Positions 1-64,000 of a DNA stretch of 64,000 bases are shown here, piece by piece; the stretch's first letter is position 1, and every line of letters begins with the position of its first letter. The notes under the pieces are model-generated. The model was not told the origin of the DNA. It worked only from the letters and a program-made list of their open reading frames with translations, and searched no databases. The DNA comes from Maricaulis maris (GTDB lineage Bacteria > Pseudomonadota > Alphaproteobacteria > Caulobacterales > Maricaulaceae): NCBI RefSeq assembly GCF_036322705.1, contig NZ_AP027270.1, forward strand, positions 862,501-926,500, written 5' to 3'. A program made the position numbers and the translations under genes.

Positions 1-1098
<1,098 letters not shown>

Positions 1099-1192
1099 GA
1101 AGATGCTCATGTCCGGCGAACGCTTCGTCGAACAAAGCAACACCTCGAAAATACAGATCAGAATGTCTCTTCAATCCTTGGATCTAACGCGC

Positions 1193-1311
1193 TGACCGGG
1201 TGGTTATTGCAGGGGGACCGCACCCGTTCCCATCCCGAACACGGCCGTTAAGACCCCTAGCGCCGATGGTACTGCATCTTAAGGTGTGGGAGAGTAGGTC
1301 GCTGCCCGGTC
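1193..1311 (+). rRNA. rrf: 5S ribosomal RNA
   Basis: A segment of about 118 bases lies about 95 bases after the 23S end. Its termini can pair (ccggg near 1196 with cccgg near 1305). It carries the typical 5S core cccgttcccatcccgaacac. Its position at the end of the rrn operon and the terminator 40 bases downstream support the call. The ends are estimated from the terminal helix. No tRNA follows it. Confidence 0.95.
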
Positions 1312-1351
1312 TGCACGCTAGATCTAAGTCCTCCATAACATGATCAAACAT

Positions 1352-1381
1352 AACGCCCCCGAGCCAAAAGCCGGGGGCGTT
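1352..1381 (+). terminator. Intrinsic terminator of the rRNA operon
   Basis: Perfect 10-base arms (aacgcccccg and cgggggcgtt) flank a 10-base loop, 40 bases after 5S rRNA. A U-rich tail is nearly absent apart from the end of the stem. Position and stem strength argue for rrn termination. Confidence 0.8.
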
Positions 1382-1476
1382 CTGCTGTCCAAATTCCACT
1401 CACAACTCAACAAAACAAACACAAGACCAGCCGCCTGCGGGGCCGTAAGGCCGCAGCCTTTTCCCCGGATGGCACC
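1382..1476. other. Intergenic region between rrn terminator and pyrC end, with a second inverted repeat
   Basis: An A-rich stretch (about 1390-1425) is followed by an imperfect inverted repeat at 1435-1456 (ctgc...ggcc gtaa ggcc gcag). Short T-rich (plus strand) and A-rich (minus strand) flanks make it a plausible bidirectional terminator for the converging rrn and pyrC transcripts. Confidence 0.45.
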
Positions 1477-2571
1477 TTAGTTCGCGCCCGCTCCGGCGAT
1501 CCGCCAGGCGAGCGTCTCGCCGGCGTGGAAGGGGCTGATCATGGCGCCGTTGGCCTCGATGCGCGCCGGCACGGGCTGCGGGTTGCGTTCCAGGACGATC
1601 TGGTCGGTATTCAGCGGCAGGCCGTAAAAGCGCGGACCATGTTCGGAGGCGAAACCCTCGAGGCGATCGAGTGCGTTTTCTTCTTCAAAGGTCTTGGCGT
1701 AGCTCTCGATCGCGTGGGGAGCATTGAAAACGCCGGCGCAGCCGCAGGCGGCTTCCTTGGCTCCGATGGGGTGGGGCGCTGAGTCCGTGCCAAGGAAAAA
1801 CTTGGCCGATCCGGACGTTGCGGCGCGGCGCAGGGCCAGACGGTGCTGTTCCCGCTTGGCCACCGGCAGGCAGTAGAAATGCGGGCGAATGCCGCCCTCG
1901 AACATGGCATTGCGGTTGAATTCGAGGTGATGCGGCGTGATTGTCGCCGCCAGCGTCGGACCACCGGCCTCGACGAAGGCGACCGCGTCGGCCGAGGTGA
2001 TATGTTCGAAGACGATCTTGAGCTCGGGGAAGTCGGCGATCAGCCCTTTGAGGATCCGCTCGATGAAGACCGCCTCGCGGTCAAAGATGTCGACATGGCG
2101 ATCGGTGACCTCGCCATGCAGCAGGAGTGGCATGCCGATCCGTTGCATGGTCTCCAGCACACCATGGATATGCTTGATGTCGGTGACGCCATGATCGGAA
2201 TTGGTGGTCGCATTGGCCGGGTAGAGCTTGCAGGCGGTGAACACCTGGTCGGCAAAGCCTCGCTCGATCTCGGCCGCGTCGATCGTGTCCGTCAGATAGC
2301 AGGTCATAAGTGGCGTGAAATCGAGGCCGGGCTCGACGGCGTCCAGGATACGCTGTCGATAGGCGTCTGCTGCGGCGACGGTGGTGACCGGCGGGGCGAG
2401 GTTCGGCATGACGATGGCGCGGGCAAACTGCCGCGCTGTGAAATTCACCACCGAGGACAGCATCGCCCCGTCCCGCAGGTGGACATGCCAGTCATCCGGT
2501 CGGCGCAGGACAAGCCGGTCGACGGCGCTGATTTCGGCTGCGGCGGTCGGATGCGGCGTTGCGTCGGTCAT
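1477..2571 (-). CDS. pyrC: Dihydroorotase (class II, PyrC type)
   Basis: Converts N-carbamoyl-L-aspartate to dihydroorotate in de novo pyrimidine synthesis, in the cytoplasm. The 364-residue protein shows the amidohydrolase metal site: His29 and His31 (DWHVHLRDG), a lysine expected to be carboxylated at Lys115 (TACKLYPAN), His152 (LLLHGEV), His190 (FEHITS) and Asp263 (LGTDSAPH). The substrate-binding [10 protein letters not shown] motif is also present. Length is close to E. coli PyrC (about 350), with a short N-terminal extension. It converges on the rRNA operon and has no obvious operon partner. The class II assignment rests on the HLRDG and TPHHL motifs. Confidence 0.96.
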
Positions 2572-3082
2572 CAGTCTCGGGCCCCTGGAAAGCGTGGTGG
2601 CGTGTCAGTTCAAGCGTTGGCCGGACCATAACCCGGTTTGTCGCAACCCAGCTAGATGGATGCAGTGGCTGACTGCACGACGGGTGCAACAAACCTACCG
2701 GCCACGTCGAGGGCGGCTTCGTCCGTTCCGGCCAGTCGATCCGCTGATGCGATGACGTCATCAGTCGATTCTCGGGAAGCGGTCGCCAGCAACGGGATGC
2801 ACCACGATTTGTCCCTGCCGGAAGAACCGGGACGGACACAATTATCGCGTGTCCGGGCGTGCACTCTCGCGCAGGCCGGCCCGGCGAGCGGCGGTGAAAA
2901 AGGGGACATGAAAAGTCCGCGCACACACCATTCTCGCGCACCGTTCCCGCCCACCATTCCAGCGCACGCATGCCGCGCCTCGCCGGAGCGCCGGTCTGTC
3001 ATCCGTGACCCGGGTGTCGTTTCCTGAAATGCGGGCGAGAACATGCCGTCACAAATGCTGTCATACATGTCGCGGAAACATC
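2572..3082. other. Intergenic region between pyrC and tRNA-Thr; nothing coding recognised
   Basis: About 510 bases without a convincing gene. The open frames here lack family signatures; one on the minus strand simply reads through the tRNA. The only structure noticed is a perfect 12-base palindrome, gatgacgtcatc at 2751-2762, about 180 bases upstream of the pyrC start. It could be an operator or chance. Confidence 0.5.
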
Positions 3083-3158
3083 TGGTGCCGGCTGAGGGAC
3101 TCGAACCCCCGACCCCCTGATTACAAATCAGGTGCTCTACCAGCTGAGCTAAGCCGGC
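3083..3158 (-). tRNA. tRNA-Thr (anticodon UGU)
   Basis: A complete 76-base cloverleaf on the minus strand. The acceptor is gccggc..., the D-arm is gctcagctggtagagc, the anticodon loop is tttgtaa (anticodon TGT) between cctga and tcagg, and the T-arm is gggggttcgagtccctc. The 3' CCA is encoded. It decodes ACA. In E. coli the equivalent tRNA (thrU) opens the tRNA cluster before tufB; here it is inverted and 19 kb from tufB. Confidence 0.97.
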
Positions 3159-3243
3159 ATCCAGAAACGGTCTGATACGCGGGCGCGGCGGGCGCGACAA
3201 GTGTTTGCTGCAATTGCGCCCGCCTCCATCCCTGCCAGCCCCG

Positions 3244-3678
3244 TCAGTCCTTGACGGCGACCTTGTCGAGTACGGTCAGAAGGACGGCCATGACCACGAA
3301 ACCGGTCAGCATGTGGGCACCGTCGAGCACCAGCAGCATCAGCGGCTGAAGGGCGTAGATGATGTCATAGCTCATGGTGGTCAGGACAAAGCCGGCCCAC
3401 TGGAAGACGGACCATTTGATGGCCGGGACGAGACCGTCCGCCTTGAGCGCCTTGAGGGCAAAGCCCAGCACGCCGGCGACCAGCAGGCTGAGCACAAAGC
3501 CGGCCCCCATGGTCGCGCCCATCGAGCCTTCCATGCGGGCTTCGTCGCTGGCGCCAAACCCCCACAGCCCCATCCAGAGATCAGCAAAAAGCACACCGTA
3601 GAAAAGCGCTCCGATGAACCAGAGCGCGATGCCGGCAACCAGCACGGCGATGATATTCAATCCAAAAATTCGCGGCAT
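3244..3678 (-). CDS. DUF1761-like integral membrane protein
   Basis: A 144-residue hydrophobic protein with about four predicted membrane segments (around residues 5-28, 50-75, 85-108 and 115-140). It looks like the DUF1761 family, whose function is unknown. An aromatic/glycine-rich stretch (LWMGLWGFG) sits between segments one and two. The start chosen (MPRIFGLN) has an AGGAAACAGGAA ribosome-binding region; the longer frame adds 25 basic, non-hydrophobic residues and is less likely. It is divergent from metG, with about 120 bases between the starts. Confidence 0.75.
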
Positions 3679-3798
3679 TTCCTGTTTCCTCCCCATGGCA
3701 GGGCTTGTATGTCTCGCCCTGCGAGGCGATGTCCCCCGAGACTCGCCTGTCACGCGAGCACTTTACTCCAATATCCGCGCGAGAGAAGAAGTCTGATT

Positions 3799-5514
3799 AT
3801 GGCCCGTATACTGATCACCAGCGCTCTTCCCTACATCAATGGCGTCAAGCATCTGGGCAATCTGGCGGGGTCCATGTTGCCGGCCGATGTCTATGCGCGC
3901 TTTCAGCGCCTTCGCGGCCATGACGTCCTCTATATCTGCGCCACCGACGAGCACGGCACGCCAGCCGAACTGGCTGCCGACGCGGCCGGCATGGATGTGC
4001 GCGCCTATTGCGACGAGCAGCATGATATCCAGAAGCGGGCCGGCGACGGGTTTTCCCTGAGCTATGACTATTTTGGCCGCACTTCGAATGCGCCCAATAT
4101 CCGCCTGACCCAGCATTTCGCGGATGTGCTGGAAGCCAAGGGGCTGATCGTCGAGCGCGTCGAGGAGCAGGTCTTCTCGATCGATGATGACCGCTTCCTG
4201 CCGGACCGCTATGTCGAGGGAACGTGCCCGCATTGCGGTTTCGAGCGTGCCCGCGGGGATCAGTGCGACAGCTGCGGCCGCCTGCTCGAGCCGACCGATC
4301 TGAAAGAACCCTATTCGAAGATCTCCGGTTCGAAGAATCTGGAAGTGCGCGAGACCAAGCATCTCCATCTCGTCCAGACCAAGATGGAAAGCCGGATCCG
4401 CGACTGGGTCGATGCCGCCACCGAATGGCCGAGCCTGGCCAAGTCGATTGCCTATAAATGGCTCGATGAGGGCTTGCGTGACCGGTCGATCACGCGGGAC
4501 CTGAAATGGGGTGTGCCGGTCGCCCATGAGGGCACGCCGCGCGAAGGCTTCGAGACCAAGGTCTTCTATGTCTGGTTTGACGCCCCGATCGGCTATATCG
4601 GCGCCACGGCAGAATGGGCCGAGGCCGGGAACGGTGATTGGGAAAGCTGGTGGCGGACCGACAAGGGTGCCGACGACGTCACCTATGTCCAGTTCATGGG
4701 CAAGGACAATGTCGCCTTCCACACCGTCTCCTTCCCGGCCACGATCCTCGGCTCGGAAGAGCCGTGGAAGACGGTCGACAAGCTGAAGGCCTTCAACTGG
4801 CTGACCTGGTATGGCGGCAAGTTCTCGACCTCGGAAAAGCGCGGCGTCTTCATGGACCAGGCGCTCGATATCCTGCCGGGTGATTACTGGCGCTGGTATC
4901 TCACTGCGAACGCGCCGGAAGGCTCGGATGCGGCCTTTACCTGGGAGCATTTTCAGGGGCTGATCAATTCCGACCTGGCGAATGTTCTGGGCAATTTCGT
5001 CAACCGGATCACCAAATACACCGTCGCCAAGTTTGACGGCAGCTTGCCCTCCGCCGGCAGGCCGGGTGAGGACGAGGCGTGGATGGCGGCCGAGCTTGAT
5101 CAGCGTCTCCCGGCCCTGATCGCCCATATGGAAGCAATGGAGTTCCGCAAGGCGGCGGCGGAAGTGCGCGCCATCTGGGCGGCCGGCAATGAATACCTGA
5201 CCAGGGCCGAGCCCTGGGTGAAGTACAAGAGCGATGTCGACGCGGCCGCGGTTGGTGTGCGAACCGGTCTCAACCTGGTCGCCTTGTTCGGTATCCTCGC
5301 CCAGCCTTTCATCCCCGAGGCGGCCGCGAAGATCCTCGACGCGGTGGGTGTGCCGACGGACAGGCGCAGCTGGGAATTCGGGGATATTCCGGCCTTGCTC
5401 GATACCCTGCCGCATGGCCTCGCCATTACCCCGCCGGATGTGCTCTTCGCGAAGATCGAGGATGCGCAAGTGGCGGAGTGGACGGAGCGCTTTGGCGGGG
5501 CGCCGGGCGAGTAA
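3799..5514 (+). CDS. metG: Methionyl-tRNA synthetase
   Basis: Charges tRNA-Met and initiator tRNA with methionine in the cytoplasm. The 571-residue class I synthetase has the HIGH-type motif as HLGN (residues 18-21). A zinc knuckle carries cysteines between residues 143 and 161 (CPHC...CDSC). The KMSKS-type loop appears as KFSTS (about 341-345). An anticodon-binding helical domain forms the C-terminus. The C-terminal tRNA-binding dimerisation domain of E. coli MetG is absent, as in many short forms. The start follows gagagaagaag and is preferred over the far-upstream in-frame ATG, which would add about 198 residues without homology. Confidence 0.97.
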
Positions 5515-5723
5515 GGCGCTCTGCCCCGCCCGCTCGCCTGGTTTCAGGCGCTATAAGGTATTGATCCCGTGCCGGGAATTCGCTCCGTGACGAAGACGTC
5601 GTTGAGGCGCATGCCCGCTTCGCGGCACCGTTGGGTGGCCTTGACGAACTCTTCGTCACGAGGCCCACTGGCCGACAAGAACTCAATGGGGGGATGGGCG
5701 CGGGCGCGCTCATCATTGACGCT

Positions 5724-6590
5724 ATGAAACGTCTGACAGTTGCGCTTGCTGCCTGTGTCTTCGCGGGAACTGCCACCGCCCAGCCCGATCCCGACTGGCG
5801 TCCCGTCGCCCCGGAAGATCTTCTTCTGATCGAGGTCGAGGACGGCACCATCGCCATCGAGCTGGCCGACTGGATCGCGCCCAACCACGCCGATCGCATG
5901 CGCCAGGCCGCGCGGGACCGCTTTTTCGACGGGCTCAGCTTCTATCGCGTGATTGATGGCTTCGTGGCCCAGGGCGGGCGCGGTGAGGAGGCGGACTCGG
6001 TCGAGCTGCCAGAGTATCCGACCCTCGCCGGTGAGTTCACGGTCCCGGCCGACAGCGTCACCTTCACGGCCATGATGGATGCGGACCTGTATGCGCCGAC
6101 GGTCGGTCATGTCGACGGCTTTCCCGCGGCCAGAAACGAAGCGGGCGACGAAGTCTGGCCGATCCATTGCCCCGGCACGGTCGCCATGGCGCGCGACAAT
6201 GATCCGGACAGCGGGGATGTCGAATTCTACATCGTGATCGGGCACGGGCCGCGCCATCTTGACCGCATCATGTCGGTCTTCGGTCGTGTGATTGACGGCA
6301 TGGAGCATGTCCAGGCCCTGCAGCGCGGCGACCCGGCGGTGAATTCCGGGGTGATCGCGGACCCTGTGGAGCGCGACACCATCCTGTCCGTCCGTATGGC
6401 CTCCGACCTTCCACCGGCCACGCGTCCGGCTTATGAGGTCATGCGAACCGACGGGCAGGCCTTCTTCAATGCCAAGCAGGCCCGCCGCAACCGGACGCAT
6501 GAATTCTTTTTCGAAACCCCGCCGCCGGTGATCGAGGCCTGTCACATGCCCGGCCCGGTGCGGTTAGCCGAACAGCCGTTTGATGACTGA
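5724..6590 (+). CDS. Exported cyclophilin-type peptidyl-prolyl cis-trans isomerase
   Basis: A 288-residue protein with a signal peptide (MKRLTVALAACVFAGTATAQ) and a cyclophilin fold. The strand EDGTIAIELAD is followed by a helix and then FFDGLSFYRVIDGFVAQGG, the classic cyclophilin FxRVIxGFxxQGG signature, about residues 72-90. A later segment (GTVAMARDNDPDSGDVEFYIVIG) matches the active-site region. Between these is an insertion of about 55 residues not found in compact cyclophilins, and the C-terminal 70 residues are also extra. It likely isomerises Xaa-Pro bonds of periplasmic proteins. Its 3' end overlaps the next small gene by 8 bases, suggesting co-translation. Confidence 0.87.
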   Translation: MKRLTVALAACVFAGTATAQPDPDWRPVAPEDLLLIEVEDGTIAIELADWIAPNHADRMRQAARDRFFDGLSFYRVIDGFVAQGGRGEEADSVELPEYPTLAGEFTVPADSVTFTAMMDADLYAPTVGHVDGFPAARNEAGDEVWPIHCPGTVAMARDNDPDSGDVEFYIVIGHGPRHLDRIMSVFGRVIDGMEHVQALQRGDPAVNSGVIADPVERDTILSVRMASDLPPATRPAYEVMRTDGQAFFNAKQARRNRTHEFFFETPPPVIEACHMPGPVRLAEQPFDD

Positions 6591-6882
6591 CACACCCGAT
6601 ACCTACGCTCCTCTCGACATTGTCGGTATCGCCATGGATTGCGATGCGCTGGACGCGCTCGACGCGCCGCTGGCCTTCGCCGTGGCGTCGGACGATCCGT
6701 GGATGATCAATGCCGGCATTCTGGCCATCGGCCATGCGGCCCGTCGTTTCCAGTCCTATCCGGCGGCCCTGAAGGACTCGCTGTGGGCGCGGGTACATGA
6801 CTTCCCGCAGGCCGAGCAGTTGCGCCCGGCTTGCCTCGCGGCCCAGGAAGATATCCGCCATTTCAAGGCCAAGCCGGTCTAG
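6583..6882 (+). CDS. Hypothetical protein, 99 residues, coupled to the cyclophilin gene
   Basis: I do not recognise this protein. It is small, acidic and Ala/Asp-rich at the N-terminus (LDIVGIAMDCDALDALDAP), soluble by composition, with a cluster FPQAEQLRPACLAAQED near the end. It has no signal peptide or membrane segment. The ATG lies inside the end of the cyclophilin gene (8-base overlap), so it is probably translated by coupling; a TTG one codon upstream is an alternative start. Coding is supported by the overlap and by the GC-rich third positions continuing in this frame. Confidence 0.6.
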   Translation: MTDTPDTYAPLDIVGIAMDCDALDALDAPLAFAVASDDPWMINAGILAIGHAARRFQSYPAALKDSLWARVHDFPQAEQLRPACLAAQEDIRHFKAKPV

Positions 6883-6904
6883 CCAGGCTGCGTGCGTGCT
6901 CCGG

Positions 6905-7630
6905 TCAGCCCCAGTCGCGGCGACTCAGCCAGACAATCGCGGCGGCGAAGGCAAGAACACCGCCGATACCGCCCATCATCACGGCAAGCTCCGCACGGCC
7001 GGCATCCGCGGCGAGCACGTTTACCGGCATCAGCCACGGAAAATACAGACCCGCCTGCGCCGAGGTCGCAGCGACCGCGACGAAGGTCCCGCCGATGCCG
7101 ACCGAGACCGGGACGGCGAAGCTGCGAAAGCGCATGGCCAGGGTCCACTGGATCGCCATGACCAGGAGGCCGGCCACAAACATCAGGCCATAGAGGCGCA
7201 AGGCGAGGCGGGTGTCGAAGGCGCCGGTCATTGTCAGCTCGGGGTTGAGCATCAGCCCGACGGTGGTGCTGGCATAGCTGGCCAGGGCGACGGCGAGGCT
7301 CATGACGGCCAGCAAGCTGGTGCTGACGAGTGCCTTGGCCAGGAAAATTTGCCAGCGCGGGACCGGCAGGGCGAGGGTGTGTGACCAGGTGCTCGGACCA
7401 TGCTCGACCTGGGCGATCAACGCCGTCACGCCGATCACGCTCATCGGCAGCAGGAAATATCCCCAGACCGCCGAGCCGGCCATGATGATGATGGCCCAGT
7501 CCTCGGGGGCATTGCCGCTGGCCACGGCGAGAACGCCGAGCGCGAACACCATCAGCGGCGGCGTTGCGGCGACTAGCAGGACGAGGGACCGGCGCAGCTT
7601 TGTCGTTTCGGCGATAAGGGTGTTGATCAT
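6905..7630 (-). CDS. ABC transporter permease (ABC-2 type)
   Basis: A 241-residue membrane protein with six predicted transmembrane segments. The N-terminal pattern (INTLIAETTKLRRSLVLLV) is typical of ABC-2 permeases of the lantibiotic-immunity/bacitracin-export group (LanE/G, BcrB-like). It overlaps the upstream ATPase gene by 4 bases (ATGA), so the two form a translationally coupled exporter. The substrate cannot be read from sequence. No biosynthetic, sensor-kinase or response-regulator gene lies next to it. Confidence 0.88.
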   Translation of the reverse strand: MINTLIAETTKLRRSLVLLVAATPPLMVFALGVLAVASGNAPEDWAIIIMAGSAVWGYFLLPMSVIGVTALIAQVEHGPSTWSHTLALPVPRWQIFLAKALVSTSLLAVMSLAVALASYASTTVGLMLNPELTMTGAFDTRLALRLYGLMFVAGLLVMAIQWTLAMRFRSFAVPVSVGIGGTFVAVAATSAQAGLYFPWLMPVNVLAADAGRAELAVMMGGIGGVLAFAAAIVWLSRRDWG

Positions 7631-8556
7631 GCTGCGGCCTCCGCAGATCCGGTCAGGGTCATGAAGGTTGTTTCCAGATCGGCGCGTTCCAGGCGCAGCT
7701 CGCTGACCGTACAGCCAGCGGTGTGAAGCGCGGCATTGAGTGCGGCCGCCCGATCCGGTGTGATCGCGACCGGGTCGGCAAGGGTGAAGCGGTCCTGTTC
7801 CCGGATCACATCGGTGAAGCCCGCCGCACCAATGACGGTTTCAGCATTATCGGCCGGACTGGCCGTGACCAGCAGGCGCGGGGTTTGCTGCTCGGACAGC
7901 GCCGCCATGGTCCCGTCGAAGAGGACATGGCCGTTCTTCAGAAGGCCGACATGCGTGGCGACCTGTTCGATCTCCGACAGCAGGTGACTGGACATGAAGA
8001 TGGTCGCGCCGGTCCGGTCCGGCAAAGCGCGGATCAGGGCGCGCATGTCGCGAATCCCGGCCGGATCCAGCCCGTTGGTGGGCTCGTCAAGGATCAGCAG
8101 GCGCGGTTCGGCGAGCAGGGCCCGCGCGAGGCCCATGCGCTGTTTCATGCCGAGTGAATAGTGCCCCACCCGGCGATCCGCCGCGGCGCGCATGTCGACA
8201 AGATCAAGCGCCTGATCGATCAGGCCGGGTGCGAGACCCAGTAGGAGCCGGGTCACATCGAGGTTCTCGCGACCGGTGAGGTTGGGGAAAAGCGCCGGGG
8301 TCTCGATGACTGCGCCGACACTGGCGAGGGCCTTGCTGCGCGCTCGGGCGAGGTCGTGGCCATTGATGGTGACGCGTCCGGAGCGTGGTGTCAGCAAGCC
8401 CATGGCGCAGCGGATGGCTGTCGTCTTGCCGGCTCCGTTGGGTCCGAGAAAGCCGTAGATCGCGCCGGCCGGTATGGCGAGGTTGACTGCGTTCAGGGCT
8501 GTCGTCCTGCCGTAGCGCATCGTGACGTTGTCAAGGGATAGGACCGTATCTGTCAT
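7627..8556 (-). CDS. ABC transporter ATP-binding protein
   Basis: A 309-residue ATPase that would power the adjacent ABC-2 permease. It has Walker A GPNGAGKTT (38-46), the signature YSLGMKQRMGLARAL, Walker B LLILDEPTNGLD and the H-loop SSHLL. The C-terminal 90 residues form the regulatory domain common in BcrA/NatA-type exporters. The ATG chosen (MTDTVLSLDN) starts directly before the first strand; a TTG 12 codons upstream is possible but has no better ribosome-binding site. It is divergent from the M20 gene. Confidence 0.92.
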   Translation of the reverse strand: MTDTVLSLDNVTMRYGRTTALNAVNLAIPAGAIYGFLGPNGAGKTTAIRCAMGLLTPRSGRVTINGHDLARARSKALASVGAVIETPALFPNLTGRENLDVTRLLLGLAPGLIDQALDLVDMRAAADRRVGHYSLGMKQRMGLARALLAEPRLLILDEPTNGLDPAGIRDMRALIRALPDRTGATIFMSSHLLSEIEQVATHVGLLKNGHVLFDGTMAALSEQQTPRLLVTASPADNAETVIGAAGFTDVIREQDRFTLADPVAITPDRAAALNAALHTAGCTVSELRLERADLETTFMTLTGSAEAAA

Positions 8557-8722
8557 GGTGCCAGTAGGCGACGACGACCCGCCCGGTGACAAGGGCCGCG
8601 AGCTGCGGGGGCAGCGGGATTGTGGAAATCCGCGTCCCGCTCACCCTCGCACAGGCAGCGCGCATTGACCTTTGCCCGTTAGCTGGGTCGAATGGCGTCA
8701 GCTCATTGAGGGGAGTTCGATC

Positions 8723-10084
8723 ATGAAACGCAATCTGTTCTCGGCCGTCGCCGCCGTCACGCTGGCACTGGCCATTCAGCCCGTTGCGGCCGCCTTCCAG
8801 GACGAGCCGGGCGATGACGCCCTTCGGCACGCCATTGCGGCTGACTACGAAGCGCATCTGGAAGCACTCTACCAGCATTTCCACGCCAATCCCGAGCTCT
8901 CCTTCCGCGAGACCGAGACGGCTGCCCGTCTGGCCAGCGAGCTTCGCGCGCTTGGCTTCGAGGTCACCGAGGGGGTCGGTCAGACCGGCATCGTTGCAGT
9001 GATGGAAAACGGTGAGGGGCCGACCCTCATGCTGCGCGCCGACATGGATGGCCTGCCGGTGCCCGAGCAGACCGGTCTGGACTATGCCTCGCAAGTGACG
9101 GGCACCGACCTTCGCGGCGTCGAGAGCCCGGTCATGCATGCTTGTGCCCACGATACCCACATGACCGCCCTGGTCGGTGCGGCCCGGCAGCTGGTCGAGC
9201 GGACCGATGAATGGTCCGGCACACTGGTGCTGATTGGCCAGCCGGCCGAGGAGCTCGGAGAGGGTGCGGTCGCGATGATTGAAGACGGTCTGTTCGAGCG
9301 CTTCCCGCAGCCGGACTTCAACGTCTCCTTCCACACCTTCTCGGCCATCCCGACCGGCACGATTACCTATGTGCCGGGATATGCGATGGCGAATGTCGAT
9401 TCCGTCGACATCTATGTTCAGGGGCGCGGGGGTCACGGGGCCTATCCGCATACCACCAAGGACCCGATCTATCTGGCCTCGCAGATCGTCGTGTCGCTGC
9501 AGTCCCTGGTGTCGCGCGAAGTCTCGCCGCTCGAGCCGGCCGTGGTGACCGTCGGCGCCTTCAACGCCGGCACCAAGCACAACATCATTTCGGACCAGGC
9601 CCATCTCCAGCTCACCGTGCGCTCCTATACCGATGAAGTGCGCGAGCAACTGCTTTCCGGCATCCAGCGCATCGCGGCCGCCCAGGCTGCCTCCTACGGG
9701 CTGACCCCGGAGGAGTATCCGCGGGTGGAGATCGAGGAGACCTATACGCCGGCCCTCTACAACAGTCCCGACCTCGCGGCGCGGGCGGTCGAGGCGATGC
9801 GGGCCCGTTTCGGGGCCGAGGCCGTTGTTGAAACCTCACCGGTGATGGGCGGAGAGGACTTCTCGCAATATCACCGGACCGCAGCCAATATCCCCACCTT
9901 CATGTTCTGGGTCGGCGGCACGACCAGCGAACGTCTGGCCGATTACACCGCCCGCGGCCTGGTCCCGCCCTCGAACCATTCGCCCTTCTTCGCGCCGGAC
10001 GATCCGGAAGGCTCCATCACCCAGGCTGCCGAAGCGATGACCGCTGTCGCGCTCGACATCCTGGCCGGTAGCGGAGCCGAATAG
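8723..10084 (+). CDS. Exported M20-family amidohydrolase (peptidase-like)
   Basis: A 453-residue protein with a signal peptide (first ~24 residues, ending PVAAAFQ) and an M20D-type hydrolase domain. This is the family of hippurate hydrolases, N-acyl-amino-acid amidohydrolases and IAA-amino-acid hydrolases. Metal-site motifs are visible: LRADMDGLPV (about 104-113), HACAHDTHMT (139-148), EELGEGA (176-182) and MGGEDFS near the C-terminus. The dimerisation domain sits between residues about 215 and 325. The start follows a GAGGGG ribosome-binding site. It probably cleaves an amide bond of a small N-acyl compound or peptide in the periplasm; the substrate is unknown. The RidA gene begins two bases after its stop. 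Confidence 0.9.
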   Translation: MKRNLFSAVAAVTLALAIQPVAAAFQDEPGDDALRHAIAADYEAHLEALYQHFHANPELSFRETETAARLASELRALGFEVTEGVGQTGIVAVMENGEGPTLMLRADMDGLPVPEQTGLDYASQVTGTDLRGVESPVMHACAHDTHMTALVGAARQLVERTDEWSGTLVLIGQPAEELGEGAVAMIEDGLFERFPQPDFNVSFHTFSAIPTGTITYVPGYAMANVDSVDIYVQGRGGHGAYPHTTKDPIYLASQIVVSLQSLVSREVSPLEPAVVTVGAFNAGTKHNIISDQAHLQLTVRSYTDEVREQLLSGIQRIAAAQAASYGLTPEEYPRVEIEETYTPALYNSPDLAARAVEAMRARFGAEAVVETSPVMGGEDFSQYHRTAANIPTFMFWVGGTTSERLADYTARGLVPPSNHSPFFAPDDPEGSITQAAEAMTAVALDILAGSGAE

Positions 10085-10086
10085 GC

Positions 10087-10485
10087 ATGGGTGGCACGAC
10101 GCGCCGGAGCTTCACCGGGGCGAGCTGGGAGAACCAGGTCGGGTATTGCCGCGCCATCCGGCGCGGCAATCTCGCCTGGGTCACCGGTACGGTTGCGTTG
10201 GGGGCCAATGGCGAGCCCTTCGCCATTGGTGACCCGGAAGCCCAGGCCCGGCGCTGTTTCGAGATCATCGCCGCGGCACTGGCTGATGTGGGCGGGACGA
10301 TCGAGGATGTGGTGCGGACGCGGATGTTTGTGACCGACATCGATCATTGGGAGGCGTTCGGCCGGGCGCATGCCGCGGTTTTCAGGGACCATCCACCGGC
10401 CACCACCATGGTCGAGATATCCCGTTTCATCGGCCAGGATTTCCTGATCGAGATCGAGGCCGATGCCTGTTTCGATACCGACTGA
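10087..10485 (+). CDS. RidA/YjgF-family protein
   Basis: A 132-residue protein of the RidA family, which includes hydrolases of reactive enamine/imine intermediates and relatives of unknown activity. The core shows GNLAWVTGTVAL, the helix ARRCFEIIAAALADVGGTIEDVVRTRMFVTDI and a C-terminal IEIEADAC strand. The arginine in VVRTRMFV corresponds to the RidA active-site arginine region. It begins two bases after the amidohydrolase stop, so the two are probably co-translated. It has no signal peptide, so it is cytoplasmic. Confidence 0.9.
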   Translation: MGGTTRRSFTGASWENQVGYCRAIRRGNLAWVTGTVALGANGEPFAIGDPEAQARRCFEIIAAALADVGGTIEDVVRTRMFVTDIDHWEAFGRAHAAVFRDHPPATTMVEISRFIGQDFLIEIEADACFDTD

Positions 10486-10508
10486 GACTGCGCGTAACGG
10501 AGACGCCC

Positions 10509-11120
10509 ATGACTGATGTCACACTCTATCTCTGCCCGAGAACGCGCAGTTTCCACGCCTTGTGGATGCTCGAGGAAATCGGCGAGCCCTATGAGCTACG
10601 CGTGGTCAACATTCGCGACGATATTCAGTCCGAGGCTTATAGCGCGGTCAATCCGATGCGGAAGGTCCCGGCGCTTGATGTCGGCGGAGAGCTGATCACC
10701 GAAAGCCCGGCCATCTGCGCCTGGCTGGCTGATCGCTATCCCGGGCAAGGGCTGGCCCCTGCGGTTGATGCGCCGGGTCGCGGCAGCTATCTGCGCTGGC
10801 TCTTCTTCGCCGGATCCGCCATGGAGCCCGCCTTCATCGACAAGGCCATGTCGCGCGAGACGCCGCGGCAGATGGCTGGCTGGGGCGATCTTGCCTCGGT
10901 CAAGGCCACGCTCGCCCAGGCGCTTGATGGCAAGGATTATTTGGTCGGGGACCGGTTCACGGCGGCCGATCTCATGGTCGGCTCGACGCTGAATTTCATG
11001 ATGAATTTCAAACTTCTCGAGCGCACCGAGCCGTTCGCGGCCTATGTCGACCGCCTGGTCAGCCGCCCGGCGTTCAAACGCGCGATGGAGCGTGAAGCCG
11101 AATTGGCGGATGAGGGGTGA
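10509..11120 (+). CDS. Glutathione S-transferase-like protein
   Basis: A 203-residue protein with an N-terminal thioredoxin-fold domain (LYLCPRTRSFHALWMLEE). The glutathione-binding segment is KVPALDVGGELITESPAICAWL, with cis-proline in VPAL and the ES pair. The C-terminal half is all-helical (GDRFTAADLMVGSTLNF is the conserved N-capping motif region). It likely conjugates or reduces small electrophiles using glutathione. The ATG follows acggag at a suitable distance; the longer open frame overlaps ridA and is not used. It may share a transcript with the genes on either side. Confidence 0.9.
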   Translation: MTDVTLYLCPRTRSFHALWMLEEIGEPYELRVVNIRDDIQSEAYSAVNPMRKVPALDVGGELITESPAICAWLADRYPGQGLAPAVDAPGRGSYLRWLFFAGSAMEPAFIDKAMSRETPRQMAGWGDLASVKATLAQALDGKDYLVGDRFTAADLMVGSTLNFMMNFKLLERTEPFAAYVDRLVSRPAFKRAMEREAELADEG

Positions 11121-11181
11121 TCGCTGATTGCGGGCATCAGGGCCGGCGTCTAGGCTCGCCCCAGATTTTGAGAGGAAATCC

Positions 11182-12366
11182 ATGTCTTTGATTCCGGCTG
11201 ATAATGCCGTTGCATCCGTGGCGGCGCTCTTTGCGATCGCGGCCGCCGGTTTTCTCATGGAAAAGACCCGCATCGGCGCGCTCCTGACCGGTGCGGTCTG
11301 GGCCATCCTGTTTGCCATCCTCGCGTCGAATATCGGGCTCATCCCGCAGGATTCGGAAGGCTATTCTTTCGTATTTCGCTATTTCGTCCCGGTGTTGATC
11401 CCGCTCTTCCTGATGAAGGCGGACCTGCGCAGGATTCTCTTCGAGACGGGGCGGATGACCGGCGCCTTTGCCCTGGCCTGTCTGGGCACGGTAGCCGGCG
11501 CCGTGGTCGCCTTCTCGCTGATTGCGCTTCCGGACTATGAGGCCGGTGTCCGCACGGCAGACATGGTGTCACGCGAATCCGGGGCCGTCGGAGCCTTCAT
11601 TGCGACCTATATCGGCGGGTCGGTGAACTACGCGGCGCTGCTGGACGTGACCCGGCTGGGCGAAGCCGACCCGGCCTTCATCTCCGCGGCCACCGCGGTC
11701 GACAACCTGTTTTCGGGGCTCTTCCTCGCCCTTCTCGCCGTGATGCCGGGCGTCAGCTGGATCGCGAGCCGCTTCGTCAAGCGCGACCACAGCCAGGGCG
11801 ACGTCGTTGTCGAGGAAACGCCCGGCAAGGTCACCGCCGCCTCGCTCGCCTATTCACTGACCTTCGCCCTGATCGTTGTGGCACTCGGGGACATGATCAC
11901 GGCGCTCCTGTCGAGCCAGTTCGGGGAGGGCGCCGGCAATTGGCGCTATGCCATCATTACCGTGCTGGCGCTGATCCCGGCGACGGCCTTTCCCAAGACC
12001 ATGGCCAGCCTGCATGGCGGCTATGAAATCGGGATTGCCCTGAGCTTCGTCTTTTTCGCCGCCATCGCGGCCGGGGCGGATGTCGTCGGGCTGGTGCAGT
12101 CAGCACCGATGCTGATCCTGATCATCGCAATCCTGCTGGCTGTGCACGGGCTGGTCGTGTTCGGGCTCGGCTCGATCTTGCGCTTCTCCCTGCCGGAATT
12201 GATCACCGCCTCGAATGCGGCGATCCTTGGCGCCACCACCGCGCCGGCGCTGGCAGCGGCAAAGGGCTGGAAAGACCTGGTGACACCGGGGGTTCTGGTC
12301 GGGGTGCTCGGTTATGCGGTCGGGACTGTGATCGCCACCGCGATTTTCCAGATCTGGCCGGGCTGA
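11182..12366 (+). CDS. DUF819-family integral membrane protein (YjcL-like)
   Basis: A 394-residue protein with about ten to twelve hydrophobic segments. It matches the DUF819 family in layout: an N-terminal helix pair, then VPVLIPLFLMKADLRRI, then SRESGAVGAFIATYIGGSVNYAAL, then a mirrored second half. The internal symmetry and the broken Gly-rich helices suggest a secondary transporter, but no substrate is established. Start MSLIPADNAV follows tgagagg. It lies 61 bases after the GST-like gene on the same strand. Confidence 0.85.
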   Translation: MSLIPADNAVASVAALFAIAAAGFLMEKTRIGALLTGAVWAILFAILASNIGLIPQDSEGYSFVFRYFVPVLIPLFLMKADLRRILFETGRMTGAFALACLGTVAGAVVAFSLIALPDYEAGVRTADMVSRESGAVGAFIATYIGGSVNYAALLDVTRLGEADPAFISAATAVDNLFSGLFLALLAVMPGVSWIASRFVKRDHSQGDVVVEETPGKVTAASLAYSLTFALIVVALGDMITALLSSQFGEGAGNWRYAIITVLALIPATAFPKTMASLHGGYEIGIALSFVFFAAIAAGADVVGLVQSAPMLILIIAILLAVHGLVVFGLGSILRFSLPELITASNAAILGATTAPALAAAKGWKDLVTPGVLVGVLGYAVGTVIATAIFQIWPG

Positions 12367-12502
12367 CACGACCGACAGGATGACGCAGTCGTCATCTTCC
12401 GGACAGCGCATCGCAGGGCGACGTTCTCCATTATCACCGAGGCTTGCATCCGATCCGGTATCGGCATGCATCAGGGGATAAACACGTGAACAGGGACGAC
12501 CC

Positions 12503-13507
12503 ATGACCAAGACCTTCCTTCTCTCCACAGGCGCCGCGCTGGCCGGCCTCGCACTCTTCTCGGTTGCTGCAAGCGCGACCCAGTTGGCCGGAGCGCCGCA
12601 GAGCTATTCCGGCACCGCACTGGAGATCGAGAATTTCGTCGGACGGATCGAGATCCGCACCGGCAGCGCCGACACCGTTAGCGTGGCCATGACCAATACC
12701 GGCGGCCATGTCGACGATCCGGTTGTCAGCGACGCCGGCGGGACCGTCCGCATTGATGGCGGACAGCGCCTGCGCAATGTCAGCTGCAACACCCGCAACA
12801 ACACCACGACGATCGGCCTCAACCGGGGTCAGCGGCATAATATCGATGAATATCCCAGCCTTGTGATCACGGCCCCGGCCTCGCTCGCTCTTGAGCTCGA
12901 GAACAGCGCCTTTATCGGCCAGGCGGGTGATCTCGGCTCGCTCACGATGAACATGCGCAGCTGCGGCCGCTTCACGGCCGGTGACGTCACCGGCGACGTG
13001 AGATTGCGGATCAGCGGATCGGGCGACGTGACGACGTCGTCGATAGGTGGTCGCGCCTGGATCGACATCAACGGGTCCGGGGATGTTGTGACGGGCCCGG
13101 TCGGCGACGAGGCCAGCATTGAGATTTCCGGCTCCGGGGATGTTCTGACCGGTGATGTCAGCGGCGATGCCGAGGTCGAGATCAACGGGTCTGGCGATGT
13201 CGCGTTCGGGAGCGTTGCAGGCCTGGCGGTAAACGTCTCCGGATCCGGAGACGTCGAGGCGGCATCGGTCAATGGCGCCTTCTCAGCCCGGATTTCCGGG
13301 TCGGGCGACATCGAGGTGCATGGCGGCCGCGCGGAACCTTTTGAGGCCTCCGTCAACGGCTCGGGCGATATTGCCTTCGGCGGTACCGCCGTCAATCTGA
13401 CGGTCCGCGAGAATGGTGGTGGCGACATCTCGGTCGAGGCGATCGAGGGCAGCGTGAACTGGACCCGCAATGGCCGGACGGTCATGCGTGTCGGCAACGC
13501 CAACTAG
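12503..13507 (+). CDS. Exported GSGD-repeat protein (DUF2807/head-GIN-like beta-helix)
   Basis: A 334-residue protein with a signal peptide (MTKTFLLSTGAALAGLALFSVAASA). From about residue 170 to 310 it carries seven near-regular repeats of 18-20 residues with core (I/V)(S/N)GSGD(V/I), followed by a degenerate eighth (NGGGDI). This pattern is typical of DUF2807 'head GIN' proteins, which fold as a right-handed beta-helix and have been described as putative adhesins. Ser and Asn alternate at the second core position in most repeats. Two cysteines before the repeats (NVSCN and MRSCG) could form a disulfide. No membrane anchor or sorting signal is seen. Function is unknown. Confidence 0.82.
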   Translation: MTKTFLLSTGAALAGLALFSVAASATQLAGAPQSYSGTALEIENFVGRIEIRTGSADTVSVAMTNTGGHVDDPVVSDAGGTVRIDGGQRLRNVSCNTRNNTTTIGLNRGQRHNIDEYPSLVITAPASLALELENSAFIGQAGDLGSLTMNMRSCGRFTAGDVTGDVRLRISGSGDVTTSSIGGRAWIDINGSGDVVTGPVGDEASIEISGSGDVLTGDVSGDAEVEINGSGDVAFGSVAGLAVNVSGSGDVEAASVNGAFSARISGSGDIEVHGGRAEPFEASVNGSGDIAFGGTAVNLTVRENGGGDISVEAIEGSVNWTRNGRTVMRVGNAN

Positions 13508-13522
13508 CCAAGAACCAAACCA

Positions 13523-14323
13523 TTAGGCAGGTGGCGTCTCGTCCCGGACGGGACGCCATTTTGCTGCTTCGTAGAGGGCGATCGCGGCGGCGTTCGAGAC
13601 ATTGAGGCTCTCAACCGCCCCGGTCATCGGAATCCGCACCAGCTGATCGCAGCACTCGGCGACGCGCTGGCGCAGGCCCTTGTCCTCCGACCCCATCACG
13701 AGAACCAGGCCCGGACCCCAGCCCTTGCCATCCGGTGCGGCGATCGCCGTCGCCAGGTCCAGCTCGGCCTCGCCGGCCAGTCCCAGCACATGCCGCCCTG
13801 CCTTGCGAAATTCGAGCAGGGTATCGGCGATATTGGTGACGCTGACATGGGGGACCCGCTCAGCGGCACCGACTGCGCTCTTGCAGACGGTCCCGAACAG
13901 CGGCGGTGCCTTGCGGTCCTGCATGACAACGGCACGGATCCCGAAAGCGGCTGCCGAACGCAGGATCGCACCGACATTGTGCGGGTCAGTGATCTGGTCG
14001 AGGACAAGCAGGGCGCCATGGGTCGGGTCGATCACGCCATTGACCGATTCAGCGGGCAGGGCCCGGGCCTTGGCCGCGAAGCCCTGGTGTACAGCCCCGT
14101 CGGGCAGCACGTGGTCAATGGCTCTCGGCTCGACCTGCTCGTGATCGGTCCCGGCCGGAAGCTCTCGCGCGGCATTGCGGGTGACCTTGAGTTCAAGGAT
14201 TTCGCGACGCTTGTTGGCGACTGCAGCGAGCACCGCATGGCGCCCCCAGACCCAGCCGGAATCGCTTGCTCCTGCAGGCTTGGAGCGGCGGGTGTAATCG
14301 GTCCGTTTGGAGGTGTTGCGCAT
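13523..14323 (-). CDS. rlmB: 23S rRNA 2'-O-methyltransferase, RlmB/TrmH family
   Basis: A SPOUT-fold RNA 2'-O-ribose methyltransferase of 266 residues; RlmB methylates the ribose of G2251 in 23S rRNA. An N-terminal substrate-binding domain (WVWGRHAVLAAVANKRRE) is followed by the three SPOUT motifs: DPHNVGAILRSAAAFG, LVLVMGSEDKGLRQRV and IPMTGAVESLNVSNAAAIALYE. The start is uncertain: the ATG used lacks a good ribosome-binding site, while a GTG at 14338 has AGGAG 11 bases upstream. It is divergent from tRNA-Tyr, an arrangement recalled from other alphaproteobacteria. Confidence 0.93.
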   Translation of the reverse strand: MRNTSKRTDYTRRSKPAGASDSGWVWGRHAVLAAVANKRREILELKVTRNAARELPAGTDHEQVEPRAIDHVLPDGAVHQGFAAKARALPAESVNGVIDPTHGALLVLDQITDPHNVGAILRSAAAFGIRAVVMQDRKAPPLFGTVCKSAVGAAERVPHVSVTNIADTLLEFRKAGRHVLGLAGEAELDLATAIAAPDGKGWGPGLVLVMGSEDKGLRQRVAECCDQLVRIPMTGAVESLNVSNAAAIALYEAAKWRPVRDETPPA

Positions 14324-14467
14324 GGGAGTCTTCGTCACTATAGTCCGCGCTCCTGTTTTGGGGCGGTCGCTTGATTTGCCGAGGCATAACATGCCTCTTC
14401 GCAAGCTGAGACTGTTTCTTGCAGGACTCCGAAAGGCCGGTTAAATCGCGGCCTGAAGGCACCCTGT

Positions 14468-14553
14468 GGAGGGGTGGTCGAGTGGTTAAAGGCACCAGAC
14501 TGTAAATCTGGCCGCGAGAGCGTACGCTGGTTCGAATCCAGCCCCCTCCACCA
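14468..14553 (+). tRNA. tRNA-Tyr (anticodon GUA)
   Basis: A class II tRNA of 86 bases with encoded CCA. The acceptor arms are ggagggg and cccctcc. The anticodon loop is ctgtaaa (anticodon GTA) between ccaga and tctgg, with a long variable arm (ccgcgagagcgtacgctg region). The T-arm is ctggttcgaatccag. It is adjacent to the divergent rlmB gene. Confidence 0.97.
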
Positions 14554-14731
14554 TTTTCCGGCTGACGACGTCGCCGGCCCTGCCTCCCTCCCGTCGATAG
14601 GTCCTTGGTCGCTTGGTCCTTGAGCGCCTTCTCCGCATGGCGGTCGCCTCAGCCAGAATGTTGTGCCCGATTTAGCCGGTTGAAACCATTTGCTGGCATG
14701 GTGGTCGGCCTGCATCTGGAGAGTGCCTTTC

Positions 14732-15877
14732 ATGCTCAGGCGTTACTGGCCCAAAAGTCAGCCCGATCAGCATGTCGACGTCGCGTCGCGGCGCTCGCTT
14801 GCCGGGTTCTGCGTGCTGGCCGGTTCGGCCGGAGTGGCGGTCACCCTCGTCAATATGCGCTTCTTTGCCGACACCCCCGAGGCGATTACCATTGGTGGCA
14901 TCGCATCCGTGCTGTGCCTGCTCGCGCCGATCTGGGTCAATGCCAATGCGGCGTTCAAATTCCGGGCGCGTGTGGTTGGCTTTGGTGTGCTGGCCTTGCT
15001 GACGGTCCTTGCCGTGATGGGGCGAACCCTCATTACGCCCAGCAATCTCCTGATGATCCCCGGGATCATGACCTTCGCCCTCGCGGTGGGGTGGCGCACC
15101 GGGCTGAGCTATCTGGTGGCGACGCTGTCGATTTATGTCTGGTGCGTGATGCAATCCTCGCAGGTCGACGCCCAGTCCGTCACCAGCTACGGCCTGACGC
15201 TGCTTGCCGCACTCGGTGGCATGGCGATCTTCGTTTTCGTCGGCGCCACCATCTTCCGCAGCGAGATGATCAATGCCGCCGAACGGCTCGAGCGTGCCAA
15301 GCGCTCGGCCGAGGCGGCAACCGATCATTTTCGCGAGCGGGCCGCGACGGACGCGCTGACCGGCGCCGCCAACCGCACGTCGATTGACAAGCTGCTCAGC
15401 GCCAGTGTCGACCGCTGCCGCGAGACCGGGACCCCGTTCGCCGTCGTCGTCTTCGACCTGGATCACTTCAAGCGGGTCAATGACACCTATGGCCACCTGG
15501 CCGGTGACCGGGTGCTGATCGAGGTGGTTCGCGCAGTCCGGTCAGTCATTCGCCCGACCGATACGCTGGGGCGAATTGGCGGAGAGGAGTTTGCGGTCAT
15601 CCTGGACGGGGTTGCCGGAGAGGCCGCCGTCCGTCTGACCGAGCGGATGCGCGAGGCGATCGAAAGCGTTGCCATCGATGTCGAGGGCCGCGGACGTGTG
15701 CGACCGACCGCCAGTTTTGGCCTGGCCGATGGCCATCCTGACCTGACCCCGAACGATCTGCTCGAACAAGCCGATCAATGCCTGTACCAGGCCAAGCGAA
15801 GCGGCCGAAACCGTCTTGAATTCAGGACCGAGTCCGACAGTCAGGTCGCCTCTATAGCGACCGCGAAGCGGGCCTGA
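14732..15877 (+). CDS. Membrane-bound diguanylate cyclase (GGDEF domain)
   Basis: A 381-residue protein that would make cyclic di-GMP from two GTP. About five to six membrane segments (about residues 20-190) are followed by a short coiled linker (NAAERLERAKRSAEAATDHF) and a full GGDEF domain. The active-site motif is GGEEF at 283-287. A canonical inhibitory I-site RPTD (274-277) lies five residues before it. The substrate motif FDLDHFKRVNDTYGH and the C-terminal ADQCLYQAKRSGRNR are intact, so it should be active and product-inhibited. Start MLRRYWPKSQ has tctggagag upstream. It is flanked by tRNA-Tyr and tRNA-Gly. Confidence 0.93.
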   Translation: MLRRYWPKSQPDQHVDVASRRSLAGFCVLAGSAGVAVTLVNMRFFADTPEAITIGGIASVLCLLAPIWVNANAAFKFRARVVGFGVLALLTVLAVMGRTLITPSNLLMIPGIMTFALAVGWRTGLSYLVATLSIYVWCVMQSSQVDAQSVTSYGLTLLAALGGMAIFVFVGATIFRSEMINAAERLERAKRSAEAATDHFRERAATDALTGAANRTSIDKLLSASVDRCRETGTPFAVVVFDLDHFKRVNDTYGHLAGDRVLIEVVRAVRSVIRPTDTLGRIGGEEFAVILDGVAGEAAVRLTERMREAIESVAIDVEGRGRVRPTASFGLADGHPDLTPNDLLEQADQCLYQAKRSGRNRLEFRTESDSQVASIATAKRA

Positions 15878-16045
15878 GCGCGCGGCGTCTCTCTGCCGCG
15901 GGCGATCCCGCCGGCCCGTCGCCTCCCGTCGCCCGGCCACGGATCCTTGCGGGTGATCGGGTGCGATTTTGCTGCAGCACACGTGCAACACCCCTCTCGA
16001 CCTCGCGGATGCTTGTCGCTAGACAATATGAGGCCGTTAGGTCTC

Positions 16046-16119
16046 GCGGGTATAGCACAATGGTAGTGCAGCAGCCTTCCAAGCTGAGGATGCCGGTTCG
16101 ATCCCGACTACCCGCTCCA
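16046..16119 (+). tRNA. tRNA-Gly (anticodon UCC)
   Basis: A 74-base cloverleaf with encoded CCA. The acceptor arms are gcgggta and tacccgc, and the discriminator is T. The anticodon loop is cttccaa (anticodon TCC) between cagc and gctg, closely resembling E. coli glyT. The outermost anticodon-stem pair is a G-A mismatch. The T-arm is ccggttcgatcccga, with a non-standard closing pair. Confidence 0.95.
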
Positions 16120-16251
16120 ACCTTCTCCGGATGATCAGATCCTTGCCCCAAGCCGTGACGGGACCGGTGTCGTTCTCGCGCTGGCCGTGATGCGCGCGCT
16201 CATCGTCTTGCCATTTCGCCGGGCGGCCTCCGGGCCTAGTGTGATAAGGCG

Positions 16252-16872
16252 ATGACGGATTTCCTTGCTCAGACCTCCGAAGCCTGGCTGCTGGCGAGCC
16301 TGTTCGCCGGCGCTCTTCTGGATGCCTTGCCGGGGCCGTGCCTGTTCGTATTTGGCGAAGTCTTTTTTCTGACGGCGGGCAATCTGGCTCACGAGACCGG
16401 GTCTGCCTGGCCGGTCCTTGCCGTTCTTGCCGGAGCCCTGATGGCCGACCAGATCGGCTATTTTCTCGGCAGCAAGTTGTCTGGAGCCTTGCGCCGCCTG
16501 GCGTTGCGGACCAGTCGACGCCGAGCCGCCTGGCGCCGGGCGCGGGCGGGTCTCGAAGCGCGGGCGATCCTGTTTGTCGCCGTCAGCCGATTGATGGGGC
16601 CTGTCGCGTGGATCACGCCGACCCTGGCCGGCAGCCTCGACATCTCCTGGCTTCGGTTCTCGATCGGGTCGCTGCTCGGCGTCCTGATCGGGGTTGGCCA
16701 GTTTGTGCTCTATGGATGGCTGCTGGCGGCCGGCTCCGGCCTCATCGGCTTCGATCTGGGCCGTTTCGTGATGACTCATGCCGCTTCCATCCTGATCGGA
16801 ACAAGCGCGCTGGGGTTTATGTCTGTTGTTATCTGGCGCGGGCTCGCCAGTCGCCCGCCGTCTGCTCGATGA
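16252..16872 (+). CDS. VTT/DedA-like integral membrane protein
   Basis: A 206-residue membrane protein resembling the DedA/SNARE-associated (VTT) family. Evidence is the segment GPCLFVFGEVFFLTAG...VLAVLAGALMADQIGYFLGSKL, with the acidic residue in GE and the DQxGYxxG pattern, and the later RLMGPVAWITPTLAGSLDISWLRF with the family's Arg-x-x-x-Pro-like loop. DedA proteins are linked to lipid carrier or phospholipid flipping and to proton-dependent membrane homeostasis. The start follows ataaggcg. Its 3' end overlaps the oppositely oriented glycosyltransferase by 44 bases. Confidence 0.82.
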   Translation: MTDFLAQTSEAWLLASLFAGALLDALPGPCLFVFGEVFFLTAGNLAHETGSAWPVLAVLAGALMADQIGYFLGSKLSGALRRLALRTSRRRAAWRRARAGLEARAILFVAVSRLMGPVAWITPTLAGSLDISWLRFSIGSLLGVLIGVGQFVLYGWLLAAGSGLIGFDLGRFVMTHAASILIGTSALGFMSVVIWRGLASRPPSAR

Positions 16873-18091
16873 TCCCGACAATGCGCTGTACCGCGCGCGC
16901 CGGGTCCGGCAGGCTGGCCGCCAGGCTTCGGGCTGCCCAACGGGTCTCGTCCGCCAGGGCGTGGCCGATCAGCATGTCGATCTCGTCGGCCTTTGGCCGC
17001 GGCGTTCTCGCATGCCCCGCTACGCCACGAGCGGTGAGCATGTGGGCGTTCCAGAACTGGTCGAGGACTTGCGGCAGAATGATCTGAGGGCAGCCGGCCC
17101 GGCTCGCCGTGTCCAGGGTTCCGGCGCCGCCATGGTGGATCACGGCCGCACAATGCGGGAAGAGATGGTCATGGGGCAGGGCGCCGGCAACGAAGTGCGG
17201 TCCGAGCGGGCCGGGGGGATGCCCGGCCAGGCTGGTCGCAATCACGGCCCTCTGGCCCGCCGCCTCGAGGCGCCCGAGCCAGGACGCCAGCAAGGCATCG
17301 CTGTCCGCTACCTCCATCGAGCCTAGCCCCAGATAAACAGGCGGCTGTCCGCTTGCGAGAAAGGCTGCGAGGGTCTCCGGGAGGGCGCTGTTTGGGGACT
17401 GCAGGGCCGGATAGTCGACCAGGTGGCTGGCCGGGTCAAAGTCGGCGGGTGACGTGACGCCGAGCGCCGCTGGCAGGGCGGTGAGCCGTGTCAGCGGCTC
17501 GCCAAGGTGACGACCCAGATTTGCGAAGCCGGGCCGGGGCACGGGAACGAGACGGCGTCTTGCCTTGCCGAGGCTGGCGGCGAGCCCGGCCAAGGCAAGG
17601 CTGACCGCCAGATAGCTGGCTTGGTTGAGCAGGGGCCCCATCGGCCGCCGGGCAATCATGGCGCAGGGCAGCGCACCGGTTGGTGTTATGACCGGCTGCA
17701 ATGCCATCAGGATGAAGGGCAGGCCGGCGTGTTCGGCGGCAATCCGGGCCGGCACGGCAATCGGATTGGCAAGGACCAGATCGGCACCGCGCGCGGCCTC
17801 GAGCGATCGCTCCAGTACATCCTCGAGATGGGGCCGGATCATCACCGGCCAGTCACGGAAGAAGCGGACTGGACCGCGCAGCGTGCCGCGCGCCCGCGAG
17901 CGCTGCATCCAGTCGCTGACGGAGAAGGCGGGCGGCGTGGCCACCTGCACGCCGAATTGCCGGATCAGGGCCGAATAGTCGCGGGGCGCCAACAGGCTGA
18001 TCGTGTGCCCGGCATCCATCAGGGCGCGCGCCAGGGTGAGAAACGGCAGGATGTCACCGCGCGTTCCGAGGGTCTGGATCGAGATCTTCAT
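16829..18091 (-). CDS. GT1-family glycosyltransferase (MGT/sterol-glucosyltransferase-like)
   Basis: A 420-residue GT-B glycosyltransferase. The N-terminus MKISIQTLGTRGDILPFLTLARAL is typical of the CAZy GT1 group that acts on lipophilic acceptors (macrolides, sterols, hydroxy fatty acids). The nucleotide-sugar site is HHGGAGTLDTASRAGCP...LPQVLDQFWNAHM, about residues 317-350, with the DQFWNA loop that contacts the sugar. No signal peptide is seen. Its ATG overlaps the adenylating-enzyme stop by 4 bases, so it is translated as the last gene of the five-gene cassette. Inference: it glycosylates the hydroxylated lipid or polyketide-like product of the upstream enzymes. Confidence 0.9.
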   Translation of the reverse strand: MKISIQTLGTRGDILPFLTLARALMDAGHTISLLAPRDYSALIRQFGVQVATPPAFSVSDWMQRSRARGTLRGPVRFFRDWPVMIRPHLEDVLERSLEAARGADLVLANPIAVPARIAAEHAGLPFILMALQPVITPTGALPCAMIARRPMGPLLNQASYLAVSLALAGLAASLGKARRRLVPVPRPGFANLGRHLGEPLTRLTALPAALGVTSPADFDPASHLVDYPALQSPNSALPETLAAFLASGQPPVYLGLGSMEVADSDALLASWLGRLEAAGQRAVIATSLAGHPPGPLGPHFVAGALPHDHLFPHCAAVIHHGGAGTLDTASRAGCPQIILPQVLDQFWNAHMLTARGVAGHARTPRPKADEIDMLIGHALADETRWAARSLAASLPDPARAVQRIVGIIEQTAGDWRARAR

Positions 18092-19368
18092 GGGCAGGAC
18101 CGGACCACACGGCGCAGCTTGCGGGCATCCGACACGGGCAGGGCCTCGGCCCGCGCGTCGATCTCGACCTGGGCCCCGTGGCGCACAAAGAGCGCGGACA
18201 GCGCCCGTTGGGCATCCGGCAGAGCGGCGGCACTCTGGCGCGGCAGGCGCAGGTCAACCCGATCCGGTGCGATCTGGGTGACACGGAAATCATTGATGCA
18301 GGGGCCCGCATCGATCACGGCATTGCGGATAACGTCCGGGGTTACCGCGACCGGGGGCAAGTCGGTGGCACCCGGAGGCCGGGCGAGCAGGAAGACATCA
18401 TCCATCCGGCCGACAACGGCGCGTACTACGGTAAAGGCGGATCCGCAGGGGCAGGGGGCGGGATCGAGGTCCAGCAGATCATTCATCCGGTAGCGCAGCA
18501 TGATCTGGCTGCGTCTTGTGAAGTCGGTGATGACGGGGGCGAGCAGGGTCTCGCTCCCGGGCGCAGTCTCCCACTCAAAGGCGACATGGTCTTCCAGCAG
18601 GTGGAGGCGGCCTTGCGGACAGGCCACGGCGAACAGACCCTCCGTCGCCATGTAGATCTCGCGAACGGGACTGCCGAAGCGGGCCTCGATGATCCGCCTG
18701 TCTGCCGGGTCGAGTACTTCGGCACCGGAAAACACATGGCGGGGCGCGAGCGCGCTGTCGCGCTCGGCGAGCCGGCGCAGGACCTTGGGCGGTGCGATCA
18801 CGACGTCCGGTCGCCAGGCTTCGACCGCGCTCGCCTGCCGGTCCAGCCCGTCATTGAGGTTGAAGAAGCGCAGGGCGAGGCGACCGCTTTCATTGGCGGC
18901 GTCATAGAGGCGGCTATTGGCCGACAGCATCACCGCAACGCGCAGGCGCTGACGCCAGAAACCGGGCAGGCCGCGCGCCAGGATGACGCCGAGCCAGGCA
19001 TGTCGTTCGGCGTCGGAAACAACATAGAAGCCGCGATTGCCGCTGGTGCCGGTGCTGGCGCCGACGGCAAAGCCGCGCGGTGCGGTGCCGTCCTGCCAGG
19101 CCTTGCGGGCCGCCTGCGCGTCCAGGCCCAGGATATTGTAGCGCTCGAACGCGGCCATCATCCCGGCCTTGTCGATCGGCGCATAAGCCTCCAGCCGGCG
19201 GCTGCCCTGGCCCTCATAAGCGGCGACGGCGGGAATTCGCCTGGCGAGGAAGTGCTTGAGTGACCGGGCCTGCCAGGCCTCGATCGCCGTCCGGCTGGTC
19301 AGTCGCGACGCGAGCCAGCGGGCCCGGGCATAGGCGGCGAGTATGTCGATCGCGGGCGGGCGGATCAT
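18088..19368 (-). CDS. Adenylate-forming enzyme, PaaK/F390-synthetase-like
   Basis: A 426-residue member of the adenylate-forming superfamily, close to phenylacetate-CoA ligase and coenzyme F390 synthetase-related proteins. Visible motifs are the phosphate-binding loop ASTGTSGNRG (104-113), YMATEGLFA (A5-like, about residue 240), MLRYRMNDLLDL (A7/A8-like) with a following CPCGS, and a short C-terminal domain. It would activate a carboxylate as acyl-AMP; whether the acceptor is CoA, a carrier protein or an intramolecular hydroxyl is not known. The ATG overlaps the MBL stop by 4 bases. A longer frame adding 15 residues upstream is less likely because it enlarges that overlap. Confidence 0.85.
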   Translation of the reverse strand: MIRPPAIDILAAYARARWLASRLTSRTAIEAWQARSLKHFLARRIPAVAAYEGQGSRRLEAYAPIDKAGMMAAFERYNILGLDAQAARKAWQDGTAPRGFAVGASTGTSGNRGFYVVSDAERHAWLGVILARGLPGFWRQRLRVAVMLSANSRLYDAANESGRLALRFFNLNDGLDRQASAVEAWRPDVVIAPPKVLRRLAERDSALAPRHVFSGAEVLDPADRRIIEARFGSPVREIYMATEGLFAVACPQGRLHLLEDHVAFEWETAPGSETLLAPVITDFTRRSQIMLRYRMNDLLDLDPAPCPCGSAFTVVRAVVGRMDDVFLLARPPGATDLPPVAVTPDVIRNAVIDAGPCINDFRVTQIAPDRVDLRLPRQSAAALPDAQRALSALFVRHGAQVEIDARAEALPVSDARKLRRVVRSCP

Positions 19369-20162
19369 CCGGTGGCCGATCCGTATTCGGGAAGGATGTC
19401 CGGGTCGTGGCAATAGATCACGGCGCCGCCCTGCTCGCTGAACTGGCGAATGCGCCGGGCGGTGGAGCGGGCGAGGTCGGCATCATCCAGGATCAGCGCC
19501 GCGGGGCCCCCGGGCTGGCGGTCTTCCATGACGGCCTGGTGCAGCCATTGTGCGTCGGCAGCATAGAGCAGGGGCGTCTCGAACTGCGTAAAGCACAGGC
19601 CGACATGGCCGCGCATATGACCCGGCAGCGGCACCGCGAGGACGCTGCCATCGCCAAACAGATCGCGGGCCGGTCCCAGTCCCAGCGGCGCCGGGCGCTC
19701 CGGGCAGGCGTTGATGTCCGCGATCCGGTCGAGCGCATCGGGCGGCAGCAATTCCGCGAAGACGCCATGCCGCAGCCGGATTGGTCCGGCCGCCAGATAG
19801 TGCTCAAGCGCCGTCTTGTCGGCGATGATGCGGGCATCGGGATAATCGCGCAGGGCCGCGACATGGTCGGCGTGCAGGTGGGTGAGGATGATCGTGCGGG
19901 CGTCCGGCTGCGCGTCCGGCAAGGTCGCCATGGTCAGGCGCGGTCGGAGCAGGGCCGCATAAATCCGCAGGGCAAATGAGCGAGGGCCGGTGGTGACCCG
20001 GTGATTATAGCCGGTATCGATCAGGCAGGTGCCCGCCGCGCCATGCTCGAAGACGCCGTAGCGCACCGGAATGTCCAGAATCTGTCCGCGACCGCCCTTC
20101 AGGACCAGCCATTCCGGAGCCCGAATGATGGCCGAGTTCGGAAAGCTGAGGCTATGGATCAT
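19365..20162 (-). CDS. Metallo-beta-lactamase-fold hydrolase
   Basis: A 265-residue MBL-fold enzyme with a complete two-metal site: HLHADH at 95-100, the second histidine region PGHMRGHVG (His182/His186), Asp203 in AADAQW and His252 in CHD near the C-terminus. Its layout (CLIDTGYNH, then LTHLHADHVAALRDYPDARI) resembles lactonase-like members of the superfamily. It starts inside the end of the SDR gene and ends inside the start of the adenylating-enzyme gene (4-base ATGA overlaps both times). In the cassette it may hydrolyse a thioester or lactone intermediate; this is inference. Confidence 0.9.
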   Translation of the reverse strand: MIHSLSFPNSAIIRAPEWLVLKGGRGQILDIPVRYGVFEHGAAGTCLIDTGYNHRVTTGPRSFALRIYAALLRPRLTMATLPDAQPDARTIILTHLHADHVAALRDYPDARIIADKTALEHYLAAGPIRLRHGVFAELLPPDALDRIADINACPERPAPLGLGPARDLFGDGSVLAVPLPGHMRGHVGLCFTQFETPLLYAADAQWLHQAVMEDRQPGGPAALILDDADLARSTARRIRQFSEQGGAVIYCHDPDILPEYGSATG

Positions 20163-21139
20163 GGCGACACCGTTGTGAAGGTCCGCTCCAGCCCGGTCTG
20201 GAAATCAATCCGGGGCGACCAGCGAAGTGTGTCGCGCGCGGCCGACAGGTCGAGGGTCTGGCTGAAAGCAAAAATGCCGATCCCGTAGGCGGTGACGGGC
20301 GGTTCGGGCCGGTGCGGCAGGCGACGGCAGATGGTCTCCGAAACACGGGCAGCACCGAGGGCCAGCGAGACCGGGAGCGGGCGCCAGCGAATGGACAGGC
20401 CGGTCCGGGCTGCTGCCGCCTCCACGATCTCCCGTATGGCCATCGGCTGGCCGCCGGAGATATTGAAAACCCGGCGTTCGGGACCGGCATTGGGCATGGG
20501 TGCGAGATCCAGCGCGGCTTCCACCGCGCTGACCACATCATCGACATGGGTCAGGTCGGTGACGGCCGCCCCGTCCCGCAGCAGCGGCAGGGCGCGGCTG
20601 GCCGCGGCTTTCAGGAGGCGCGGCAGTAGCGCTGTGTCACCCGCGCCGTAAAGCCCGCGCGGGCGCAGTAGAATGGGGTCCAGCGTGGTTTCGCCAAGAA
20701 CCAGTCCTTCCGCCTGTCGCTTGGTGCGGGCATAGCTGTTGACCGGCTCGCCCAGCGGCTGCTCCTCGCGCACATCAAGCTGGTCCGCGAAGCGGAAATA
20801 GACGCTGGGGGTCGAGATGTGAACAAAGCGACGCGCGCCGCGGGCCCGCGCCGAGTGCAGGACATGGCGGGTCCCGTCAACATTGGCTCGTTGGAAGGCC
20901 TGGTCCGGGCCCCACGGACTTGAGAGCGCCGCCGCATGGACGCAGGCATCGACGCGGTCTGTCGGGGGCAGGGGGGCGAGCGCGATATCGTGCGCGATTG
21001 TGTCCGCGCCGGCCTGCGCCAGGGCCTCCAGCCGATCCGCATTCCGTCCGACCGCGATCACGGTGTCGCCCCGGTCCAGTAGGCGCCGGACCAGATGGCC
21101 GCCGAGAAATCCTGTCGCGCCGGTGACCAGAATACGCAT
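20159..21139 (-). CDS. Extended short-chain dehydrogenase/reductase (NAD(P)-dependent)
   Basis: A 326-residue extended SDR. The Rossmann motif TGATGFLGG spans residues 6-14, VHAAALSSPWG is the typical acidic/Ala-rich loop, the catalytic serine lies in HISTPSVYF (about 109-112), and Tyr136-x-x-x-Lys140 sits in NSYARTK. The GG-Q-MAIREI segment and overall length fit the 3-beta-HSD/OleD-like reductases that act on 2-alkyl-3-keto acids and the NDP-sugar epimerases. Its position four bases after a KAS III-like gene favours reduction of a beta-keto product. The downstream MBL gene overlaps it by 4 bases. Confidence 0.9.
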   Translation of the reverse strand: MRILVTGATGFLGGHLVRRLLDRGDTVIAVGRNADRLEALAQAGADTIAHDIALAPLPPTDRVDACVHAAALSSPWGPDQAFQRANVDGTRHVLHSARARGARRFVHISTPSVYFRFADQLDVREEQPLGEPVNSYARTKRQAEGLVLGETTLDPILLRPRGLYGAGDTALLPRLLKAAASRALPLLRDGAAVTDLTHVDDVVSAVEAALDLAPMPNAGPERRVFNISGGQPMAIREIVEAAAARTGLSIRWRPLPVSLALGAARVSETICRRLPHRPEPPVTAYGIGIFAFSQTLDLSAARDTLRWSPRIDFQTGLERTFTTVSP

Positions 21140-21143
21140 GACG

Positions 21144-22193
21144 CTAGCTCTCCAGCCCGATGCCGCCCAGGGACAGGCCGGCCGAGGTGCCGATCATCAA
21201 TATCTTCATGCCCGGCCGGATCCGGCCCTCGGCGCGGGCGCTGGACAGAGCGACCGGAAGAGACGCGGCGATCAGGTTTCCCGTGTCGGCGACATGGTTG
21301 AAGACCCGGTCAGCATCAAAACCGCTGCGTCGGGCCATATGAGCGAGGGCGAGGGGTGAGGCCTGGTGGGGAATGACAAGATCGACCTCGTCGGCGCGCC
21401 AGCCCAACCGGTCAAGAAGGGACGCAATGAACGCAGGAAGCTTCTCGGCGGATAGGCGGAAAACCTCCGGCCCGTCCATCCGGAACAGGGCGTGGGCTGC
21501 GAAGGCTTCGCGCTCGGTCCGGAAGTCGAACCGCGTCCCGCCGGCCGCAAGGGCGCAGTAGTCGTACGCCTCGCAATGGGTTTCCATAAGCACGTCGCGG
21601 AGCCGAAGCTCGACGCTTGCCCCGGTGGCGTTGGCGGACACGACAAGGGCGGCGGCGCCGTCGCCAAACAGGCCGGCCGTCTTGGGGTCGGTGTCCCAGG
21701 GCAGAGCCCGGGACGCGATCTCGGAGGTAACCACCAGAACCGTCCTCGCGCGGCCACTGGCGATATGCAGGCTGGCGAGGTCAAGGGCCGTCAGGGCGCT
21801 CAGGCAGGTCGCGTTGACGTCATAGGCGGGAAAGGCAAGATCAGCCCCGCCCAGTTCGCGCTTCACAAGCGGCGCCGTCGCCGGGATGGGCTGACGCCCG
21901 ACCGCGGCGCCGAACAGCAGCAGGTCGATGTCGGCCATCGCGAGCCCGGCATCGTCAAGCGCCGCGCGAGCCGCCCGGGCGGCCATGGCTTCCTGACTGT
22001 CACCCGGGCCGGCGACGGTGCGGGAGCGGACGCCGCACAATCGTTCCAGCCAACCGGGCGTGCGGCCCAGCTCGCGGTCGATCTCCGTCGAATCACGGCG
22101 CCGCGAAGCGAGGCAGTGGGCGAGGCCGCGGATCACGGGCTGGATGTGTGTGTTCGACGCCCGGACCGGCTCGATCTGGCTGATTACCGACAT
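21144..22193 (-). CDS. KAS III-like thiolase-fold condensing enzyme
   Basis: A 349-residue condensing enzyme of the FabH/OleA branch. The catalytic triad is complete: Cys130 (VNATCLSAL), His276 (VIPHQAS) and Asn306 (DTGNLIAAS). The C-terminal IGTSAGLSLGGIGLES is the family's final loop. It would perform a decarboxylative or non-decarboxylative Claisen condensation on an acyl-CoA or acyl-ACP. The start follows ggaaagg; a longer frame adds eight residues. It is the first gene of the five-gene minus-strand cassette and is unlikely to be the housekeeping FabH, since plsX/ihfA neighbours are missing. Confidence 0.9.
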   Translation of the reverse strand: MSVISQIEPVRASNTHIQPVIRGLAHCLASRRRDSTEIDRELGRTPGWLERLCGVRSRTVAGPGDSQEAMAARAARAALDDAGLAMADIDLLLFGAAVGRQPIPATAPLVKRELGGADLAFPAYDVNATCLSALTALDLASLHIASGRARTVLVVTSEIASRALPWDTDPKTAGLFGDGAAALVVSANATGASVELRLRDVLMETHCEAYDYCALAAGGTRFDFRTEREAFAAHALFRMDGPEVFRLSAEKLPAFIASLLDRLGWRADEVDLVIPHQASPLALAHMARRSGFDADRVFNHVADTGNLIAASLPVALSSARAEGRIRPGMKILMIGTSAGLSLGGIGLES

Positions 22194-22620
22194 GATATGC
22201 GACCTTTCCGACGGCATCTCCGGAGAAACCGTAGTCAGTCGCGCCGGGGCAAGGCAAGAAAAAAGACAAGAGCCGTGAATCGTATTTACCTGATTTATAG
22301 ACGCTTTTTTCGGTCATGAGGCGTCGCGCAGGTGCCCGGGCCGGTCTGCCGGTGGAGAAAGCCGGCCCGAGCCATGCGATCGCCTCCGTCGAGGCTGAGG
22401 GCTCGGCGGTGGCCGGAGCGGCAAATACACGACGGGCCGGGCGCTCCGGTCGTTTCCGTTGACGATCTTGATGCGCGGTCTGCATTCGGGCTTGCATAGC
22501 CGGTCGGACCTTGTGTATCAGGCGCCATCCTAAACCGGGTGTGCGTGGCATGCCCATCCAATCAACCACCATGTCGATCGGCCATTCGTCTCCAGATCGA
22601 CGCTGTAGAGGTGAAGATCG
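22194..22620. other. Divergent intergenic region between the KAS III-like cassette and tufB
   Basis: About 430 bases without a convincing gene. The part next to the cassette (about 22250-22315) is conspicuously A/T-rich for this genome and contains tataaa on the minus strand near 22296, so it probably holds the cassette promoter. The tufB side has a weak sigma-70-like candidate (ttgcat at 22492, tatcag at 22516, spacing 18) and an untranslated leader of roughly 90 bases. A short minus-strand frame (22295-22561) has Arg/Ser-rich composition and no recognisable family; I reject it as a gene. Confidence 0.5.
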
Positions 22621-23811
22621 ATGGCGAAGGAAAAGTTTCAGCGGACTAAGCCGCACGCGAACATCGGCACGATTGGTCACGTTGACCATGGCAAGACGAC
22701 GCTGACGGCTGCGATCACGATGGTGCTGGCGGAAGCCTCCGGCGGTGTCGCGAAGGGTTATGACGAGATTGACAGCGCGCCTGAAGAGAAGGCGCGCGGC
22801 ATCACGATCTCGACGGCTCACGTCGAATACGAGACGGCGAACCGTCACTACGCACACGTCGATTGCCCGGGCCACGCTGACTATGTGAAGAACATGATCA
22901 CGGGCGCGGCACAGATGGACGGTGCCATTCTGGTTGTGAACGCCGCTGACGGCCCGATGCCGCAGACGCGTGAGCACATTCTTCTGGCTCGCCAGGTTGG
23001 CGTTCCGGCGCTTGTTGTCTTCCTGAACAAGGTTGACCAGGTTGACGATGAAGAGCTGCTCGAGCTGGTGGAAATGGAAGTTCGCGAACTTCTGTCCTCC
23101 TATGATTTCCCGGGCGACGATCTTCCGATCGTTGCGGGTTCGGCTCTGGCGGCTGTTGAAGGCCGTGACGACAATATCGGCAAGGACAAGATCCTTGAGC
23201 TGATGGCGGCAGTCGACGAATACATCCCGACGCCTGAGCGTCCGGTTGACCAGCCCTTCCTGATGCCGATCGAGGACGTGTTCTCGATTTCGGGCCGGGG
23301 TACGGTTGTGACCGGTCGTATCGAGCGCGGCATCGTCAAGGTTGGTGAAGAGATCGAAATCGTCGGTGTCCGTGACACCTCGAAGACGACCTGCACCGGC
23401 GTTGAGATGTTCCGCAAGCTGCTCGACCAGGGCCAGGCTGGCGACAATGTCGGCGTGCTTCTGCGCGGCGTGGATCGTGAAGGCGTTGAGCGCGGTCAGG
23501 TTCTGGCCAAGCCGGGCTCCATCACCCCGCACAAGAAGTTCGTGGCTGAAGCCTACATCCTGACCAAGGAAGAGGGCGGTCGTCACACCCCGTTCTTCAC
23601 CAATTACCGTCCGCAATTCTACTTCCGCACGACCGACGTCACCGGCGTCGTGACGCTGAACGAAGGTACGGAAATGGTGATGCCGGGCGACAACATCGAA
23701 ATGAATGTCGAACTGATCGTGCCGATCGCCATGGAAGAGAAGCTCCGCTTCGCTATCCGTGAAGGTGGCCGCACCGTCGGCGCCGGCGTCGTCTCGAAGA
23801 TCATCGAGTAG
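22621..23811 (+). CDS. tufB: Elongation factor Tu, copy B
   Basis: A 396-residue GTPase that delivers aminoacyl-tRNA to the ribosome. G1 is GHVDHGKTT, switch I is [12 protein letters not shown] (Pro54 present), G3 is DCPGHADY and G4 is NKVD. Compared with the copy at 48430-49620 I find one difference, codon 58 GCG here and GCA there, both alanine. Sequence identity begins at the ATG and ends within a few bases of the stop, while the flanks are unrelated. It is monocistronic by appearance, with its own terminator. Confidence 0.98.
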
Positions 23812-23837
23812 ACCCACCCGATATTGGTGACAGATCA

Positions 23838-23873
23838 CGGCGCGTTCCATCCGGGGCGCGCCGTTTTCTTTTG
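23838..23873 (+). terminator. Intrinsic terminator after tufB
   Basis: Perfect 7-base arms cggcgcg and cgcgccg with a 12-base loop are followed by ttttcttttg. It separates tufB from the oxygenase operon. Confidence 0.85.
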
Positions 23874-23969
23874 TGGTCGCGCGGGAAAGCCTGCTGACGG
23901 CTCGTCTGGACAGTCCCGGACGGGCTGGATAGGTGTTTGGGGTCTGTTTGTTACAGCTGGTGACCCTGC

Positions 23970-24737
23970 ATGGCCGATACGCTTCACCTTCGTCTCAATC
24001 CGGCGCTCGAGCCCGACCGCTGGGCGCGGCAATATGCTGAAACCAGGCTGGTCCAGATTCCGGATGTCTTCGAGCCCGAGCTGGCCGAGGAAGTCAGCGC
24101 GATCCTGCGCGACACGCTGAACTGGCGGCTCGTTTTTCCCGAGCCCACGGCCCAGGGCGAGGGGCATGAAATCGTGGTTCAGCTGACCCAGCAGGATGTG
24201 CAGCGGATGGGCCGCGAGGCGGTGTCCGCCCAGATCGGTGCGGTCATGCAGCGCGCCCAGAAGAATTACGGCTATCTCTACGACGCCTATCCGATGATCC
24301 AGGCCTACACCTCGCATTGGGATCAGGGTCACCCCATTCACACAATCACCGAATTCCTCAATAGCCGCGAATTTCTTGATTTCGGCCGGACGGTGACCGG
24401 TGCGCCCGTTGTCACCAAGGCGGATGCTCAGGCGACGCGGTATGCGCGCGGACATTTCCTGACCCGCCATGTCGACGAAGGTCATGACCAGGAACGGGTG
24501 GCCGCCTACACGCTGGGGTTCACCCGCAACTGGCAGACCGATTGGGGTGGCTTGCTGATGCTGGTCGAGGAGGGGCTGGATGTCTCGCGCGCCTTCCTGC
24601 CGCGCTTCAACATGCTGTCGATCTTTGACGGGCGCCGCATGCACTCGGTCAGCCCGGTCGCGCCGTTTGCCGGGGATGGGCGTTACCAGATCACCGGCTG
24701 GTTCCGGAATGATCCGCCGGTACGAGGTGCCGGATGA
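23970..24737 (+). CDS. 2-oxoglutarate/Fe(II)-dependent oxygenase
   Basis: A 255-residue protein with the double-stranded beta-helix oxygenase signature. His167-Val-Asp169 and the distal His225 (RRMHSVSPV) form the iron facial triad, and Arg238 (RYQITGWF) is placed to bind 2-oxoglutarate. The sequence resembles prolyl-4-hydroxylase-like members (PHD/Ofd1/Tpa1 branch), so a protein side chain is a plausible substrate, but this is inference. It has no signal peptide. Its last codons overlap the TPR-sulfotransferase gene by 4 bases. It lies 160 bases after tufB, beyond a terminator. Confidence 0.88.
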   Translation: MADTLHLRLNPALEPDRWARQYAETRLVQIPDVFEPELAEEVSAILRDTLNWRLVFPEPTAQGEGHEIVVQLTQQDVQRMGREAVSAQIGAVMQRAQKNYGYLYDAYPMIQAYTSHWDQGHPIHTITEFLNSREFLDFGRTVTGAPVVTKADAQATRYARGHFLTRHVDEGHDQERVAAYTLGFTRNWQTDWGGLLMLVEEGLDVSRAFLPRFNMLSIFDGRRMHSVSPVAPFAGDGRYQITGWFRNDPPVRGAG

Positions 24738-26866
24738 CCAGCCCTGACCCCCGATTGGCCGAGGCGCGGGAGCGGCGGCTGCAGGACGACTTTGGTCAGG
24801 CCCGGGCACTGTGTCACGCCGTACTGGAAACCCGTCCGGATGATGCCGAGGCGCTGGGGCTGCTGGGGATTTGCGATATTGAATGCGGGGATGTGACCGG
24901 TGGACGCGCCTGGCTGGACCAGGCGGAAGCGGCCGATCCCGGCAATGCCTCGGTGCATCTGTATCGGTCGATGCAGTTCGAGGCCGAAGGCAACGCCAAG
25001 GCGGCGCTGGATGCGGCCCGTCGGGCCAGCGAGTGCGATTCCGGCCGCTTTGACATCTGGGGGCGCCTCGGTGACCTCGCCGGCATTGGCGGCAATCTGC
25101 CGCTGGCGGCTGAATGTTTTGACAAGGCGTTGAGAGCCGAGGAACAGCACCCGGCCCGGGCCCATGTTGCCTTGCGCCTGGCGGGCCTCGAATTGCAGCT
25201 TGGTCGGACCGATGCTGCCGAAGCAGCGCTCCAGGCGACGGAAGCCGCTAGCGGCGGCGGCCTGCCACCGGAAGGCCTTGCCATTCGTGCAGCCGTCGCG
25301 CGCAACCGGGCGGACTGGTCGCTCCTGCGCGATGTCGCGCAGGACTGGCTTGATGCCGTGCCGAATGACAATGACGCCCGCGGCGCGCTCGCCCAGGCCC
25401 TGTCCCAGCTCGGCTATTACCGTCGGGCGATCGAGATATTTAGCCCCGTCGTGGCCGAACGTGGCGCGGATCCCGGCTCGCTGGCGGCCCTCGGGCGATT
25501 GTATCTCGGCGCGCGCGATACCGAGGCGGCCAGAAAGACGTTCGAGTCGGCCCTCGAGATCGATCCGAATTCAGCCGATGCCCTGTTCGGTCTCGCCCGT
25601 ATCGGCAATTTCGCCGGACGTGTGGATGAGGTTGAAACCTACTGCCGCCGCATTCTTGCCGCCCATCCCGATCATCTTGATGCCTGTGCGTTCCTGTCCG
25701 AGACGACGGGGGGGCGGATCGAGGATGACGAGTTGGCGACGCTGGAAACCGCCCGCGAGCGGTCCGACTTGCCGGCAGACCGCCGTTCGGTCGCATTGTT
25801 TGCGCTCGGCGATGCCTATCACCGGCGTAAACGGCGCGCCGAGGCTTTCGCGGTCTGGACTCTGGCGAATGAGACCAAGTGGCTGCAACATAACGGTCGC
25901 TTGGAATCCGGCTATGACCGGGATGCCCAATGCGCTCGTGTCGACAGACTCATCACGCAGTTCGACGGGCGCGAACCGGTCGGCCTCGACCCGGTCGGGC
26001 CGACGCCGATCTTCATCGTCGGCATGCCGCGTTCCGGCACAACCCTGCTCGAGGCCGCCATCTCGGCACATGATGATGTCGAGCCTTCGGGCGAACTACC
26101 GGCCCTGCCGTTCATTTTCGAACAGTTTGAACGCTGGGCGCGAGAGACCCGCTGGCAGGGCGGGCGCATTCCGGACGACCGGCTGGACGCCTGGCGGGAG
26201 ATATATTTCAAGCAGCTGCGCGAGTATGGCCTCGATGGCGCGCAGTGGGTCACCGACAAGCAACCCAGCAACTTTCAGGCAGTTGGCCTGATCCGTCAGC
26301 TCTTCCCGCGCTCGCCGGTCATCCACATCCGGCGTCGGCCGCTGGAAACCGCGTTTTCGATCTATCGGCGCAACTTCACCCGCCAGTGGCCGTTCGCGCA
26401 CGCACTCGACGATATCCGGCACTATTATGTCGAGCAGGCGCGGATGTGTGATCACTGGCTGCGGACCTATCCGGACAATGTGACCGACATTCAGTACGAG
26501 ACGCTCGTCATCGCATTCGAGGACAGCTTGCGGTCGTTGTTGGCCCACATTGGATTGTCGTGGGATCCCAAATGCCTGGAGTTCTACAAGCAGGAACGCC
26601 AGATCATGACCTTCAGTGCGATGCAGGTCCGGCGTCCGCCCTCGGCTGACCACCTCGACTCGACGACACCTTATCTCGAGTGGCTCGGTGATTTCGAGGC
26701 GGGCCTTGAGGCGTGCGGTGTCGATCCGGAAACCGGTGAGTGGCGGTCCGCCAATGAGGGTCAGGCTGGCTCTCCCCGCCCGGGCCCGAAGGCCACCGAA
26801 CCGGAGCCGGCGTCGGGTGGCTTCTGGCGGCGCCTGTTCAATCGCAGGGGCGGCGCTCAATCATGA
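24734..26866 (+). CDS. TPR-repeat sulfotransferase
   Basis: A 710-residue cytoplasmic protein. Residues 1 to about 400 are tetratricopeptide repeats (for example ALGLLGICDIECGDVTGG and ALGRLYLGARDTEAARKTFE). Residues about 421-680 form a PAPS-dependent sulfotransferase of the Sulfotransfer_3 type. The 5'-phosphosulfate-binding loop is FIVGMPRSGTTLLEAAIS, and the 3'-phosphate region is VIHIRRRPLETAFSIYRRNF. The C-terminal 40 residues are low-complexity and basic. The TPR part probably selects a peptide or protein acceptor. Both ends overlap neighbours by 4 bases, so it is the middle gene of a co-translated trio. Confidence 0.92.
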   Translation: MTSPDPRLAEARERRLQDDFGQARALCHAVLETRPDDAEALGLLGICDIECGDVTGGRAWLDQAEAADPGNASVHLYRSMQFEAEGNAKAALDAARRASECDSGRFDIWGRLGDLAGIGGNLPLAAECFDKALRAEEQHPARAHVALRLAGLELQLGRTDAAEAALQATEAASGGGLPPEGLAIRAAVARNRADWSLLRDVAQDWLDAVPNDNDARGALAQALSQLGYYRRAIEIFSPVVAERGADPGSLAALGRLYLGARDTEAARKTFESALEIDPNSADALFGLARIGNFAGRVDEVETYCRRILAAHPDHLDACAFLSETTGGRIEDDELATLETARERSDLPADRRSVALFALGDAYHRRKRRAEAFAVWTLANETKWLQHNGRLESGYDRDAQCARVDRLITQFDGREPVGLDPVGPTPIFIVGMPRSGTTLLEAAISAHDDVEPSGELPALPFIFEQFERWARETRWQGGRIPDDRLDAWREIYFKQLREYGLDGAQWVTDKQPSNFQAVGLIRQLFPRSPVIHIRRRPLETAFSIYRRNFTRQWPFAHALDDIRHYYVEQARMCDHWLRTYPDNVTDIQYETLVIAFEDSLRSLLAHIGLSWDPKCLEFYKQERQIMTFSAMQVRRPPSADHLDSTTPYLEWLGDFEAGLEACGVDPETGEWRSANEGQAGSPRPGPKATEPEPASGGFWRRLFNRRGGAQS

Positions 26867-28653
26867 TGCCGACCCTGCAGCGCGCCGCGGGCTTGTTGCA
26901 GGCCGGGCAGGCTGGCGAGGCGATCAGCCTGCTTGACCGGGTGCTTCTCGATCATCCGGGGCAGGCCGACGCCTTGCTGTTGAGGGCGATGGCGCGGAGC
27001 CGGGCGGGCGAGGATGAGGCCGCGACCGCCGACTTTGCAGCCGCCAGTCGTCACCACCCCCAAACCCAGGTGGTGCAGAACAATCTCGGCAATCACCATC
27101 GCCGGGCCGGACGCCTGGACGCAGCCGTGCGCGCGTATGAGACCGCGCTGGCGCAAACTCCCGACTATCTCGACGCGTGGATGAATTTGGCGCTATGCCA
27201 TGCGGCCATGGCGGCATTCGAGCCCGCCGAGGCGGCGATCATGGCGGTCCTGCTGCGACAGCCCGATCATGTCGCCGCTCTCAATGAGATGGGCAATCTG
27301 AAACGACGACAGGGTGATCTCGCCGCCGCTGAGGACGCGTTCGACCGGGCGATAGCCGGTGATGCGAGCGCGCCCTTTCCGCTGATCAATCGCGGGGCCT
27401 TGCTGCGGGAGCTGGGTCGCCTCGACGCGTCGCGCGCGGATCTGGAGGCGGCGTGTCGCCTTGTGCCCGGGCTGGCGGAGGCCCATGCACAGCTGGCCCA
27501 TACCCTGCGCACACAGCGGGATGTGACCGGTGCGGAGCTTGCCTATCGCCGCGCTCTGGCGCTGGCACCGCTCGATCCCGGCTATCACGCAGACCTGGCC
27601 AGCCTGCTCTCGGAGGCGGGGCGCGGCCCGTCGGCGCTTGCGACCCTTGAAAACGCTGCGACAACGAGCGGGGATGCCCGTCTCCGTGAGGTGCTGGCGC
27701 GCGCCCTGCTGCGCTCCGGGAGACCGAAGGACGCCCGCGCGGCGGCCGAGGCGGCGCTGACCCGCGATCCGGCGTCGGTTGAGGCCCCCATACTCCTGAG
27801 CGAGCTGGCCTTGCGGTCCGGGGGTGCGGCCGATGCGGTGGCCCAGGCCCGTCGGGCCTGGGTGTCGGGCGGGCCGGCTAATTGGCCGGCGCGTCATGCG
27901 CTGGCCGAGGCGCTGCTTGTAAGCAAGGCCTGGCAGGAGGCGCTCGATCTCCTCGATGCCGAAGCGCCCGCACCGCATTTGCAGAAGCATCTGGCCTTGC
28001 AGTCGGTCGCCTGGCGGCTGGCCGATGACCCCCGCTATCGCCAGCTCTGCGACTATGACTGTTTCGCCCGCAAGTTGAAGATCGATACCCCGGCCGGCTT
28101 TGAGTCGCTGGAGGCTTTCAACGCGGCGCTTTCGGAGAGTATCCGCCGGTTGCACGCAGACGGTGCGGCGCCCCTCGAGCAGACCTTGTTCGGCGGCACG
28201 CAGTCGCCGGGTCGGTTGTGGAATAGCGACGACCCGGTGATTCGCGCCCTGGCGGCGGCGCTCGAGGCTTTGGCTGCCCGGTATCTCGCCGAATTGCCCG
28301 TGGATAACGATCACCCCTTTCTCGGCCGCAATACCGGCCGCGCAAAGCTGGCTGGTGCGTGGTCGGTGCGGTTGCGATCCGGCGGCGGGCATGTCGATCA
28401 TGTGCACCCGGCCGGCTGGGTCAGCGCGAGCTATTATGTCCAGGTCCCGGAGAGCGTGATGGCGGGCGAGCGGGCGGGCTGGTTGCGACTGGGCGTGCCA
28501 GGTCTGCCTGGACTGGCCCTGCCAGCCGAACGCTACATCAAGCCGGAACCGGGCCATGCGATCGTCTTCCCCTCATTCTTCTGGCACGGCGTGGAGGCGT
28601 TCGAGAGCGATGAGGTCCGGGTGACCGCGCCATTCGACCTGGTGCCCGATTAG
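26863..28653 (+). CDS. TPR-repeat protein with C-terminal 2OG-Fe(II) oxygenase domain
   Basis: A 596-residue protein. About ten TPR-like repeats fill the first 370 residues (for example NNLGNHHRRAGRLDAAVRAY and LINRGALLRELGRLDASRAD). The last 200 residues form a 2OG-Fe(II) oxygenase of the PF13759-like type. The iron ligands are likely the histidines in GGHVDHVHPAGW (about 507-518) and FFWHGVEAF (about 573), followed by the arginine in EVRVTAPF. It shares its organisation with the preceding TPR-sulfotransferase, which suggests that both act on one acceptor. Its start overlaps that gene by 4 bases. Confidence 0.88.
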   Translation: MMPTLQRAAGLLQAGQAGEAISLLDRVLLDHPGQADALLLRAMARSRAGEDEAATADFAAASRHHPQTQVVQNNLGNHHRRAGRLDAAVRAYETALAQTPDYLDAWMNLALCHAAMAAFEPAEAAIMAVLLRQPDHVAALNEMGNLKRRQGDLAAAEDAFDRAIAGDASAPFPLINRGALLRELGRLDASRADLEAACRLVPGLAEAHAQLAHTLRTQRDVTGAELAYRRALALAPLDPGYHADLASLLSEAGRGPSALATLENAATTSGDARLREVLARALLRSGRPKDARAAAEAALTRDPASVEAPILLSELALRSGGAADAVAQARRAWVSGGPANWPARHALAEALLVSKAWQEALDLLDAEAPAPHLQKHLALQSVAWRLADDPRYRQLCDYDCFARKLKIDTPAGFESLEAFNAALSESIRRLHADGAAPLEQTLFGGTQSPGRLWNSDDPVIRALAAALEALAARYLAELPVDNDHPFLGRNTGRAKLAGAWSVRLRSGGGHVDHVHPAGWVSASYYVQVPESVMAGERAGWLRLGVPGLPGLALPAERYIKPEPGHAIVFPSFFWHGVEAFESDEVRVTAPFDLVPD

Positions 28654-28782
28654 AAAGCCGGCGGGCGCACGCCAGACCGGAGCGCCGGAAGCCGCTGATA
28701 TTGGTCTTTCGTCTGCGGCAAAGCTGCAACAGTGTATCGCAAACACCGTTTGTGACAGTGGCATGTCATTGACCCCCCCGTT

Positions 28783-28803
28783 TTTGCAGACGTACGTTGC
28801 AAA
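28783..28803. promoter_or_regulatory. Inverted repeat upstream of the TonB-dependent receptor gene
   Basis: Arms tttgca and tgcaaa flank a 9-base core that itself contains the palindrome acgtacgt. The element is centred 110 bases before the receptor start and could be an operator or part of a promoter. No matching second copy was noticed in the window. Confidence 0.35.
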
Positions 28804-28902
28804 TAAGGAAAGCTAACTGGCGATCCGATTTGAGGGGTGTCCGGGATTCTTCTGGATGAACGGGCTGACCTTTTTTCACTACCTTACTCGGAGGGATTAA
28901 GA

Positions 28903-31773
28903 GTGAGATCCAAGTCCTTGAAGACTTGCCTGATGGCAAGCACGCTGATCAGCGGTCTGGCCGTCGCGGCCCCCGCTGTCGCGCAAGACGATGACGTCGT
29001 CGTCGTAACCGGTTCGCGCATCCAGCGCACCGACACGGTTGCGCCGAGCCCGATCACGAACGTTTCGGCTGAGCAGCTGGCTGTCGTGAACACGGTCAAC
29101 ACCGAAGACTTCATCAATACGCTGCCGCAAGTCGTTCCGGCGTTCGATTCGACCTCGAACAACCCGGGTAACGGTACGGCAACCGTCAGCCTTCGCGGCC
29201 TCGGCACGACCCGTACGCTCGTCCTCGTCGACGGCATGCGCTTCGTCGGCTCCGGCCCGTCGCAGATTGTCGACCTCAACAACATCCCGACCGCGCTTGT
29301 CGAATCTGTCGACATCGTGACCGGTGGTGCGTCGGCCGTTTACGGTTCCGACGCTGTTGCCGGTGTCGTCAACTTCATCATGAAGGACGACTTTGAAGGT
29401 GTTGATATCGCCGCGTCGCAGGAAACCTCGCTGGGTGACCTCGATGGTGAGATCACCAACCTGTCGATCACGATGGGTGGCAATTTCGACGATGGTCGCG
29501 GTAACGCTGTCATCTCGATGGGCTACACTAACCGTAACGCTGTCTTCCAGGGCGATCGCGGCTTCTCCTCGCTGACCAACTGGGATCCGGGCCCCGGCAA
29601 TGCCGCTTCCGGCTTCATCGCCGGCGGTTCGTCGAACATTCCGGGTACGCGTTTCCGTGGCGCCACGACCTCCAACTTCGGCCTGAACACGGCCGCTGTT
29701 GAAGCGTTTGACGGCGATTGCGTCGGCAACTCCTGCTCGGGCTTCTTCGTGAACGAGCAAGGCCAGGTTCGTGGTATGCGTTTCGGTAACCCGAACGACA
29801 CCTACAACTATGCGCCGTCGAACTACCTTCAGCTGCCGCAGGAACGCTACAACATCTCGGCGTTTGCGACGTATCAAGTGAATGACCATCTCGAGCTGTA
29901 TGGTCGCGGTATCTATGCCAACAACGTTGTTGACTCCCAGCTGGCTCCGACGCCGGCCGGTGTGACCCTCAATGTCGATCTGGCTGACCCGAACATCCCG
30001 GCTGCCCTGCTGGCCCTGATGACGAACGACGCGGCCACCAACAATGGTGACGGAACGGCCACGATCCGTACCAGCCGTCGTTATGAGGAACTCGGGACGC
30101 GTAACTCGCTGCGCGACACGAGCTCCTTCCAGCTGGTCTTCGGTGCTCGCGGTGACATCAACGAAAACTGGAACTATGACGTGTTCGCGAACTACTCGCG
30201 TTCGTCGATCTCGCAGATCCAGTCGGGCAACCTGTCCGTCTCGGCCCTGCAGGATGCGGTTCTCTGTCACCAGAACGCCGTTGGTTGTTCGGCGCCTTAC
30301 GCCAACATCTTCGGCGGCCCGGGCTCGATCTCGGCTGAAGGCGCGGCTTACATCTCCCGCACCGGTGCCCAGATCGACAATGTCGAGCTGTTCCAGACTG
30401 TTGCGACCGTGAACGGCGAACTGCCGGCCTTCCAGCTGCCGACGGCTGAATACGCCCCGGCCCTGGTTCTCGGTGTCGAGTATCGTGAAGCTTCCGCCGA
30501 ATCGATCCCTGACTCCGTGCTTGGCCCGGACGTTCGTGGCTTCAACTCCTCCCTGCCGGTTTCCGGTGTGGTTGATGTCTACGAGTTCTTCGCTGAAGCC
30601 GAAGTCCCGCTCATCACCGGCAAGGCGATGGTCGAGTCTCTCAGCCTGAATGCAGCCTTCCGTACCTCTGAGTACAACACGGTCGGCAACACCGAGACCT
30701 TCGCTGTCGGCCTCGGCTGGCAGATCAATGATCAGGTCCGTCTGCGTGGTAACTTCAACCGCGCCGTCCGGGCTCCGAACGTTGGCGATCTGTTCTCGCC
30801 GTTCACCAACGGCTTCCCGGGCGCAGGCGATCCCTGTTCCGGCGGTGCCAATGGTAGCTACGGTGCCTCCACGATCGATGCGACTTGTATCGCAGCGGGC
30901 GTGCCGGCTGGCCAGGTTGGCGCTCCGTTCCAGGGCAATGCCCAGATGGAAGCCCTCTTCGGTGGTAACGTGAACCTCGGCGTGGAAACGGCTGATACCT
31001 ACACCATCGGTGCAGTGATCGAGCCGAGCATGATCGAAGGTCTGACCGTCCAGCTCGATTACTACAATATCGAGATCGAGGACGCGATTTCCACGGTTCC
31101 GCTCCAGACGCTGCTCAATGAGTGCCACCAGACCGGCATTCAGGCTTCGTGTGACACCCTGTATCCGGTTGGTTCTACGAACCGTAACCCGGCAACGGGT
31201 GAGCTCGGCGCCAACGGCTTCACGCCGAACCTGTCGCCGGTCAATGTGGCCACGCTGGCCGTCGAAGGTATCGACGTCCGTGTGGACTACAGCTTCGGCG
31301 CTGACGTGATCGGCCTTCCGGGCGACATGGCTATCACCTACTACGGTGGCTACATGATCGCTTCGGATTACACGACCTCGGCAACGTCGCCGGTCATCGA
31401 ATGTGCGGGCCTCTATGGTCTGGACTGCGGTGAGCCGACGCCGGAGTACAAGCACTCCATGCAGACGTCTTGGTACACGGGGCCGTTCACGACCTCGCTG
31501 CGCTGGCGTCACATTGGTGCGCTTGACGCTGACCCGACGACTCTCGCCTTCGTTTCCGACCTTTCGGACGACATCACCGCGAAGAACTACTTCGACATCA
31601 CGTTCAACTATGACGTGAACGAAGCCTTCACGGCGACGGTCGGTGTGACCAACTTCACCGACACCGACGTTCCGGAACTCGGCTCGACCGCGTCGGAGCA
31701 GGCCAACACCTGGCCGGCAACGTACGAAACGCTGGGCCGTCGCCTCTTTGTGGGCGGTCGCCTGCGCTTCTAA
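28903..31773 (+). CDS. TonB-dependent outer-membrane receptor
   Basis: A 956-residue protein for energy-coupled uptake across the outer membrane. A signal peptide (ending APAVAQ) precedes DDDVVVVTGSRI, which resembles a TonB box. A plug domain follows (about residues 40-180; LRGLGTTRTLVLVDGMRF and GGASAVYGSDAVAGVVNF are typical), then a 22-strand barrel that ends in RRLFVGGRLRF with terminal phenylalanine. The start is a GTG with ggaggg seven bases upstream; the in-frame ATG earlier lacks one. The substrate is not evident; this receptor type in Caulobacterales often takes up oligosaccharides or peptides. It lies 250 bases after the oxygenase/sulfotransferase operon, so it may share regulation. 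Confidence 0.95.
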   Translation: MRSKSLKTCLMASTLISGLAVAAPAVAQDDDVVVVTGSRIQRTDTVAPSPITNVSAEQLAVVNTVNTEDFINTLPQVVPAFDSTSNNPGNGTATVSLRGLGTTRTLVLVDGMRFVGSGPSQIVDLNNIPTALVESVDIVTGGASAVYGSDAVAGVVNFIMKDDFEGVDIAASQETSLGDLDGEITNLSITMGGNFDDGRGNAVISMGYTNRNAVFQGDRGFSSLTNWDPGPGNAASGFIAGGSSNIPGTRFRGATTSNFGLNTAAVEAFDGDCVGNSCSGFFVNEQGQVRGMRFGNPNDTYNYAPSNYLQLPQERYNISAFATYQVNDHLELYGRGIYANNVVDSQLAPTPAGVTLNVDLADPNIPAALLALMTNDAATNNGDGTATIRTSRRYEELGTRNSLRDTSSFQLVFGARGDINENWNYDVFANYSRSSISQIQSGNLSVSALQDAVLCHQNAVGCSAPYANIFGGPGSISAEGAAYISRTGAQIDNVELFQTVATVNGELPAFQLPTAEYAPALVLGVEYREASAESIPDSVLGPDVRGFNSSLPVSGVVDVYEFFAEAEVPLITGKAMVESLSLNAAFRTSEYNTVGNTETFAVGLGWQINDQVRLRGNFNRAVRAPNVGDLFSPFTNGFPGAGDPCSGGANGSYGASTIDATCIAAGVPAGQVGAPFQGNAQMEALFGGNVNLGVETADTYTIGAVIEPSMIEGLTVQLDYYNIEIEDAISTVPLQTLLNECHQTGIQASCDTLYPVGSTNRNPATGELGANGFTPNLSPVNVATLAVEGIDVRVDYSFGADVIGLPGDMAITYYGGYMIASDYTTSATSPVIECAGLYGLDCGEPTPEYKHSMQTSWYTGPFTTSLRWRHIGALDADPTTLAFVSDLSDDITAKNYFDITFNYDVNEAFTATVGVTNFTDTDVPELGSTASEQANTWPATYETLGRRLFVGGRLRF

Positions 31774-31796
31774 GCGTCAGCTGATCTGAAATGGGA

Positions 31797-31828
31797 AAGG
31801 GCGGGCCAATCGGTCCGCCCTTTTTCTT
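31797..31828 (+). terminator. Intrinsic terminator after the TonB-dependent receptor gene
   Basis: The stem is aagggcgggcc with ggtccgccctt (one G-U pair) around an aatc loop, followed by tttctttg. Confidence 0.85.
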
Positions 31829-31936
31829 TGGGCCGGCTTCACCGGCTGTCGAATGCGCGGTGTCAGGCCGGCATCAGGTTCGGGCAGGCTGCCGCCGGGG
31901 ATTGTCACCGCTTCGGCGTGCCGTCAGGCTGCTCCC

Positions 31937-32953
31937 ATGACCCGTCCGACCTCTCTTCGCCAATCCTCGCCCGGATTCACTCGTGCGGCCTGGACCGAAT
32001 TCTGGGACGCCTCTGTTTCGCGTGGCGATCACCGTTTTCGGGATGATCGGACCGCCGACCGTTTGCGTGCGCACTGGAACGGCGTCTTCGCCCGGCAATT
32101 CCGCCCCGGGGACAGCGTGACCCTCCTCGATGCGGCGTGTGGCGAGGGCGAGCTCGTGCGCCGGGCCCGCAGCTGCGCGGAACCGGTCGCGGACTTTGAT
32201 CTCTCCATACATTGCACCGACATCGCGGCCGCTGCGGCCGCCGCCGCGGCACGTCCGGGTTCGGGAGAGCCTGTCGCCTTCCCGGTCGTCGCGGACGGCG
32301 CGGCTCTGCCTTTCCCGGATGAGAGTTTTGACTGTGTCGTCAGTCAGTTCGGTCTCGAATACGCGGGGCCGGAGGCCTTCGCTGATGCCGCCCGGGTCAC
32401 ATCCGGGGCGGGCGCCTTGCATGCCCTGGTGCATCGGGCGGGCGGGGCAATCGAAGCTGAATGCCGGGCCAATCTCTCATTGCTTGACGCGATCGGCCAA
32501 GCCGGTCTGTTGCGCCGCCTCGACCGCCTGGTGGGTCTCGCGGCGCGTCATGCCGCCGGTCGGGCCGCTCCCGCGGCGCTGGAGCGGTCAATGGCGGCCT
32601 TCCTGGCGGCGCTGGAAGCGTCCCGCGAGGCGCTGCATGGTGCGGATGAGGGCGCAGCCCGCGTGCTTGTACAGCGGCTTGTGCAGGACTGTGCGACTGT
32701 CGCCGGGCAGCTCGATCGCTACGCCGCTGACGAACTCAAGGGCTGGTTGGCTGCCCATGCGGCCGATCTGGCGGCTTATGCGCATCGTATGCGGTCAATG
32801 ATCGAGGCCGCCTGCAGTGACGCAGCGGTCGCCGGTATTGTCGATAATCTGGGGCAGGGTGGCTTGCCGGATGTATCGATCGGCGAGGTGACAACGGCCT
32901 CCGGGGCGCAGGTCCTGGCCTGGTCCGTCACGGCGTCCTCGGGCCGACGCTGA
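31937..32953 (+). CDS. SAM-dependent methyltransferase (class I)
   Basis: A 338-residue protein. Motif I VTLLDAACGEGELVRRA (about 61-77), a DIAAAA motif II region and LPFPDESFDCVVSQFGLEY (motif III/IV, typical of Methyltransf_11) mark a Rossmann-type methyltransferase. The C-terminal half (about 200-310) is helical and Ala-rich and would form a substrate lid. Start MTRPTSLRQS is chosen because homology begins soon after; the ribosome-binding site is weak and an upstream frame adds 28 residues. The acceptor is unknown. It sits alone between the receptor terminator and tRNA-Trp. Confidence 0.85.
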   Translation: MTRPTSLRQSSPGFTRAAWTEFWDASVSRGDHRFRDDRTADRLRAHWNGVFARQFRPGDSVTLLDAACGEGELVRRARSCAEPVADFDLSIHCTDIAAAAAAAAARPGSGEPVAFPVVADGAALPFPDESFDCVVSQFGLEYAGPEAFADAARVTSGAGALHALVHRAGGAIEAECRANLSLLDAIGQAGLLRRLDRLVGLAARHAAGRAAPAALERSMAAFLAALEASREALHGADEGAARVLVQRLVQDCATVAGQLDRYAADELKGWLAAHAADLAAYAHRMRSMIEAACSDAAVAGIVDNLGQGGLPDVSIGEVTTASGAQVLAWSVTASSGRR

Positions 32954-33068
32954 GCACGGCAAAGCAGGAATGTGCGTTTTAGCTGTTTTCATATGGCCGT
33001 CCTCATTGTAGACAGCTGCGCTCCGGATATGGCGGTGGCGTTGTCACCGTGATACTCCGCGCGGTCTT

Positions 33069-33144
33069 AGGGGTGTAGCTCAGTTGGTAGAGCATCGGTC
33101 TCCAAAACCGAGGGTCGGGGGTTCGAGTCCCTCCGCCCCTGCCA
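33069..33144 (+). tRNA. tRNA-Trp (anticodon CCA)
   Basis: A 76-base cloverleaf with encoded 3' CCA. The acceptor arms are aggggtg and cgcccct (one G-U pair). The anticodon loop is ctccaaa (anticodon CCA) between tcggt and accga, and the T-arm is gggggttcgagtccctc. It directly precedes secE, as in many bacteria. Confidence 0.97.
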
Positions 33145-33225
33145 GGCCGTTTTGACTTTCAGGTGGTTGCGAATGTCGCCAGCCACCTCTTGAATAAAGG
33201 GCCCGAGCGGGCCAGATGGACTTGA

Positions 33226-33486
33226 ATGACGCGGAACGCGAAGAATACGACACCGGCCAAGGCCAAGGCTGAAACGGCGGCGCCCAAGAAAAAGGGTGTT
33301 GGTCCGTTCCAATACCTGTCACAGGTGCGTCAGGAAGCGCGCAAGGTGACCTGGACGACGCGCCAGGAAACGCTTGTGTCGACGATCCTCGTCCTGATCC
33401 TGACCCTGATCGCGATGCTGTTCTTCTGGGGTGTCGATACCGTCATCAGCTGGACCATCCAGCAAATTCTCGCTCTCGGCGCCTAA
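33226..33486 (+). CDS. secE: Preprotein translocase subunit SecE
   Basis: An 86-residue inner-membrane protein that clamps SecY in the Sec channel. It is the single-spanning short form. A Lys/Ala-rich N-terminus is followed by the amphipathic conserved segment YLSQVRQEARKVTWTTRQET and one transmembrane helix (about 50-72). It is followed after 12 bases by nusG, and tRNA-Trp lies just upstream. Confidence 0.95.
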   Translation: MTRNAKNTTPAKAKAETAAPKKKGVGPFQYLSQVRQEARKVTWTTRQETLVSTILVLILTLIAMLFFWGVDTVISWTIQQILALGA

Positions 33487-33498
33487 GGAGGAGGCTGT

Positions 33499-34032
33499 AT
33501 GTCTGCCAAGTGGTACATCGTGCATGCCTATTCGAACTTCGAGAAGAAGGTCGCTGACGCGATCCGCATCGAAGCGTCGATCCAGGGGCTGGAAGACACA
33601 TTCGAGGAAATCCTTGTTCCGACCGAAGAGGTTGTGGAAGTTCGCAAGGGCCGCAAGGTCAATGCCGAGCGCAAGTATTTCCCGGGTTATGTTCTTGTGA
33701 AGATGAACATGACCGACCAAGCCTATCACCTCGTCACCTCGACCCCGAAAGTCACCGGCTTTCTGGGTTCGGGCAAGAAGCCGATGCCGGTTTCCGAAAA
33801 CGAGGTGAAGCGGATTCTCGGACAGATGGTTGAGGATGCGGAGCGTCCGCGCCCGACCGTCAGCTACGAGATCGGCGAAACCGTCAATGTCATCGACGGT
33901 CACTTTCAGAGCTTCAACGGTGTTGTCGAGGAAGTGGACGACGAGCATGGCCGCCTGAAGGTTGCCATCAACATCTTCGGCCGGGCGACCCCGGTCGAGC
34001 TCGAATACTCGCAGGTCGAAAAGACGGCCTGA
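33499..34032 (+). CDS. nusG: Transcription termination/antitermination factor NusG
   Basis: A 177-residue transcription elongation factor that binds RNA polymerase through its N-terminal NGN domain (WYIVHAYSNFEKKVADAI...YFPGYVLVKM). It contacts Rho or S10 through a C-terminal KOW domain (ETVNVIDGHFQSFNGVVEEV...RATPVELEYSQVEK). A strong taaggagga ribosome-binding site precedes the ATG. It is coupled to secE and separated from rplK by a terminator-like hairpin. Confidence 0.97.
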   Translation: MSAKWYIVHAYSNFEKKVADAIRIEASIQGLEDTFEEILVPTEEVVEVRKGRKVNAERKYFPGYVLVKMNMTDQAYHLVTSTPKVTGFLGSGKKPMPVSENEVKRILGQMVEDAERPRPTVSYEIGETVNVIDGHFQSFNGVVEEVDDEHGRLKVAINIFGRATPVELEYSQVEKTA

Positions 34033-34092
34033 CGAGTGCATCTGCGGGAGGTGCCGGCGCAAAGACCATGCCGGGCCGTACCGCAAACCCCG

Positions 34093-34116
34093 AAGGCGCG
34101 ATGGGCGCGCCTTTTT
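34093..34116 (+). terminator. Terminator or attenuator between nusG and rplK
   Basis: The arms aaggcgcg and cgcgcctt flank a 5-base loop and run into ttttt, 15 bases before the rplK ATG. It can limit read-through from secE-nusG into the ribosomal protein genes. Confidence 0.7.
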
Positions 34117-34130
34117 AATGGAGTGGGATC

Positions 34131-34559
34131 ATGGCCAAGAAAATTGCCGGCTATATCAAGCTGCAAGTGCCCGCGGGCGCTGCAAACCCGTCTCCGCCGA
34201 TCGGCCCGGCCCTGGGTCAGCGCGGCGTGAACATCATGGAATTCTGCAAGGCCTTCAACGCGAAGACCCAGGAGATGGAAAAAGGGATGCCGATCCCGAC
34301 GACCATCACCGTCTTCTCCGACAAGTCCTTCACCTTCGCCACCGCGACTCCGCCGGCCAGCTTCTATCTGAAGAAGGCCGCGAAGATCCAGAAGGGTTCC
34401 ACCTCGCCGAGCCAGGTGACGGCCGGTACGGTCTCCCTGGCCCAGTGCCGCGAGATTGCTGAAGCAAAATTCGCTGACCTCAATGCGAACGACCTCGACC
34501 AGGCGACCAAGATCATCGCCGGTTCCGCGCGTTCCATGGGCCTGCAGGTGACGGAGTAA
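34131..34559 (+). CDS. rplK: Ribosomal protein uL11
   Basis: A 142-residue protein of the GTPase-associated centre that binds 23S rRNA with L10-L12. The N-terminal domain has the conserved proline helix [30 protein letters not shown]. The C-terminal RNA-binding domain ends with [11 protein letters not shown]. rplA begins four bases after its stop. Confidence 0.98.
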
Positions 34560-34563
34560 GATC

Positions 34564-35262
34564 ATGGCGAAGCACGGAAAACGCCTCTCGGCTGCGCGCG
34601 AAACCTTTGACCGCGACACGCTGTACACGATCGACGATGCCGTCGCTCATGTGAAATCCAATGCCAAGGCCAAGTTCGATGAGACCATCGAACTTGCCAT
34701 CAATCTGGGTGTTGACCCGCGCCACGCCGACCAGATGGTCCGCGGCGTGTGCAACCTGCCGAACGGCACGGGCCGCTCGGTCCGGGTTGCGGTCTTTGCC
34801 AAGGGTCCGAAGGCTGACGAAGCCACCAAGGCCGGCGCTGACGTTGTCGGTGCGGAAGACCTGATGGAACAGATCCTCGGCGGCAACATCAATTTCGACA
34901 AGGTCATCGCGACCCCGGACATGATGCCGCTGGTCGGTCGTCTCGGTAAGGTGCTCGGCCCGCGCGGCATGATGCCGAACCCGAAGGTCGGCACGGTCAC
35001 CATGGACGTCACCAAGGCGGTGAATGATTCCAAGGGTGGTGCTGTCGAGTTCCGCGCCGAGAAGGCCGGGATCATCCACGCCGGTGTCGGCAAGGCCAGC
35101 TTCACCGAAGCCGCCCTCGCTGAGAACATTCGGGCGCTGGTTGACGCGATCGTCAAGGCCAAGCCGTCGGGCGCCAAGGGCACCTATGTCCGTCGCATCG
35201 CGCTTTCGTCGACGATGGGCCCGGGCGTCAAAATCGACACGTCTGGCGCTGCTTCAGCGTAA
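34564..35262 (+). CDS. rplA: Ribosomal protein uL1
   Basis: A 232-residue protein that forms the L1 stalk and assists release of E-site tRNA. It shows the bipartite domain structure ([36 protein letters not shown] is the signature). In E. coli L1 represses its own rplKA mRNA; the short gene spacing here would allow the same. Confidence 0.98.
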
Positions 35263-35565
35263 AAGACTTGAGTTTCAGCCCGGACCGGACTATCCGGCCG
35301 GGCTGAGCGGTCTGATCCACGCGTTGTGTGGGTCCGGCCGACCTGTCCGAGATCACAGGGGGTGGGCCGAAAGGTTCCGCCTTAATCCAATTCGGGCCCT
35401 GTGTGAGACAGAGCGAGATCGATCTGACCTTGTTGAAGGGTCTGTCGGTTCAAGCCCTGGGACAGGACGCGTCATGACGGCGTCCACCCCGCGAGGGAGA
35501 AGGCGCAGTGATGGCGTTTTCACCGAGCCGTCCACGGTGGGCGGCTCAAACAGGGAGTCCGCAAA
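35263..35565 (+). promoter_or_regulatory. rplJ leader region, probable L10-L12 autoregulatory site
   Basis: This 303-base gap contains no gene. It begins with a strong hairpin at 35276-35305 (cagcccgg and ccgggctg, with a nested accgga/ccgg pairing) that lacks a U-tract. Several further GC-rich stems lie closer to rplJ. In many bacteria the L10 leader folds into a structure bound by the L10(L12)4 complex, and the position and length fit. I cannot confirm the kink-turn consensus by eye. Confidence 0.5.
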
Positions 35566-36081
35566 ATGGATCGCAATCAAAAAGAAGCGTCCGTTGAAGA
35601 GCTGAACAGCATCTTCTCGGAAGCTGGATCCGTGGTGATGGCCCACTATACGGGCATGACCGTTGCGGAAATGACGAAACTGCGCGCCAAGCTCCGTGAG
35701 CTGGGCGGCACGTTCAAGGTGGTGCGTAACCGCCTCGCCAAGATCGCACTGCAAGGCAAGCCGGGTGAGGGCGCCGCTGACCTGTTCACAGGTCCGGTGG
35801 CTATCGCTTACTCGGAAGACTTTGTGGCTGCGCCCAAGGTGCTGGTCGAATACGCCAAGGAAAACAGCAAGCTCGTCATTCTCGGCGGCTTCATGGAAGA
35901 AGATGTGTTCGACGCCGCCGGCATCGACGCGCTCTCCAAGATGCCGTCACGCGAAGAGCTTATTGCCACCATCTCGGCTCGCCTCATGGGGCAGGCCTCC
36001 CAGGTGGCCCAGCGCCTCATGGCTCCGGGTCAAGGTCTGGCGGGGGCGATCGACGTCATCCGCGAGAAGGCCGACGCCTAG
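35566..36081 (+). CDS. rplJ: Ribosomal protein uL10
   Basis: A 171-residue stalk base protein that anchors L12 dimers to 23S rRNA next to L11. The N-terminal rRNA-binding part ([21 protein letters not shown]...[20 protein letters not shown]) is standard. The C-terminal helix (about 135-171) that carries L12 is present. It is followed by rplL after 56 bases. Confidence 0.97.
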
Positions 36082-36137
36082 TCTCGTCATTCTCCGCTAA
36101 TGAACTGACACACTGAACACGACAAGGAATTGATCAA

Positions 36138-36509
36138 ATGGCTGATGTAGCTAAACTCTGCGACGAACTTCTCGCCCTTACCATCCTTGAAGCCAAGGAA
36201 CTCAACGATCTTCTCGAAGAAAAAGGCATCAAGGCAGCGGCTGCTGTCGCCGTTGCCGGTCCGGCTGGCGGTGGCGATGCCCCGGCTGCTGAAGAGAAGG
36301 ACGAATTCGACGTTGTCCTCACCTCTGCTGGTGACAAGAAGATCAACGTCATCAAAGAAGTCCGCGCCATCACCGGCCTGGGCCTGAAAGAAGCCAAGGA
36401 CCTCGTCGAAGGTGCACCGAAAGCCGTCAAGGAAGGTGCTCCGAAGGCTGAGGCCGAGGACATCAAAGCCAAGCTGGAAGCCGCTGGCGCCAGCGTTGAG
36501 CTGAAATAG
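36138..36509 (+). CDS. rplL: Ribosomal protein bL12
   Basis: A 123-residue acidic stalk protein that recruits translational GTPases. It has an N-terminal dimerisation helix pair ([24 protein letters not shown]), an Ala/Gly-rich hinge ([17 protein letters not shown]) and a C-terminal factor-binding domain ([26 protein letters not shown]). The hinge is of normal length. Confidence 0.98.
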
Positions 36510-36722
36510 TCTCGCTTCGGCGTGACTGACACGGTGCTACGGGCGCGTGGGGTAATCCTGCGCGTCCGTTAGCCCGTCTTTGGAATACCCAATCCTGCCG
36601 CTGTCGTTCCAGGCGGGATTGTTGATCGGCCCGGGACCTCAAAATCCTGGACCAACCGGAGCGGCGCCGCGGGGGCGATCCCCGCATATAATTGCGCAGT
36701 GCTGTCTGCGAAGGGAGCCGAC
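36510..36722 (+). other. rplL-rpoB intergenic region with hairpin
   Basis: A 213-base gap. An inverted repeat at 36539-36569 (acgggcgcg with cgcgtccgt, one G-U pair) lacks a clear U-tract and is a candidate attenuator or RNase processing site, as found between rplL and rpoB in E. coli. No gene is seen. Confidence 0.5.
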
Positions 36723-40796
<4,074 letters not shown>

Positions 40797-40861
40797 GGCT
40801 GAACCATATTTTGCGGGGCAGGGCTCTCCCTGTCCCGTCTACCCTTTTGGGAGACGGCGAC

Positions 40862-45079
<4,218 letters not shown>

Positions 45080-45114
45080 CCCATTTCAGGGACGATCCCC
45101 CTGTTATACCAGAG

Positions 45115-45145
45115 AAAAGGCCGCCAGGAGACTGGCGGCCTTTTT
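45115..45145 (+). terminator. Intrinsic terminator after rpoC
   Basis: Perfect 13-base arms (aaaaggccgccag and ctggcggcctttt) flank a gaga loop and run into a T-tract. It marks the end of the rplKAJL-rpoBC transcription unit. Confidence 0.92.
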
Positions 45146-45407
45146 GTATCGGCCGGTACCGGGCCGTAGCGCCTCAGAAAACCTCTGAACAAGCGCTTGA
45201 CGAATGCGAGTCGTCTGCGTAGTTTCCGCGCTCGTTTTGAGGACGGGCCGTAACCCACGCGGTTAGACGTCGTCCACGGTAACGGAAAAGCCCCAGATGC
45301 CGCCGTGCGAACCTCGCGTTCGAGCGTCGGGATCTTTCTTTGCGTCCATCAGCATTTCAACATGCTGGGGGGCGTGGTTGTTGAGATTAGGAACGGATTA
45401 GAGCGGG
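45146..45407 (+). other. Leader region of the str operon
   Basis: This gap between the rpoC terminator and rpsL holds the promoter candidate described separately and an untranslated leader of about 180 bases. The leader contains a small hairpin at 45351-45368 (cagca and tgctg). No gene is seen. Confidence 0.5.
45197..45225 (+). promoter_or_regulatory. Candidate housekeeping promoter for rpsL-rpsG-fusA-tufA
   Basis: A -35 element ttgacg and a -10-like tagttt are separated by 17 bases, placed after the rpoC terminator and about 180 bases before rpsL. The -35 is a good match; the -10 is only fair. Confidence 0.5.
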
Positions 45408-45779
45408 ATGCCAACAATCAACCAGCTCATTCGCAAGCCGCGAAAAGACAAGCCGAAGCGCAACAAGGTGCCGGCCCTGCAGGCTTGCCCGCAGCGCCGT
45501 GGCGTCTGCACGCGCGTCTATACCACGACCCCGAAAAAGCCGAACTCGGCCTTGCGGAAAGTCGCCAAAGTGCGTCTGACCAACGGGTATGAAGTTGTGA
45601 GCTACATCCCGGGTGAGGGTCACAATCTGCAGGAACACTCAGTTGTCCTTATCCGCGGTGGTCGCGTGAAGGACCTTCCGGGTGTCCGCTATCACATTCT
45701 TCGCGGCGTTCTGGATACCCAGGGCGTCAAGGACCGCAAGCAACGCCGTTCGAAATACGGCGCCAAGCGTCCTAAGTAA
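45408..45779 (+). CDS. rpsL: Ribosomal protein uS12
   Basis: A 123-residue decoding-centre protein. The conserved streptomycin-contact segments [19 protein letters not shown] and [12 protein letters not shown] are wild-type, so no classic streptomycin-resistance change is visible. It is the first gene of the str operon, and rpsG follows 11 bases later. Confidence 0.98.
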
Positions 45780-45790
45780 GGGAGACGTCC

Positions 45791-46261
45791 ATGTCGCGTC
45801 GTCACCGCGCAGAGAAACGCGAGATCTTTCCGGACCCCAAGTTTGGGGATCGCGATCTCACGAAATTCATGAACTACATCATGCTCGACGGCAAAAAGTC
45901 TGTCGCCGAGCGCATTGTCTATGGCGCTCTCGACATCGTCGAAGAGAAGCTGAAGCGCGAGCCGATCCGCGTCTTCCACGAGGCCCTGGACAATGTGGCG
46001 CCTGAAGTCGAGGTCCGCTCCCGCCGCGTTGGTGGTGCGACCTATCAGGTGCCGGTTGAAGTCCGTACCGAACGCAAGAAGGCCCTCGCCATTCGCTGGC
46101 TCACGGGTGCTGCGCGCGGTCGTAACGAGAATACCATGCGCGAACGTCTCGCCGCTGAAATGATGGACGCTGCCGCCAATCGCGGTACGGCCGTCAAGAA
46201 GCGCGAAGACACGCACCGGATGGCGGAAGCCAACCGGGCTTTCTCGCACTACCGCTGGTAA
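45791..46261 (+). CDS. rpsG: Ribosomal protein uS7
   Basis: A 156-residue primary assembly protein of the small-subunit head. The signature [33 protein letters not shown] and the 16S-binding arm [11 protein letters not shown] are standard. In E. coli S7 represses translation of its own operon. It lies 39 bases before fusA. Confidence 0.98.
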
Positions 46262-46300
46262 CCCCCTACAGGCACAGACCCGTACCAAGGACCCTTACAA

Positions 46301-48376
46301 ATGGCCCGCGACTACAAAATCGAGGACTACCGCAACTTCGGCATCATGGCTCACATTGATGCCGGCAAGACGACGACGACCGAGCGGATCCTCTATTACA
46401 CCGGCAAGTCCCACAAGATTGGTGAAGTGCACGATGGTGCCGCCACCATGGACTGGATGGAGCAGGAGCAGGAGCGTGGCATCACGATCACGTCTGCTGC
46501 AACGACCTGTTTCTGGAACGGCAAGCGCCTGAACATCATCGACACGCCCGGCCACGTCGACTTCACGATCGAAGTCGAGCGCTCGCTGCGTGTTCTTGAT
46601 GGTGCTGTTTGCTGTCTGGACGCCAATGCCGGTGTCGAGCCGCAGACCGAAACGGTGTGGCGTCAGGCCGACCGTTACAAGGTCCCGCGTATGGTGTTCA
46701 TCAACAAGATGGACAAGCTGGGCGCCGACTTCTTCAACTGCGTCAAGATGATCGAAGATCGTCTCGGCGCCACGCCGCTGTGCGTTCAGCTGCCGATCGG
46801 GTCAGAGATCGAATACGAAGGTCTCGTCGATCTGGTCACGATGAAGGAACTGGTGTGGCAGGGTGAAAACCTTGGCGCGACCTGGGAAGTCCGGGATATC
46901 CGTCCCGAGCTGGCTGACCAGGCTGCCGAATACCGTGAGAAGCTCGTCGAGACGGCCGTTGAGCAGGACGAAGCTGCCATGGAGGCCTATCTCGAGGGCG
47001 AAGAGCCGTCCGAGGAGACCCTCAAGCGCCTCATCCGCAAGGGCTGCATCGAGCTCGCCTTCAACCCGATCCTGTGCGGCACCGCGTTCAAGAACAAGGG
47101 CGTCCAGCCCCTGCTGGATGCTGTCGTCGATTACCTGCCGAGCCCGGTCGAAGTGCCGGCCATCAAGGGTATCGATTTCAAGACCGAGGAAGAAGTCACG
47201 CGCCGCGCTGCCGATGACGAGCCGACCTCCCTGCTCGCCTTCAAGATCATGAACGACCCGTTCGTCGGCTCGCTCACCTTCGCGCGCATGTATTCCGGTC
47301 ACCTTGAGACGGGCGTGTCCCTGCTCAACACGGTGAAGGACAAGAAAGAGCGTATCGGCCGCATGCTGCTGATGCACTCCAATTCGCGTGAAGACATCAA
47401 GGAATGCTTTGCCGGCGACATCGTCGCGATTGCAGGCCTGAAGGACACCACGACGGGCGACACCCTGTGTGACCCGATGAAGCCGGTGATCCTGGAGCGC
47501 ATGGAATTCCCGGATCCGGTCATCGAGCTGGCCATCGAGCCGAAGTCGAAGGCCGACCAGGAGAAGCTTGGCGTTGCCCTGCAGCGTCTGGCTGCCGAGG
47601 ATCCGTCCTTCCGCATGAAGACCGACGAAGAATCCGGCCAGACCATCATTGCCGGCATGGGCGAGCTTCACCTCGACATTCTCGTCGATCGCATGAAGCG
47701 CGAGTTCAAGGTTGAGGCCAATGTCGGCGCGCCGCAGGTGGCCTACCGCGAATCGCTCGGCCAGGCTGGTATCGTCGACTACACGCACAAGAAGCAGTCC
47801 GGTGGTTCGGGCCAGTTCGCCCGCGTCAAGATCGAATTCGCACCGGGTGAGTCCGGCTCGGGTTTTGTCTTCGAGAGCAAGATCATCGGTGGCTCTGTGC
47901 CGAAGGAATACATTCCGGGCGTTGAAAAGGGTCTGAAGTCGGTTATGGATGGCGGCCTGATTGCCGGTTTCCCGGTTATCGACGTCCAGGCGACCCTGAT
48001 CGACGGTGCCTACCACGACGTTGACTCCAGCGTCCTCGCCTTCGAGATCGCGGCTCGTGCCGCTTTCCGTGAAGCCAAGTCGCATTGTGCGCCGAAGCTT
48101 CTGGAGCCGATCATGAAGGTCGAAGTCGTGACGCCGGACGAATACACCGGTGGTGTTATTGGTGACCTGAACTCCCGTCGGGGTCAGATCGCCGGTCAGG
48201 AAATGCGCGGCAACGCAACCGTCGTGAATGCGATGGTGCCGCTGGCGAACATGTTCGGTTACGTGAACAACCTGCGGTCTGCGACCCAGGGCCGGGCTCA
48301 GTTCACCATGCTTTTCGATCACTATGAGGCGGTGCCCAAGGCCGTCGAACAAGAAGTCATCGCCAAGTCCGCCTAA
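46301..48376 (+). CDS. fusA: Elongation factor G
   Basis: A 691-residue GTPase that drives translocation and, with RRF, ribosome recycling. G1 is [13 protein letters not shown], switch II is DTPGHVDFT and G4 is NKMD, followed by domains II-V; domain IV carries the [14 protein letters not shown] tip region. Length and domains are those of canonical EF-G, and the str operon position supports the housekeeping assignment. Confidence 0.98.
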
Positions 48377-48429
48377 GCGGACCTCTGGTCACAGTAAAAC
48401 AACGAACACACGGATTTCGGAGCGAGATC

Positions 48430-49620
48430 ATGGCGAAGGAAAAGTTTCAGCGGACTAAGCCGCACGCGAACATCGGCACGATTGGTCACGTTGACCATGG
48501 CAAGACGACGCTGACGGCTGCGATCACGATGGTGCTGGCGGAAGCCTCCGGCGGTGTCGCGAAGGGTTATGACGAGATTGACAGCGCGCCTGAAGAGAAG
48601 GCACGCGGCATCACGATCTCGACGGCTCACGTCGAATACGAGACGGCGAACCGTCACTACGCACACGTCGATTGCCCGGGCCACGCTGACTATGTGAAGA
48701 ACATGATCACGGGCGCGGCACAGATGGACGGTGCCATTCTGGTTGTGAACGCCGCTGACGGCCCGATGCCGCAGACGCGTGAGCACATTCTTCTGGCTCG
48801 CCAGGTTGGCGTTCCGGCGCTTGTTGTCTTCCTGAACAAGGTTGACCAGGTTGACGATGAAGAGCTGCTCGAGCTGGTGGAAATGGAAGTTCGCGAACTT
48901 CTGTCCTCCTATGATTTCCCGGGCGACGATCTTCCGATCGTTGCGGGTTCGGCTCTGGCGGCTGTTGAAGGCCGTGACGACAATATCGGCAAGGACAAGA
49001 TCCTTGAGCTGATGGCGGCAGTCGACGAATACATCCCGACGCCTGAGCGTCCGGTTGACCAGCCCTTCCTGATGCCGATCGAGGACGTGTTCTCGATTTC
49101 GGGCCGGGGTACGGTTGTGACCGGTCGTATCGAGCGCGGCATCGTCAAGGTTGGTGAAGAGATCGAAATCGTCGGTGTCCGTGACACCTCGAAGACGACC
49201 TGCACCGGCGTTGAGATGTTCCGCAAGCTGCTCGACCAGGGCCAGGCTGGCGACAATGTCGGCGTGCTTCTGCGCGGCGTGGATCGTGAAGGCGTTGAGC
49301 GCGGTCAGGTTCTGGCCAAGCCGGGCTCCATCACCCCGCACAAGAAGTTCGTGGCTGAAGCCTACATCCTGACCAAGGAAGAGGGCGGTCGTCACACCCC
49401 GTTCTTCACCAATTACCGTCCGCAATTCTACTTCCGCACGACCGACGTCACCGGCGTCGTGACGCTGAACGAAGGTACGGAAATGGTGATGCCGGGCGAC
49501 AACATCGAAATGAATGTCGAACTGATCGTGCCGATCGCCATGGAAGAGAAGCTCCGCTTCGCTATCCGTGAAGGTGGCCGCACCGTCGGCGCCGGCGTCG
49601 TCTCGAAGATCATCGAGTAG
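48430..49620 (+). CDS. tufA: Elongation factor Tu, copy A (str operon)
   Basis: A 396-residue product identical to that of tufB. The gene sits 53 bases after fusA, its ancestral place. The only nucleotide difference found between the copies is base 48603 (A here, G in tufB), silent at Ala58. All GTPase motifs are intact, including switch I with Pro54. Confidence 0.98.
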
Positions 49621-49703
49621 ACTACCAAATCCGGCCGGGGCGGTGCCGCAGGTATCCGCCCCGGTCATGCTCTTTTTGAAAGTTAAGAAACGGGATCGGT
49701 TTG

Positions 49704-50018
49704 ATGGAACGTCAAAACATCCGCATTCGCCTGAAGGCGTTCGACCACCGGGTTCTGGATAACTCCACCCGGGAGATCGTCTCGACAGCCAAGCGCACGG
49801 GCGCCAACGTCCGTGGTCCGATTCCGCTGCCGACGCGCATCGAAAAATTCACGGTGCTGCGCTCGCCGCACATCGACAAGAAGTCGCGCGAGCAGTTCGA
49901 AATCCGGACGCACAAGCGCCTTCTCGACATCGTCGACCCCACTCCGCAAACCGTGGACGCGCTCATGAAGCTCGACCTGTCGGCCGGCGTGGACGTCGAG
50001 ATCAAGCTGGGAGCGTAG
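49704..50018 (+). CDS. rpsJ: Ribosomal protein uS10
   Basis: A 104-residue protein of the 30S head that also forms the NusB-S10 antitermination partner. The signature [31 protein letters not shown] is intact. The ATG is used; a TTG one codon earlier is possible. It lies 83 bases after tufA and starts the S10 operon, without a terminator visible between them. Confidence 0.98.
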
Positions 50019-50022
50019 GACT

Positions 50023-50796
50023 ATGCGCCAGGAAGATCGCAGAACAGGCGTGATCGCCCGCAAGCTGGGCATGACGCGTATTTTCGCCGAAGACGGTTCG
50101 CACGTGCCTTGCACGGTGCTTCACATGGACGGTGTCCAGGTCGTGTCTCACAAGACCGCCGACCGGGACGGCTATGTGGCGCTCCAGCTCGGTGCCGGTG
50201 CAGCCAAGGCCAAGCGGACGCCGAAGGCGATGCGCGGTCACTTCGCCAAGGCCAAGGTTGCGCCCAAGCGCAAGCTGGTCGAATTCCGCGTTGCCGAAGA
50301 CGCGCTGATTGAAGTCGGCTCCGAGCTGACCGCGGACCATTTCGTCCCGGGCCAGAGAGTGGATGTCGCCGGCATCTCGATCGGTAAGGGTTTTGCAGGT
50401 GCCATGAAGCGCCACGGTTTTGGCGGCCTTCGTGCCACGCACGGTGTGTCAATCTCGCACCGCTCGCATGGTTCGACCGGTCAGTGTCAGGATCCGGGCA
50501 AGGTCTTCAAGGGCAAGAAGATGGCCGGTCACATGGGCGCTGTCCGCGTGACCACACAGAATATCGAAGTCGTTCGTGTTGACGTCGAGCGCGGTATTGT
50601 CCTGGTCAAGGGCGCCGTTCCGGGGTCAGCCGGTGGCTGGGTTGAGTTGCGCGACGCGATCAAGGGTCATGGCGATGCCGAGCTTCCCGTTCCGGGCAAG
50701 TTCCGTACGCTGGACGAGCTGAACGCACCGGTCGCGACGGACGCCGACACTGCGGCTCCGGCTGCGGCTGACGGTGAAGAAGGAACGGAAGCATGA
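50023..50796 (+). CDS. rplC: Ribosomal protein uL3
   Basis: A 257-residue protein that reaches toward the peptidyl-transferase centre. The extended loop [20 protein letters not shown] contains the glutamine that PrmB methylates in E. coli. It is longer than the E. coli protein (209) mainly through a C-terminal Ala/Asp/Glu tail ending in ADGEEGTEA, common in alphaproteobacteria. Its end overlaps rplD by 4 bases. Confidence 0.97.
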
Positions 50797-51428
50797 AGAT
50801 CGAGGTCAAAACCCTCGCGGCGAAGGACGCCGGTGCCATCGATCTCGACGATGCCGTCTTCGGCATTGAAGAGGTGCGCTCCGACCTCCTGCAGCGCGTT
50901 GTGAAGTGGCAGCTGGCAGCACGCCAGCAGGGCACGCACAAGACGCTCGGCCGCTCCGAAATCAATCGGACCAAGAAACGCTTCGGTCGCCAGAAGGGCG
51001 GCGGTACGGCCCGTCACGGTGCCCGCTCCGCGCCGCAATTCGTCGGCGGCGGCAAGGCCCACGGTCCCCGCGTTCGCAGTCATGCGCATGAGCTTCCCAA
51101 GAAGGTTCGTGCCCTCGGCCTGCGCCACGCCCTGTCGGCCAAGCTCGGCGCCAAGTCGCTCATCATCCTCGATGATGCCGCGCTTGATGCCCCGCACACG
51201 AAGTCGCTCCGCACGTCCTTTGAAGGTCTGGGCATCACCAATGCTCTGGTCATCTCCGGCGTCGAAGTGAATGAGAATTTCGCCAAGGCGGCTCGCAACC
51301 TGCCGTGCATCGACGTTCTGCCTGCACAGGGCCTGAATGTTTATGACGTGCTGCGTCGCGACACCCTGGTGCTGACGAAGGCGGCTGTGGAGCAGATCCA
51401 CGCCCGCCTCAGCGCGAAGGAGGCTTAA
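50793..51428 (+). CDS. rplD: Ribosomal protein uL4
   Basis: A 211-residue protein lining the nascent peptide tunnel. The long internal loop ([30 protein letters not shown]) is intact. In gammaproteobacteria L4 represses the S10 operon; there is no evidence for this here, since the rpsJ leader is short. It starts within the rplC stop (ATGA). Confidence 0.97.
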
Positions 51429-51429
51429 G

Positions 51430-51726
51430 ATGACGGCTGCTGCGCGCCATTACGACACGATCCTGAGCCCGGTGATCACCGAGAAGGCCACACTGCTTTC
51501 GGAAGAAAGCAAGGTTGTCTTTTTCGTGCCGCTCTCTGCCAACAAGAAGGAGATCGCGGAAGCGGTCGAAGAGCTCTTCAAGGTAAAGGTGACGGCTGTG
51601 AACACCATCAAGGTTCACGGAAAGACCAAGCGCTTCCGGGGTATTCCCGGTCGCCGCAATGACCAGAAGAAAGCGGTCGTGACTCTCGCAGAGGGTCACT
51701 CGATCGACGTGACGACGGGTCTGTAA
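51430..51726 (+). CDS. rplW: Ribosomal protein uL23
   Basis: A 98-residue protein at the tunnel exit, where it docks trigger factor and SRP. The conserved [16 protein letters not shown] and [19 protein letters not shown] segments are seen. It is one base from rplD and one base from rplB, so it is tightly coupled. Confidence 0.97.
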
Positions 51727-51727
51727 G

Positions 51728-52564
51728 ATGGCTTTGAAAACATTCAAACCGACCTCTCCGGGCCGCCGTGCCCTCGTGCTGGTGGATCGTTCCGCCCTGC
51801 ACAAGGGACGCCCTGAGAAGACACTGGTCGAAGGCCTCACCAAAAAGGGTGGGCGCAACAATATGGGTCGCATCACGGCCCGCCGGCGTGGCGGTGGCGC
51901 GAAGCGTCTCTATCGCCTGGTCGACTTCAAGCGCCGCAAGTGGGACATGCCCGCGACCGTCGAGCGTCTTGAGTACGATCCGAACCGGACGGCTTTCATC
52001 GCCCTCATTCAGTATGAGGACGGCGAAAAGGCCTATATCCTGGCTCCGCAGCGCCTTTCCGAAGGTGATACGGTCATCGCGTCCGCCAAGTGCGACGTGA
52101 AGCCGGGTAACGCGATGCCGCTGAAGGCAGTGCCGGTTGGCACCATCCTTCACAATGTCGAGATGAAGCCGGAGAAGGGTGGGCAGATTGCCCGTTCCGC
52201 CGGTGCGTATGTCCAGCTGGTCGGCCGTGATGCCGGCTACGCCCAGATCCGTCTGGCGTCTGGCGAGCTGCGCATGGTCTCGGACAAGTGCATGGCGACG
52301 GTCGGTGCGGTTTCGAACCCGGACCACCTCAACATCAACCTCGGCAAGGCCGGTCGCAAACGCCATCTCGGCAAGCGTCCGTCTGTTCGCGGTGTTGTCA
52401 TGAACCCGGTTGATCACCCGCATGGTGGTGGTGAAGGCCGTACCTCTGGTGGTCGCCACCCGGTGACCCCGTGGGGCAAGCCGACCAAGGGTGCCAAGAC
52501 ACGCTCGAACAAGTCGACTGACAAGTTCATCATCCGCTCGCGCCACGAGCGCAAGAAGCGATAG
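51728..52564 (+). CDS. rplB: Ribosomal protein uL2
   Basis: A 278-residue protein essential for subunit association and peptidyl transfer. The C-terminal signature [20 protein letters not shown] carries the conserved histidine near the catalytic centre. Length and both OB/SH3-like domains are normal. Confidence 0.98.
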
Positions 52565-52574
52565 GGAGCAGACG

Positions 52575-52853
52575 ATGCCTCGCTCTGTCTGGAAAGGTCC
52601 GTTCGTCGACGGCTATCTGCTGAAAAAAGCGGAGAAGTCGCACGAAGGCGGACGTAAGCAAGCGATCAAGACCTGGTCGCGCCGTTCAACCATCATGCCG
52701 CAGTTCGTGGGCCTGACCTTTCAGGTTCACAACGGCAACAAGTTCGTGCCGGTGCTGGTGACCGAAGACATGGTCGGCCACAAGCTCGGTGAATTTTCTC
52801 CGTCGCGGACCTATTACGGTCACGCAGCGGATAAAAAAGCGAAGCGGAGATAA
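52575..52853 (+). CDS. rpsS: Ribosomal protein uS19
   Basis: A 92-residue 30S head protein that pairs with S13 near the A-site. It begins [16 protein letters not shown] and ends with [21 protein letters not shown]. The ATG with gggagcag upstream is chosen over an internal frame that would begin inside rplB. Confidence 0.97.
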
Positions 52854-52856
52854 GCG

Positions 52857-53237
52857 ATGGGACAGACTTCAAACCCCCGTCGCGTCGCCGACAATGAAGC
52901 GCGTGCCAAGCTGCGGATGATCCGTATCAGCCCGCAGAAGCTCAACCTTGTCGCCGCGCTCATCCGCGGCAAAAAGGTCGAGCGGGCCCTGGCCGAACTG
53001 GAATTCTCGCGCAAGCGGATCTCCAAGGAAGTCAAGAAAACGCTCGAGTCGGCTATTGCGAACGCTGAAAACAACCACGGCCTCGACATCGACAGCCTCG
53101 TCGTGTCGGAAGCCTTTGTTGGCAAGAACCTGGTCATGAAACGGTTCCGGGCTCGTGCACGCGGTCGCGGTGCAAAGATCCTGAAGCCGTTTTCCGAGCT
53201 CACCATCGTGGTGCGCGAAGTCGAGGAGGCCGCCTGA
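52857..53237 (+). CDS. rplV: Ribosomal protein uL22
   Basis: A 126-residue tunnel protein. Conserved [26 protein letters not shown] and the beta-hairpin tip region [20 protein letters not shown] are intact, with no macrolide-resistance-type deletion. Its stop shares one base with the rpsC start (TGATG). Confidence 0.97.
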
Positions 53238-53941
53238 TGGGTCAGAAAGTAAATCCGATCGGTCTGCGCCTTGGCGTCAACCGCACCTGGGAATCCCGCT
53301 GGTATGCCGGCGCTGGCGAATACGCCAAGCTGCTGCATGAAGACATCAAGATCCGGAAGATGCTCAAAGAGCGTCTGAAGAATGCCAGTGTCTCGAAGAT
53401 CGTGATCGAGCGCCCGCACAAGAAGTGCCGCGTCACCGTCCATACGGCTCGCCCGGGTGTGGTGATCGGCAAGAAGGGTTCGGACATCGAGACGCTCCGC
53501 AAGGAGCTGTCGAAGATGATCGACAGCGAGGTTTTCCTGAACCTCGTGGAAGTGCGCAAGCCCGAAATCGACGCAACCCTGGTGGCTGAGTCCATCGCCC
53601 AGCAGCTCGAGCGTCGCGTGGCTTTCCGCCGCGCGATGAAGCGTTCGATGCAGTCGGCGATGCGCATGGGCGCCAAGGGCTGCAAGATCGTCTGCGGCGG
53701 TCGTCTCGGCGGTGCGGAAATTGCCCGTACCGAGCAGTATAATGAGGGCTCCGTGCCGCTTCATACGCTGCGTGCCGATATCGATTACGGAACCGCCGAA
53801 GCCAAGACCGCGATGGGTATCATCGGCATCAAGGTCTGGATCTACAAAGGCGAGATCATGGAACACGATCCGAACGCCCAGGAGCGCCGTCTCCAGGAGT
53901 CCGGTGAACAGCGCGCCCGCTCGGGCCGCCAAGCCGCGTAA
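53237..53941 (+). CDS. rpsC: Ribosomal protein uS3
   Basis: A 234-residue protein with an N-terminal KH domain ([18 protein letters not shown]) and a C-terminal domain ([20 protein letters not shown]). It forms part of the mRNA entry channel and helicase site. Translation is coupled to rplV through the overlapping stop and start. Confidence 0.98.
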
Positions 53942-53952
53942 GGAATTCAGCC

Positions 53953-54366
53953 ATGCTGCAACCGAAACGCACGAAATTCCGCAAGGCGCACAAAGGCCGT
54001 ATCAAGGGCGCAGCGAAGGGTGGCTATACGCTGAACTTCGGCTCCTACGGCCTCAAGGCGCTCCAGCCGGAACGCGTTACCGCGCGCCAGATCGAAGCCA
54101 CGCGTCGGGCGATTACTCGCCACATGAAGCGTGCAGGTCGCGTGTGGATCCGCATCTTCCCGGACGTACCGGTTTCCAAGAAACCGACCGAAGTCCGGAT
54201 GGGTAAAGGTAAGGGCTCGCCCGAGTTTTGGGCGTGCAAGGTCAAACCCGGCCGCATCATGTTCGAGATCGACGGTGTTCCCGAAAATGTTGCGCGCGAG
54301 GCTCTCGAGCTGGGCGCTGCAAAGCTGCCGGTCAAGACCAAAATCGTCGCCCGTGTGGGCGAGTAG
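53953..54366 (+). CDS. rplP: Ribosomal protein uL16
   Basis: A 137-residue protein between the peptidyl-transferase centre and the A-site tRNA elbow. It opens with [17 protein letters not shown]. The loop [20 protein letters not shown] contains the region that the 2OG oxygenase YcfD hydroxylates in E. coli. rpmC follows 13 bases later. Confidence 0.97.
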
Positions 54367-54379
54367 GGAGAACACAACG

Positions 54380-54586
54380 ATGAAACCCGTTGACGTTCGC
54401 GCCATGACCGAAGATCAGCTGAAGGACGCGCTCCTGAAGCTGAAGGAAGAACAATTCAAGCTGCGGTTCCAGCAGGCCTCCGGCCAGATGGAAAACACCG
54501 CTCGCTACGGCCAGATTCGCCGCGATATCGCGCGCATTCGTACGGTCCAGAGCGAGCGGAAATCGCACGAAGAGCAAGGGAGCTAG
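54380..54586 (+). CDS. rpmC: Ribosomal protein uL29
   Basis: A 68-residue two-helix protein at the tunnel exit next to L23. It starts [21 protein letters not shown] and contains the typical [20 protein letters not shown]. The frame is open further upstream, but the ATG after agggagaacac gives the usual length. Confidence 0.96.
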
Positions 54587-54588
54587 CG

Positions 54589-54825
54589 ATGCCGAAGCGT
54601 ATCCTGCAAGGCGTCGTAGTGAGTGACAAGGGTGCCAAGACCATCGTGGTGCGTGTGGAACGGACTTTCCTCCACCCGCTGCTGCGCAAGACGGTCCGTC
54701 GCACCAAGCGTTACCACGCGCATGACGAAGCCAATGCGTTCAAGGTGGGTGATCAGGTCCAGATTCAGGAATGTGCACCCAAGTCGAAGTTGAAGCGGTG
54801 GGAGGTGGTCACCGTCGAGGCGTAA
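54589..54825 (+). CDS. rpsQ: Ribosomal protein uS17
   Basis: A 78-residue OB-fold 16S-binding protein. The signature [22 protein letters not shown] and the C-terminal [16 protein letters not shown] are present. It starts two bases after the rpmC stop and ends the S10 operon in the classical division. Confidence 0.96.
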
Positions 54826-54865
54826 GCCTGGCGAGAGACCAATCCTTTCCTAAGGAGGATCTGCG

Positions 54866-55234
54866 ATGATCCAGATGCAAACCAATCTGGACGTGGCTGA
54901 CAATTCTGGCGCCCGCCGTGTGCAGTGCATCAAGGTGCTCGGCGGTGCCAAGCGTCGCTATGCCCACGTCGGCGACATCATTGTCGTCTCGGTCAAGGAA
55001 GCCATTCCGCGTGGTCGCGTTAAGAAGGGTGATGTCCGCAAGGCCGTCGTCGTTCGCGTGGCCAAGGACATCCAGCGTAAAGACGGTTCCGTCATTCGCT
55101 TCGATGGCAACGCGGCTGTGATTATCAACAATAACAACGAGCCGCTCGGCACGCGTATCTTCGGACCGGTTCCGCGCGAACTTCGCGCCAAGAACCACAT
55201 GAAGATCGTCTCGCTGGCGCCGGAGGTGCTGTAA
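54866..55234 (+). CDS. rplN: Ribosomal protein uL14
   Basis: A 122-residue subunit-interface protein and the anti-association target of Rsf[28 protein letters not shown] is the classic N-terminus. It has a strong taaggagga ribosome-binding site and opens the spc part of the cluster after a 40-base gap. The stop overlaps the rplX start by one base. Confidence 0.97.
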
Positions 55235-55548
55235 TGGCTGCCAAGATCAAGAAGGGCGACAAAGTCGTCATTCTCGCCGGCCGTGACAAGGGCAAGACCG
55301 GCGAAGTCACCAAGGTCCTGCCGACCGAGGATCGCGTCTTTGTGTCTGGCGTGAATGTGGTCAAGCGCCACACGCGTGCGACCCAGACCGACCAGGGCGG
55401 CATCAAGGAAAAAGAAGCCTCCATCCACGTCTCGAACGTGGCGTTGGCCGATCCGAAAACCGGCGAGGCAACTCGTGTCGGCTTCAAGATTGAAGACGGC
55501 AAGAAGGTGCGCGTCGCCAAGAGCTCGGGCGAGGTTATCGATGTCTGA
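55234..55548 (+). CDS. rplX: Ribosomal protein uL24
   Basis: A 104-residue assembly-initiator protein with a KOW motif ([21 protein letters not shown]). The ATG overlaps the rplN stop (TAATG). Its 3' end overlaps rplE by 8 bases. Confidence 0.97.
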
Positions 55549-56101
55549 TACCGCCACCTACACCCCGCGTCTCCGCACGAAGTACAAAGATGTCATCCGT
55601 GCGGCGATGAAAGAAAAGTTTGGCTATGCCAACGACCTGCAGATCCCGCGTCTCGACAAGATCGTGATCAACATGGGCGTTGGCGAGGCTTCCCAGGACT
55701 CCAAGAAAATCAAGGGCGCCCTGGAAGATCTCGAAGCCATTTCCGGCCAGAAGCCGGTCAAGACCGTTGCCAAGAAGTCGATCGCCGGCTTCAAGCTCCG
55801 TGAGGAGCAGGTGATTGGTGCGAAAGTGACGCTGCGCCAGGACCGTATGTACGAGTTCCTGGACCGTCTGATCACGATCGCCCTGCCTCGCGTGCGTGAC
55901 TTCCGTGGACTCAATGGTAAGAGCTTCGACGGTCGCGGAAATTACGCGATGGGACTGAAAGAGCATATCGTGTTCCCGGAGATCGACTACGACAAGGTCG
56001 AGAAGATCCGGGGTATGGATATCGTTGTCTGCACGACCGCAGGCAGTGATGAGGAAGCGAAGGCCCTGCTGGCCGAGTTCGATTTCCCCTTTACGAACTA
56101 A
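55541..56101 (+). CDS. rplE: Ribosomal protein uL5
   Basis: A 186-residue central protuberance protein that binds 5S rRNA. Signatures [15 protein letters not shown] and [26 protein letters not shown] are intact. The start [10 protein letters not shown] lies inside the end of rplX; the longer frame is antisense-free but would overlap rplX heavily and is not used. Confidence 0.97.
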
Positions 56102-56150
56102 CGCAGCAGGAACGCAGGGCCGCTCGGGCTCTGCACGCAGGAGGACTTAA

Positions 56151-56456
56151 ATGGCGAAAACTTCCGCAGTCGAGCGCAATTTGAAGCGTGTGCGTCTGGT
56201 CAAGCGTTATGCGGCCAAGCGCGAACAGCTCAAGGCGATCGCACGCAACAAGGACCTGCCGGTCGAGGAGCGTTTTGCTGCTCAGCTGAAGCTGGCCGAA
56301 ATGCCGCGCAACTCGGCAGTATCCCGCATCCGGAACCGGTGCGAGATCACTGGCCGTCCGCGTGCTTTCTATCGCAAATTCCGCATGTCGCGTATTGCGA
56401 TGCGCGACTACGCCAGCCAGGGCATGATCCCGGGCATGGTCAAGTCGAGCTGGTAA
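56151..56456 (+). CDS. rpsN: Ribosomal protein uS14
   Basis: A 101-residue 30S head protein of the long, zinc-independent type. It has one cysteine ([10 protein letters not shown]) and no CxxC ribbon. The C-terminus [19 protein letters not shown] is the family signature. Confidence 0.97.
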
Positions 56457-56472
56457 GAGAGGAGACGAGAAC

Positions 56473-56871
56473 ATGTCTGTGAATGATCCTCTCGGCGATA
56501 TGCTGACCCGTATCCGCAATGCGCTGATGCGCAGCAAGCGGTCCGTCAACACGCCGGCCTCGGCCCTGCGCCGCCGCGTGCTCGACGTTCTAAAGTCGGA
56601 AGGCTACATCCGTGACTATGCGGAAGTAGAGCATGCCTCCGGCATGAAAGAGTTCGAGATCGAACTGAAGTATTTCGAAGGTGACTCGGTCATTTCGGAG
56701 ATCAAGCGTATCTCCAAGCCGGGCCGCCGCGTTTATTCCGGCGTCAAAGATCTGCCGCTTGTCCAGAATGGCCTCGGCATCGCAATCCTCTCCACGCCCA
56801 AGGGCGTGATGTCGGATTCGGTGGCTCGTGAGTCCAATGTGGGCGGCGAGATCCTCTGTCACGTCAGCTAA
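56473..56871 (+). CDS. rpsH: Ribosomal protein uS8
   Basis: A 132-residue 16S central-domain protein. It begins [19 protein letters not shown] and ends with the signature [26 protein letters not shown]. In E. coli S8 represses the spc operon near rplE. The intervals around rplE-rpsN (49 bases) are compact here, and I see no matching site. Confidence 0.97.
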
Positions 56872-56883
56872 GGGAGCGAACCA

Positions 56884-57417
56884 ATGTCACGTATCGGTAA
56901 ACTCCCGGTCGCCATCCCCGGCGGGGTCACGGCGACGCTCACGGAGACGTCGCTGACCGTCAAGGGTCCCAAGGGCGAACTGTCCATGACCTTTGTTGAG
57001 GAAGTGAATGTCGAGCAGGGCGAAGATGGCATTGTCATCAAGCCGCGCGACGAGACCAAGAAGGCCCGCGCGATGTGGGGCATGCAACGTGCCCTGGTCG
57101 CCAACCTGGTTCAGGGGGTCACGGCCGGCTACGAGAAGGATCTCGAGCTGGTTGGCGTTGGTTATCGTGCGCAGATGCAGGGCACGTCCCTGAAGCTGTC
57201 GCTCGGCCTGTCGCATGACGTCGTCTACGACGCCCCGGAAGGCATCACCATCAGTGTCGGCAAGCCGACCGAAGTGAAGATCGTGGGCGCTGATAAGCAG
57301 CGCGTCGGCCAGACAGCCGCCGAGATCCGTCGCTTCCGTCCGCCGGAGCCTTACAAGGGCAAGGGCATCAAATATGTCGGCGAGTATATCCGCCGCAAAG
57401 AAGGCAAGAAGAAGTAG
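56884..57417 (+). CDS. rplF: Ribosomal protein uL6
   Basis: A 177-residue protein near the sarcin-ricin loop and factor-binding site. It shows two similar domains, beginning [15 protein letters not shown], and the C-terminal signature [27 protein letters not shown]. Confidence 0.97.
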
Positions 57418-57425
57418 GGCGAGCG

Positions 57426-57788
57426 ATGAAAACTCAACGCGAAAAATCGGTCCGTCGCGCCCAGCGCAACCGGATCCGTCTGCGCAAGTTCGCCAATGGC
57501 CGTCCGCGGCTGTCGGTCTACCGGTCTTCGAAGAACATCTATGCCCAGATCATCGACGATGTGTCGGGCAAGACGGTCGTCGCTGCCTCTTCCCTCGAGG
57601 AAGCCGCTCAAAAAGAGCATGGCAAGGGTTGCGACACGAAGGCTGCCGAGATCGTCGGCAAGCTGATCGCCGAGCGCGCAGTCAAGGAAGGCGTCAAGGA
57701 CGTCGTCTTCGACCGTGGCGGTTACATCTTTCACGGGCGTGTCAAAGCGCTCGCAGAGGCGGCCCGCGAGGGCGGCCTGAACTTCTAA
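57426..57788 (+). CDS. rplR: Ribosomal protein uL18
   Basis: A 120-residue 5S rRNA-binding protein. A basic N-terminus ([17 protein letters not shown]) is followed by [20 protein letters not shown] and the C-terminal [26 protein letters not shown] signature. Confidence 0.97.
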
Positions 57789-57800
57789 GGGAGCGGACGT

Positions 57801-58409
57801 ATGGCTCATCAGAACGAGCAACGTGGTGACCGCGGTGACCGTGGCCGAGGCCGTGGCCGTGGCCGGGACCGCGACCAGGAACGCGATGACGAACTTGTAG
57901 ACAAGCTCGTCCACATCAACCGCGTCGCCAAGACCGTGAAGGGCGGCCGGAACTTCCAGTTCGCAGCCCTCGTCGTGGTCGGTGACCAGAAAGGCCGCGT
58001 CGGCTTCGGACAGGGCAAGGCGCGCGAAGTGCCGGAAGCCATCCGCAAGGCCACCGACGAAGCCAAGAAGAACATGGTTCGCGTCCCGCTGCGCGAAGGC
58101 CGTACCCTGCACCATGACGGCAAAGGCCGTCACGGCGCCGGCAAGGTCGTCCTGCGGGCAGCGCCTCCGGGTACCGGCGTCATCGCCGGTGGGCCGATGC
58201 GCGCTGTGCTGGAAACCCTCGGGGTCCAGGACGTGGTTGCCAAGTCGGTTGGCACGTCCAACCCGTACAACATGATCCGCGCCACCATGGACGCGCTGAA
58301 GGCGCAGTCGAGCCCGCGCTCGGTTGCAGCCAAGCGTGGTCTTAAGGTTGGCGATCTGGTGAACCGCCGCGATGACGGCGCGTCCTCACCGGAAGCGATC
58401 GAAGCGTAA
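57801..58409 (+). CDS. rpsE: Ribosomal protein uS5, with extended N-terminus
   Basis: A 202-residue protein of the mRNA entry and proofreading region, longer than E. coli S5 (167). The extra N-terminal 30 residues are RGD/RGRG-rich ([19 protein letters not shown]) and encoded by short repetitive GC-rich DNA. The core starts at [21 protein letters not shown], and the double-stranded RNA-binding-like domain is intact. Extended basic S5 tails are common in alphaproteobacteria. Confidence 0.97.
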
Positions 58410-58421
58410 GGACCGGACACA

Positions 58422-58607
58422 ATGGCCAAAAAGACCATCCGCGTACGCCAGACGGGCAGCGCCATCCGCCGCCCGCAAGATCAGCGTGCCACGCTTATCG
58501 GCCTCGGTCTCAACAAGATCGGTCGTGAGCGCGAGCTGGAAGATACACCGTCTGTCCGTGGCATGATTGCCAAGGTCAGCCATATGGTGGAAATCGTCGA
58601 GGAGTAG
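58422..58607 (+). CDS. rpmD: Ribosomal protein uL30
   Basis: A 61-residue protein of the large subunit. The sequence [39 protein letters not shown] is typical. It lies between rpsE and rplO in the usual spc order. Confidence 0.97.
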
Positions 58608-58647
58608 GTCCCTGCTGGGGAAACCGCTCCATCGAATGGAGAACGAC

Positions 58648-59127
58648 ATGCGTCTCAATGAATTGCGCGACAATGACGGTGCTACCAAGATCCGCACCCG
58701 CGTCGGCCGTGGTATCGGTTCCGGCAAGGGCAAAACGGGTGGCCGCGGCGTCAAGGGCCAGAAATCCCGTTCGGGTGTGGCTATCAAGGGCTTCGAGGGC
58801 GGCCAGATGCCGCTTCATATGCGCCTGCCGAAGCGGGGCTTCAACAAGCCGAACCGCAAGGCTTGGGCAGAAGTGAATCTCGGCCGTATCGAGAAGGCAA
58901 TTGCCGAAGGCAAGATCGACGCGAAAAAGCCGATCGACGCTGAAGTCCTGATGGCTGCGGGCCTGGTCCGTCGTCAGCTGGATGGCATCCGCCTCCTTGC
59001 GAAGGGCGAGCTGAAGTCCAAAGTAGAGATCACCCTTGCCGGTGCCTCCAAGGCAGCGGTTGCCGCGGTCGAGAAGGCCGGCGGCAAGGTGACCCTCACC
59101 GCCGTGGCAAAAGACGCCGCGGAATAA
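58648..59127 (+). CDS. rplO: Ribosomal protein uL15
   Basis: A 159-residue late-assembly protein. It has [22 protein letters not shown] and the glycine-rich [20 protein letters not shown]. The ATG preceded by tggagaacgac is chosen; another ATG four codons upstream would place the ribosome-binding site inside the gene. Confidence 0.96.
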
Positions 59128-59160
59128 GCGACTTAACGCCGACCTTTTAAGGACGTCTTC

Positions 59161-60501
59161 ATGGCTTCAGCTGCCGAACAGCTTGCTGCGAACATGAACT
59201 TTAGCTCCTTCGCGAAAGCGAAGGAGCTGCAGCAACGCATCCTGTTCACGATCGGGATCCTGATCGTTTACCGGATTGGTACTTTCGTGCCGATTCCCGG
59301 GATCGATCCGGAGCAATACGCACGCGTCTTCGATTCGCTGGGCGGGCAGGGGCAGGGCATCCTGTCCATGTTCAACATGCTTGGCGGCGGTGCCGTCGAG
59401 CGCATGGCGATCTTCGTGCTCAACGTGATGCCGTATATTTCGGCCTCGATCATCATGCAGCTGATGTCAGCCACCATTCCCAGCCTTGAAAAGCTGAAGA
59501 AGGAAGGTGGCGAGCAGGGCCGGCAGCAGATCAACCAGTACACCCGGTATCTGACTGTTTTCCTGGCCACGGGCCAGGCCTTCGCTATCGCCATGGGCAT
59601 GAATACGCCCAATAGCGACGGTGTCGCGCTGGCGCTCAATCCCGGGCCCTTCTTTATTGCCTCGACCGTGATCACGCTGGTCGGTGCCACCATGCTGCTG
59701 TTGTGGCTGGGTGAGCAGATCACCGCGCGCGGTGTTGGTAATGGTGTGTCCCTGATCATTTTCGCGGGTATCATCTCGGCTGTGCCGGGTGTGATCGGTG
59801 GCGCGCTGTCGCAAGCCTCCTCGACCGGCGACGGCACGGTCCTTCTGGTCGGCACGGCGCTGATCCTGATCGGCCTGACCCTGGTCGTCTTCATGGAGCG
59901 CTCGCAGCGCCGGCTTCTGGTCCAGTACCCCAAGCGCCAGCAGGGAAATCGCATGGTCGGAGGCGACACCTCCTTCCTGCCGCTCAAGCTGAATACCGCA
60001 GGCGTCATTCCGCCGATCTTCGCCTCGTCCCTGTTGCTGCTGCCGGCAACGGCGGCCAGCTTCCAGGCCCAGTCTGGTGCCGGATGGCTGCAGACGATGG
60101 TGGCCTATCTCGGACCGGGGGCGCCGCTCTTCATGGTGCTCTATGCCGCCATGATCGTGTTCTTCTGCTTCTTCTACACCTCGGTCGTCTTCAACCCTGA
60201 GGACACCGCCGAGAATCTGAGGAAGTATGGCGGGTTCCTGCCGGGCATTCGGCCAGGTAAACGGACCGCCGAGTATATCGACTACGTCCTCTCCCGCCTG
60301 ACCCTGGTTGGAGCCCTGTACCTGGTCCTGATCTGTATGGTGCCCATGATGCTCAATCCGCAGACGGCGCTGGGCGGTACGTCCCTGCTCATCATCGTTT
60401 CGGTGACGCTGGATACGGTTTCGCAGATCCAGTCCCATTTGCTGGCGCACCAGTACGAGGGTCTGATCAAGAAATCGAAGCTGCGGGGACGCAAGCGATG
60501 A
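59161..60501 (+). CDS. secY: Preprotein translocase subunit SecY
   Basis: A 446-residue channel protein with ten transmembrane helices. The N-terminal plug region follows RIGTFVPIPGIDPEQ, the conserved SASIIMQLMSATIPSLEKLKKEG is present, and the cytoplasmic loops carry RSQRRLLVQYPKRQQGNRMVGG and the GKRTAEYIDYVLSRLT segment before the last helices. It works with SecE (33226) and SecA. adk begins in its last codon. Confidence 0.97.
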   Translation: MASAAEQLAANMNFSSFAKAKELQQRILFTIGILIVYRIGTFVPIPGIDPEQYARVFDSLGGQGQGILSMFNMLGGGAVERMAIFVLNVMPYISASIIMQLMSATIPSLEKLKKEGGEQGRQQINQYTRYLTVFLATGQAFAIAMGMNTPNSDGVALALNPGPFFIASTVITLVGATMLLLWLGEQITARGVGNGVSLIIFAGIISAVPGVIGGALSQASSTGDGTVLLVGTALILIGLTLVVFMERSQRRLLVQYPKRQQGNRMVGGDTSFLPLKLNTAGVIPPIFASSLLLLPATAASFQAQSGAGWLQTMVAYLGPGAPLFMVLYAAMIVFFCFFYTSVVFNPEDTAENLRKYGGFLPGIRPGKRTAEYIDYVLSRLTLVGALYLVLICMVPMMLNPQTALGGTSLLIIVSVTLDTVSQIQSHLLAHQYEGLIKKSKLRGRKR

Positions 60502-61064
60502 ACATTATCCTGTTCGGACCGCCGGGCTGTGGCAAAGGCACCCAGTCTAAGCGTCTCGTCACCGAGCGCGGCTGGGTGCAGCTCTCCACCGGAGACATGC
60601 TGCGCGAAGCAAAGGCGGCCGGGACAGAGTTGGGTCTGCGCGTGTCTGCGATCATGGATGCCGGAAATCTGGTGTCCGACGAGATCGTGATCGAGTTGAT
60701 CGAGGAATGTCTGCCGGAGGCCGAGGCCGCCGGTGGCGCCATCTTCGACGGCTTCCCGCGCACGGTTGCCCAGGCAGAGGCGCTTGATGCAGCGCTGGCC
60801 AAGCGTGGCACCCAGGTTGATGCCGTTGTCCGCCTGCTGGTGGATGACAATGAATTGGTCGCCCGTATGGAAAAGCGGGCGGCGGAAGAGGGACGGGCCG
60901 ATGATAATATCGACGCGTTCAAGGTACGTTTGAAGAACTACCAGGATCAGACAGCGCCGCTCATCCCGTTCTATGCCCAATCGGGCAAGTTGCGGGAAGT
61001 CCCCGGCATGGGATCCATGGACGAGGTCGCAGCGGGAATTGCTGCGGCTCTCGAAGAGAAGTGA
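60498..61064 (+). CDS. adk: Adenylate kinase, short form
   Basis: A 188-residue enzyme that interconverts ATP, ADP and AMP. The P-loop is FGPPGCGKGTQSKRL, the AMP-binding DGFPRTVAQAEAL follows, and the arginine-rich segment is RMEKRAAEEGRADDN. The long LID insertion of the 214-residue type is replaced by a short loop, so no zinc site is expected. It overlaps secY by 4 bases. Confidence 0.97.
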   Translation: MNIILFGPPGCGKGTQSKRLVTERGWVQLSTGDMLREAKAAGTELGLRVSAIMDAGNLVSDEIVIELIEECLPEAEAAGGAIFDGFPRTVAQAEALDAALAKRGTQVDAVVRLLVDDNELVARMEKRAAEEGRADDNIDAFKVRLKNYQDQTAPLIPFYAQSGKLREVPGMGSMDEVAAGIAAALEEK

Positions 61065-61085
61065 CACACACCTGTTGCAACCCCA

Positions 61086-61115
61086 TTGACGGGGTGGCAA
61101 CGCTGACTGTAGATA
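61086..61115 (+). promoter_or_regulatory. Candidate promoter upstream of rpsM
   Basis: ttgacg and tagata are separated by 18 bases in the 144-base gap between adk and rpsM, leaving a leader of about 90 bases. It would give the alpha operon its own transcription start. Confidence 0.5.
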
Positions 61116-61208
61116 GCGCCCTTCGCGAAACGGGCGAGCTGATGCGGTGACCGAAAGGTCGCCCCATGGTTCGTCCGTGTATGGCGTTCAGAATTTGGGA
61201 GATGGAAA

Positions 61209-61577
61209 GTGGCCCGTATAGCCGGCGTCAATATTCCGACGAATAAGCGCGTAGAGATCGCGCTTCGCTACATCCACGGCATTGGCCCGGCCAAGGCGAA
61301 GGAGATCTGCGAGCAGGTTTCCATCATGCCCGAGCGCCGCGTCAGTGAACTGACGGATGCAGAAGTCCTGCAAATCCGCGAAGTGATCGATCGTGATCAC
61401 ATGGTGGAAGGGGACCTGCGCCGTGAGGTGGCTGTGAACATCAAGCGTCTCATGGACCTGGGTAACTACCGTGGCCTGCGCCACCGTCGTGGCCTGCCTG
61501 TCCGTGGTCAGCGCACTCACACCAATGCGCGTACGCGCAAAGGTCCGGCCAAGCCGATTGCCGGCAAGAAGAAGTAG
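61209..61577 (+). CDS. rpsM: Ribosomal protein uS13
   Basis: A 122-residue 30S head protein with B1 bridge contacts to the large subunit. The start is GTG with gggagatggaaa upstream; the next residues [25 protein letters not shown] are the canonical N-terminus. The C-terminal [17 protein letters not shown] is intact. It is the first gene of the alpha operon. Confidence 0.97.
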
Positions 61578-61588
61578 GGCCCTGAGCA

Positions 61589-61978
61589 ATGGCTAAGGAA
61601 ACTGGCCGCGTTAAGCGGCGCGAACGCAAGAACATCACGTCGGGTGTTGCCCACGTGAGTGCTAGCTTCAACAACACCATGGTGACCATTACGGACGCCC
61701 AGGGAAATGCAATTTCCTGGTCGTCGGCCGGTCACATGGGCTTCAAGGGTTCGCGCAAGTCGACCCCGTATGCAGCCCAGATGGCCGCTGAAGACGCTGG
61801 CAAGAAGGCGATTGAACACGGCATGAAGACCATCGAAGTGAAGGTCTCCGGTCCGGGTTCGGGGCGCGAGAGCGCGCTGCGTGCGTTGCAGTCGGTGGGT
61901 TTCACCATCACCACCATCCAGGACGTCACGCCGATCCCGCACAACGGTTGCCGTCCGCCGAAGCGCCGTCGCGTCTAG
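61589..61978 (+). CDS. rpsK: Ribosomal protein uS11
   Basis: A 129-residue platform protein near the E-site m[33 protein letters not shown] and the C-terminal [18 protein letters not shown] are standard. rpsD, which follows in gammaproteobacteria, is absent here as in other alphaproteobacteria. Confidence 0.98.
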
Positions 61979-62052
61979 TACGCTGCGCGCATTTCGCCTG
62001 TTGAACGCGCCGGCGGCTCAAACCGTACGGCTGATGAAGGGGCAGTAAGAAC

Positions 62053-63072
62053 GTGATCGAGAAGAACTGGCAAGAACTCATCCGCCCGATGAAGCCGGAA
62101 ATCGAGCCGGGGCATGATCCCGCGCGCCAAGCCAAGATTGTCGCCGAGCCGCTGGAGCGTGGCTTCGGCATGACGCTTGGCAATGCGCTTCGTCGTGTGC
62201 TCCTGTCTTCGCTTCAGGGCGCAGCAGTGACGAATGTCCACATTGACGGCGTCGTCCACGAGTTTTCGTCGATCGACGGCGTTCGTGAAGACGTCACCGA
62301 CATCGTGCTGAATATCAAGCAGATCGCCCTGCGCATGCATGGGGAAGGCCCCAAGCGTGTCGTGCTCAAGAAGTCCGGCCCTGGTATCGTCACCGCTGGT
62401 GATATCGAGGAAACCGCAGACGTCGAGATCGTCAATAAGGATCTCGCCCTGTGTACGCTGGACGAGGGTGCGGAGATCCGCATGGAGTTCACCATCAACA
62501 CCGGCAAGGGCTATGTCCCGTCCGAGCGTAACCGCCCGGAAGATGCCCCGATCGGCCTGATCGGCGTTGATGCGCTGTACAGCCCGGTCAAGCGCGTGTC
62601 GTACAAGGTCGAGAACACCCGTGAGGGACAGGTTCTCGATTATGACAAGCTGACGCTTGAAGTTGAGACAGACGGAACCGTCACCCCGGAAGATTCCGTG
62701 GCTTTCGCCGCGCGTATCCTCCAGGATCAGTTCCAGATCTTCATCAACTTCGAGGAAGCTGTCGAGGCGCGTCCGGCCGAGGACGACAAGCCCGAGCTCG
62801 ACTTCAACCCGGCGCTGCTGCGCAAGGTCGACGAGCTGGAGCTGTCCGTGCGTTCGGCAAACTGCCTGAAGAACGACAACATCGTCTACATCGGCGACCT
62901 GATCCAGAAGTCCGAGGCGGAAATGCTCCGTACCCCGAACTTCGGCCGCAAGTCGCTTAATGAGATCAAGGAAGTTCTCGCCCAGATGGGTCTCCATCTT
63001 GGCATGGAAGCGCCGAATTGGCCGCCGGAGAACATCGAAGATCTCGCCAAACGTTTCGAGGATCACGTCTAG
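62053..63072 (+). CDS. rpoA: RNA polymerase subunit alpha
   Basis: A 339-residue subunit. The N-terminal assembly domain ([23 protein letters not shown]) and the C-terminal domain that contacts UP elements and activators ([25 protein letters not shown], with the 265-determinant-like arginine and asparagine) are joined by an acidic linker near residues 235-255. The start is GTG. It lies 74 bases after rpsK. Confidence 0.98.
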
Positions 63073-63117
63073 GCAGCCGCCGGGAGGCGCCTGAACCGGA
63101 CCTGAGGAGATAAAGTC

Positions 63118-63540
63118 ATGCGTCACGGCATCGCACACCGCAAGCTTAACCGCACTCATTCGCACCGCAAGGCGATGCTGGCCAATATGGCCGCTTCGCT
63201 GATCGAGCACGAGCAGATCGTCACTACCTTGCCGAAAGCCAAGGAACTGGCCCCGTTCGTCGACAAGCTCATCACGCTCGCCAAGCGCGGCGATGTGCAT
63301 GGTCGTCGTCAAGCCATGTCCAAGGTCCGTAATGAGGGCCAGGTCAAGAAGCTGTTCGACACGCTCGGTGGCCGCTACGCCGAACGGGACGGGGGTTATA
63401 CCCGCGTTCTCAAGGCCGGCTTCCGTCACGGCGACAACGCCCCGATGGCTGTCATCGAACTCGTTGACCGCGATCCGGCCGCCAAGGGCGCCGGTGATCG
63501 GGCCCGGGTCGAAGCAGAGACGGGCATGACGGAGGAGTAA
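63118..63540 (+). CDS. rplQ: Ribosomal protein bL17
   Basis: A 140-residue tunnel-exit protein. [21 protein letters not shown] is the signature N-terminus. The core ends with [15 protein letters not shown] and is followed by an Ala/Glu-rich tail. It is the last gene of the alpha operon and is followed by a terminator. Confidence 0.97.
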
Positions 63541-63564
63541 TCCTCTCGTCAGTGAATAGTCATG

Positions 63565-63599
63565 AAAAGGCGGCTTTGCTTCGGCAGGGCCGCCTTTTT
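63565..63599 (+). terminator. Intrinsic terminator of the alpha operon
   Basis: Perfect 10-base arms aaaaggcggc and gccgcctttt flank a 14-base loop and run into a T-tract. Confidence 0.9.
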
Positions 63600-63629
63600 C
63601 ATGCCCGCAATCCAGTCTATATGGGTCCC

Positions 63630-64000
63630 ATGATCAAACATCTTCTCCTCGCCTGCCTCCTCGCGACTGCGCCAGCGGCCGCCCAGGAGATCGATCTCGC
63701 CGGCGCTGCCGACGACCGGATCATTCCCGAGAGCCGCATGGACATGCAGATGTCCTTTGCGCCGGTTGTCCGGGAGGTCACCCCGGCTGTGGTCAATGTG
63801 TTTTCGCGCCGCGTGGTCGAGAATCAGCACCCGTTCGCCAATGATCCTTTCTTCTCGCGCATGTTCCGCAGCCAGCCGCGGGAGCAGAACTCGCTCGGGT
63901 CCGGCGTCATCGTCGACGCATCCGGGGTCATTGTGACCAATAACCACGTCGTCGCGGGCGCCACCGAGCTGCGGGTTGTGCTGGCGGATCGCCGTGAGTT
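63630..64000 (+). CDS. Do-family periplasmic serine protease, N-terminal part (runs off the window)
   Basis: The first 123 residues of a DegP/DegQ-type protease-chaperone. A signal peptide (MIKHLLLACLLATAPAAAQ) is followed by FAPVVREVTPAVVNVFSRRVV, a flexible LA-loop with many aromatic and Arg residues (NDPFFSRMFRSQPREQ), and LGSGVIVDASGVIVTNNHVV, where His106 is the first catalytic residue. The Asp, the Ser and the PDZ domains lie beyond the window. An ATG three codons earlier (63621) is an alternative start; neither has a clear ribosome-binding site. Confidence 0.9.
   Translation, partial: MIKHLLLACLLATAPAAAQEIDLAGAADDRIIPESRMDMQMSFAPVVREVTPAVVNVFSRRVVENQHPFANDPFFSRMFRSQPREQNSLGSGVIVDASGVIVTNNHVVAGATELRVVLADRRE

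Follow-up and report, generated by a model that had tools for sequence, protein, structure and literature searches.

The OleABCD pathway unites a condensing enzyme, an SDR reductase, a hydrolase and an adenylating enzyme in one set. The PqsA/PqsD/PqsE alkylquinolone pathway combines a KAS III enzyme, an MBL-fold thioesterase and an adenylating enzyme and has, to our knowledge, no SDR. Proteins called F390 synthetase-related (TIGR02304) form a family with a name and no tested function, and we know of no established function for any of them. Nor do we know of an SDR, MBL-fold or F390-like partner for MxnB and CorB, the ketosynthases of myxopyronin and corallopyronin biosynthesis. In excerpts of one account, MxnB joins two chains in vitro, each bound to a carrier (PMC5724707).

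Here we describe a gene block of Maricaulis maris, located in the window (the whole 64,000-nucleotide stretch of DNA that was analysed). Its features and edges are:

16046..16119, plus strand: tRNA-Gly(tcc), left edge of the occupied interval
16252..16872, plus strand: DedA-like (VTT domain) membrane protein; Pfam VTT_dom 37.8 bits, cut-off 33.9
16829..18091, minus strand: predicted GT1/GT28-type glycosyltransferase, 420 aa, the exchangeable fifth gene
18088..19368, minus strand: F390-synthetase-related adenylate-forming ligase, 426 aa, PaaK fold, core gene 4
19365..20162, minus strand: MBL-fold hydrolase, 265 aa, complete two-metal site, lactonase-related, core gene 3
20159..21139, minus strand: extended SDR, 326 aa, OleD-related, core gene 2
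21144..22193, minus strand: KAS III ketosynthase, 349 aa, placed by sequence in the MxnB/CorB branch, core gene 1
22621..23811, plus strand: tuf, right edge of the occupied interval

As the sequence-only reading had it, the five minus-strand reading frames are intact, tRNA-Gly and tuf flank them, and no acyl carrier protein lies within; a polyketide synthase is absent too. Four bases separate the KAS from the SDR; at each of the remaining three joints the genes overlap by ATGA. The KAS may start at 22193 or at an alternative in-frame ATG at 22217. The DedA-like gene shares the interval, convergent (tail to tail) with the glycosyltransferase. Purifying selection acts on each of the five genes (dN 0.16-0.40, dS 0.84-2.0; 15 comparisons with three congeners). 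A simple scan found no sigma-70-like promoter at the locus (0.6 in shuffles) and four terminator-like elements, a number not above chance (3.1 in shuffles).

The five genes consist of a four-gene core and a swappable last gene, a division overlooked by the sequence-only reading. KAS III, SDR, MBL-fold hydrolase and F390-synthetase-related ligase form the conserved core. The ligase profile matches five of 200 sampled Pseudomonadota genomes, the window's own included, and in each of the five the cassette KAS lies within 2 kb of the ligase on one contig. Among 97 ligase-bearing loci, a set that includes loci from the best 80 of 574 confirmed candidates and leans to close relatives, the SDR is present in 94, the MBL in 94 and the KAS in 92; the five loci lacking the KAS all reach a contig end. 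The set omits the window itself and L035, L036 and L109, which are the contigs of L029, L026 and L025, and still counts L181 (G114), a probable repeat of L087. Sequence divergence is correlated among the four core proteins (r 0.71-0.86 over 52 loci; at most 0.28 after label shuffles). In the seven neighbourhoods examined, out of 68 plasmid records with a ligase match, gene order is kept in E. coli, Shinella, Roseateles, Paracoccus and Ketogulonicigenium plasmids, neighbouring genes overlapping or being parted by short gaps.

Co-occurrence beyond the genus had been made a touchstone for a dedicated pathway, and the core is indeed found together in distant bacteria, including E. coli and Bacillota. 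Its holders are alphaproteobacteria (Maricaulis, rhizobia, roseobacters, sphingomonads), some Bacillota and a few MAGs of other phyla. The core occurs in 672 of 5,426 complete E. coli genomes, Nissle 1917 included, as matches at no less than 80% coverage, a measure of presence rather than of the intactness of each copy. In Nissle 1917, the operon comes after narGHJI. One of the four KAS profile matches in Bacillota, G437, is an ordinary FabH following a PlsX-family gene and was excluded from the cassettes; G210 has KAS, MBL and SDR without a ligase match.

The catalytic motifs, earlier called intact, are conserved in full-length relatives of all four core proteins; only full-length rows were counted, and L028, L035, L036 and L109 were left out. 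In the KAS, the triad Cys130/His276/Asn306 is kept in 85 of 85 rows. At the position of OleA Glu117, cassette enzymes have Ile (50), Leu (33) or Val (2), with Ile in the window. This glutamate corresponds to Glu105 of PpyS, the general base, in excerpts of PMC4578411. Against solved relatives, the KAS family profile scores highest with MxnB (4v2p, 315.9 bits) and CorB (4yuc, 307.1), followed by the best FabH (268.8), PqsD (171) and OleA (126.2).

In a tree that took 24 of 52 selected cassette rows, 16 FabH sequences make up one clade (99/97), and the 24 cassette KAS together with MxnB/CorB make up another (87/92), with MxnB/CorB nested among the cassette enzymes (90/82); the two branches joining them to the cassette KAS are below the starred support level. 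Two OleA rows stand apart from both groups on a branch of 2.59 (100/100). Residues G47, Q101, N127, G219, F255 and T336 are common to cassette KAS and MxnB/CorB, unlike the one FabH and one OleA compared. By sequence family and clade, we classify the cassette KAS as MxnB/CorB-type. It shares with these two enzymes the KAS III fold, the triad and a hydrophobic residue at the Glu117 site; it differs in belonging to a four-gene core with no carrier protein, whereas MxnB and CorB act on carrier-bound polyketide chains, as far as the excerpted accounts go. The comparison set the cassette KAS outside both the FabH and the OleA groups, and the proposal that the OleA role is kept is unsupported, because Glu117 is replaced throughout, OleA is apart in the tree and MxnB/CorB are the nearest profile relatives.

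On the FabH model TIGR00747, the window KAS scores 182.2 bits, under the cut-off of 292.1. A second KAS of the genome reaches 404.8 bits, over that cut-off, and lies downstream of a PlsX-family gene. It is the housekeeping FabH, separate from the cassette enzyme, which excludes the cassette KAS being the only FabH of the genome.

The SDR keeps Ser109/Tyr136/Lys140 in 86 of 86 rows and is perhaps of the NADPH type, judging from Arg32. Its best NCBIfam model is OleD (NF042422), but the score of 188.6 bits falls far short of the cut-off of 580. An SDR in G246, with no KAS match in the surrounding 14 kb, outscores it (256.8 bits). Domain search places the protein in the broad epimerase superfamily. 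A nucleotide-sugar role was rejected since the SDR co-travels with acyl enzymes.

All seven metal ligands of the MBL-fold protein, in the dizinc-hydrolase motif HxHxDH~H~D~H, are complete in 89 of 89 rows. Its best solved relatives are N-acylhomoserine lactonases; no lactonase model among NCBIfam was matched over its cut-off. Three residues past the metal-binding Asp, where we would expect the tyrosine of AHL lactonases (AiiA Tyr194), the cassette proteins have Trp (86), Phe (2) or Tyr (1). A PqsE-type thioesterase was rejected, the similarity to PqsE being weak (28-29 bits).

The ligase preserves S105/G107-G110 and Lys417 in 88 of 88 rows. The adenylate-forming motifs, which we take to be the phosphate loop, the TEG motif, GRxDD and the C-terminal lysine, are invariant in 87-88 of 88. 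It scores 251.2 bits on TIGR02304, whose curated cut-off is 251.9; this cut-off is passed in 7 of 61 relatives' genomes searched, the window's own genome not among these. Foldseek gives PaaK1 as the best match (E 3.7e-21), and the earlier view of the ligase as related to PaaK and F390 synthetase is supported. After PaaK and BT_0428, the best fold or sequence matches are NatL2, AjiA1 and ClxA, at about 15-22% identity to the cassette ligase; by their titles, the NatL2 and ClxA structures contain aromatic acids. In these loci, the ligase belongs to a conserved pathway.

The fifth gene, from its domains, is classified as a GT1-type glycosyltransferase (EryCIII-like C-terminal PF06722, 59.2 bits over a cut-off of 31.7; GT28 N-terminal PF03033, 32.7 over 26.2), and GtfB (1iir) and a sterol 3-beta-glucosyltransferase (5gl5) are among its best solved relatives. 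It adjoins the core in only 9 of the 97 other loci (five Maricaulis, two Hyphomonas, two further alphaproteobacteria) and is absent or replaced in the remainder. Companion families, counted where they had served as queries, include DUF3419 (BtaA-like) in 8 of 97 loci and a sulfotransferase in 4, in two of which it is divergent and 0.7 kb away. In E. coli, the core is accompanied by PAP2, a fatty acid hydroxylase and an acyl-CoA desaturase, which suggests a long-chain membrane product. Known members of the glycosyltransferase and sulfotransferase families modify hydroxyls. The product of BtaA is diacylglycerol-O-homoserine in excerpts of PMC10685587. The commonest company, ATP-grasp, GNAT-like and Rieske proteins (52 of 97), gives no plain sign of a hydroxyl cap.

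The block most likely makes a decorated lipid, and the dedicated lipid-type pathway proposed earlier is likely. We infer the following order of steps, with its substrates and product. The KAS III would take an acyl chain on Cys130 and join a second acyl thioester to it, probably in the head-to-head manner of its relatives MxnB and CorB, to yield a beta-keto compound. The SDR would use NAD(P)H to turn a keto group into a hydroxyl. The MBL-fold hydrolase would free the acid by thioester cleavage or lactone opening, and the PaaK-fold ligase, with ATP, would adenylate it and join it to an acceptor as an ester, amide or lactone. The glycosyltransferase of Maricaulis would glycosylate an exposed hydroxyl; elsewhere, the cap may be sulfate, a 3-amino-3-carboxypropyl group or another moiety. 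That the operon is accessory and devoted to a single lipid-like metabolite, from stepwise acyl condensation through capping, has in our estimate an even chance of being right.

More tentatively, the cassettes may represent a widespread new class of lipid cluster. Its core, led by a free-standing MxnB/CorB-type KAS, would condense a pair of ordinary acyl chains, with no PKS involved, into a hydroxylated lipid of two chains, with polar caps specific to lineages: a sugar in Maricaulis, sulfate, aminocarboxypropyl and others elsewhere, and an oxidised, desaturated form in E. coli. Myxopyronin and corallopyronin biosynthesis would have recruited their ketosynthases from this family.

A linear route, which we consider rather doubtful, would have the KAS extend one acyl-CoA with malonyl-ACP like FabH, the MBL free the beta-keto acid, the SDR yield a beta-hydroxy acid, the ligase activate it and the glycosyltransferase complete a simple glycosylated hydroxy fatty acid or ester. 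It needs the fewest assumptions on substrates and fits a FabH-like Cys-His-Asn triad lacking the OleA-type glutamate. The single window KAS as query also finds FabH (4ryb 151.2 bits, 2ebd 135.2) above MxnB (134.7), and its AlphaFold model is nearly equally close to MxnB/CorB (TMt 0.92-0.93) and to FabH (about 0.90-0.93). However, the profile, tree and signature residues part this family from FabH and place MxnB/CorB with the cassette, and 84 of 85 cassette KAS have Ser in place of the Asn in FabH's PHQAN motif.

A small diffusible signal or antibiotic instead of a membrane lipid is unlikely. Here the KAS would join two short chains into an alpha-pyrone-, butyrolactone- or alkylquinolone-like compound, the MBL would act as thioesterase or lactonase, and the glycosyltransferase or sulfotransferase would modify the product for export. 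The excerpted accounts give alpha-pyrones as the products of MxnB and CorB, lactonases that act on signal molecules are the nearest relatives of the MBL, and a TetR-type regulator lies upstream of the cassette in Ketogulonicigenium and Paracoccus. The pqs set of KAS III, MBL thioesterase and adenylating ligase counts for it as well; the cassette KAS profile, though, prefers MxnB to PqsD by the scores above, and the MBL is far nearer AHL lactonases than PqsE. Against a signal also stand the absence of a regulator within the window cassette and the E. coli companions, which hint at a long-chain membrane product.

Very improbable is an ole-type pathway with replaced parts, ending in a beta-lactone or olefin. 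The four enzyme types pair one to one with OleA-D, and OleD is the nearest SDR model; but the KAS is not OleA-like, the OleD score is a third of its cut-off, an MBL replaces the alpha/beta hydrolase OleB, a PaaK-fold ligase matching TIGR02304 takes the place of OleC, and a cap-adding gene follows. With Glu117 missing and the SDR score weak, OleA/OleD homology was not taken to prove an ole pathway. When ligase and MBL were run against NCBIfam, none of the models matched at E <= 0.01 bore an OleC or OleB name, a negative that holds as far as the library has such models. Scarcely tenable is a role outside acyl metabolism, in nucleotide-sugar or aromatic pathways, the KAS being a stray: the SDR superfamily and the aromatic acids bound in solved PaaK relatives (structure titles) would suit it, but KAS, SDR, MBL and ligase co-travel across phyla and lipid enzymes adjoin the core in E. 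coli.

Text searches of 5.39 million open papers turned up no description of the cassette. Excerpts of PMC5501837 concern phenol degradation and contain one 'coenzyme F390 synthetase' gene, and those of PMC10849742 concern another enzyme; neither is the cassette. If the cassette does make a lipid or signal, then a compound of some of the most intensively studied bacteria, the probiotic E. coli Nissle 1917 among them, has escaped notice. The cassette offers a testable function for the F390-synthetase-related family and is a possible source of the myxopyronin and corallopyronin ketosynthases.

Within Maricaulis the core is accessory, occurring in 8 of 19 genomes. In two cassette-free congeners, tuf follows tRNA-Gly after 0.23-0.26 kb, an empty site; in four congeners with the cassette, the DedA-like gene lies in the same interval.

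The cassette consists of a core, namely a KAS III ketosynthase (KAS), an SDR, an MBL hydrolase and an F390-synthetase-related ligase, followed by a glycosyltransferase (GT). Gene calls and the junctions themselves (TAG-CGTC-ATG at the first, then ATGA three times) agree with the five-gene layout of the sequence-only reading. The window is C1:862501-926500 of a 3.14-Mb single-contig genome; its G+C content per kb is higher in the cassette (0.675-0.696 over 17000-21999) than in the flanks (0.594-0.667), and comparison with three congeners reveals purifying selection on all five cassette genes. The window also contains two tuf genes, at 22621-23811 and about 48425-49620, 100% identical over the compared stretch.

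In Maricaulis, the cassette is an accessory insertion. Cassette-type KAS is present in 8 of 19 genomes, some of them incomplete, and the same eight carry the ligase. Together with a DedA-like gene, the cassette fills the tRNA-Gly-tuf interval in the window and in congeners G001, G011, G014 and G018; for G012, the tuf side alone is visible. The interval measures 228 bp in cassette-free G015 and 261 bp in cassette-free G004. Inside those of G002 (L152, about 2.1 kb) and G017 (L151, about 1.7 kb) no core match was found; as other DNA lies there, the site may take up varied inserts. Six Maricaulis genomes have the GT version, while two (G002, G005) have Rieske and DUF3419 genes instead.

The gene set also recurs in distant bacteria: neighbourhoods and genome samples show the core together in Pseudomonadota and Bacillota. 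Ligase matches occur in 68 plasmid records, of which seven neighbourhoods were examined. The genes run KAS-SDR-MBL-ligase in the Roseateles, Shinella, E. coli KE48, Ketogulonicigenium and Paracoccus records; Pontibacillus has KAS-(ATP-grasp)-SDR-MBL-ligase, and Pseudomonas sp. Leaf58 has this gene set scattered across about 9 kb. A ligase scan of GTDB genomes gave at least 574 confirmed candidates, the best 80 of which were kept. Across 97 loci with a ligase match, whose GTDB part leans to close relatives, an SDR accompanies the ligase in 94, an MBL in 94 and a KAS in 92; all five KAS-less loci (L042, L048, L049, L062, L096) reach a contig end. The ligase lies on the opposite strand in 11 of 96 loci, where accessory genes separate it from the other genes.

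We searched 200 Pseudomonadota genomes, chosen independently of the ligase, with both profiles: the ligase profile matches five, the genome of the window among them, while six are matched by the KAS profile. In all five ligase genomes KAS lies less than 2 kb from the ligase on the same contig. The sixth, G210, has KAS-MBL-SDR (L179 7401-10216) with no F390-like ligase match, possibly a reduced core form. Among 199 Bacillota genomes, a sample whose centre was picked for having the cassette (cluster L113), four pass the KAS threshold; three, centre included, have the core plus an ATP-grasp gene. The fourth match was rejected as an ordinary FabH. MAGs labelled Acidobacteriota (L037), Vulcanimicrobiota (L112) and Flavobacteriaceae (L102) contain the core as well, mis-binning being possible. 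Over 52 loci, the four core proteins show correlated pairwise identities (r 0.71-0.86; label shuffles at most 0.28), common species history contributing.

E. coli has a seven-gene form, after narI, in which PAP2, fatty acid hydroxylase and acyl-CoA desaturase genes join the core:

L018 5185-12066, E. coli form on the KE48 plasmid
L178 6001-12882, E. coli form on the Nissle 1917 chromosome

In Nissle 1917 it sits between narI and two tyrosine tRNA genes. Among 5,426 complete E. coli genomes, 672 have the four-gene core, on the chromosome in 670 of the 672 places, and an IS66-like element interrupts the form in at least one listed genome (H44).

All 85 full-length KAS rows keep the triad Cys130-His276-Asn306. 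The position of OleA Glu117 is occupied by Ile (50), Leu (33) or Val (2); this mapping is backed by an OleA relative in which the catalytic Cys follows 26 residues later, the same distance as from 117 to 143, C143 and E117 being named in OleA structure titles. According to PMC4578411, OleA E117 and PpyS E105 act as the base, MxnB and CorB carry Val there, perhaps since the nucleophile sits between two carbonyls, and both fall inside the FabH clade of the published tree.

The family profile scores MxnB at 315.9 bits, CorB at 307.1, Aquifex FabH at 268.8, PqsD at 171.3 and OleA at 126.2. With the single window KAS as query, FabH 4ryb (151.2 bits) and 2ebd (135.2) both exceed MxnB (134.7); as this search favours FabH, the case for MxnB/CorB kinship rests on profile, tree and signature residues. 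The 44-row tree comprises 16 FabH, 24 cassette KAS, MxnB/CorB and two OleA. FabH forms a single clade (99/97), cassette KAS groups with MxnB/CorB (87/92), and MxnB/CorB adjoin the Bacillota cassettes (90/82), the latter two values being below the starred level. In this tree the cassette KAS lies outside the FabH clade, and the two OleA stand apart. MxnB and CorB are the top structural matches of the AlphaFold model of the window KAS (pLDDT 89.2), FabH being almost equal. The cassette KAS is not the genome's sole FabH: a separate one (C1:1394745, 404.8 bits) follows a PlsX-family gene. Two additional, distant KAS III-like proteins lie about 3 kb apart at C1:1955673 and C1:1958602 (L033).

The SDR retains Ser-Tyr-Lys and Arg32 in 86 of 86 rows. 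Its top NCBIfam model is OleD, the role first assigned to it, at one third of the cut-off; with Glu117 replaced in every KAS row and OleA apart in the tree, the ole-like reading of the cassette is unlikely. Separately, SDRs of G246 (L141) and other genomes of its SDR group match the OleD model at about 235-257 bits, above the window SDR; the L141 neighbourhood, the sole one of that group read, gave no KAS, MBL or F390-like match.

Seven metal ligands are conserved in all 89 MBL rows, and 86 have Trp where AHL lactonases have a catalytic Tyr, which makes AHL-type lactone hydrolysis uncertain. Of 88 ligase rows, 87-88 keep the C-terminal lysine and each adenylation residue examined, and 87 keep Cys306/Cys308. 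The ligase model (pLDDT 92.9) has PaaK1 as top Foldseek match (E 3.7e-21; TM 0.56-0.57 and rmsd 12.9), the last two values probably reflecting differently set domains; BT_0428, NatL2 and AjiA1 follow, with ClxA lower. The closest solved GT relatives are GtfB, GtfA and sterol 3-beta-glucosyltransferase.

It is highly probable that the cassette genes jointly make a dedicated acyl-derived product. KAS would perform a condensation, SDR a reduction, MBL a hydrolysis, the ligase re-activation and joining, and GT would add a cap. Given such a product, condensation of two chains is slightly favoured; we have little confidence in the exact order of the MBL and ligase steps. All the enzymes fall into known superfamilies, and there is precedent for two-chain KAS III chemistry; a text search of the open literature found no account of the cassette, which may still be described in print.

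The company of the core is exchangeable. Counting queried families in the stretches fetched for the 97 loci, the commonest set is GNAT-like, ATP-grasp and Rieske (52), followed by GT alone (9), GNAT-like with ATP-grasp (9), DUF3419 alone or with others (8), sulfotransferase (4), and PAP2 with fatty acid hydroxylase and acyl-CoA desaturase (2); the remaining loci have other mixes, six having none of these families. The name 'GNAT-like' is a plasmid record's annotation, the proteins tested having no Pfam or NCBIfam match. GT is 0-45 bp away from a core gene. Of the four sulfotransferases, two sit next to the core and two are divergent, 0.7 kb off. A DUF3419 (BtaA-like) gene is found no further than 1 kb from the core at L024/L027 (Maricaulis G002, G005), L037, L057, L066, L083, L097 and L101.

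Known glycosyl- and sulfotransferases modify hydroxyls. According to PMC10685587, a betaine-lipid synthase homologue is annotated as DUF3419, and BtaA converts diacylglycerol and SAM to diacylglycerol-O-homoserine; known BtaA-type transferases thus act on hydroxyls too. Since all three enzyme types do so, we infer that the core product would expose a hydroxyl; DUF3419 beside the core suggests an aminocarboxypropyl head group on it.
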